From Dehalococcoidia bacterium (GTDB taxonomy: Bacteria; Chloroflexota; Dehalococcoidia; SZUA-161; SpSt-899), in contig JALPYG010000007.1 of assembly GCA_023271215.1 (NCBI GenBank), positions 1-32,980 of the forward strand: 32,980 nucleotides of DNA, read 5' to 3'. The notes below the pieces were generated by a model. It did not search any database. It was not told the origin of the DNA and worked only from the letters and a program-made list of their open reading frames with translations. Numbering within the stretch: the first letter of the stretch is position 1; every line of letters begins with the position of its first letter. Of the stretch, positions 1-32,980 are shown in pieces. The position numbers and the translations under genes were made by a program.

Positions 1-1417
1 GCCACCGCAAGATCATCGATCTGGGCAAGCTCGATCTGGCCAAAGACGACTGGAAAACCCTGGCCAATCGCATCGAGGAGATCCTTTGCGGGCAACAAAC
101 CTTCTTTACCCCTCCGGATGATATCGAAAGCCTGGCTCACCATTATGCCCAACTCATCCGGCAAAGGGAGATGCACAGCCTTCCCATCGAACAGGAGAAG
201 GAACCCGATTGGGAAACCGTTGACTTGAAGTCTCTTTCACCGAGTGGATCCCGCACCATTGGAGGGGAATCGGTTGGTTATGATGCTTTCCAGCGGCTGG
301 GGTTCCCCCGAATACTCTCTGATCTTGGCTTCAATCGAGATCAGAGAGATCGAGCAGCCCTCTTGATCATTGGCCGGCTCCTTCATCCCGGCAGTGAAAG
401 GGAGACCGCTATTTGGGCCAGGGAAATCAGTGCTTTGGATGAGTTGATGGGGACTGATTTTGAGCATTTGTCCAACAATGCCCTGTATCGCACATCAGAC
501 CAATTGCTCAAACACCGCGATGAGATTGAGAGACATCTCTCTGAAAGTGAACGGAGTAGCTACAATCTCGGAGAGACGATTATTCTGTATGATCTGACCA
601 ATACCTATCTTGAGGGAAGCGCTCATGAGAGTTCTCTGGCGCATCGGGCTCGCTCCAAAGAGAAAAGGTATGATTGTCCATTGCTCACCCTGGCCCTGGT
701 TGTCGATGAAGACGGATTCCCCAAGAAGAGCAAGGTACTGCCGGGGAATGTGAGTGAGCCCGGCACCTTGAAAGCATTTCTTGAAGCGTACGATGATGAA
801 TTGAAGCAGAAACTCCCCCTGTTTAAGGAACGCCCTACGGTGGTGATCGATGCCGGAGTGGGTACGCAAGCTAATCTCCGGCTGATTCGCTCGATGGGAT
901 TCCACTACATCACGATGAGCCGGAGCAAGCTCAGTGAGACCCCCACAGACGGGCTGGTGCTGCTCAAAAAGGAAAGGGACTGCACTATCAAGGCAAAAAG
1001 AATCGAGCATGATGGCGGGGTGATCCTGTACTGCGAGAGTTCCGACTGTGGTCCCTTTATGTGATGCTCAACCAGTTGGAAGATTCCTTTCGCTGTTTGA
1101 AGAGTGAGTTGGGTCTCAGGCCGGTCTATCATCGGATAAACCGTCGCCAGGAGGCCCACCTGTTCATCACGGTGTTAGCCTATCACCTGTTGGCAAGCAT
1201 ACAAAGGAATCTCAAGAAGAAAGGAATCTCGTATCAGTGGGACACCATAAGAACACGGCTATCGAACCAGACAAGGGTGACGACCTCCATTACCAATGAC
1301 AAAGGGCAGCGCATTCACATCCGACAGACAACCGATCCTGAGCCGTTTCATTTTCCAATATACAGGGCATTGGGATTACCTCTCAAACCTCTCAAACTCA
1401 AACGCGCGAACATTTGA
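1..1417 (+). pseudogene. IS1634-like (DDE) transposase, 5' truncated by window edge and internally deleted
   Basis: The reading frame is open from nt 3, so the gene begins before the window; the first internal ATG is at 171. The first catalytic Asp lies in LYDLTNTYLEG (codon near 591) and the second in VVIDAGVGTQ (near 849). The first frame ends at the TGA at 1062-1064. The conserved C-terminal block (LEDSFRCLKSELGLRPVYH, catalytic Glu codon near 1079) continues in another frame, which reads back through LWSLYVMLNQ to about 1045. IS1634-type proteins usually have roughly 100 residues between these two blocks, and these are missing. An internal out-of-frame deletion near 1035-1046 explains this. 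The protein should be inactive. Family assignment is from motif recognition. I could not identify terminal inverted repeats: the left end is outside the window and the right end after 1417 is not clear. Confidence 0.85.
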
Positions 1418-1498
1418 AAGAAGTAGTCCCCATAAAGTTATTGGAAATGCCTGTTTTGAACGTAAATCAGGGTCGGTAGTGGTAAACCAGGGCTGAGC

Positions 1499-1560
1499 GA
1501 GATTCTTCGGTCGCTTTGCTTCCTCAGAATGACAGAAGCGAAGGGCTCAGAATGACAGCA
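1499..1560. repeat. Two-unit CTCAGAATGACAG repeat
   Basis: CTCAGAATGACAG occurs at 1523-1535 and again at 1546-1558, a 23-nt period, preceded by GATTCTTCGG. From memory, this resembles a short dispersed repeat (TGTCATTCTGAG on the other strand) common in intergenic DNA of several environmental bacterial lineages. The stop codon of the adjacent aminotransferase, on the minus strand, lies inside the first unit, so the last dozen or so residues of that protein are repeat-encoded. Confidence 0.7.
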
Positions 1561-2948
1561 AGGTGATCGGTCATCTCTCGCGTGCTCCTCGATCCCGGGG
1601 TATCGGTGTGCTCCACCTCTCGATCCGCAACCTGCAATGCCCTGTCCAGGATCTCTATACCTTCGTCTACCTGTTCCTCCGTGATAATCAACGGCGGTGC
1701 GATGACCAGATTGTCATACCAGGCAGCGAAGTATAGCCCGAGCTTCAGCGCCTCCGCGGCTATTGCATCCGTCATCAGAACCTTACGAAACTTATCCGCC
1801 TTGGTGTTAAATCGTTCCTTTGTCTTTCTATTCTTTACTATCTCCAGCGCCCAGAAGTGTCCAATTCCCCTGGCATCTCCAATACACTCATGACGCTCCT
1901 CCAACTCATATAACCGCCTCTCCAGGTGCTTGCTGACCCTCTGCGGAAGTCCCGTTGCCATAAGCTTCTTGTATTCTGCCAGTGCCGGAGGGATGGCTGA
2001 CAGGGCGAGTGGGTGAAAGGAATATGTGTGTCCATGACACATGATTTCCTCTTCAAAATAATCCGCAATCTTGCTCGTTGTCGCGGTAATTCCAACAGGG
2101 GTATGTGCAGAGGTACATCCCTTGGCGATGGTCAATATGTCCGGGATGACATCCCAGTTTTGTACCGCCCATGCCGGACCGGTGCGGTAGAGACCGGTCA
2201 TCACTTCATCGGCAATAAGCAATGCACCGTTTTCATCGCAGATCTCTCTTAATCGAGGGAGATATTCCGGTGGCGGAACCAGCCTGCCGTTCGTGCCGAC
2301 CACCGGCTCAACAATCACCGCAGCCACATTCCCTTCTTCCTTAATCATGTAGTCTACATATTCCACACATTGTATCTTACAATCGGGATAACCCAGCCCA
2401 AAGGGACACCGGTAACAGTAAGCATCCGGAGCGAAGACCACACCCTCTACCGTACATCTCGCCCGTTCGGCGTACCATCGTCTCGGGTCACCCGTAAACG
2501 AGATGCCTGCGGCAGTTGCGCCATGATATGAATGATACCTTGAGATTACCTTATACTTGGGCGCCGAATATTGCCTCAGCATCTTCAGTGCTGCCTCATT
2601 CGCCTCCGTTCCCGATGTGGAGAAGAAGAACCTATCCACACCGGCCGGCACGACAGTAAGCAAAGCTTCAACTGCCGCCTCCGCTGCCTCATGGGCGAAT
2701 CCGGGAGCGATGTAAGACATCTTTTCAGCTTGCTTGACAATGGCCTCAATTATTACCTTGTTTTTGTGTCCAAGGTTAGAACACATCATTTGAGACGAGA
2801 AATCGAGATACCGCTTATCATTCTCGTCGTACATGTAGACACCCTCAGCATCCTTAATGAATAACGGCTTCCTCCATCCCTTCTGTGCTCTCCAGGTGCC
2901 ATAGGTATGCTCTGTTAAGGTCTTGAGCCTTTCTTCCGCTCTGGTCAT
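1524..2948 (-). CDS. Class III PLP-dependent aminotransferase (aspartate aminotransferase family)
   Basis: The 474-residue fold-type I class III aminotransferase moves an amino group between an omega- or alpha-amino donor and a keto acid with PLP. Visible landmarks are the phosphate-binding STSGTEAN (about 110-117), YHSYHGAT (138-145), the Asp that contacts the pyridine N in IADEVMTG (D247), and the Schiff-base lysine in LTIAKG (K276). A four-cysteine segment, CYRCPFGLGYPDCKIQC (178-194), sits before the central domain; it may bind metal, which is inference. The exact substrate (GABA, beta-alanine, taurine or similar) cannot be read from sequence. The C-terminal tail after about residue 455 runs into the CTCAGAATGACAG repeat and is probably not ancestral. 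The gene lies 26 nt downstream of the glutamate dehydrogenase gene on the same strand, so the pair probably works in amino-acid catabolism, the dehydrogenase recycling glutamate to 2-oxoglutarate. Confidence 0.9.
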   Translation of the reverse strand: MTRAEERLKTLTEHTYGTWRAQKGWRKPLFIKDAEGVYMYDENDKRYLDFSSQMMCSNLGHKNKVIIEAIVKQAEKMSYIAPGFAHEAAEAAVEALLTVVPAGVDRFFFSTSGTEANEAALKMLRQYSAPKYKVISRYHSYHGATAAGISFTGDPRRWYAERARCTVEGVVFAPDAYCYRCPFGLGYPDCKIQCVEYVDYMIKEEGNVAAVIVEPVVGTNGRLVPPPEYLPRLREICDENGALLIADEVMTGLYRTGPAWAVQNWDVIPDILTIAKGCTSAHTPVGITATTSKIADYFEEEIMCHGHTYSFHPLALSAIPPALAEYKKLMATGLPQRVSKHLERRLYELEERHECIGDARGIGHFWALEIVKNRKTKERFNTKADKFRKVLMTDAIAAEALKLGLYFAAWYDNLVIAPPLIITEEQVDEGIEILDRALQVADREVEHTDTPGSRSTREMTDHLAVILSPSLLSF

Positions 2949-2974
2949 TCCTTCCCTTCTCGTTGGCTTTGTTA

Positions 2975-4289
2975 CTATGGGTAGATTCCTCTGAGGGTGA
3001 TAGCCCTTGCTATTCTCCCTATTGCAAGCATATAGGCCGCAGTTCTCATATCCACTTTCTCATGTTGACTGATACTCAGTACTTCCGCAAAGGCGTTAGC
3101 CACTACGTGTTGCAGCTTATCGTTTACCTCGGCTTCATCCCAGAAAAAGGATTGTATCCCCTGCACCCACTCGAAGTATGATACTATCACTCCCCCCGTG
3201 TTAGCCAGGACGTCGGGAATAACAGTTACTCCCTTGTCGCATAGAATCTCATCTGCCTCAGCGGTGGTTGGCCCATTAGCGCCTTCTATGATTAACCTCG
3301 CTTTTATGCGTGAGGCATTGGCTTTGCATATCTGGTCTTCGAGAGCTGCGGGCACCAATATGTCGCATTGTAGTTCCAGGAGTTCAGCGTTGGTTACGGT
3401 TTCGCTATCCTCAAAGCCCAGGACTGAACCGGTTTCCGTCTTGTGACGGAGCACACTTTCTGGATCCAGGCCCTTGGGGTTGTAAATGCCACCCCGGGAA
3501 TCGCTTACTGCTATGACCCGGCAACCTTCTTTGGCCAGCAGTTTGGCTGCCACCCCCCCCCACGTTCCCAAATCCTTGAACAGCAAGCGTTGCCCCTTTG
3601 AGGTCCATCCCCAGATGATTGGCTGCCAGTCTGGCGCTGAGCATACAGCCACGACCGGTGGCCTCGAACCTGCCCTTACTGCCGCCTATTTCCAGAGGCT
3701 TGCCGGTGATCACTCCCAGAACCGAATAACCCTTGTTCATGCTATAGGTATCCATGATCCAGGCCATGATTTGAGGGTTTGTGCCCACATCGGGAGCGGG
3801 GATATCCTTTTCAGGGCCGATCAGGATTGAGATTTCGCTGGCGTAGCGCCGGGTCAACCTCTCCAGTTCGCCCTGCGACATAATCTTCGGATTGCAGATG
3901 ACGCCTCCCTTAGCACCACCGTAGGGGATGCTGACCACCGCGGCCTTCAAAGTCATCCAAACTGCTAAGGCCCGGGTCTCATCCAGGGTAACATCGGGAT
4001 GGTAACGAATCCCGCCCTTTGCCGGCCCCCGGGTATCATTATGCTGAATCCGGAAACCAGTGAAGATTTTCACTTTCCCGTCGTCCATTCTCACCGGGAA
4101 ATTGACCACCAGCTCCCGCTCGCATTTCCTGAGCCGAGCTTGAATTCCTTCATCGATATTCATCCGCTCGCAAATAGCACCAATCTGCTCCTGCACCCGT
4201 TCAAAAGGACTCGCCACTTCGCATAGCGAAGCGTCTGCACTCTCAACTTGTGATCCTTCGACTCCGCTCAGGACAGGTCTTTGAAACAT
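2975..4289 (-). pseudogene. gdhA: Glu/Leu/Phe/Val dehydrogenase, frameshifted in a G9 run
   Basis: This NAD(P)-dependent amino-acid dehydrogenase would be about 437 residues, normal for hexameric GDH. The N-terminal part (from 4289) shows [11 protein letters not shown], the lysine-rich substrate site AKGGV, PAPDVGT and ATGRG. The Rossmann motif GFGNVG is followed at once by a frame break. The plus strand has nine Cs at 3553-3561 (nine Gs in the gene); eight would join GFGNVGG to [13 protein letters not shown] in frame. The C-terminal part then runs to 2975 with intact motifs such as IIEGANGPTT and DVLANTGG. Start: ATG at 4289 has GGGAGG six bases upstream; an in-frame TTG at 4304 is less likely. 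The extra base may be a true mutation, a slippery phase-variable tract or a homopolymer sequencing error. The assignment to GDH rather than leucine DH is not certain. Confidence 0.85.
4217..4276. repeat. Palindrome and CCTGAGCGGAGTCGAAGG-type repeat inside the gdhA N-terminus
   Basis: CTTCGC (4217-4222) and GCGAAG (4226-4231) form a hairpin with an ATA loop. Just beyond it, 4251-4276 carries the minus-strand sequence CCTGAGCGGAGTCGAAGG, which from memory resembles a common dispersed intergenic repeat. Both lie inside the reading frame of the dehydrogenase and encode residues about 5-25, ahead of the conserved domain. This suggests the repeat inserted at, or was recruited into, the start of the gene. 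Confidence 0.5.
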
Positions 4290-4307
4290 CTCTAGCCCTC
4301 CCAATAA

Positions 4308-4425
4308 GTAATTACTCAGATTGCCAGGCCTGCCCCCGGCCGCAGGCCCAGGGGTTCACGGTTCAGGGTTCACGGCTCAGGGTTCGCGGTTGTTCGCCTA
4401 ACCGTTCAATCTTGATCGGTCTAAC
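4308..4425 (+). repeat. Dispersed composite repeat, copy 1, with 7-nt tandem core
   Basis: This 118-bp element matches the reverse complement of 21449-21581. The left flank (about 45 bp through ACTCAGATTG and CCGGCCGCAGGCCCAGG) and the right flank (GTTCAATCTTGATCGGTC) are nearly identical in both copies. The core is a strict heptad array, 4353-4394: GGTTCAC, GGTTCAG, GGTTCAC, GGCTCAG, GGTTCGC, GGTTGTT. The copies differ by one single-base indel plus exactly two heptads. It lies just upstream of the dehydrogenase start codon. Confidence 0.85.
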
Positions 4426-4649
4426 CTTGAACCCTGTCTGTGTGCGACGCCTGTCTGCGTGCGGCTGCCTGTCGCCTTCGCGACCTATCTGACGGCTGAA
4501 CGCTTTTAAAACTCACGACCGTGACCCCCGGAACTTTGAACCTGATCCGGGCGCTTTTCTCAAAAGGAAACACACCTTCCTTGTGGCCAGTATAGCACTG
4601 AATTCGGAGATTGTCAAGCGGCGAAGGCAGAGGACGGCAAGGGGCAGAG
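4426..4649. other. Gene-free spacer between composite repeat and exosortase-like remnant
   Basis: I see no gene here. The segment 4431-4490 has a loose direct repeat of about 17 nt (CCTGTCTGTGTGCGACG then CCTGTCTGCGTGCGGCT). The motif CTGAACGCTT followed by a GGCGCTTTT box (about 4496-4560) recurs in the spacer near 7397-7440. No convincing promoter or terminator was found. Confidence 0.5.
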
Positions 4650-5456
4650 TCAGCCGGCCCTTTTCGGCGCTTTTCGCCTCCAGAAGGGAGTGGTTATGAG
4701 AGCGGCAGGGAAAGCGAAGGCGGCGGCGATCATCAGCCAGCCTCCTGTGCCCTCGCCTGCCAGACGGGTGAGGAGTATTTCGCTTTCATAGTCCCGGACC
4801 TCGAAGAGGTGCGGCATGGCCAGGCTGGCAAACTCTCTCATTCGCTGCAACGCCCCCTCGGGGGAGCCTTCCACCGGGGCTATGGTGGAGAACCGGATGA
4901 GGTTCATCGTATCCCCGGTAAACTGATTCCCTTTGAGCTTCCTTCACCAGATAGCCAAGGCCGTCGTAGCACACTGAAGGCGGGTGAAAGGCGGATGATT
5001 GCCGGGCCTGGATGATGAGCGGGAGAAGTCCATCATCTTCTCGTTGCTCTGGAAGCCGGACTTTGCCCAGACAAATACCTCCTCCCCCGTTTTCCACCCC
5101 ATTTCCGTGCTCACAAACACAGATACGGCTGAGATACCCTGGAGCGGAATTGTCAGCAACCCGAATGCGGGAACAGGTATGACAGTAGCAAGGAGGATGA
5201 TGGGAAATAGAAGCGGTTTTGCCCCTTTTCCGAGAAAGAGCAGCGAGAATCCCGCCAGAACCGGTAGCAGTGAGAAGGCAACCACCACCGGCATGAAGAA
5301 GACGATGCCCAGGAGAGAAAGTAGAAGCCCGCAGCAGAGCGGAATGATATGCCAGACACGCGGCTCAGCACGGCGAACCTCTTTTCGCTTGAGGTATACA
5401 AGAGCTGCGCATACGGGCCTCCCCCTATTTATGTCATAGTATAGAGCATGCTCCAA
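4650..5456 (-). pseudogene. Decayed exosortase/EpsI-like membrane protein
   Basis: The 5' part (5456 to about 5010) encodes at least three hydrophobic helices. The segment LLFPIILLATVIPVPAFGLL then TIPLQGISAVS resembles the exosortase core (FPL..L..IP.P......PLQ..A). The catalytic Cys/Arg/His region expected after it (AC-SG-R) is absent. The sequence passes directly to an EpsI/DUF3485-like part: HPPSVCYDGLGY in the second frame, then back in the first frame NLIRFSTIAPVEGSPEGAL, ending in a helix followed by WRRK. Two compensating indels between about 5010 and 4950 bracket the short second-frame stretch, and an in-frame stop lies at 4944-4946. Exosortases process PEP-CTERM proteins and EpsI is their usual partner; this copy should not function. 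The family call is tentative. Confidence 0.5.
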
Positions 5457-5688
5457 TATAAGTCAAGGTGATATACCTTACCCTTAATCCGGCAATCCAG
5501 ATTCAAGAGGATCACCTTGAGGGTGATGATCTAAGCGAATCCGGCTAGCTTCGATTTTGGCTTTTCATACACGGATTAAGGTTCGTTTCTGAGAACTTGA
5601 CAGGGACTGGGACTTGATGTACACTATGTAACAATGGTAGGGTTCCGCTCATCTCGCGCCCGTTAGCAATACAAGGAAGACCTTGAAT

Positions 5689-5949
5689 ATGCCAGAAATA
5701 TCGAGATTCTTCGGCATCATCATTGGGATGTTCTATGATGAACATAATCCACCACATGTTCATGCGGAATATTCTGGAAACAAAGCGGTGCTCGATTTTC
5801 AAGGAAATGTCATCAAAGGAAATCTATCATCAAGAACAGCAACTAAACTCATCCGTGAATGGATTGACCTGCACGTATCCGAACTTGAAGAGGATTGGAG
5901 ACTTGCGAGAGAGAGCAAGGAAGTTAGACGAATTGAACCTTTAACCTGA
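5689..5949 (+). CDS. DUF4160 domain protein
   Basis: This 86-residue protein begins [19 protein letters not shown] and continues [11 protein letters not shown], the hallmark of DUF4160 (a short alpha/beta protein with a conserved F-DH-PPH-H motif). An AAGGA about 10 nt upstream of the ATG at 5689 supports this start over the TTG at 5683. The gene is followed 11 nt later by a DUF2442 gene. This two-gene order is widespread and is often listed as a putative toxin-antitoxin or regulatory pair; the biochemical activity is not established to my knowledge. Base composition is clearly more AT-rich than the neighbours, which suggests horizontal acquisition. Confidence 0.85.
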
Positions 5950-5960
5950 GGAGGCTTATT

Positions 5961-6203
5961 ATGTGGAACATGAATGATGTAACAAAGATAGTCTATAAGG
6001 ATAAATATATTTACAACATTACATTCGATAATGGGGTATCCGGTGATGTTGATTTTTCCGAATACATTGACAAAGGCCCCATATTCACGCCTTTACGAAA
6101 GAAGGAGTTTTTCAACAAAGCAACTATAGAAGGTGGAACGATATCTTGGCCAAATGGTGCAGATGTTGCCCCTGAAACACTGTACGAGAAAGTAAATCGC
6201 TAG
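5961..6203 (+). CDS. DUF2442 domain protein
   Basis: This 80-residue protein shows the DUF2442 pattern: an N-terminal beta strand pair ([19 protein letters not shown]), then [21 protein letters not shown] and the terminal [14 protein letters not shown]. An AGGAGG sequence precedes the ATG at 5961. It is probably co-transcribed with the DUF4160 gene, and the partner may act as an antitoxin or DNA-binding regulator; that role is inferred from gene pairing only. Like its partner it is AT-rich compared with the flanking housekeeping genes. Confidence 0.88.
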
Positions 6204-6205
6204 CA

Positions 6206-6394
6206 AGGCAAAAGGACTCGGACACTAAAAAGAATTGGGAGAAACATGAAGTAACACCGGCTGAATGTGCGCAAATTGTTTTCAATAGGCCATCGATTGT
6301 TGCTGACGATACAAAACATTCTCGATCTGAAAGGCGATTTTATGCATTAGGAAAGACTGATTTACGCCGAAGATTGTTTATTCTTAGATGTTGA
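6206..6394 (+). pseudogene. BrnT-like toxin remnant
   Basis: No start codon opens this frame, but it encodes KKNWEKHEVTPAECAQIVF, then NRPSIVADDTKHSRSERRF and YALGKTDLRRRLFILRC before TGA at 6392-6394. This matches the middle of the BrnT family (N--KHGV---EA--VF-----D--HS--E-RF-ALG). The N-terminal W-D-E strand and the C-terminal R-I-SAR segment are missing, so this is a fragment of a ribonuclease toxin. No BrnA antitoxin was found. It lies directly after the DUF4160-DUF2442 pair, consistent with a small acquired island that is decaying. Confidence 0.6.
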
Positions 6395-6429
6395 GGGTGT
6401 GAAATGCAAGATGCCGGTGCTCCGTCAGC

Positions 6430-7125
6430 CTATCTGGCGACAGCGTAAATGCCGCCATCGCCGGAGCCGACGTAAACAATATCCCCATATACTGCGGGCG
6501 AGGAGTAGATGCCGCTTAGCGTCTCGTATCTCCAGTGCAACTCGCCCGTCGCAGCATCCACGGCATAGAGATGGCCGTCCCATGAGCCCACGTATACCGT
6601 GCCTTCAGATACCGCCGGAGAGGAATCCACCCAACCACCCGTCTGATACCTCCACCTGAGCTCGCCCGTGGCAGCATCCAGGGCATAGAGATACCCATCC
6701 TGCGACCCGAAATACACCACGCCCTCGTAAACCGCCGGGGAGGAATGAACCCAGCCCTGAGTCTGATGTTTCCAGTGGAACTCGCCCGTGGCGGCGGCCA
6801 GTGCGTAGAGGAAACCGTCATCCGAGCCCACATAGAGTGTATCCCCGAATACCGCGGGGGAGGACCGCACCGCCGCCCCCGTCCGGTATTTCCATCTCAA
6901 TGCGCCACTCTCGGCATCTATGGCATAGAGATGGTGATCCCAGGAGCCGGCATAGATCGCGCCCTGGTATATTCCGGGGGATGAGCTAACCCAGTCCCCC
7001 ATCGGGAATCGCCAGATGAGAGTGCCGGGATAACCTGACGGTTCAGTAGTGGTGGTGGGTGTGGGAATTTCCTCACCGGCGCCATTGAGGCTGGCGGCAA
7101 AGCTAACAACAATAATACGGTTCAC
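6430..7125 (-). CDS. PQQ-type beta-propeller repeat protein, probably truncated
   Basis: After a Pro/Thr linker (about residues 20-33), the 231-residue protein consists of five consecutive 40-residue repeats from about residue 34. Each follows the pattern G-L-W-Y-T-G-W-V--SSPAVY-G-VYVGS-DG-LYA-DAAT. Such PQQ-like repeats form one propeller blade each, and seven or eight blades are usual for a closed propeller, so this copy looks short. The predicted start is a GTG at 7125 that lies inside the GGTTCAC heptad array (7119-7167), and an in-frame TGA lies two codons upstream. There is no proper signal peptide or lipobox, which most such proteins have. The original 5' end may have been lost at the array. 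The function would be ligand or protein binding outside the cytoplasm if it were exported. Confidence 0.75.
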   Translation of the reverse strand: MNRIIVVSFAASLNGAGEEIPTPTTTTEPSGYPGTLIWRFPMGDWVSSSPGIYQGAIYAGSWDHHLYAIDAESGALRWKYRTGAAVRSSPAVFGDTLYVGSDDGFLYALAAATGEFHWKHQTQGWVHSSPAVYEGVVYFGSQDGYLYALDAATGELRWRYQTGGWVDSSPAVSEGTVYVGSWDGHLYAVDAATGELHWRYETLSGIYSSPAVYGDIVYVGSGDGGIYAVAR

Positions 7126-7167
7126 GGTTCAAGGTTCAAGGTTCACGGTTCTAGGTTCAAGGTTGCG
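7119..7167 (+). repeat. Heptad tandem array, seven GGTTCNN units
   Basis: Seven perfect-period units: GGTTCAC, GGTTCAA, GGTTCAA, GGTTCAC, GGTTCTA, GGTTCAA, GGTTGCG. The unit is the same as in the core of the composite repeats at 4308-4425 and 21449-21581, but the flanks here are different. Confidence 0.9.
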
Positions 7168-7180
7168 GGGGTCCGAATTA

Positions 7181-7224
7181 GCGTGTAGCGCGTAGAGTGT
7201 AGGGGAACGGGGGCTACACGCTAC
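7181..7224 (+). repeat. Heptad array GCGTGTA with inverted partner
   Basis: GCGTGTA, GCGCGTA, GAGTGTA run without gaps from 7181 to 7201. CTACACGCTAC at 7214-7224 is the reverse complement of the unit sequence, so the stretch can fold into a hairpin. No gene is present. Confidence 0.75.
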
Positions 7225-7299
7225 GTAACTACCTCTTTCTCCATCGCTTTGGGCGGCCGTCAGCGGTCAGACGCCGGCGCTGATCTTCCAGCTATTTAG

Positions 7300-7405
7300 G
7301 TTGAAGACCGAAGGCTGAAGTATTTCCCTCTGCCCTCAAAACATTGAAATGCCTATTACCCTGAGATTGGCATCCACTGAGTGCTGAATGCTGACTACTG
7401 AACGC
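7300..7405 (+). repeat. Two further heptad arrays in the spacer before the PAC2 genes
   Basis: 7300-7320 is GTTGAAG, ACCGAAG, GCTGAAG. 7378-7405 is TGAGTGC, TGAATGC, TGACTAC, TGAACGC. The sequence just after the first array (GGCTGAAGTATTTCC) resembles that at 19012-19025 (GGCTGAAGTTTCC), so these are related dispersed elements. The whole spacer 7126-7419 has no gene. Confidence 0.75.
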
Positions 7406-7419
7406 TTACAATTTTGACT

Positions 7420-8262
7420 TTATCCAGGCGCTTTTGTCAAGAAGAACTTCGCCACCTCCTGGGCCAACTTCTCCCCCTCGTCCTCACTGAGGGCAATTCC
7501 TCTCTCCAGCATTTGTATGTGCCGGCTGAGGTCGGGATCTCGCCTCATAAGTTGCTCCAAATCCTCATTTAGCTTTGCTATCTCCAGATCGAGTTCTCTG
7601 AAATCCAAACCGAGTTCGAATTTCCGGTCCAGAACTTCGAGGATGCATTTAGACGCTATCGGATCTGCAAGTGCAGACAGGTAAAATGGCACGTTAACCC
7701 AGAGTCCGCAGCCGGGGATACCTCTCCTCTTGGCGACCCATAGGAGGAAGCTGCTCAGAGTAGGCATGCTGCCCGCAGGGGTTCGGTAGTCCACATCCAG
7801 TTCGACACCATAAGGCGCCAGTTCTCCCTTGAGTTCGCGCCCGTTGACCACGGCGAAAACCCGTCTCGGGCTGAGGTGAGCGGAAGCGGAAACGATCCCA
7901 CCGACGGTGTAGAGTTCCTTCACCTTGAAATTGTCCCGGGCAAAATCCAGGATGGTATTTAAGAACCTGTAATGCTCACGGCTGGGAGCATCGCTATGGA
8001 GGATAATGATATTGTTTGCCGAGGACGGGGAGAAGAACCTGCTCTCCGGGAACTGGATTAGATCATCTTCGATCCGGACCCCGTCTAGAGAGAAAAACCC
8101 CACCGGTTCGATCTCGCCAAATGGTTCAAGGCCCAGCTTCTTATCCAGGAACTCGATCACACTGGAGGCTATCCCTCCCGCATCATGACTCCAGGCAACA
8201 ATCAGGGTGGGGTTGCCTGCCCCGCGCTTTCCATGGATTCTAGCCGACTGCTCCTGGATCAA
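7420..8262 (-). CDS. PAC2 family protein (second gene of pair)
   Basis: This 280-residue protein has the PAC2 (proteasome assembly chaperone 2) layout. The N-terminal strand and glycine loop PTLIVAWSHDAGGIASSVI sit near residues 18-36. A central IIILHSDAPS follows, then ELYTVGGIVSA, a C-terminal GLWVNVPFYLSALADPIAS, and a helical tail rich in Glu and Arg. In archaea and actinobacteria PAC2-like proteins are linked to proteasome biology, but bacterial roles are not settled. The start codon overlaps the stop of the preceding PAC2 gene by 4 nt (ATGA), indicating translational coupling. The two proteins may form a heterodimer, as eukaryotic PAC1-PAC2 does; that is inference. No proteasome subunit is in the window. 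Confidence 0.85.
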   Translation of the reverse strand: MIQEQSARIHGKRGAGNPTLIVAWSHDAGGIASSVIEFLDKKLGLEPFGEIEPVGFFSLDGVRIEDDLIQFPESRFFSPSSANNIIILHSDAPSREHYRFLNTILDFARDNFKVKELYTVGGIVSASAHLSPRRVFAVVNGRELKGELAPYGVELDVDYRTPAGSMPTLSSFLLWVAKRRGIPGCGLWVNVPFYLSALADPIASKCILEVLDRKFELGLDFRELDLEIAKLNEDLEQLMRRDPDLSRHIQMLERGIALSEDEGEKLAQEVAKFFLTKAPG

Positions 8263-9149
8263 TCTTCCTTACCTCCTTTTTTGAAGTACTCCTGGATATT
8301 CTGCATGATCCTTTCCTTGTCTTGTTCCGTTATCGCTCCGGGCTCCTCCTGTCTTACATAGTCAACGTCCTTCAGACGGTCAATATGCTCCCTTATCTCC
8401 GGCGGGATCATCTGATAGAGTTCCTCAATCCTCCGGCCCACCTCCTGGCCCAGCCTTTCAAGCGTGCTCAGATCAATCCTGATCCCCAGGTTATGGCTTA
8501 GAACCTCCAATATGGATTTCGATGCCTCAGGATATGGCGTAGGGAATTGGGAGATGTAGACCGGCATTTCACCCAGAAGGCAAATACCCTTTAGTCCTCT
8601 TTTCCTGGCCACCCCCAGCAGAAGTCCGTTGAGTCCGGTGATGTTGCCCTCACCCCCCCTCCCCTCGATATCGCTCATCAGGATGATGTTGGGATATCTC
8701 CGCACTTCGCTTACCAGCTCTTCGGTGTTCGGCACGACCCAGACCCGTGGTTTCATGGTGTGGTGAATCGGCGCAACGGCGGCGGCAGCGGTGTAGATCC
8801 TTTCGCATCCCTGAAGCGATGCCACATCCAGAACGAGACTGGCCATCTCGTAGCCCTTTCGTCCTCCACCGGGCTGTTGCTCCCCCACAAAGAATATCAG
8901 ATCCTTGTGGCCAAGTCTCTTGAAATAGAACCGGCATGCCGGGAATTCCAGGTCCCTTAGCTCACCACCCCTGATCGAAACCGCACGTGGATAGAAAAAG
9001 TCCCAGGGCTCTACTTCGGCAAATAGTTGGGCGTTGAGCGCTCCTCTCAGGGTATCGACGGCAATCAGCCCGACGTTGCCAATTCCCGGCCAGGCAGCGA
9101 TTAAGTCGGGCTTCTCCAGCTCCGGTTTCTGGTGAAATCTGATTCCCAT
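8259..9149 (-). CDS. PAC2 family protein (first gene of pair)
   Basis: About 296 residues. It shows the standard PAC2 opening PDLIAAWPGIGNVGLIAVD near residues 15-33. Further landmarks are DLIFFVGEQQP, IYTAAAAVAPIHH, NITGLNGLLLGVARKRG and CLLGEMPVYISQFPTPYPEA. The helical C-terminus with IEELYQMIPPEIREHIDRL is typical of the longer archaeal/bacterial subtype. The ATG at 9149 follows a GGGGGTGG ribosome-binding sequence and is preferred over the in-frame GTG at 9158. It heads a coupled pair with the second PAC2 gene and follows the phosphoesterase gene with a 46-nt gap, probably as one operon. Confidence 0.88.
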   Translation of the reverse strand: MGIRFHQKPELEKPDLIAAWPGIGNVGLIAVDTLRGALNAQLFAEVEPWDFFYPRAVSIRGGELRDLEFPACRFYFKRLGHKDLIFFVGEQQPGGGRKGYEMASLVLDVASLQGCERIYTAAAAVAPIHHTMKPRVWVVPNTEELVSEVRRYPNIILMSDIEGRGGEGNITGLNGLLLGVARKRGLKGICLLGEMPVYISQFPTPYPEASKSILEVLSHNLGIRIDLSTLERLGQEVGRRIEELYQMIPPEIREHIDRLKDVDYVRQEEPGAITEQDKERIMQNIQEYFKKGGKED

Positions 9150-9195
9150 TGTTCCCACCCCCTGGGCTGCGATAAGCGCCTTTAGAGCCGCTCCC

Positions 9196-9651
9196 TCAAA
9201 TCCTTACTATCTCAGCCTTTACCTCGTCCTCGATGGTCAACAGCCCGTAATAGTTTCTGGCAGGCCCGGGATTGAAGAGGAGGCTTCCCTGAATAACCTT
9301 GCTATGTGGCTCGTGGGAGTGGCCGTATATAATGATGTCCACGTCATCGAACACCGGCCTTATTCTTTTCGCTATCCCCCAGGGCCCTCCTGAACCATGG
9401 ATGAGTCCTATCCTTTTTCCGTTAACTGTAAACAACTCCTTTGATGGCAGCATTCGCTGGAGCTCGCTTGAGTCCATATTGCCGTAGACCGCCTTCACCT
9501 CTCCAAGCGTCCGGAGCTCCTCAAGCACCGCGCCTTCGGTAAAATCCCCGGCATGGACGATGAGGTCTACCTCCTCCAGCTTCATCAGAATCGGAGTCGG
9601 GATACTGCCGAGCGACTCAACATGGGTATCGGATATCACAGCGATCTTCAA
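9196..9651 (-). CDS. YfcE/MJ0936-type metallophosphoesterase
   Basis: About 151 residues with all calcineurin-like metal-site motifs: SDTH (D8, H10), HAGDF (D36), GNMD (N58), IHGSGG (H85) and GHSHEPH (H111, H113). Proteins of this group hydrolyse phosphodiesters in vitro with Mn2+ or similar metals; the natural substrate is usually unknown. The start is taken as TTG at 9651 because GGAGG lies six bases upstream and the protein then begins LKIAVISDTH, the family's usual first residues. An in-frame ATG at 9681 adds ten residues, but its would-be Shine-Dalgarno is buried in a perfect palindrome. It is probably the first gene of an operon with the two PAC2 genes. Confidence 0.88.
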   Translation of the reverse strand: MKIAVISDTHVESLGSIPTPILMKLEEVDLIVHAGDFTEGAVLEELRTLGEVKAVYGNMDSSELQRMLPSKELFTVNGKRIGLIHGSGGPWGIAKRIRPVFDDVDIIIYGHSHEPHSKVIQGSLLFNPGPARNYYGLLTIEDEVKAEIVRI

Positions 9652-9680
9652 TGGATGCCTCCGTTTATCTATCAAAATCA

Positions 9681-9787
9681 TCAGGGGGATTCTCCCCCTG
9701 AAACCCCCTAAAACGGTTATGCTCTGGGGTTTTCAAGGGGCTTTGCCCCTTTACGAAGTATAGGAATTATTGAAATTCCTATACTTC
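9681..9787. repeat. Cluster of three perfect palindromes
   Basis: Three hairpins lie in series. TCAGGGGGA (9681-9689) pairs with TCCCCCTGA (9693-9701) around a TTC loop. AAGGGGC (9735-9741) pairs with GCCCCTT (9745-9751) around TTT. GAAGTATAGGAATT (9755-9768) pairs with AATTCCTATACTTC (9774-9787) around ATTGA. None is followed by a convincing T-run. The third arm shares TATAGGAATTTCAA with 12871-12884, so it belongs to a dispersed family. The stretch probably separates the minus-strand phosphoesterase operon from the plus-strand DUF502 gene. Confidence 0.85.
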
Positions 9788-9886
9788 ATTATAGGCGACT
9801 TCACGGACTAAAGCCACCCCCCCGGCGTGACTATTCGTAGTCTTATTATACATCCACCGGGGCTTTTTATCACTGGTCTTCTACGC

Positions 9887-9892
9887 TATAAT
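9887..9892 (+). promoter_or_regulatory. -10 element (TATAAT) of the DUF502 gene
   Basis: TATAAT lies 19 nt before the ATG at 9912, with AGGGAG between as the ribosome-binding site. The -35 region (about 9864-9869, TTTTTA) is weak. The context CGCTATAAT is shared with the -10 box of leuS. Confidence 0.5.
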
Positions 9893-9911
9893 TGAAAAGC
9901 ACAGGGAGTTC

Positions 9912-10598
9912 ATGGTAATGAAGTCTAAACGAGGGGTATCATGGGGTTGGCTGGGAAGGAAATTGAGAGCGCAATTCCTGACGGGCATACTCGTTGTTGT
10001 TCCTATAGGTGCCACCATATTGATACTGATCTGGATTTTTGACGCCATCGACGGCATTCTGCGGCCTGTAATCATGGCTATATTCGGCCAGGCGGTCCCC
10101 GGTGTAGGCTTTGCTGTAACGATGGTATTGATTTACCTGGTTGGGGTCGCTGCCGGCAACGTTGGTGGAAGAGCACTGATTCGTTACGGCGAGACACTGC
10201 TGGCAAGGCTGCCGGTGGTTCGGCAACTTTACGCCAGTATCAAGCAAATCCTGGAGAGCTTTTCCGCCCCGGGCAAGACCGGCCTCATGCAGGTGGTACT
10301 CGTAGAATTCCCCCGGAAGGGGATGAGAACTATAGGCTTTATCACCAATGAATCGTCGGATGAATCCGGCAATAAACTGATCAACATCTTCATACCGACC
10401 TCCCCTAACCCGACATCCGGTTTCCTTCAGATAGTGAGGGAAGAGGAGATCATCCGCACCAATATACCGGTCAATGAAGCGATGAAGATGGTCATCTCCG
10501 CCGGTAAGGTGTCACCCGGGGAGATAAGTGAGAAGTTGGCAGAATTCCTAACCTTTCCATCGGAGGTAGATGATGGAGATCATCGATTTACGCAGTGA
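9912..10598 (+). CDS. DUF502 family integral membrane protein
   Basis: This 228-residue protein has a basic N-terminus, a first membrane segment at about 22-43 ([19 protein letters not shown]) and a second at about 66-88 ([18 protein letters not shown]). A soluble domain follows with [17 protein letters not shown], then [20 protein letters not shown] and [12 protein letters not shown], all typical of DUF502. The family occurs in bacteria, chloroplasts and plants (COV/LCV proteins) and its molecular role is unknown; localisation is the cytoplasmic membrane. AGGGAG precedes the start at 9912. The 3' end overlaps the start of the threonine aldolase gene by 26 nt, which suggests one transcript. 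Confidence 0.9.
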
Positions 10599-11365
10599 CA
10601 CCGTCACGTTACCAACGCCGGCGATGCGAGAGGCCATGTATCACGCCCAGTTGGGCGATGACGTCTTTGGCGAGGACCCCACAGTCAACCGCCTCGAGGA
10701 GATGGCCGCCGGAAAAATGGGAGCTGATATGTCTGGAGAACACCCATAATCGTTGCAATGGGTCTCCCCTGACGGTCCAGTATACCGGCTCAGTGGTGGC
10801 GCTGGCGGGGCGCCGCGGCCTCTCGACGCATCTGGATGGCGCCCGGATATTCAACGCCGCTCTGGCCCTCGGTGTGGACGTCAAGAAATTGACGCGTGGG
10901 GTCGACTCCGTGATCTTCTGTCTGTCCAAGGGACTTGCCGCACCGGTGGGGTCAATGGTGTGTGGTTCTCGCACCTTCATCGCCGAGGCGCGGCGGAATC
11001 GCAAGATACTGGGTGGTGGTATGCGCCAGGCCGGAGTAATTGCGGCAGCGGGCATCGTAGCTCTGGAGCAGATGGTTGATCGGCTGGCCGAGGATCAGGC
11101 CAATGCTAGTCGCCTCGCTGCCGGGATTGCTGAGATACCCGGATTATCCATTGATCTCGCAAGGACGCAGACCAATATCATTTATTTCGATTTAGACAGT
11201 GACCGACTGGCCGCCGGTGAGTTCTTAAGCCGGCTTGATAAGAAAGGAATCAAGCTGCTATGTACCGGGGGCTCCAGCTTTCGGATGGTGACTCATCACG
11301 GCATCCGCTCCGAGGGAATCGATGCGGCTTTGACAGCCTTGGCATCCGTAATGAAGGGGGACTAG
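10573..11365 (+). pseudogene. ltaE: Low-specificity threonine aldolase with internal deletion
   Basis: The N-terminus is normal: [21 protein letters not shown], then [20 protein letters not shown]. After about residue 50 the first frame runs out at a TAA (10747-10749). A second frame starts with the family block [10 protein letters not shown] (normally near residue 130) and continues THLDGARIFNA, the PLP-lysine motif FCLSKGLAAPVGS, GGGMRQAGV and RMVTHH to the stop at 11365. About 80 codons containing the cofactor-binding SGTMGN segment have been lost in an out-of-frame deletion near 10720. An intact protein would be about 345 residues and cleave threonine to glycine and acetaldehyde. This copy cannot be functional. 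GGAGG precedes the ATG at 10573. Confidence 0.88.
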
Positions 11366-11430
11366 TTAGACCCGAACGCTGCTGATCTGAAAATTCCGAG
11401 TTATGAGCCAGGTCCATCTCTTGGGGATAG

Positions 11431-12807
11431 ATGATGAACAGAGCCGAGCAAATAAGGCTTTTTTTAGAACCCAGGTCTGTGGCCCTGGTTGGGGCCAGGA
11501 GGCAGGTGGGGAAGGGATCCTTCAATGCCCTGGAGAACCTCCTCAATCAGGGTTTCCCGGGGGAGATTTATCCGGTGAACCCGCACGCCGAGGAGATTCT
11601 GGGGCAAAAGGTTTATCACGAAGTCAAATGCCTGCCCCGGGGGATAGACCTGGCAGTGGTTATGGTGCCTCGTGAGGCCGTTCTTCAAGCGGTGGAGGAG
11701 AGTCTCGGTCGAGGAATCAAAGCCTTAATTGTGGTAAGCCAGGGATTCGCTGAGGCTGATAACCGCGGCAGGGGGCTTCAGGCGGCACTGGAGCTAATGG
11801 CAAAAGAAGCCGGGGCGAGAGTCGTCGGTCCTAACTCATTCGGGGTGATCAACGCCTTCCGCCGGTTCTCCACCACCCTTCTCCCCTCCCCACGGGATCA
11901 GGTGCCGGTTGCCCTGGTCTCGCAGTCGGGAGGACTCCTGGAAGGGTTCTGGGGCTTTTCGTTCGGCAAGGCGGTGGATCTGGGCAACATGTGTGATGTG
12001 GACTTTGCCGATGTCCTGGGGTACTTGGAGAGCGACCCGGAAACGAGGGTCATCGCCGTGCACATGGAGGGGGTGGGGGATGGGCGGAGATTCATCGAGG
12101 TTGCCCAACTGGTGAGCCAGAAAAAGCCGGTTCTGGTTCTCAAGCCAGGAAAATCGGGAAAGGCGCTGCAGGCAGTCGCCTCGCATACCGGTTCCCTGGC
12201 GGGGGTTGACCTGGTTTACCAGGCGGCTTTTAGGAAATGCGGCCTGATTCGAGCGGAGAATGTAGAGGAGCTGGGCGACTTTGCGCGGGGCTTTCTCCAG
12301 CTACCTCCTCTGAACGGAAACAGACTGGCCATCGTCACCCCCACCGGTGCCGGTGCCATCATGGCCATGGATGCTATGGAAGAGCAGGGCTTTGCGCTGG
12401 CCGAACTCTCGGCGGAAACGGTGAGCCGGATCGGCGAATTCTTTCCCCCCTGGGCGCCTCCCTCAAACCCGGTGGACATGCTCTTTGCGGGAATGGCTCA
12501 TGGGTACGGGAGAATCTACCGGGCAAGTCTGGAAGCAGTGCTGGACGACGAAAACGTGGATGGGGTGCTTTGCATTGCCGGGAGTCCGAGCCTCAAGAGT
12601 ATCAAGGGTATTGCTGAAGGAAGAAGCAAGCCGGTCGCGGTCTGGCTTCAGGGAGGGCTGGACGAAGAGGTACTGGCCAGGATAAAGGAAAGCGGCTATC
12701 AGGCGGTGTTCCCTTCTCCCGAGAGGGCGATAAAGGCTCTGGCGGCCTTGAGGGATTACTCGGAAACCAGCGTTATCCGTGGAACTCCTTGCAGCGTTCC
12801 GTTCTAA
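11431..12807 (+). CDS. NDP-forming acyl-CoA synthetase, alpha-type (CoA-binding) protein
   Basis: 458 residues. An N-terminal CoA-binding Rossmann domain (PRSVALVGA, then GEIYPVNPH) is followed by the second Rossmann-like domain (VVGPNSFGVINAF, PVALVSQSGG). The ligase/flavodoxin-like third domain contains GNMCDVDFADVLGYLESDP and the active-site histidine loop ASHTGSLAG (H252), which is phosphorylated in this family. The ATP-grasp (beta) domain of the fused ~700-residue enzymes is absent, and no beta subunit lies nearby. The protein would need a partner encoded elsewhere, or act as a CoA-binding protein. In acetate- or branched-acid-forming anaerobes such enzymes make ATP from acyl-CoA. The last ~15 residues after DYSETSV look unrelated to the family. 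Confidence 0.88.
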   Translation: MMNRAEQIRLFLEPRSVALVGARRQVGKGSFNALENLLNQGFPGEIYPVNPHAEEILGQKVYHEVKCLPRGIDLAVVMVPREAVLQAVEESLGRGIKALIVVSQGFAEADNRGRGLQAALELMAKEAGARVVGPNSFGVINAFRRFSTTLLPSPRDQVPVALVSQSGGLLEGFWGFSFGKAVDLGNMCDVDFADVLGYLESDPETRVIAVHMEGVGDGRRFIEVAQLVSQKKPVLVLKPGKSGKALQAVASHTGSLAGVDLVYQAAFRKCGLIRAENVEELGDFARGFLQLPPLNGNRLAIVTPTGAGAIMAMDAMEEQGFALAELSAETVSRIGEFFPPWAPPSNPVDMLFAGMAHGYGRIYRASLEAVLDDENVDGVLCIAGSPSLKSIKGIAEGRSKPVAVWLQGGLDEEVLARIKESGYQAVFPSPERAIKALAALRDYSETSVIRGTPCSVPF

Positions 12808-12893
12808 GGTATATGATACTCCGGAGGGAAGCGCGCAGATGCCGGCAAGGGTTTGGTGTTAGTCTGGCGCTATAGGAATTTCAACCCGCTGGA

Positions 12894-13018
12894 AATCCTA
12901 AGCACTAAATCCGAAATCCTAAACAAGTTCCAATCGCCAGATTCGCCCCGCGAAAAGAGATTTCAGCCTTCGCAGATGGGTGTGGTTTAGAGTTTAGATA
13001 TTCGGATTTGGGATTTTG
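12894..13018. repeat. Facing heptad arrays in the spacer before the Lrp-like gene
   Basis: 12894-12921 reads AATCCTA, AGCACTA, AATCCGA, AATCCTA. 12984-13018 reads GGTTTAG, AGTTTAG, ATATTCG, GATTTGG, GATTTTG, a degenerate reverse complement of the first array. Together they form an inverted pair around about 60 bp. The upstream TATAGGAATTTCAA (12871-12884) also matches the third palindrome of 9755-9787. The spacer 12808-13049 contains no gene. Confidence 0.75.
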
Positions 13019-13049
13019 CCCCAAGGGCATATTTGTTGGGAGGTTCCTG

Positions 13050-13427
13050 ATGAGGGAAATCTTGAAGTTGCTGGAGAAGGATAGCCGAACCAGTCCGGAG
13101 CAGATCGCCACCATGCTTGACCGACCGGTGGGTGAGGTGGAGCAGACTATCAGAGAGGCAGAGGCGGAACGGGTCGTCGTGAGATATAAAACCATAATCA
13201 ACTGGGATAAGCTGGAGGAAGAGGTGGGGGTGTCGGGCGACTATGACCTGGCGGTGCTGGTCCGGGGGAAGACGATTCGGGAGGTGGCCGGATTTGTGGC
13301 CCAGAAACTGGCTCCGATGGAGTCGGTTCAGGGAACGGTGACCCACTTTCTCCTCAAGCGCTACAAAGAGGACGGCGAGATCCTCGAGAGAGAGGAAAAG
13401 CCCAAACGCCTCCCGCTGAGCATTTGA
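13050..13427 (+). CDS. Lrp/AsnC-like regulator lacking part of its RAM domain
   Basis: 125 residues from the ATG at 13050, which has GGGAGG six bases upstream. The N-terminus is the AsnC-type winged helix (MREILKLLEKDSRTSPEQIA, then MLDRPVGEVEQTIREAEAER). The linker VVVRYKTIINWDKLEEE should be followed by the first beta strand and helix of the RAM ligand-binding domain. Instead it joins directly to VGVSGDYDLAVLVRGKTI, normally the second half of that domain. About 30-35 residues appear to be deleted in frame. The C-terminus (GTVTHFLLKRYKEDGEI) is intact. Without that element the alpha/beta sandwich that binds amino acids and dimerises may not fold. It lies 113 nt upstream of leuS. Confidence 0.8.
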   Translation: MREILKLLEKDSRTSPEQIATMLDRPVGEVEQTIREAEAERVVVRYKTIINWDKLEEEVGVSGDYDLAVLVRGKTIREVAGFVAQKLAPMESVQGTVTHFLLKRYKEDGEILEREEKPKRLPLSI

Positions 13428-13436
13428 AAAGTAAGC

Positions 13437-13457
13437 ATTCGGCCATCGGCGCTCAGC
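13437..13457 (+). repeat. Diverged heptad array before leuS
   Basis: ATTCGGC, CATCGGC, GCTCAGC keep the 7-nt register but the units have diverged. The stretch lies inside an in-frame upstream extension of leuS that is not believed to be translated. Confidence 0.5.
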
Positions 13458-13525
13458 ACCTTTGCGGCGACACCTTATTGCCGGCTGCTGACTTTGCAGG
13501 GCTTCCTTATGCTCTGTTTCTGCGC

Positions 13526-13531
13526 TATAAT
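13526..13531 (+). promoter_or_regulatory. -10 element (TATAAT) of leuS, near-leaderless
   Basis: A perfect TATAAT ends 9 nt before the leuS ATG (13541). No Shine-Dalgarno sequence lies in the intervening CAAAGAGTA. A transcript started 6-8 nt after the hexamer would have a leader of only one to three bases. The -35 region is weak. Confidence 0.6.
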
Positions 13532-13540
13532 CAAAGAGTA

Positions 13541-15985
13541 ATGATCGAGAAATATAACCCTCCAGAAATCGAAGAGAAATGGCAATCGAGATGGCAAGAG
13601 ACCCGGCTCTATGCCACAAGCGAAGATAGCGACCGCCCCAAGCTCTACGAGCTGACCATGTTCCCCTACACCTCCGGTGACCTCCACATCGGGCACTGGT
13701 ATGCCATGGCCCCGGCAGATGTCCATGCCAGATTCATGCGGATGAAGGGCTATAACGTGCTGCACCCGATGGGCTTCGATGCCTTCGGCCTCCCCGCCGA
13801 GAATGCAGCCATCGATCGGGGTATCCATCCGTACACCTGGACGATGAAAAACGTAGAGAACATGCGTCGCCAGTTTCGCAGTATGGGAGCTATGTACGAT
13901 TGGAGCCGGGAGGTGGTCACCTGCCTGCCGGACTACTATCAGTGGACGCAGTGGCTGTTTCTCAAGCTCTACGAGGCTGGTCTGGCCTATCGGGCTAAGG
14001 CCCCGGCTAACTGGTGCTCCGGATGCCAGACGGTCCTTGCCAATGAACAGGTGACCGCCGAAGGTCGATGTGAGCGCTGCGCCGCGGCGGTGATCAAGAG
14101 GGACTTAGAGCAGTGGTTCTTCCGCATCACCAGGTATGCCGATGAGCTTATGCAGCATGAGGGTCTCGATTGGCCGGAGCGGGTCAAGACGATGCAGCGC
14201 AACTGGGTCGGTCGGAGTGAGGGAGCAGACATTTCCTTCAGCATCGAGGAATACGGTCTCGATGAAAAGGAGATCCGGGTATTCACCACGCGTCCCGACA
14301 CCGTCTACGGTGTCACCTTCATGGTACTGGCTCCGGAGCATCCACTGGTGGAAAAACTCACCTCGCCCGAGTATAAGGACCGGGTTGATGATTATGTGAA
14401 CCGGGCTCGTCGCCGGTCGGAGATTGAGAGGCTCTCCACGGAGCGGGAGAGAACCGGACTCTTCATCGGGGCTTACGCCACCAACAGGCTGAACGGAGAG
14501 AAGGTGCCGATCTGGATCGCCGACTACGCGCTCCTGAGCTATGGCACCGGGGCGGTCATGGGCGTGCCGGCCCACGACCAGCGGGATTTCGAGCTCGCTA
14601 AGGAGTTTGGCCTTCCAATAAAAGTGGTCGTTGCGCCCGATGGATGGAGAGGTGAAGATCTGGAGGAGGCACATGAAGAGCCGGGCACAATGGTCAATTC
14701 CGGTCCCTTCGATGGTCTGCCCAGCGAAAAAGGGAAGGACGCCATAGTTGCTTTTATGGAGAAAGATGGCTGTGGCAAGAAGGCCGTAAGCTACCGGCTG
14801 CGCGACTGGCTGATCTCCCGTCAGCGTTATTGGGGCGCGCCGATCCCCGTGGTTCAGTGTCCCCGGTGCGGCATCGTGCCGGTGCCGGAGAAGGATCTGC
14901 CGGTACTCCTTCCTCAGGATGCCGAGTTCAGGCCCACCGGAGAATCCCCGCTCAAGTATTGCGAGTCCTTCGTCAATACCACCTGCCCTGCTTGCGGCGA
15001 GCAGGCGCAGCGCGAGACCGATACCATGGATACCTTCATGTGTTCCAGTTGGTACTTCCTGCGTTACGCCAGCCCGCAGCATTCTGATGGACCCTTCGAT
15101 CCCGAGAAGCTGAAATACTGGCTCCCCGTCGATCTCTACACCGGCGGTGTGGAGCATGCCACCATGCATCTGTTCTATGCCCGCTTCTTTATCAAGGCGC
15201 TGCGAGACATGGGGATAGTCGACTTCGGTGAGCCCTTCATCAGACTTTTCAATCAAGGTAAGATTATCCTGGGGAGACAGAAGATGAGTAAGTCACGCGG
15301 TAACGTCGTCAGTGCTGATGAATATGCATCTGAATTCGGCGCGGACGCGGTGCGGGCTTATCTGATGTTCATCGGTCCCTGGGATCACGGGGGGGAATGG
15401 AACGATAACGGATTGGTCGGCATCTGGCGATGGCTCAATCGAATCTGGAATCTGGTACTGGCTGAAGCCACGGGCACCTTACGGCTAGATCAGGACGAGG
15501 AACTATGCCGCACGACCCATAAGACCATCAAGAAGGTGAATGAAGACCTGGAGAGATTCCACTTCAACACCATGCTGGCGGCGCTGATGGAGTTCAGCAA
15601 TTACCTGGCCAGGGTCAAGGAAACGAGCGCAGTCGAGGGAAGCCCCGCCTGGAGGGAGGCCATCGATTCCCTGCTTCTCCTGCTGGCGCCGGCCCTCCCT
15701 CACCTGGCGGAGGAGCTCTGGGAGCGGACCGGCCACGCCTATAGCATACACCATCAGCCATTTCCTGCCTGGCGGGAGGAACTGGTTGCTGAAGAGGAGT
15801 TTACCCTGGTAATCCAGATAAATGGGAAGGTTCGCGATAAAGTATCTGTCCCGATTTCCATCTCCGAGGATGAGGCTAGGAAATTAGCCCTGAGCCGGGG
15901 GCGAATCAAGGCTCAGTTGGGGGATCGCCGGATCGTCAGGGTGATATACGTGGCGGGACGTTTGGTGAACATTGTGGTAAAATAA
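13541..15985 (+). CDS. leuS: Leucyl-tRNA synthetase
   Basis: 814 residues, normal for bacterial LeuRS, a class Ia enzyme that charges tRNA-Leu in the cytoplasm. Visible features: the HIGH motif in GDLHIGHWYAM (49-52) and a first zinc-ligand cluster CSGCQTVLANEQ to CERC. The CP1 editing domain contains TRPDT and GTGAVMGVPAHDQRD, whose Asp normally limits post-transfer hydrolysis. A second Cys cluster is CPRCGIV to CPACGEQ, then MCSSWYFLRY and KMSKSRGN (581-585). The C-terminal domain ends with INGKVRDKV. The start is ATG at 13541 (MIEKYNPPEIEEKW); an open frame extends back to 13424 but runs through repeat DNA and a promoter. Confidence 0.97.
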   Translation: MIEKYNPPEIEEKWQSRWQETRLYATSEDSDRPKLYELTMFPYTSGDLHIGHWYAMAPADVHARFMRMKGYNVLHPMGFDAFGLPAENAAIDRGIHPYTWTMKNVENMRRQFRSMGAMYDWSREVVTCLPDYYQWTQWLFLKLYEAGLAYRAKAPANWCSGCQTVLANEQVTAEGRCERCAAAVIKRDLEQWFFRITRYADELMQHEGLDWPERVKTMQRNWVGRSEGADISFSIEEYGLDEKEIRVFTTRPDTVYGVTFMVLAPEHPLVEKLTSPEYKDRVDDYVNRARRRSEIERLSTERERTGLFIGAYATNRLNGEKVPIWIADYALLSYGTGAVMGVPAHDQRDFELAKEFGLPIKVVVAPDGWRGEDLEEAHEEPGTMVNSGPFDGLPSEKGKDAIVAFMEKDGCGKKAVSYRLRDWLISRQRYWGAPIPVVQCPRCGIVPVPEKDLPVLLPQDAEFRPTGESPLKYCESFVNTTCPACGEQAQRETDTMDTFMCSSWYFLRYASPQHSDGPFDPEKLKYWLPVDLYTGGVEHATMHLFYARFFIKALRDMGIVDFGEPFIRLFNQGKIILGRQKMSKSRGNVVSADEYASEFGADAVRAYLMFIGPWDHGGEWNDNGLVGIWRWLNRIWNLVLAEATGTLRLDQDEELCRTTHKTIKKVNEDLERFHFNTMLAALMEFSNYLARVKETSAVEGSPAWREAIDSLLLLLAPALPHLAEELWERTGHAYSIHHQPFPAWREELVAEEEFTLVIQINGKVRDKVSVPISISEDEARKLALSRGRIKAQLGDRRIVRVIYVAGRLVNIVVK

Positions 15986-16036
15986 TAGCATTGGCCAGTC
16001 AGCCAGTGTTCGGATAAACCTGGAAAGGAGTTTTTG

Positions 16037-16288
16037 ATGCGTTCTGATCTTATCGGCAAGATTGAGAAGGCCCATCGCTACGCCGGGGAGCGGGATCGAA
16101 TCAACATCCGGGATTTCAATGTGGATTTCCGAGGGGAGCACGGCACCTACACGACCGGTTACAACGGCGGGGAGTGGCATTGTGCCTGTAACTTCTTCGC
16201 CAAATGGGAGACCTGCAGCCACGTCATGGCGATGCAGAAGATCCTCGGAAATATGCTCCCTGAGGAAGCTCGCTCCTCGTTTGACTAG
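16037..16288 (+). CDS. Small SWIM zinc-finger protein
   Basis: 83 residues from the ATG at 16037 (AAAGGAG six bases upstream). The C-terminal half contains WHCACNFFAKWETCSHVMA, a complete SWIM motif (CxC...CxH). It binds zinc and usually mediates DNA or protein contacts. SWIM motifs normally sit in larger proteins such as SNF2 helicases or recombination mediators, so a stand-alone version is a possible adaptor. The N-terminal half (IEKAHRYAGERDRINIRDF) looks helical followed by a beta strand pair. The gene lies 51 nt after leuS and may be co-transcribed. The function is unknown. Confidence 0.8.
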   Translation: MRSDLIGKIEKAHRYAGERDRINIRDFNVDFRGEHGTYTTGYNGGEWHCACNFFAKWETCSHVMAMQKILGNMLPEEARSSFD

Positions 16289-16434
16289 CACCCCAGGGAT
16301 ACAAGCGGTATGTAGAGGGCGTTCGAGGAGGCAGAAGCCGCCTTCGCTCTAGTTTACCTTTGAGTTCCCAGTCCTCTCCCTGGGTCACCACAGGGGATTG
16401 AGGCGAATATTTCACATCCAGCAGTAAGCTCATT

Positions 16435-17616
16435 TCAGGCCAGTCTGGCGATCTCCCTGAAGAACCGGCGCTCGATCACCCAGGTCCTCTCTCCCTCAGG
16501 GATTTCCCCAGCACGATGGCGAGGTAAGAATTCCAAGTGCCAGGCAAGAAACCCTGGCCGCCCGAATCGTTCCCATAGTTCACCAAGGCTCTTTAAATCA
16601 TCAAGAAGGGATTCGTCACCATACAGAGCAACCCCATCTTGTGCAACTATAGCCGCTCCCTTCTCTCCGTCCCAAAAACTAGGGGGATTAAAGCTAAGGG
16701 CCTTCTTATCCCCGACGATGCCCATAAAGGGGAGGAATGAGATAAACTCACTCCTCCCCTTGTTTTCCCAAGATTCGGCGATTTCCTTAAAGATGTCAGG
16801 GAGAGGATGCACCGCCTTTGGCTTACGACTACAGATCCTCGCAATATCCTCAAAGCTGGGTTTCTGTTCAATGCCAAGCTTACCCTGAATCGACATGAAC
16901 CCTGAGAGGCCAACGAATTTCCCCAGAAGTCTCTCCTCTTCTTTCCAGATGTGCACCAAGGGATTGAAGCCTTCGGCCCCGTGCTGGAGGGGGATGAGCA
17001 TGAATCCATTGCTCCCAAGCTGCTCAGCCCAGCGCGGGGAGACGTCAGGGCAACCAACGGTGGCGATGACGCGATCATATGGCGCATTCTCAGGGAAGCC
17101 TTCGGCACCATCCGTGGCGATCACCTCGATCTCAGCGTAGCCAGAGGCCTGAAGAAGCCTTCTCGTCTGCTCCACAACGTCATCTTGAATGTCAATCGTT
17201 GTAATGTGCCCGCTGCTGCCGACGATCTCCTGCATCAGAGCGGCGTTGTATCCCGTCCCGGCCCCGATCTCTAAGACATTCATCCCCTTTTTAAGCTCTA
17301 ACAACTCTAGCATATTGGCTACGAGGGTTGGCTCGGAACTAGAGCTGGGTGGATTGACCCGGGTAGACAGAGGCCGCATTGAATAGATGATCTTTAACAG
17401 CTCAAGATCTGGCTTGCGTGGATCAAACTTTCTTTTGGCAAGCCGCCATCCCTCACACTCGAACTCCCCCTTATCGTCCTTTAGATAGACCCATTCCACA
17501 AGCTTATGCCGTTCAACCCGGAGGAAGGCGCACTCGACCTGCCTGGTCTTGATCGCCCCTCTCTCCTTGAGCTCCTTGACGTACTGTCTTACCGTATCTG
17601 AAACTACTTGTGCCAT
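16435..17616 (-). CDS. Protein-L-isoaspartate methyltransferase-like protein with long C-terminal extension
   Basis: 393 residues. Residues about 75-230 form a PCMT-type SAM-binding fold: NPPSSSSEPTLVANMLELL, motif I VLEIGAGTGYNAALM (114-128), ITTIDIQ, then APYDRVIATVGC and GFMLIPLQ. Classical isoaspartyl repair enzymes are about 215 residues. This one has an N-terminal ~70-residue extension and about 160 extra C-terminal residues. Such long relatives are often annotated as modifying enzymes in peptide-maturation systems, but no precursor gene or ATP-grasp ligase is visible here, so repair or another methylation is equally possible. The ATG at 17616 has GGAGGT upstream and is preferred to 17631. 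It lies 108 nt downstream of fabF on the same strand and is convergent with the SWIM gene. Confidence 0.8.
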   Translation of the reverse strand: MAQVVSDTVRQYVKELKERGAIKTRQVECAFLRVERHKLVEWVYLKDDKGEFECEGWRLAKRKFDPRKPDLELLKIIYSMRPLSTRVNPPSSSSEPTLVANMLELLELKKGMNVLEIGAGTGYNAALMQEIVGSSGHITTIDIQDDVVEQTRRLLQASGYAEIEVIATDGAEGFPENAPYDRVIATVGCPDVSPRWAEQLGSNGFMLIPLQHGAEGFNPLVHIWKEEERLLGKFVGLSGFMSIQGKLGIEQKPSFEDIARICSRKPKAVHPLPDIFKEIAESWENKGRSEFISFLPFMGIVGDKKALSFNPPSFWDGEKGAAIVAQDGVALYGDESLLDDLKSLGELWERFGRPGFLAWHLEFLPRHRAGEIPEGERTWVIERRFFREIARLA

Positions 17617-17724
17617 GATGATTACCTCCATTTCAGGGGATACCGAAGCTGTCCTCTTGCACCGGACTCTTCAGACGAATTTGAAGGCACAAGATCATCA
17701 GGAGGATTCTCCCCCTGGCGGTCT

Positions 17725-18975
17725 TCACTCCTCAAACCTTCGGAAGACCAGACAGGCGTTCTGTCCCCCAAACCCAAAGCCATTGGAAAGCACTACCCTA
17801 ACGTCTCTCTTGCGAGCCACGTTGGGCACGTAATCGAGGTCGCATTCCGGGTCAGGGGTTTCATAGTTGATGGTTGGATGGACAATTCCCTCGTTGAGCG
17901 TCTTCACACAGGCAATGGCCTCCACCCCGCCCGCCGCCCCCAGGAGATGCCCGATCATCGACTTGGTGGAGCTGATGGCTACCTTATAGGCATGGTCCCC
18001 AAAGAGTTTCTTTATTGCCCGGGTCTCGGAGACGTCATTCAGAGGAGTCGATGTCCCGTGAGCATTGACATAATCGACGTCGCCGGGGGCCAGCCCCGCA
18101 TCTGCAATCGCCAGTCGCATGGCCCGCATGGCTCCATCCGGATCGATAGCGACCGCATGATAGGCGTCGGAGGTGATACCGAATCCTGCTATCTCAGCCA
18201 GAATCGGAGCCCCGCGACTCAGGGCATGTTGGAGACTTTCCAGAATGAGCACCCCTGCTCCCTCGGCGGGAACGAATCCGTCTCGATTAGCATCGAAGGG
18301 ACGGCTGGCTTTGGTGGGTTCTTCGTTACGGCCGGTCAGTGCCTTCATTACGGCAAAACCGGCGACGCCGATCGCCGTTATCCCCGCCTCGGTGCCTCCG
18401 GCGACCATCACCTCAGCGCTGCCCCGCCGTATGATCTCCGTCGCCTCGCCGATGGCCTGGGTGGCGGCGGCACAGGCCGTTGTCACCGTAGAGGTGTATC
18501 CCTTAAGTCCAAATGCAATGCTTACGTGACCGGCAGCCAGATTGGTCAGAATTATGGGCATGAAGAAGGGATTAAGCCGCATTCCGCCCCTGGCCCTCAG
18601 TACCCGGCAGCCGTCCTCGATGTCGGGCAAGCCCCCGATACCATTCCCCAGGTACACCCCCAGCCGTTCAGGGTCCTCCTTTGCTAGATCGAGCTCGGCA
18701 TCCTCTACGGCCATCGTCACAGCGGCTATGGCAAACTGACTGAAACGAGCCATGTGCCGGGCCTCTTTGCGCCCCATAAAATTTACCGGGTCGAAGCCTT
18801 TCACCTCGCCGGCGACCTTGCAGGACAGGTCAGAAGAGTCGAAGTGGGTGATTGGCCCGATACCCGACCTTCCCTCTACCAATCCCTGCCAGTATTCGCT
18901 AACGTTGAGCCCCAGGGGCGTTACCGCCCCCAGTCCGGTAACGACAACCCGGTTTCGGGTTCTTGTGTCCTTCAT
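17725..18975 (-). CDS. fabF: Beta-ketoacyl-ACP synthase II
   Basis: 416 residues, standard for the FabF condensing enzyme that elongates acyl-ACP with malonyl-ACP in type II fatty-acid synthesis. The Cys-His-His triad is clear: TTACAAATQ (C168), NAHGTSTPLND (H306) and STKSMIGHLLGAAGG (K338, H343). The N-terminus VVTGLGAVTPLG and the terminal FGFGGQNACLVF are typical. AGGAGGATTCG precedes the ATG at 18975. No acpP or other fab gene is adjacent, so it may be a stand-alone unit, downstream of folC across a heptad-repeat hairpin. Confidence 0.96.
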   Translation of the reverse strand: MKDTRTRNRVVVTGLGAVTPLGLNVSEYWQGLVEGRSGIGPITHFDSSDLSCKVAGEVKGFDPVNFMGRKEARHMARFSQFAIAAVTMAVEDAELDLAKEDPERLGVYLGNGIGGLPDIEDGCRVLRARGGMRLNPFFMPIILTNLAAGHVSIAFGLKGYTSTVTTACAAATQAIGEATEIIRRGSAEVMVAGGTEAGITAIGVAGFAVMKALTGRNEEPTKASRPFDANRDGFVPAEGAGVLILESLQHALSRGAPILAEIAGFGITSDAYHAVAIDPDGAMRAMRLAIADAGLAPGDVDYVNAHGTSTPLNDVSETRAIKKLFGDHAYKVAISSTKSMIGHLLGAAGGVEAIACVKTLNEGIVHPTINYETPDPECDLDYVPNVARKRDVRVVLSNGFGFGGQNACLVFRRFEE

Positions 18976-18997
18976 CGAATCCTCCTTTTGCTAATCA

Positions 18998-19047
18998 GGC
19001 TGAAGTCTGAAGGCTGAAGTTTCCTAAAGGTCTTCAGCCTTCAGTCT
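18998..19047. repeat. Heptad arrays forming a hairpin between folC and fabF
   Basis: GGCTGAA, GTCTGAA, GGCTGAA (18998-19018) faces CTTCAGC, CTTCAGT (19032-19045). AGTCTGAAGGCTGAAG (19004-19019) and CTTCAGCCTTCAGTCT (19032-19047) pair over 16 bases with one mismatch. It lies 7 nt from the folC stop and could attenuate transcription into fabF. The right arm plus its tail TCTATCCACC is repeated near 26381-26410. Confidence 0.75.
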
Positions 19048-19053
19048 ATCCAC

Positions 19054-20373
19054 CTAATATGGATAGCGCTCGCCGGATGTACCCCTTATTGCTTCGATGA
19101 CTTCGGCGACGAGGAAGAGCGATCCGGTGGCGCAGATGAGGTCTCGCTTCCCGGCCTGCGCCAGCGCTTGAGAGACCGCCTGGGCGACGTTTCCTATCGC
19201 TTGAGCTTCGACTCCGTGTCGCGCAAATTCTCCGGCTAATGCCTCCGCTGTGGCGGCGCGGGGGTGTCGGGCGGCGGTGGTTATTACCTTATCGAAGAAC
19301 GGCGCCAGCTCGGCTATTATCGCCGGGGAATCCTTGTCGGCCGAAATCCCCATGATCAGAATCGCCCGATCAAACTGGAAGTATCGCTCCAGAGCCTCTC
19401 TCAGCCTCCTGGCCGAGTCGTCATTGTGGGCGCCGTCGGCGATCAGGAGAGGTTCTTTTGTGAGAACTTCGACTCTCCCCGGCCAGTAAACGTTGGCCAG
19501 CCCGGAGATAATGTGGTCTTTCGCGATATCAAGAGTTTCCAATGCAGCCACCGCTGTGGCCGCATTCTCGATCTGGTGCTCGCCAAGCAATGGGATGGTA
19601 AGGTGGTACTCGCCTTTTCTCCCCCTCACTTCCAGTGATTGGCCGTCGAGGCTTGATTCTCTTCCCTGCCAGGTTATCTCCTCGCCCCCCATGATGAGTT
19701 CGGCCTCTTTCTTGAGGCAAAGTTTGCGGATTACCTTAGCCGCTTCCGCAACCTGGGGAGAGCTGACTACGGTGACGCCGGGCTTGATGATTCCGGCCTC
19801 CTCGGCTGCTATTTGCGGGATGGTATCGCCGAGAACAGCAGTGTGATCCCGGCTTATCGAAGTGACGACACACACCTCTGAGCTAACCACATTGGTGGCA
19901 TCCAGTCGCCCTCCCAGGCCCGCCTCCACCACCAGAAAGTCCGCCCTTTGTTTCTGGAAATGGTGGAAGGCCATGGCGGTGAGGATCTCGAAGGTGCTGA
20001 GTTCTTCTGTCTGGCCTCTATTTGTTGCCTCGATCTCAGGCTTCATCTCAAAGAGAAGCCCGGCAAATTCGTGCTCCGCGATGAGCTGCCCATCGATTCT
20101 TATCCGCTCGCGCATGGTGTGCAGATGTGGAGAGGTGTAGAGTCCGGTTCGGAACCCCGCAACGGTAAGGGCGGAGGCGATCATCGCTGCGGTGCTCCCC
20201 TTTCCCTTTGAGCCGGCGATGTGGACGGTTCTGGTCCCCAGATGTGGTGACCCCAATCGCCGAAGCAGGTCCTCCATGCGCTGCAGGTCAAACCGGGCGG
20301 CATACCCGAAGCCAGGCCAGCGCTCGTAATCGGTAAAGCTCAAGATGTAATCGAGGGCTGCTTGATAATTCAT
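19054..20373 (-). CDS. folC: Folylpolyglutamate synthase / dihydrofolate synthase
   Basis: 439 residues, normal for the Mur-ligase-related FolC. The enzyme adds glutamate to dihydropteroate and to folates using ATP. Landmarks are the N-terminal YERWPGFGYAARFDLQRM, the P-loop HIAGSKGKGSTAAM (51-64), TGLYTSPHLHTMRERIRI, VEAGLGGRLDATNVV and the SRDHTAVLG block. GEHQIENAATAVAAL and LIADGAHNDDSARRL follow in the second domain. The start at 20373 is preceded by a TATAAT 9 nt upstream and no obvious Shine-Dalgarno sequence. It is divergent from argF with 84 nt between start codons. Confidence 0.95.
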   Translation of the reverse strand: MNYQAALDYILSFTDYERWPGFGYAARFDLQRMEDLLRRLGSPHLGTRTVHIAGSKGKGSTAAMIASALTVAGFRTGLYTSPHLHTMRERIRIDGQLIAEHEFAGLLFEMKPEIEATNRGQTEELSTFEILTAMAFHHFQKQRADFLVVEAGLGGRLDATNVVSSEVCVVTSISRDHTAVLGDTIPQIAAEEAGIIKPGVTVVSSPQVAEAAKVIRKLCLKKEAELIMGGEEITWQGRESSLDGQSLEVRGRKGEYHLTIPLLGEHQIENAATAVAALETLDIAKDHIISGLANVYWPGRVEVLTKEPLLIADGAHNDDSARRLREALERYFQFDRAILIMGISADKDSPAIIAELAPFFDKVITTAARHPRAATAEALAGEFARHGVEAQAIGNVAQAVSQALAQAGKRDLICATGSLFLVAEVIEAIRGTSGERYPY

Positions 20374-20382
20374 CTCTGAATT

Positions 20383-20388
20383 ATTATA
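20383..20388 (-). promoter_or_regulatory. -10 element (TATAAT) of folC, near-leaderless
   Basis: On the minus strand TATAAT is separated from the folC ATG (20373) by exactly 9 nt (AATTCAGAG). There is no clear -35 hexamer at 17-18 nt. The spacing is identical to that of leuS and argF. Confidence 0.55.
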
Positions 20389-20418
20389 TCATATCGTGGC
20401 CGGAGCAGGGCCACCCAC

Positions 20419-20448
20419 TTGCCATATCGGATTTCAATGGTTTATACT
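20419..20448 (+). promoter_or_regulatory. argF promoter, TTGCCA-18-TATACT
   Basis: TTGCCA (20419-20424) and TATACT (20443-20448) are separated by 18 bp, a good sigma-70-type match. The hexamer ends 9 nt before the ATG at 20458, leaving almost no leader. A GAGGT lies in that gap but would fall upstream of the expected transcription start. No ARG-box-like operator was recognised. Confidence 0.65.
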
Positions 20449-20457
20449 AGAGGTAAT

Positions 20458-21378
20458 ATGAAAAGTAAGGACTTGCTCTCAGTAGCCGACCTGAAGCCAG
20501 ATGATCTTCAGCGTATCCTGGATAATGCCCTGGCCATGAAGCGAAAGGGCACTGAGCCCTTGTTGGCAGGCCAGACCCTGGCAATGATCTTCGAGAAACC
20601 ATCGCTGCGCACCCGGGTTAGCTTCGACGTAGCCATGTATCAACTTGGCGGCCATGCCATCTACCTCGCCGGGGGGGAAGTCGGATTGGGCCAAAGAGAA
20701 CCGATGAAAGATGTGGCTCTGGTGCTCAGCCGTTATGCCGACTTGATCATGGCGCGGACGTTTGCCCACCGAACTGTCGAGTCCCTGGCCCGCTGCGCCA
20801 CTGTGCCGGTGATCAACGGTCTCTCCGATCGCGAGCACCCCTGCCAGGCCATCTCCGATCTCCTGACCGTCTACGAGAGGAAAGGTAAGCCTAAGGGATT
20901 GACGCTGGCCTATATTGGGGATGGGAATAATGTGGCGGCAAGCCTTCTCTTAGCCTGCGCTCTGATTGGAATGCATTTCAAAGTCGCCTCCCCCAGGGGT
21001 TATGAGATCGAGGACGAGATCGTGGGCGTTGCGAGGGGAATCGCCACAGCGACCGGAGCCCAGGTGGTGCTCGCCGAAAGTCCGCACGTGGCGGTTGAAG
21101 GGGCTGATGTGGTCTACACCGATGTCTGGACAAGCATGGGGCAGGAGAATGAGAGTGAGAAGCGCCGCCGGGATTTCGCCGGTTACCAAGTTACGCTTGA
21201 GCTTCTGGCTCAGGCGGAGCCCGACGCTATCCTGATGCATCCCATGCCGGTGCATCACGGCGAGGAGTTCGCTGAGGGACTGATGGAGTGCCCTCAGTCG
21301 GTGCTGATTGATCAAGCGGAGAACCGGCTCCATGCCCAGAAGGCGATTCTGGTGGAGATGGCCATAAACAACAGATAA
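20458..21378 (+). CDS. argF: Ornithine carbamoyltransferase
   Basis: 306 residues, the usual size. It transfers carbamoyl from carbamoyl phosphate to ornithine, giving citrulline in arginine synthesis. The carbamoyl-phosphate motif is EKPSLRTRVSF (47-57), with HPCQAISD (128-135) and the ornithine-loop motif TDVWTSMGQE (221-230). The last active-site motif, normally HCLP, reads HPMP here (261-264, LMHPMPVHHGEE), so the cysteine that contacts ornithine is replaced. The SMG loop still argues for ornithine rather than aspartate as acceptor. The start is ATG 20458; in-frame TTG 20419 and ATG 20437 lie inside the promoter. It is divergent from folC. Confidence 0.92.
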   Translation: MKSKDLLSVADLKPDDLQRILDNALAMKRKGTEPLLAGQTLAMIFEKPSLRTRVSFDVAMYQLGGHAIYLAGGEVGLGQREPMKDVALVLSRYADLIMARTFAHRTVESLARCATVPVINGLSDREHPCQAISDLLTVYERKGKPKGLTLAYIGDGNNVAASLLLACALIGMHFKVASPRGYEIEDEIVGVARGIATATGAQVVLAESPHVAVEGADVVYTDVWTSMGQENESEKRRRDFAGYQVTLELLAQAEPDAILMHPMPVHHGEEFAEGLMECPQSVLIDQAENRLHAQKAILVEMAINNR

Positions 21379-21448
21379 AGGTAAATACTCAGGTTCGATG
21401 GTCCGGGGTTCACGGTTCAAGGGTTCCCCTGAGGGATCACCCGGAAGT

Positions 21449-21581
21449 GTTAGACCGATCAAGATTGAACCGTTAGGCAACCAACCATCAACTGTGAACC
21501 CTGAACCGTGAACTGTGAACCGTCAACCGTGAACCCCTGGGCCTGCGGCCGGGGAGCAGGCCTGACAATCTGAGTAGTTAC
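21449..21581 (-). repeat. Dispersed composite repeat, copy 2 (inverted), with 7-nt tandem core
   Basis: This 133-bp reverse-complement relative of 4308-4425 lies between argF and the cyclophilin gene. Core units on the plus strand, 21482-21537: CAACCAT, CAACTGT, GAACCCT, GAACCGT, GAACTGT, GAACCGT, CAACCGT, GAACCCC. It has two more heptads than copy 1 plus one single-base indel, while the flanks are nearly identical. The spacer 21379-21605 has no gene; a short extra GGTTCACGGTTCAA stretch lies near 21408-21420. Confidence 0.85.
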
Positions 21582-21605
21582 CGCGAAAGGAGGTTTGCAG
21601 ACAGA

Positions 21606-22244
21606 ATGTCAAAGAAGAAATCTACACGAAAGAGAAAAGTTACGCCAAAGAAGAGATTCAGCCTGTTCCCGGTAGTCGTCGTCGGGTTGATTCTGGTTAT
21701 TATAGCCGTGGGAGCGTATATCGTTATGAGAGATCCACCTGAGCCAGTAAATCAGGACCCAATAGCAAAGAAAGTCGTTCTGGAGACCAATTTCGGCGAA
21801 ATCGAAATCGAGCTTTTTCACGCCAAAGCGCCCCGGACGGTGGAGAACTTTCTGACGCTTGCCGGAGAAGGCTTTTACGACGGAACAAGGTTCCATCGGG
21901 TTATAGAAGACTTTATGATTCAGGGAGGCTGTCCCTATTCTGCGGATGAGGCTCTGAAGGCTGACTGGGGGACGGGCGGCCCGGGACATACCTTTGATTG
22001 CGAGATTCACGACGAAAACTTCAATCTGAGAGGCACAATCGCAATGGCTAACGCGGGACCAAACACAAATGGCAGCCAGTTCTTTATTAACGTGGCCGAT
22101 AATAGGCATCTCGATACTGGTCACACAGTGTTCGGCAGGGTTGTCTCCGGAATGGATTTCGTGGATGAAATTGTTGCTGTTGAAACAGGCCCGGGAGACG
22201 TTCCGCTGGAGGAGGTTGTTCTTCAGCGGGTTATCGTCCGATAG
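21606..22244 (+). CDS. Membrane-anchored cyclophilin-type peptidyl-prolyl isomerase
   Basis: 212 residues. The start follows AAAGGAGG by 11 nt. A very basic N-terminus (KKKSTRKRKVTPKKR) leads into one membrane helix at about 20-41 (FPVVVVGLILVIIAVGAYIV), so the catalytic domain should lie outside the membrane. The cyclophilin domain contains FHAKAPRTVENFLTLA, the catalytic FHRVIEDFMIQGG (R98) and ANAGPNTNGSQFFI. It probably helps fold exported proteins by isomerising prolyl bonds. The gene is followed after 47 nt by a retropepsin-like gene. Confidence 0.95.
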   Translation: MSKKKSTRKRKVTPKKRFSLFPVVVVGLILVIIAVGAYIVMRDPPEPVNQDPIAKKVVLETNFGEIEIELFHAKAPRTVENFLTLAGEGFYDGTRFHRVIEDFMIQGGCPYSADEALKADWGTGGPGHTFDCEIHDENFNLRGTIAMANAGPNTNGSQFFINVADNRHLDTGHTVFGRVVSGMDFVDEIVAVETGPGDVPLEEVVLQRVIVR

Positions 22245-22291
22245 GGTTTAACCCTGAGAAAGGGTAACAGGGTCAGACGGAGGTGGCTAAC

Positions 22292-22648
22292 ATGGGCACC
22301 TTTTTCCAAACCATTGAAATCGCAGCGTCGCTGAGCGGTCCTTTCGAGTCTATAGAGGCGCTGGTAGATACCGGGGCAAGCTATACCTGGGTCCCATCTC
22401 CTGCACTTTCACGTCTGGATATTGTCCCGCTTTTCAGGCGGCAGTTTACCTTAGCCGATGGGACCATCATCGAGCGCGATGTGACCCAGATAGTGGTGCG
22501 CTTGGAGGATCAGCCCCTCTTTACCATTTGCATTTACGGGGACGAGGGCTCGATGCCGCTTCTGGGGGCAGTGACGCTAGAGGAATTCGGGCTGGGTGTG
22601 GATCCGGTCAACAAACGATTGATCCCTGTCCCGGGCTTCTTGGTCTGA
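22292..22648 (+). CDS. Retropepsin-like (clan AA) aspartic protease family protein
   Basis: 118 residues. ALVDTGASYTWVP carries the active-site Asp (D26) in the D-T-G-A/S motif. The flap-like segment LADGTIIERDVTQIVVRL and the hydrophobic-hydrophobic-Gly motif MPLLGAVTLEEFGL follow, all typical of single-domain clan AA proteases that act as dimers. No signal peptide is visible, so it is probably cytoplasmic. ATG at 22292 has GGAGG eight bases upstream and is preferred to the GTG at 22283. The substrate is unknown. It is followed by the MBL hydrolase gene, probably on one transcript. Confidence 0.85.
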   Translation: MGTFFQTIEIAASLSGPFESIEALVDTGASYTWVPSPALSRLDIVPLFRRQFTLADGTIIERDVTQIVVRLEDQPLFTICIYGDEGSMPLLGAVTLEEFGLGVDPVNKRLIPVPGFLV

Positions 22649-22737
22649 TTGAGACCGCTGGGCAAATCCCTGGAGCTCGCCATCTGGTGACGAGAGAGGC
22701 GATACAGGCAGCGCTGGTTCTTTCAGAGGAGACGGAA

Positions 22738-23379
22738 ATGGTACCGATATCGAAAGATAAGGATATTCAAATAGAGAGGCTCGAATTGGGGCCTTTCGGC
22801 ACCAATGCCTACGTGTTGATTTGCCAGAGGACCGGTGACAGCGTGCTGGTGGATGCGCCGGCGCGGGCAAACGACATCTTGAAGGCATTGAAGGACACTG
22901 GGCCGAAATGCATATTGATCACCCATACCCACATGGATCATCTGGGGGCGCTTCCTGAAGTAAAGTCCATGCTTGATATCCCCGTGGCTGTCCATCGTTC
23001 AGAGGCTGAAGGATTGCCCATAGCACCAGATGTGCTGCTGAATGACGGCGATACGATAGCGTTCGGGAACATGGAACTCAAGGTTCTACACACCCCCGGG
23101 CACACTCCAGGAAGTATATGTCTTTTGATAGGCCGACACCTGATATCAGGGGACACCATCTTCCCCGGCGGACCAGGCAAGACCGGCTCACCGGGGGATT
23201 TCAAAGTGATAATCCAATCCATCGCCAGTAAGATACTGGTTCTCCCCGATGATACCCGAATTTATCCCGGACACGGCGATTCAATAATCCTGGGGAAGGC
23301 AAAGGAGGAATTCGCTGTCTTCTCCTCCCGGCCTTACGATCCCGGTCTGTGCGGCGATGTGCTCTGGTTATCGTCGTAG
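22738..23379 (+). CDS. MBL-fold metallo-hydrolase (glyoxalase II-like)
   Basis: 213 residues. The metal-binding set is complete: THTHMDH (H63, H65, D67, H68), HTPGHTPGS (H122), LISGDTIF (D139) and YPGHGDS (H179). The N-terminus LELGPFGTNAYVLIC is typical of hydroxyacylglutathione-hydrolase-like members, which hydrolyse thioesters or related bonds. AGAGGAG lies six bases before the ATG at 22738; the frame is open much further upstream but overlaps the protease gene. The next gene, in convergent orientation, is a PIG-L deacetylase 16 nt away. A link with a thiol pathway there is possible but unproven. Confidence 0.9.
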   Translation: MVPISKDKDIQIERLELGPFGTNAYVLICQRTGDSVLVDAPARANDILKALKDTGPKCILITHTHMDHLGALPEVKSMLDIPVAVHRSEAEGLPIAPDVLLNDGDTIAFGNMELKVLHTPGHTPGSICLLIGRHLISGDTIFPGGPGKTGSPGDFKVIIQSIASKILVLPDDTRIYPGHGDSIILGKAKEEFAVFSSRPYDPGLCGDVLWLSS

Positions 23380-23395
23380 CTCCGGGCAGCGCGGC

Positions 23396-24094
23396 CTACC
23401 ATAATATCTCCACCCGGTGGAAGGCCTCGGCTAATTCGAAATCCTCTTCCTCGGCCAACTGTCGATACCTTTGACAGAGCCGATCTTCCCACTCTGGTGA
23501 CGGGAAATGTCCCACCTGGCTGTCATGGCAGCGCAGGGCAGCCATCTTCACGGCGAAGGTTTCCGTTATGTCGGAGCGATAATTGGGATTCTCGGGGCCC
23601 CAGCACCACACCTCCTTGACTGCATGGGGTTTAAGTCCCTCCTGGAGTAAATCGGGATAGGAAAGATGATCTCTGGCAAATGGGAAGACCGCATCGAGGG
23701 TGACTCGACCAGCGACTCGATGATCACGGTGCCAGATATAACGACGGTGCGGATCTGACGTGGCCACTATTTCCGGCTTGAACCTCCGTATCAAGCGGAC
23801 GATGTCCTTTCTGAACTCAGGGGTATCCTCCAAACCCTGATCGGGATAGCGCAGGAATACCACCTCCCTCACACCCAGCAACCTGGCTGCTGCAAGCTGC
23901 TCCCGCTCCCTGGTCTTCATTAGTTCCTCTGGGCCCATCTTCACATCGTTGGTGCCTTTATCTCCGCTGGTGCACACCGCGTACACGACTTCCTTACCCT
24001 CGGCGGTCCATCGAGCCACTGTTCCCGCAATGCCATATTCGGCATCATCCGGATGCGGGGTAACTACCAGGGCATGAGTCGAGTTGACTCTCAT
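23396..24094 (-). CDS. PIG-L family deacetylase (LmbE/MshB/BshB-like)
   Basis: 232 residues. The zinc site is visible: TPHPDDAEYGIAG (H14, D17) and the later WHRDHRVAG (H122, D124, H125). The family removes N-acetyl groups from GlcNAc-containing glycolipids or glycosides, including the MshB step of mycothiol and the BshB step of bacillithiol synthesis. Length and motif spacing fit the BshB-like subgroup. AGGAGG precedes the ATG at 24094. The gene is divergent from the tandem-GNAT gene with a 104-bp shared intergenic region, and an MshA-like glycosyltransferase lies just beyond, so a sugar-glycoside substrate is likely. Confidence 0.9.
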   Translation of the reverse strand: MRVNSTHALVVTPHPDDAEYGIAGTVARWTAEGKEVVYAVCTSGDKGTNDVKMGPEELMKTREREQLAAARLLGVREVVFLRYPDQGLEDTPEFRKDIVRLIRRFKPEIVATSDPHRRYIWHRDHRVAGRVTLDAVFPFARDHLSYPDLLQEGLKPHAVKEVWCWGPENPNYRSDITETFAVKMAALRCHDSQVGHFPSPEWEDRLCQRYRQLAEEEDFELAEAFHRVEILW

Positions 24095-24131
24095 AAACTG
24101 TCCTCCTGATTTCGTGGTTGGTGTCCGTGAC

Positions 24132-24159
24132 TTGACGGCAGCCTATTTGATTGTATAGT
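24132..24159 (+). promoter_or_regulatory. Promoter of the tandem-GNAT gene, TTGACG-16-TATAGT
   Basis: TTGACG (24132-24137) and TATAGT (24154-24159) are 16 bp apart. An alternative pair, TTGTAT (24151-24156) and TACAAT (24174-24179), has 17-bp spacing. Either would drive the gene starting at the GTG at 24199, which has GGAGG at 24189-24193. The divergent deacetylase promoter must lie in the same 104 bp. Confidence 0.5.
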
Positions 24160-24198
24160 ATCTATTGGCCGGTTACAATTCTCGAGTTGGAGGCATTT

Positions 24199-25122
24199 GT
24201 GAGTGAAATAAGCAGGTCATCCTACGTAGTCAGGAATTACCGTTCGGATGATTTTGAGAGCTACGTTCGACTGAACCTCGAAGTCGCTCATCTGGCCCAA
24301 ACCGAGCGTCTGGCCTCAGCGCAACTCATAGTCGAACGCCTGAGCCGGCCTAACTTTTACCCTGAGCAACATCTCTTTGTAGTTGAGACAGCCGGCAGCA
24401 TCGTTGGGTATTTGGAGGTCACGCCGGAGCTCAAAATCGGACGGGTTATCCTGGACTGTCTGGTGCATCCTAAACATCGCCGAAGGGGTTTAGCTACTAC
24501 ACTCCTTGCCCGCGCCATGCACGCTACGTCAGAGTCAGGGGCCAGGGTGGCTCATGTCAACATTCTGCAGGATAATCCCGGCGCCGCGAATTTGCTATCT
24601 AAGCTCGGATTTGCCCTCGTGCGACGCTTTCTCGAGCTGTCGCTTGACCTTTCGGGTATTGATTTTCCAGATACAGATCACTGGTCCTCCTCATGCTGTC
24701 ACCTGAAGCGTGGTGAGGAGGAGAAACTCGCCCGGATTCAGAATCTTGCCTTCACCGGCACCTGGGGATACAATCCCAACACACCGGACGAAATCGCATA
24801 TCTCATCACTCTCGCCGATCCGGAGGACGTTATCCTGATCTGTGAGGACGGGGAACCGATCGGCTACTGTTGGACCAGGATAGAGTTCGCCGAGGGCGAG
24901 GGCAAAGGGCGCATCTACATGACCGGCGTCCATCCGAGGCACCGCGGAAGGGGGGTGGGGAAAGGGGTGTTGCTTGCGGGATTACGCTATCTTGCGGGCA
25001 AAAAGCTCAAATCTGTTGACTTGACGGTAGACAGCGAGAATACGGTGGCCTGCGCTCTATACCAGTCTCTGGGATTCAAGGTTCAAACTACCAGTTTATG
25101 GTACGAGAAGTCGTTGCAGTAG
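24199..25122 (+). CDS. Tandem GNAT acetyltransferase, MshD-like
   Basis: 307 residues from GTG 24199, with GGAGG five bases upstream; the frame is open to a TTG at 24151. Two GNAT domains follow each other. The first (about 10-150) has CLVHPKHRRRGLATTLL. The second (about 170-305) has IGYCWTRIE, GRIYMTGVHPRHRGRGVGKG and LYQSLGFKV. Size, two-domain plan and the second-domain motifs strongly resemble mycothiol synthase MshD, which acetylates the cysteinyl amine of Cys-GlcN-Ins and uses only its C-terminal domain for catalysis. The substrate is not proven. Its 3' end overlaps the convergent glycosyltransferase gene by 35 bp, and the deacetylase gene is divergent, placing three Msh-type functions side by side. 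Confidence 0.85.
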   Translation: MSEISRSSYVVRNYRSDDFESYVRLNLEVAHLAQTERLASAQLIVERLSRPNFYPEQHLFVVETAGSIVGYLEVTPELKIGRVILDCLVHPKHRRRGLATTLLARAMHATSESGARVAHVNILQDNPGAANLLSKLGFALVRRFLELSLDLSGIDFPDTDHWSSSCCHLKRGEEEKLARIQNLAFTGTWGYNPNTPDEIAYLITLADPEDVILICEDGEPIGYCWTRIEFAEGEGKGRIYMTGVHPRHRGRGVGKGVLLAGLRYLAGKKLKSVDLTVDSENTVACALYQSLGFKVQTTSLWYEKSLQ

Positions 25123-26347
25123 CCGGCCGCCTCATACTCCGAAGCGTTTCCTCATACTGCTTGAGCATCGCAGCGGCTACATTTGACCAGTTGAATCCGG
25201 CTACCGATCCTCGAATGTAGCTGGCAGACCTTATGCCGTTGCTTTGACTTGAAAACAGCGTGGCTATCGTATCTGCCAGGGTTTCCGGGGCGTTGCCGGC
25301 AACTATATAGCCCGTCTCGCCCTGTCGTATCAGGCTCTCAATTCCACCTACTCGGGTAGCTACCACCGGTGTTCCGCAGGCCAGAGATTCCAAAGCCACC
25401 AGCCCGAAGCTCTCATAGTAAGATGGGACCACGCAGACATCGGCAGCGTTATACAATTGAGGCAGGTCTTCCTGACTCATCGAGCCGAGAAAGGCGACTT
25501 GATCGTCGATCTGCAACTGTCTGGACAAGCCTTTTAATCTCTCCACCTCAGATTGGGTTTTGTCGCCCCCGCCGGCCACTATTAGTTTCAGATGGTGTGT
25601 CCTGCTCAGATTGCTTACAGCCACCAACAGGTTCTCGATCCCTTTCAACGGATCGATCCGGCCGACGAACAGGACAACCCTCTCCCCATCCAGGTTCAAT
25701 CGTTGTCGGGCGAGGGTCCGATCCACGGGTTGGAACAATTCTAGATTCACCCCGCATGGGATGACGCTGATGGTATCAGGGGAAGCACCGTAGTGATGAA
25801 CGAGGTCGTCCCTTTCCTTGGTGGTGGCAGCGATAATCCGGTGGCACTTATTGGCCAGATCCTTTTCGGTTTCAATGCGAAGCTTGGCCTCACCCTCACT
25901 GATGCCAACCGCGTTTTTGACCGCGCCCAGAGTGTGGAACATCGTGATATGTGGGATGCCCCACCATTCTTGCATCCGCTCACCCACCCAGCCAGACAGC
26001 CAGTAGTGGCTGTGTATCAGATCGTACCGGATATCGCTGCATTTCCTGAAATCCTCCAGGTTGCAGGCGAATTCATCCAGATGAGGATAGAGCGCCAGCT
26101 TATCAATATCTCTCTCTTCCCCGGCATTGAGGTGAATAAGACGGGCTTTGAGGCCCAGCTCAACAACGAGGTCGTCGTTGGGGTCGTGCACCCGGGTGTA
26201 GACGTCTACCAGGTGCCCGCGCCTGCCCAACTGGCGGGCCAGTTCCCGGACGTAAACACTCATGCCGCCAGTGTCCTTCTCCCCCAGCCTGCCCAGGGGG
26301 CAACTGTGAACACTGAGCATCGCTATTTTGAGCCGTCTTGCACCCAT
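25088..26347 (-). CDS. GT4 glycosyltransferase, MshA-like
   Basis: 419 residues with the GT-B fold. The N-terminal domain has IAMLSVHSCPLG, the donor/acceptor loop DTGGMSVYVRELA (25-37), DLIHSHYWLSGWVG (109-122) and FHTLGAVKNA (137-146). These are all close to actinobacterial MshA, the D-inositol-3-phosphate N-acetylglucosaminyltransferase. The C-terminal domain has VLFVGRIDPLKG and the nucleotide-sugar site YYESFGLVALESLACGTPVVA. The same pattern also occurs in sucrose-phosphate and other GT4 enzymes, so the acceptor is an inference from neighbours. It is the last gene of the serS-ribF-tyrS-carboxyltransferase-acetyltransferase run. A small palindrome (TTCACGA/TCGTGAA, 26357-26372) sits just before the start. 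Confidence 0.88.
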   Translation of the reverse strand: MGARRLKIAMLSVHSCPLGRLGEKDTGGMSVYVRELARQLGRRGHLVDVYTRVHDPNDDLVVELGLKARLIHLNAGEERDIDKLALYPHLDEFACNLEDFRKCSDIRYDLIHSHYWLSGWVGERMQEWWGIPHITMFHTLGAVKNAVGISEGEAKLRIETEKDLANKCHRIIAATTKERDDLVHHYGASPDTISVIPCGVNLELFQPVDRTLARQRLNLDGERVVLFVGRIDPLKGIENLLVAVSNLSRTHHLKLIVAGGGDKTQSEVERLKGLSRQLQIDDQVAFLGSMSQEDLPQLYNAADVCVVPSYYESFGLVALESLACGTPVVATRVGGIESLIRQGETGYIVAGNAPETLADTIATLFSSQSNGIRSASYIRGSVAGFNWSNVAAAMLKQYEETLRSMRRPATATTSRTINW

Positions 26348-26380
26348 AATTTTGCATTCACGAAGTCGTGAACAGAGGGC

Positions 26381-26410
26381 CTTCAGCCTTCAGTCTTCAG
26401 TCTATCTACC
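26381..26410. repeat. Heptad array CTTCAGC/CTTCAGT with TCTATCTACC tail
   Basis: Units CTTCAGC, CTTCAGT, CTTCAGT (26381-26401), followed by CTATCTACC. The same unit order and tail occur at 19032-19052 but with one fewer unit, a clean example of 7-nt copy-number change between otherwise collinear copies. It occupies the 74-nt gap between the BioF2-like and glycosyltransferase genes. Confidence 0.8.
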
Positions 26411-26421
26411 TGCTGCCGCGC

Positions 26422-27411
26422 TTAACATAGGGTTATCCGGCAATCGTAGAGCGGAATTTCCTTGCCTCCCAGGCGATACTTGTAACCTTCAGCGCCCCTC
26501 AGGAAATCGAACCTCTTTCTGCCCCTCTGGATGCTGTTCTGGATACAGAAAACTTTAGAAAGCACTCCCACGCTCAAGGAGGCATAACGGGGATCGTAGC
26601 CGCTATTGTAGAGATAGATAGTACCGCGATAATCCAGGCACATGACCGCGGCGACGGGCATGGCATCGATCTTAAGGATTCCCAATCTGACGATGTCAGC
26701 CATAGCCTCTGCTAACGACCTGAAAAACGATTCCATCTCAGCGGTCATGAATGCTGCTTTGTCTTCCCTGTTTGCTCGAAAGAGTCGCAGAAAGAACTCC
26801 GTGGATTCCCGTGGATCCTCTTCAATGGAGTACTCTATCTCCCCAGCTTCCCTCAACCTTCTCAACTTGCGTCTCACCTCGTGGCGTTGCTTTGGGCTTA
26901 GCATCTCAAGATATTCTTCCCAGGTGGCGGGCAGATCAAGTTCCAGCGAAACACCCAGGGGCTCGCAAGAAACCGCCAGCCCCCTCTCCCGGGCGATTCT
27001 TGCTAAGCTGGTAAGCACCGTGGAATCCGGCCTGAGCGATAGCAACTCCAGGGAGACGATCCCCGACTCGGCCAGACTGGTGAGCAGCGTGTTGAAGAAA
27101 TCCGCCTCTCTTTCCGGGGCAACCACGAAATCCAGATAATCACAAACATCAGGGCTCCCCATGAAGGAAGCCCTGTTCCCCTTCAGTAAGAGAGGGGCAA
27201 CGCCGATAACGGCATCGCCATCCCTCACTGCGCACAGATACTGCTCTGTTCCCTTGCCGAATTTGTCCCACCAGGTCTTAATCCAGCCAGGTGTAACGAA
27301 GAGGGAGTCTGCCGTGGTGCGGAGACATAACTTGCTCCATGCTGGGGCAAGGCTGACAAAAGTCTCCCGGGTAAGGCTATAGCTCATGGGGGCATGTGGA
27401 AATGGCTGCAC
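26422..27411 (-). CDS. BioF2/FemAB-like GNAT-fold acyltransferase (Acetyltransf_6)
   Basis: 329 residues. The layout fits the BioF2-like/CelD family (PF13480). An N-terminal half has LFVTPGWIKTWWDKFG and CDYLDFVVAPE. A KQRHEVRRKLRRLREAG helix near 170-190 comes next. The C-terminal half has AAVMCLDYRGTIYLYNSGYD and FDFLRGAEGYKYRLGG. Relatives act in polysaccharide and FemAB-type amino-acyl transfer; the donor is unknown. The GTG start at 27411 is one base after the upstream carboxyltransferase stop, so translation is probably coupled; ATG 27387 is an alternative. The position between the carboxyltransferase and MshA-like glycosyltransferase genes makes a role in the same glycoside pathway plausible. 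Confidence 0.82.
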   Translation of the reverse strand: MQPFPHAPMSYSLTRETFVSLAPAWSKLCLRTTADSLFVTPGWIKTWWDKFGKGTEQYLCAVRDGDAVIGVAPLLLKGNRASFMGSPDVCDYLDFVVAPEREADFFNTLLTSLAESGIVSLELLSLRPDSTVLTSLARIARERGLAVSCEPLGVSLELDLPATWEEYLEMLSPKQRHEVRRKLRRLREAGEIEYSIEEDPRESTEFFLRLFRANREDKAAFMTAEMESFFRSLAEAMADIVRLGILKIDAMPVAAVMCLDYRGTIYLYNSGYDPRYASLSVGVLSKVFCIQNSIQRGRKRFDFLRGAEGYKYRLGGKEIPLYDCRITLC

Positions 27412-27412
27412 A

Positions 27413-29017
27413 TCAAAGATTGATGTTGGAGTATTTCCTCCAGACCTTCCAGGGGCAGGTTCCCGGCGTGACGAACTTATTCACCAGCAGATCCAGAGCC
27501 CGATTGATATATTTCCGGGTATCGTGGGGCATGATTATATCGTCGATATACCCTCGCTCCGCCCCCACGTAGGGGTTTTCGTAAATCTCGCTGTATTCTC
27601 GAACCCTTTTTGACTTCGTTTCTTCAGGGTTGTCGGCTCCTCTGATTTCCCGGGCGAAGATGACGCTGGCCGCGGTATCAGCCCCTACGATAGTGACACG
27701 TGCCGTGGGCCAGGCGAAGACGAAGTCGGCGCCAATGCTCTTATCCAGCATGCCGTAATGGGCCCCGGCGTAGGATTTCCGGAGAATAATAGAGATCAGC
27801 GGAACGGTAGCATCGCTCCAGGCGAAGAGCATCTTGGCGCCGTGGCGCAAGATGCCGGCCCAATCTGACTGAGAGCCGATCACGAAACCAGGGCAATCCA
27901 CAAGGGTCACCAGGGGGATATTGAAGAGATCGCAGAATCTGATAAACCGGGCCCCTTTGTCCGAAGAGTCGATGTCCAGTATCCCCGCAGCCCACGTTGG
28001 CTGATTGGCCACTATGCCCACTGGGCGGCCGTTAAAGCGAGCAAATCCGGTGATCAGATTCTTGGCGTAAAGTTCCAGCGTCTCCACGAAATGGCCATCA
28101 TCTACCAGCGCGGTGATCACCTTTTTCATATCGAAGGGTTTGAAGGGCTGTGCCGGCACCATGTCGTCCAGCTCCTCCACAATGCGCTCGGGGGGATCGT
28201 CAGTCTTGATCTGCGGAGGCTTCTCCCGGTTGTTTGCCGGGAAGAAAGCCAGGAGCTCCTTGGCTTTATCTATAGCGTCCTTGTCGTCTTCAGCCACGAT
28301 GTGAGTCTGGCCGGACTTAACCGCGTGCGCCCGCCAGCCGCTAAGTTGCTGGAGGGTGATATCCTCGCCTATTTGAGTCTTCACAAAAGCCGGCCCGGCG
28401 ATGCCCATGAAGCCGGTCTCACGGGTCTGAATGAGGAAGTCCTGCATTATGGGGTGATAGGCCTGTCCACCCAGGCAGGGGCCCAGCAGCAGAGCTATCT
28501 GAGGAATCACCCCTGAGGCCAGGTCCTGCATCCTGAAAAGCCAGCCATAAGACTCCAGAGTGTCCATCCCCTCCTGCAGTCTGGCCCCTCCGGAATCGTT
28601 AATGCCGATAACAGGCCATCCCCTTTCCATGGCAAACTGAATAGCATAGGTCTCTTTCTTGCCGTGGTATTCTCCGAAGGACCCGGCCATGGCGGAAAAA
28701 TCCTCCGAGAAGGACACTACCCACCGCCCGTTCACCTTCCCATAAGCGGTAACGACCCCCTCGGCCGGAATCCATGCCTCATCCATCCCGAAATGGACCG
28801 TTCTGTTTCTAATATGCATCCCGATCTCGGTGTAATCTCCGCCATCGAAGAGATATTCCAGCCTTTCTCGAGCGTTGAGCTGCCCTGCTTGGCGCCGTCT
28901 ATCGAGTATCTTGGGATCTCCGAGTTGCATTATTCGCCGGCGTTTCTCTTCAAGCTCCCTGTACAGGTCCTCGGTTGATTTGTATACCCCTCCGGGGTAT
29001 TCATGCCATTCCGACAT
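27413..29017 (-). CDS. Acyl-CoA carboxylase carboxyltransferase subunit (propionyl/methylmalonyl-CoA type)
   Basis: 534 residues, normal for MmdA/PccB-type subunits that move a carboxyl group between biotin and propionyl- or acetyl-CoA. Two crotonase-like halves are present. The first has LNARERLEYLFDGGDYTEIG, VSFSEDFSAMAGSFGE, INDSGGARLQEG and GPCLGGQAYHP. The second has VGIVANQPTWAAGILDIDSS, FCDLFNIPLVTLVDCPGF, ILRKSYAGAHYGM and FAWPTARVTIVG. GGAGG precedes the ATG at 29017. The gene overlaps the end of tyrS by 17 bp. No biotin carboxylase or carrier subunit lies in the window, so propionyl-CoA carboxylase and decarboxylase roles cannot be separated. Confidence 0.93.
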   Translation of the reverse strand: MSEWHEYPGGVYKSTEDLYRELEEKRRRIMQLGDPKILDRRRQAGQLNARERLEYLFDGGDYTEIGMHIRNRTVHFGMDEAWIPAEGVVTAYGKVNGRWVVSFSEDFSAMAGSFGEYHGKKETYAIQFAMERGWPVIGINDSGGARLQEGMDTLESYGWLFRMQDLASGVIPQIALLLGPCLGGQAYHPIMQDFLIQTRETGFMGIAGPAFVKTQIGEDITLQQLSGWRAHAVKSGQTHIVAEDDKDAIDKAKELLAFFPANNREKPPQIKTDDPPERIVEELDDMVPAQPFKPFDMKKVITALVDDGHFVETLELYAKNLITGFARFNGRPVGIVANQPTWAAGILDIDSSDKGARFIRFCDLFNIPLVTLVDCPGFVIGSQSDWAGILRHGAKMLFAWSDATVPLISIILRKSYAGAHYGMLDKSIGADFVFAWPTARVTIVGADTAASVIFAREIRGADNPEETKSKRVREYSEIYENPYVGAERGYIDDIIMPHDTRKYINRALDLLVNKFVTPGTCPWKVWRKYSNINL

Positions 29018-30281
29018 TGGAAATCTCCTCCTTCAAAAAAATCCTTGCCCAGCGGCGCTTGCCGACCCGGATCACACCGCCATGCCGGAAAATCAATTCC
29101 TCTCCGTCCCCTCCGCCATTTGCCAGGTCATCTCGAGGGACTATTCTCATGTCGCTGGATATTCGCCTTCCATCAACCTCGATAGCCCCTTGAGAAATCA
29201 GCCGTTTTGCTTCGCTCCTGCTGCCGGCAAGCTTCAGTTCGTGGATGAGCCCTGAAACGGTGGCCGCCTCCGACAACCTTTCGAATGATATCAGATGCTC
29301 AGGGATTTCATCGGGCTGCTCTTTCATCTGAACTTCCTTCTCAAAACGGTGCGCCGCTTCCCCTGCTGCCTGTCGTCCGTGGAACTGGCACACGATCTCC
29401 CACGCCAGGCGCTTCTTGAGGTTCATCGGATTCACCGAGCCCGAAGCCAGTTGCTGCCTGAATTCCGTTAGCTCCTCATCGGGAACGTCGGTTATTAGCT
29501 CAAAGTAGTCCATAATCAGATGGTCGGTGACTGACATCAGCTTGCCGAACATTTCGTTGGGGGGATCTTCGACGGTGATGCAGTTCCCCAGGCTCTTGGA
29601 CATCTTCATCCGGCCATCGGTACCCACCAGGAGCGGTGTCATAAAAACCTGCTGGGGGCGCTGACCGACTGTTTGCTGGAGCTCTCGCCCCATGAGGAGG
29701 TTGAATTTCTGGTCGGTACCACCGAACTCAACATCAGCCTCGATCACGACCGAATCGTAAGCCTGGAGCAGGGGATACAGGAGCTCGGTGATAGCAATGG
29801 GGCGTCCCGCTGCCTGCCTGCTGGAGAAGTCCTCCCGTGCCATGATTTGAGCGACGGTGAATTTGCTGGTGAGACGGATGACATCAGCGAGATCAAATTT
29901 CCCGAACCATTCGCTCTGCCACTTTACCTCTGTCCTATCGCGGTCAACCACCTTGAAGAACTGCTTCATGTAGGTCTCGGCATTGGCTTGCACCTCTCCG
30001 GCGGTAAGCATGGGGCGTGTTTGAGATTGACCGCTGGGATCTCCGATCTGGGCCGTCCAGTCCCCTACTATGAGAATCACCTTGTGCCCCAGATCCTGAA
30101 GCTGACGAAGCTTACGCAACCCGACCACGTGGCCGAGATGGATATCGGGACGGCTGGGGTCGAAACCTTCCTTTAGTCGCAGCGGTTTGCCTGATCTCAG
30201 CAGGTGCCTGAATTCTTCCTCGATGATGATCTCGGCGACACCGCGCTTCAATATGAGGTTAAGGTCTTTGTGTATTGGCAT
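29001..30281 (-). CDS. tyrS: Tyrosyl-tRNA synthetase
   Basis: 426 residues. The class I signature is HLGH (48-51, in PDIHLGHVVGLRKL) and KMSKS (226-230, in GRMKMSKSLGN). The segment VILIVGDWTAQIGDPSG and the Tyr-binding FGGTDQKFNLLMGREL are present, followed by an S4 RNA-binding domain (SRSEAKRLISQGAIEVDGRR). The set resembles the TyrZ-like bacterial branch rather than the E. coli type. The start at 30281 has AAAGG upstream and lies 11 nt after the ribF stop; the 3' end overlaps the carboxyltransferase gene. The enzyme charges tRNA-Tyr in the cytoplasm. Confidence 0.96.
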   Translation of the reverse strand: MPIHKDLNLILKRGVAEIIIEEEFRHLLRSGKPLRLKEGFDPSRPDIHLGHVVGLRKLRQLQDLGHKVILIVGDWTAQIGDPSGQSQTRPMLTAGEVQANAETYMKQFFKVVDRDRTEVKWQSEWFGKFDLADVIRLTSKFTVAQIMAREDFSSRQAAGRPIAITELLYPLLQAYDSVVIEADVEFGGTDQKFNLLMGRELQQTVGQRPQQVFMTPLLVGTDGRMKMSKSLGNCITVEDPPNEMFGKLMSVTDHLIMDYFELITDVPDEELTEFRQQLASGSVNPMNLKKRLAWEIVCQFHGRQAAGEAAHRFEKEVQMKEQPDEIPEHLISFERLSEAATVSGLIHELKLAGSRSEAKRLISQGAIEVDGRRISSDMRIVPRDDLANGGGDGEELIFRHGGVIRVGKRRWARIFLKEEISNVGMA

Positions 30282-30292
30282 ACCTTTCTATT

Positions 30293-31216
30293 TTATTCGA
30301 TTGGGAGCACGTTTGCAACAGTGACGTCGCTTTCGATCTGGGCTTTCAGCGCATCGGGTGTCTCAAATCTTATCTCGCCACGCAATCTCCTGACGAATTC
30401 GATAGTGAGCTCATGCCCATATAGATCGCCATTGAAATCCAAAATGTATGTTTCCACCGTACGCTCTCCGGCATCGAAGGTGGGTCTGACTCCAATGCTG
30501 GTCACTGCCAGACGGACGGTGTCCTTGAGGTGGGCCAGGGTGACATAGACGCCATCGGCCGGCAGAACGTGATTGCCGGGTATAGCCAGGTTAGCTGTAG
30601 GAAAGCCCAATAGTGCGCCACCGCGATGATCTCCATGCACCACGGTGCCACTCAACTGGAAGCGTCTGCCCAGCATCCGGCTTATGTTCTCCACATCACC
30701 CTCAGCCAGGCCCTGACGAATAGCGGTGCTGCTTACCAATTGCTCCCCAATCATTACCGGAGGCACTATCTCTACAGCAAAGTGAAATTCTTGCCCCAGG
30801 GAACGAAGTACGTCGGCATTCCCCTCCCGCGCCCGGCCGAGGGCGAAATCGGGGCCGATCACAAGCCCGCGCATTTGGAGATACTCTTTAAGCAGGCTGA
30901 CAAACTTCCGAGCTGGGAGCTGGGCCAGCTCGTTGGTGAAGGAGAGTACAATAACGTGATCAATTCCCATGCCCTGGATCAATTCGACTCGCTCCTCCAG
31001 GCTGGTTAGATAGGGCAATTCGGTCTGCGGAGCGAGCAGGGCTTTGGGGTGCCAGTTAAAGGTGAGCACCCCGCTGAGGAATCCGGCATCCCTTGATTTC
31101 TCCTTCAGCCTGCTGATGAGATGCTGATGCCCCAGATGTACTCCATCAAACACGCCGATAGTCAGCACTGTGTCTTGGGCCGGCCGTGTTTTTGCGAGCT
31201 CGTCCATTATGCTCAT
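30293..31216 (-). CDS. ribF: Bifunctional riboflavin kinase / FAD synthetase
   Basis: About 307 residues from ATG 31216 (ATG 31207 is possible). The N-terminal nucleotidyltransferase domain contains TIGVFDGVHLGHQHLI (19-34) and FNWHPKALLAP, then GPDFALGRAREGN. The C-terminal flavokinase domain has GTVVHGDHRGG, the PTAN motif in LLGFPTANLAIP, GVYVTLAHL and VETYILDFNGDLYGHELTIEF. It converts riboflavin to FMN and then FAD. An open frame extends upstream into serS in another frame and is not coding. It lies 11 nt after serS and 11 nt before tyrS, in one operon. Confidence 0.95.
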   Translation of the reverse strand: MSIMDELAKTRPAQDTVLTIGVFDGVHLGHQHLISRLKEKSRDAGFLSGVLTFNWHPKALLAPQTELPYLTSLEERVELIQGMGIDHVIVLSFTNELAQLPARKFVSLLKEYLQMRGLVIGPDFALGRAREGNADVLRSLGQEFHFAVEIVPPVMIGEQLVSSTAIRQGLAEGDVENISRMLGRRFQLSGTVVHGDHRGGALLGFPTANLAIPGNHVLPADGVYVTLAHLKDTVRLAVTSIGVRPTFDAGERTVETYILDFNGDLYGHELTIEFVRRLRGEIRFETPDALKAQIESDVTVANVLPIE

Positions 31217-31227
31217 CTTCGATAATC

Positions 31228-32586
31228 CTACCGAATTACATCCGTGCCGAGATATGGTCGCAGAGGATCGGGCACCGTTATGCTGCCATCGCCCTGCTGG
31301 TAGTTTTCCAGCACGGCGATGAGAACGCGCGGCAAGGCCAGCCCGGAGCCGTTCAGGGTATGGACAAACTGTGGTTTGGCGCCCGGATCGGGGCGATAGC
31401 GTACATTGGCCCGTCGCGCCTGGAAATCGGTGCAGTTGGAGCAGGAGCTTACCTCCAGCCACTCGTCGCAGCCAGGGGCCCAGACTTCAATGTCGTAGGA
31501 TTTCGCGGAGGCAAAGCCGAGATCGGCGGTACACAACTGCACTATGCGATACGGCAGCCCCAGCTTGCCACACACCGCTTCGGCATCTTCCACCATTCTC
31601 TCCAGCTCCTCATCGGACTTATCCGGCTCGACGAACTTGTAGAGCTCGACCTTGTCGAACTGATGACCTCGCTTGATCCCGCGGGTGTCCTTCCCGGCCG
31701 ACATCTTCTCCCGGCGGAAGCAAGTGGTGAAGGCAACGTGGTAGATCGGCAGGGTGCCCGGCGGCAGAATCTCACCGCGATAGAGGTTGGTCAGGGGGAC
31801 CTCGGCGGTGGGCACGAACCAGAAGTCGTCCTCCTGGTCGTGGTAGAGGTTATCGGCAAACTTGGGCAGATTCCCTGATCCCACCATGCACTCCCGCCTG
31901 ACCATGAATGGGGGATATATCTCGGTGTACCCGTGCTTGCTGACGTGCAAGTCTAACATGAAATCAATCAGCGCTCGTTGCAGTCGGGCCCCCCATCCTT
32001 TGAGCACATAGAAGCGAGAGCCGGAGAGCTTAACTCCCCTCTGAAAGTCGATGATTCCCAAAGCCTCTCCCAGTTCCCAGTGGGGTTTCGGCTTGAAGTC
32101 GAACCCGCGCGGCTCGCCCCGGGAGCGCACCACTACGTTGTCGGTTTCGCCTTCGCCGAGAGGGACAGTGGGGTGGGGGATGTTGGGGATGCGCAAGAGG
32201 AGGTCATTCAACTCTTTCTGGCGGAGAATTAGCGGTGGATCTAAGTCCGCGATTTTTTTGCTTGCCTCTATGCTCCATGTTCTAGCTTCCTCAATTTCTG
32301 TTTGTAATTTCGCAATGGATTCAAGGCAGTTTTCAACATCTCCAGTTCGCCCAGCAGACTCATAAGTCTCACGCCTTTCTTCCCACACTTTTATCTCCTG
32401 AAGCTGATCCGCAATCTGCTCAGAAAGGCGATTTATTCTGGCTCGCTCGTCCTCAAGATTGGTGCGTATTCTTCTTATATTTTCGTCCTTAGCAAGGATT
32501 TCATCGAGAGGGGCGCTGTCGTTACGCTTGGCCAACGCTTCGCGGACGAGGTCTGGGTTTTGGCGGATAAGCTGGATGCTAAGCAT
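31228..32586 (-). CDS. serS: Seryl-tRNA synthetase
   Basis: About 452 residues. The N-terminal long coiled-coil arm (about 25-110, rich in Glu, Arg and Lys heptads) binds the long variable arm of tRNA-Ser. The class II core has RIPNIPHPTVPLGEGE, motif 2 FTTCFRREKMSAGKDTRG and motif 3 LNGSGLALPRVLIAVLENY. A GYTEIYPPFMVRRECM block and the GSITVPDPLRPYLG end are typical. ATG 32586 follows GGGAGG and gives MLSIQLIRQNPDLV, the usual start; the frame is open to 32619. It heads the serS-ribF-tyrS run, unless the preceding HEPN unit is co-transcribed. Confidence 0.96.
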   Translation of the reverse strand: MLSIQLIRQNPDLVREALAKRNDSAPLDEILAKDENIRRIRTNLEDERARINRLSEQIADQLQEIKVWEERRETYESAGRTGDVENCLESIAKLQTEIEEARTWSIEASKKIADLDPPLILRQKELNDLLLRIPNIPHPTVPLGEGETDNVVVRSRGEPRGFDFKPKPHWELGEALGIIDFQRGVKLSGSRFYVLKGWGARLQRALIDFMLDLHVSKHGYTEIYPPFMVRRECMVGSGNLPKFADNLYHDQEDDFWFVPTAEVPLTNLYRGEILPPGTLPIYHVAFTTCFRREKMSAGKDTRGIKRGHQFDKVELYKFVEPDKSDEELERMVEDAEAVCGKLGLPYRIVQLCTADLGFASAKSYDIEVWAPGCDEWLEVSSCSNCTDFQARRANVRYRPDPGAKPQFVHTLNGSGLALPRVLIAVLENYQQGDGSITVPDPLRPYLGTDVIR

Positions 32587-32612
32587 GTATCTTCCCTCCC
32601 TCTTGCTGCCGA

Positions 32613-32699
32613 CTACCACTCGTGGGGTTTGCCGGCAGAAAGCTCCTCAATACTCTTAAATCTGTATTTTTCGAACCTTTCCTGGTCAACAGGATTCAT
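32613..32699 (-). CDS. 28-codon ORF between the HEPN gene and serS
   Basis: ATG at 32699 overlaps the stop of the HEPN gene as ATGA, and the frame MNPVDQERFEKYRFKSIEEL continues to SAGKPHEW and a TAG at 32613-32615, 26 nt before the serS start. The ATGA junction suggests coupled translation. No family is recognised. It could be a short partner of the HEPN protein, a truncated gene whose 3' end was replaced by serS, or chance. Codon content is not informative at this length. Confidence 0.35.
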   Translation of the reverse strand: MNPVDQERFEKYRFKSIEELSAGKPHEW

Positions 32700-32980
32700 A
32701 GTTGTAGCGCCCCTATTTGTCGCAATTGTTCTAAAGTCCTTTTAGATAAGTCAAGTGCAGTTTCTGCTCTCTTGAGATCAATGCTGGCTTCACCCTCGTA
32801 ATCAGCATCTTTCCTTTCCTTCCACAAGCGACGTAGGTTCTTTGCTATCTTCTTCTCCACATCACGTGGTAATCCTTGGTAACTCTTCCTTACAAACTTG
32901 TGAGTGTCAACCCATGGAATAGATATGCCCTTGGAATTAAGATGATTCTTCGCAATGCAGAATATACCATAATAACAGCG
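32696..32980 (-). CDS. HEPN domain protein (partial, 5' end outside window)
   Basis: The last 94 codons are visible. The segment CYYGIFCIAKNHLNSKGISI matches the A-YY--F--A---L helix of HEPN proteins, and LRRLWKERKDADYEG is the R-x-x-ADY block found in the PF05168-type family. A final helix ALDLSKRTLEQLRQI closes the domain. HEPN proteins are often RNase-like toxins or partners of minimal nucleotidyltransferases, whose gene would normally lie upstream, beyond the window. The stop codon overlaps the start of a 28-codon ORF by 4 nt. The local sequence is more AT-rich than serS, consistent with acquisition. Confidence 0.75.
   Translation of the reverse strand, partial: RCYYGIFCIAKNHLNSKGISIPWVDTHKFVRKSYQGLPRDVEKKIAKNLRRLWKERKDADYEGEASIDLKRAETALDLSKRTLEQLRQIGALQL

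Follow-up and report, generated by a model that had tools for sequence, protein, structure and literature searches.

Here we describe a conserved gene cluster in Dehalococcoidia that probably directs synthesis of a low-molecular-weight thiol of the mycothiol type through a pathway with a replacement for MshC. This reading draws on the genes themselves and how they are linked, on conserved active-site residues, on the predicted fold of one encoded protein, and on a near-complementary distribution with MshC-like genes. In Actinobacteria, mycothiol biosynthesis involves Ino1, MshA, a phosphatase, MshB, MshC, and MshD; to our knowledge, this protective small thiol has been thought special to that group. 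By the criteria of Hiras 2018 (PMC6282198), the full mshA-D set is found only in Actinobacteria. The cluster, located in the window (the whole 32,980-nt stretch of DNA analysed; Table 1), shares with the mycothiol pathway an MshA-like GT4 glycosyltransferase, an inositol-phosphate synthase encoded elsewhere in the genome, a PIG-L deacetylase, an MshD-like tandem GNAT and, in some relatives of the window's genome, an MshC-like CysS paralogue. It differs in having a BioF2 protein of predicted FemX-like fold instead of MshC, and in its occurrence in Dehalococcoidia, Desulfobacterota, and Bacillota MAGs.

Table 1. Genes of the cluster, with window coordinates, strand, and supporting profile matches.
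Gene product	Position	Strand	Profile match or remark
MBL-fold (glyoxalase II-like) hydrolase	22738..23379	+	PF00753, GloB-like; convergent with PIG-L
PIG-L family deacetylase	23396..24094	-	PF02585, 120 bits
MshD-like tandem GNAT	24151..25122	+	TIGR03448, 114 bits
MshA-like GT4 glycosyltransferase	25088..26347	-	TIGR03449, 354.8 bits
BioF2/FemAB-like double-GNAT protein	26422..27411	-	PF13480, 112 bits

The five genes span 22738-27411. Profile matches and coordinates recovered every gene named in the first-pass annotation, including the adjoining, convergent MBL gene, as well as the GGM, HSHYWLSG, and HTLGAVKNA motifs of the GT4 enzyme. The order had been given in reverse: BioF2, said to follow the GT4 set, lies 5' of GT4 in transcription order. 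The GNAT and GT4 genes are convergent and overlap by 35 bp; the GNAT length of 307 residues holds from GTG 24199, the probable start, whereas an alternative TTG start gives 323 aa.

The grouping is not a product of chance, because it recurs in other families of the class at about 40-60% identity and because, among the 92 genomes that carry both genes, 87 have BioF2 as the immediate upstream neighbour of GT4, in 49 families and with a median gap of 33 bp; these genomes come from a class sample of 148, of which 109 have GT4 and 39 do not. This adjacency persists while the outer neighbours vary. PIG-L lies downstream of GT4 on the same strand and within 4 kb in 71 genomes, and the MBL gene adjoins PIG-L or BioF2 in relatives as a conserved neighbour. 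The same cluster also appears in Desulfobacterota and Bacillota MAGs, where at two loci (L266 and L284) inositol-phosphate synthase is encoded immediately upstream of BioF2-GT4. The BioF2-GT4-PIG-L linkage is kept across the class and in other phyla. The entire gene set is missing from some close relatives (G004, G006, and G007), and folE abuts GT4 in 12 of the 17 GT4-positive genomes that lack BioF2.

As had been proposed, the GT4 enzyme has MshA as its nearest relative: its best NCBIfam match is TIGR03449 (355 bits, below the curated cut-off of 462.5), its best PDB match is MshA 3c48/3c4q (E 3e-79 for 3c48), and it scores 412 bits on the MshA profile versus 384 bits on that of cyanobacterial sucrose-phosphate synthase (SPS). 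The protein also keeps putative inositol-phosphate ligands of MshA; at the positions that we take to be these ligands, Y, T, and R are conserved in 108 of the 109 GT4-positive genomes and K in 83/109, with Y, T, and R retained in 59/59 other loci. The proposed product is GlcNAc-inositol-phosphate. A search for inositol-phosphate synthase with PF01658, which detected the C. glutamicum control, found the enzyme in the window's own genome (G000:C65:1920-2246), in 142/148 genomes of the class, and in 24 of the 27 genomes from which loci assigned for the most part to other phyla were drawn. PF07994 was dropped as a probe, as it matched only 14/148 genomes and missed the same control. Furthermore, PF11716, a mycothiol-dependent isomerase domain, occurs in 70/109 genomes with GT4 versus 2/39 without it, and in 43 of the 80 genomes that hold BioF2 and no MshC-like gene; the window's own genome (68% complete) gave no match.

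The remaining enzymes resemble their mycothiol counterparts to varying degrees. The PIG-L family deacetylase keeps its metal/catalytic motifs, HPDD and HxDH, unchanged in 76/76 sequences, but its assignment as MshB-like stands only in part: it scores 104 bits on BshB1 and 43 bits on MshB (cut-off 224), placing it outside the MshB subfamily and with the BshB1/chitobiose-deacetylase type. We propose that it acts as a GlcNAc-inositol deacetylase. The GNAT protein is indeed closest to MshD by sequence (E 2e-18 to 1ozp/2c27; 114 bits on TIGR03448, below the curated cut-off of 163), and MshD ranks fourth to fifth among matches to its predicted fold (TM 0.70-0.76, with 0.76 to 2c27). Regarding the MshD residues whose roles we presume in this comparison, the Tyr294 equivalent is present in 22/22 sequences and that of Glu234 is not kept; an optional final N-acetylation is the step proposed for this protein. 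The MBL protein is possibly a thiol-ester or thiol-dependent hydrolase.

Bacillithiol synthesis (BshA, BshB, and BshC) likewise combines a GT4 enzyme, a PIG-L deacetylase, and cysteine addition (here proposed) to a GlcN glycoside, and the cluster's PIG-L scores best on BshB1. We nevertheless set this identity aside, as BshC (PF10079) was found in 0/148 genomes with the B. subtilis, Thermus, and Deinobacterium controls all detected, and the GT4 enzyme scores only 115 bits on BshA (TIGR03999, cut-off 274), far less than on MshA. The expected aglycone also differs, being inositol here and malate in bacillithiol. Together with the lack of an MshC-like gene among the contigs of the window's genome, this leaves no complete bacillithiol or mycothiol pathway detected elsewhere in it. 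None of the three outcomes named in the first-pass annotation as refuting its reading was observed.

The suggestion that BioF2 replaces MshC gains support from its predicted structure. Its AF2 model (pLDDT 95, pTM 0.90) has FemX, Sbb17/Sba18, FemA, and MprF as top Foldseek matches, with a double-GNAT fold like that of FemX (4ii9; E 1.6e-12, TM 0.62). BioF2 further shares with these aminoacyl-tRNA-dependent transferases a basic helix (173-189) and has an invariant lysine near the C-terminus, K311, a candidate counterpart of the FemX catalytic lysine K305; invariant columns number 12 in A1 and 20 in A2, the latter including E308, Y310, and K311. In contrast, a sequence-profile search against the PDB gave no match, the protein belongs to PF13480 and not the FemAB family, and its proposed substrate is GlcN-inositol. 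PF13480 proteins as a group would be expected to fold like FemX. Near BioF2 in 11 loci that belong to other phyla, for the most part in Desulfobacterota MAGs, lies a gene of Peptidase_S51-CysS_C architecture, CysS_C being the anticodon-binding domain of cysteinyl-tRNA synthetase; no tRNA-Cys gene was found near the clusters.

The distribution of MshC-like genes points the same way. Because short CysS paralogues score no higher on the MshC NCBIfam model than ordinary full-length CysS, that score was rejected as a discriminator and MshC-like genes were defined by length, tree, and residues; the resulting 28 proteins form a single clade (support 93/86), have no anticodon-binding end, and retain the Cys/Zn residues in 28/28. 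Such a gene is carried by 16 of the 17 GT4-positive genomes without BioF2, and by 12 of the 92 with it. Across all 109, BioF2 only, both, MshC-like only, and neither number 80, 12, 16, and 1 (Fisher p 8e-11, counted over genomes that are related to one another). Of the 8 groups on the GT4 tree that lack BioF2, 7 have an MshC-like gene; an independent-pairs test restricted to well-supported branches yielded 3 pairs and has no statistical power. BioF2 and the MshC-like ligase thus look like substitutes with a near-complementary distribution. The exclusion is not strict, as twelve genomes hold both. The window's genome, with only one full-length CysS, is 68% complete, and the absence of an MshC-like gene there therefore rests on its relatives, which agree.

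From these genes we infer the following route. Inositol-phosphate synthase would supply Ins-P, to which GT4 would attach GlcNAc from UDP-GlcNAc; a phosphatase would take off the phosphate, and PIG-L deacetylation would yield GlcN-Ins, a backbone of which we are fairly confident. BioF2, proposed as a cysteinyl transferase in place of MshC, would then likely add cysteine to the glucosamine amine; its most likely donor would be Cys-tRNA(Cys), with the chances of a tRNA donor about even. Finally, lineages that have the tandem GNAT, the window's among them, would N-acetylate the cysteine.

It is possible, if unlikely, that the GlcN-inositol backbone is correct and BioF2 adds another amino acid or acyl group, so that the product would be an amino-sugar glycoside or compatible solute and not a thiol: the PF13480 family is diverse, relatives that depend on aminoacyl-tRNA use many different amino acids (PMC12945691), and the twelve genomes with both genes fit this option. 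However, BioF2 is exchanged for a CysRS paralogue that is specific for cysteine and retains every cysteine/zinc residue, it has the CysS_C-domain neighbour, and PF11716 co-occurs with the pathway. The window genome's incompleteness and the same twelve genomes could also be read as a standard mycothiol pathway with MshC merely missing from the assembly and BioF2 in an extra role; this is improbable given the 80 GT4- and BioF2-positive genomes without an MshC-like gene, many >95% complete and some single-contig, and the lack of any MshC-size CysS, contig-end-cut hits aside, in the 27 genomes that supplied the loci assigned chiefly to other phyla. Equally improbable is a membrane glycolipid, in which GT4 would act on a phosphatidylinositol-type lipid, PIG-L would deacetylate it, and BioF2 would aminoacylate or acylate it. 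PIG-L deacetylation in GPI anchors and lipid aminoacylation by MprF, itself among the BioF2 fold matches, are precedents, and Ino1 can feed phosphatidylinositol and also occurs in genomes without GT4; yet GT4 is nearest to soluble MshA and not to PimA or PIG-A types, and the exchange with MshC-like genes, the PF11716 association, and the MshD-like tandem GNAT all argue against it. That the genes are unrelated, with an SPS-like GT4 among housekeeping neighbours, is highly implausible: SPS (6kih) is the second-best GT4 relative, 28 profile bits behind MshA, but the T134 site holds Thr and not the SPS-type Ser in nearly all sequences, a BshB/chitobiose-type deacetylase sits in the operon, and BioF2-GT4 linkage survives changing outer neighbours in 49 families.

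Under the preferred thiol route, BioF2 would share with MshC the proposed product Cys-GlcN-Ins, and the two are apparently interchangeable in the class; their folds are unrelated, and the donor would be Cys-tRNA from ordinary CysRS, not Cys-AMP. More tentatively, with chances a little short of even, anaerobic Chloroflexota, Desulfobacterota, and Bacillota may produce a mycothiol-family thiol in a tRNA-dependent manner, with a FemX-fold enzyme moving cysteine from Cys-tRNA(Cys) onto GlcN-inositol. This would be a third way, of independent origin, to ligate cysteine, beside MshC and BshC. The literature searched held no published report of such a pathway, which is not proof that none exists. Little is known of the main thiols in strict anaerobes, among them Dehalococcoidia and many sulfate reducers. 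Thiols have been called understudied in anaerobes (PMC9874932). If the proposed route is true, mycothiol-type thiols would be widespread outside Actinobacteria and BioF2 would represent a new enzyme class coupling cysteine to amino sugars, with a bearing on redox, metal, and electrophile handling in organohalide- and metal-cycling anaerobes.

All GT4 motifs listed in the first-pass annotation, which read a mycothiol-like gene set lacking a cysteine ligase, are found in the window. The 307 residues then given for the GNAT hold for one of two possible starts (see table). BioF2, earlier placed after GT4, precedes it in transcription, and a carboxyltransferase gene ends one base ahead of BioF2. 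Elsewhere in the window, a glutamate-dehydrogenase-like gene (2975-4304) appears frameshifted, leaving ORFs 3411-4304 and 2975-3652, which overlap, and an ORF at the window edge (171-1064) may be a truncated transposase.

Cluster genes in the window and a BioF2-associated gene in collection loci (L numbers)
Feature	Location	Strand	Remark
MBL-fold hydrolase	within 22738-27411	+	
PIG-L deacetylase	within 22738-27411	-	
Tandem GNAT	within 22738-27411	+	start TTG (323 aa) or GTG at 24199 (307 aa)
GT4 glycosyltransferase	within 22738-27411	-	
BioF2/FemAB-like protein, PF13480	within 22738-27411	-	
S51-CysS_C gene	L283:469-1722; also L258, L259, L272, L275, L278, L293, L294, L298, L299, L301		

The linkage recurs across families of the class Dehalococcoidia. 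Of 148 class genomes, 109 contain a GT4 orthologue (E <= 1e-60) and 102 a BioF2 orthologue. In 87 of the 92 genomes having both, spread over 49 families, BioF2 lies immediately upstream of GT4, the two hits being separated by a median of 33 bp, and PIG-L follows GT4 on the same strand within 4 kb in 71. Five-gene clusters in other class families share ~40-60% identity, with gene order varying in detail. One family of 1.4-1.9 Mb genomes, most single-contig, has a bare BioF2-GT4-PIGL operon, other class genomes have hom-thrC-folE-BioF2-GT4-PIGL-ccsA, and some of the named loci with the cluster are from Dehalococcoidales and SAR202. Even close relatives differ in having the pathway, as three genomes of the window's genus or family (G004, G006, G007; 81-96% complete) yielded no BioF2, GT4 or PIG-L orthologues.

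MshA is the best relative of GT4: the C. glutamicum enzyme is its top PDB match (E 2.7e-79), with cyanobacterial sucrose-phosphate synthase (SPS) second, and the family profile gives MshA 412 bits vs 384 for SPS, though the window protein's 355 bits fall under the NCBIfam MshA cut-off of 462.5. MshA K78, Y110, T134 and R154, which we take to be its inositol-phosphate ligands, align with K83, Y115, T139 and R157 of the window GT4; Y, T and R are conserved in 108 of 109 class members and K in 83, and SPS carries Ser at the T134 position. For the GNAT, MshD is nearest by sequence (114 bits; structures 1ozp/2c27, E 2e-18) and ranks 4-5 among fold matches, but the score is under the cut-off of 163; the equivalent of MshD Tyr294 is conserved in 22/22 GNATs, that of Glu234 is not. 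PIG-L, previously called MshB-like, is closer to BshB1 and chitobiose deacetylases; BshA and BshB scores of the window proteins are under cut-off.

The genome search proposed earlier found inositol-phosphate synthase (Ino1; G000:C65), a single, full-length CysS and no BshC in the window's own genome. Across the class, Ino1 occurs in 142/148 genomes (PF01658) and BshC in 0/148, with three control genomes positive. In 28 genomes, a CysS paralogue of 383-421 aa without the anticodon-binding end forms a single clade (support 93/86), and all 28 keep the cysteine- and zinc-site residues C43, T46, T83, C231 and H256 as well as the KMSKS lysine (roles after PMC9736012). We term these putatively MshC-like, MshC-model scores being by themselves no proof. 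Some class genomes (L149-L152; 722-751 aa) and many of the 27 genomes behind the collection loci described below (frames ~760-850 aa) have another CysS-like protein, which branches deeply and is extended at length at its C-terminus.

The suggestion that BioF2 takes the place of MshC agrees with their distribution: an MshC-like gene is present in 16 of 17 GT4-bearing genomes without BioF2 and in 12 of 92 with it, leaving 80 with BioF2 only and one with neither (Fisher p 8e-11, a value inflated by relatedness). That one genome, G073, is 63% complete; folE directly adjoins GT4 there, and folE adjoins GT4 in 12 of the 17 BioF2-less genomes. Parsimony on the GT4 tree gives 8 BioF2 changes, with an MshC-like gene in 7 of 8 BioF2-less groups; two changes fall within families (G042 vs G072; G106 vs the remainder of f36), and a restricted independent-pair test comprised 3 pairs only.

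An AlphaFold2 model of BioF2 from 53 sequences (pLDDT 95.2, pTM 0.90) has FemX as its best PDB fold (4ii9, E 1.6e-12), with Sbb17/Sba18, FemA, MprF and alanyl-PG synthase among further top folds. Sbb17 and Sba18, aminoacyl-tRNA-dependent synthases acting on the amino-sugar acceptor streptothrisamine (PMC12945691), are a close precedent for the proposed BioF2 acceptor. Helix 173-189 of BioF2 is strongly basic, and its invariant K311 is a candidate counterpart of Lys305, which FemX employs (PMC12945691). A FemX-like fold is normal for PF13480 generally, and thus supports tRNA use rather than proving it.

Outside Chloroflexota, scanning a genome collection turned up the cluster in MAGs that bear the names Desulfobacterota/Deltaproteobacteria and Bacillota/Syntrophomonadaceae, though MAG labels may be wrong (L251, titled Pseudomonadota, resembles the class cluster); a Poribacteria MAG has BioF2 and GNAT without GT4. 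Ino1 lies directly upstream of BioF2-GT4 in L266 and L284 and is present in 24 of 27 genomes behind such loci, most of them labelled as other phyla, and CysS in those 27 is full-length or ~760-850 aa, none being MshC-sized (contig-end hits aside). Upstream of BioF2 in 11 loci, most in Desulfobacterota MAGs, is a gene that fuses a Peptidase_S51-like part with CysS_C, the domain by which CysRS binds the anticodon (28.2 bits against a cut-off of 23), 26 bp from BioF2 in L299; this neighbourhood points to tRNA-Cys. Gfo/Idh/MocA oxidoreductases lie between the two genes in several Desulfobacterota loci (L298:4846-5871, L307:2182-3843), and a ~623-aa protein with apparently acetyl-CoA hydrolase/transferase-like and GNAT parts adjoins the cluster in L294, L296, L297, L304 and L306.

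As to use of the product, PF11716, the mycothiol-dependent isomerase domain, occurs in 70/109 GT4-bearing vs 2/39 GT4-less class genomes (genome size and lifestyle uncontrolled), including 43 of the 80 with BioF2 and no MshC-like gene; the window's genome gave no match. Among 14 controls, only Bacillus, Thermus, Deinobacterium and Corynebacterium were positive, three of these four also having BshC.

The mycothiol-type backbone of the predicted pathway is well supported, and cysteine as the group added by BioF2 is a moderately supported prediction; tRNA may be the donor, by analogy and from one domain. Taken together, the observations are best explained by a mycothiol-type pathway, all of its reactions predicted, in which BioF2, a FemX-fold putative cysteinyl transferase, would perform cysteine transfer in MshC's stead.
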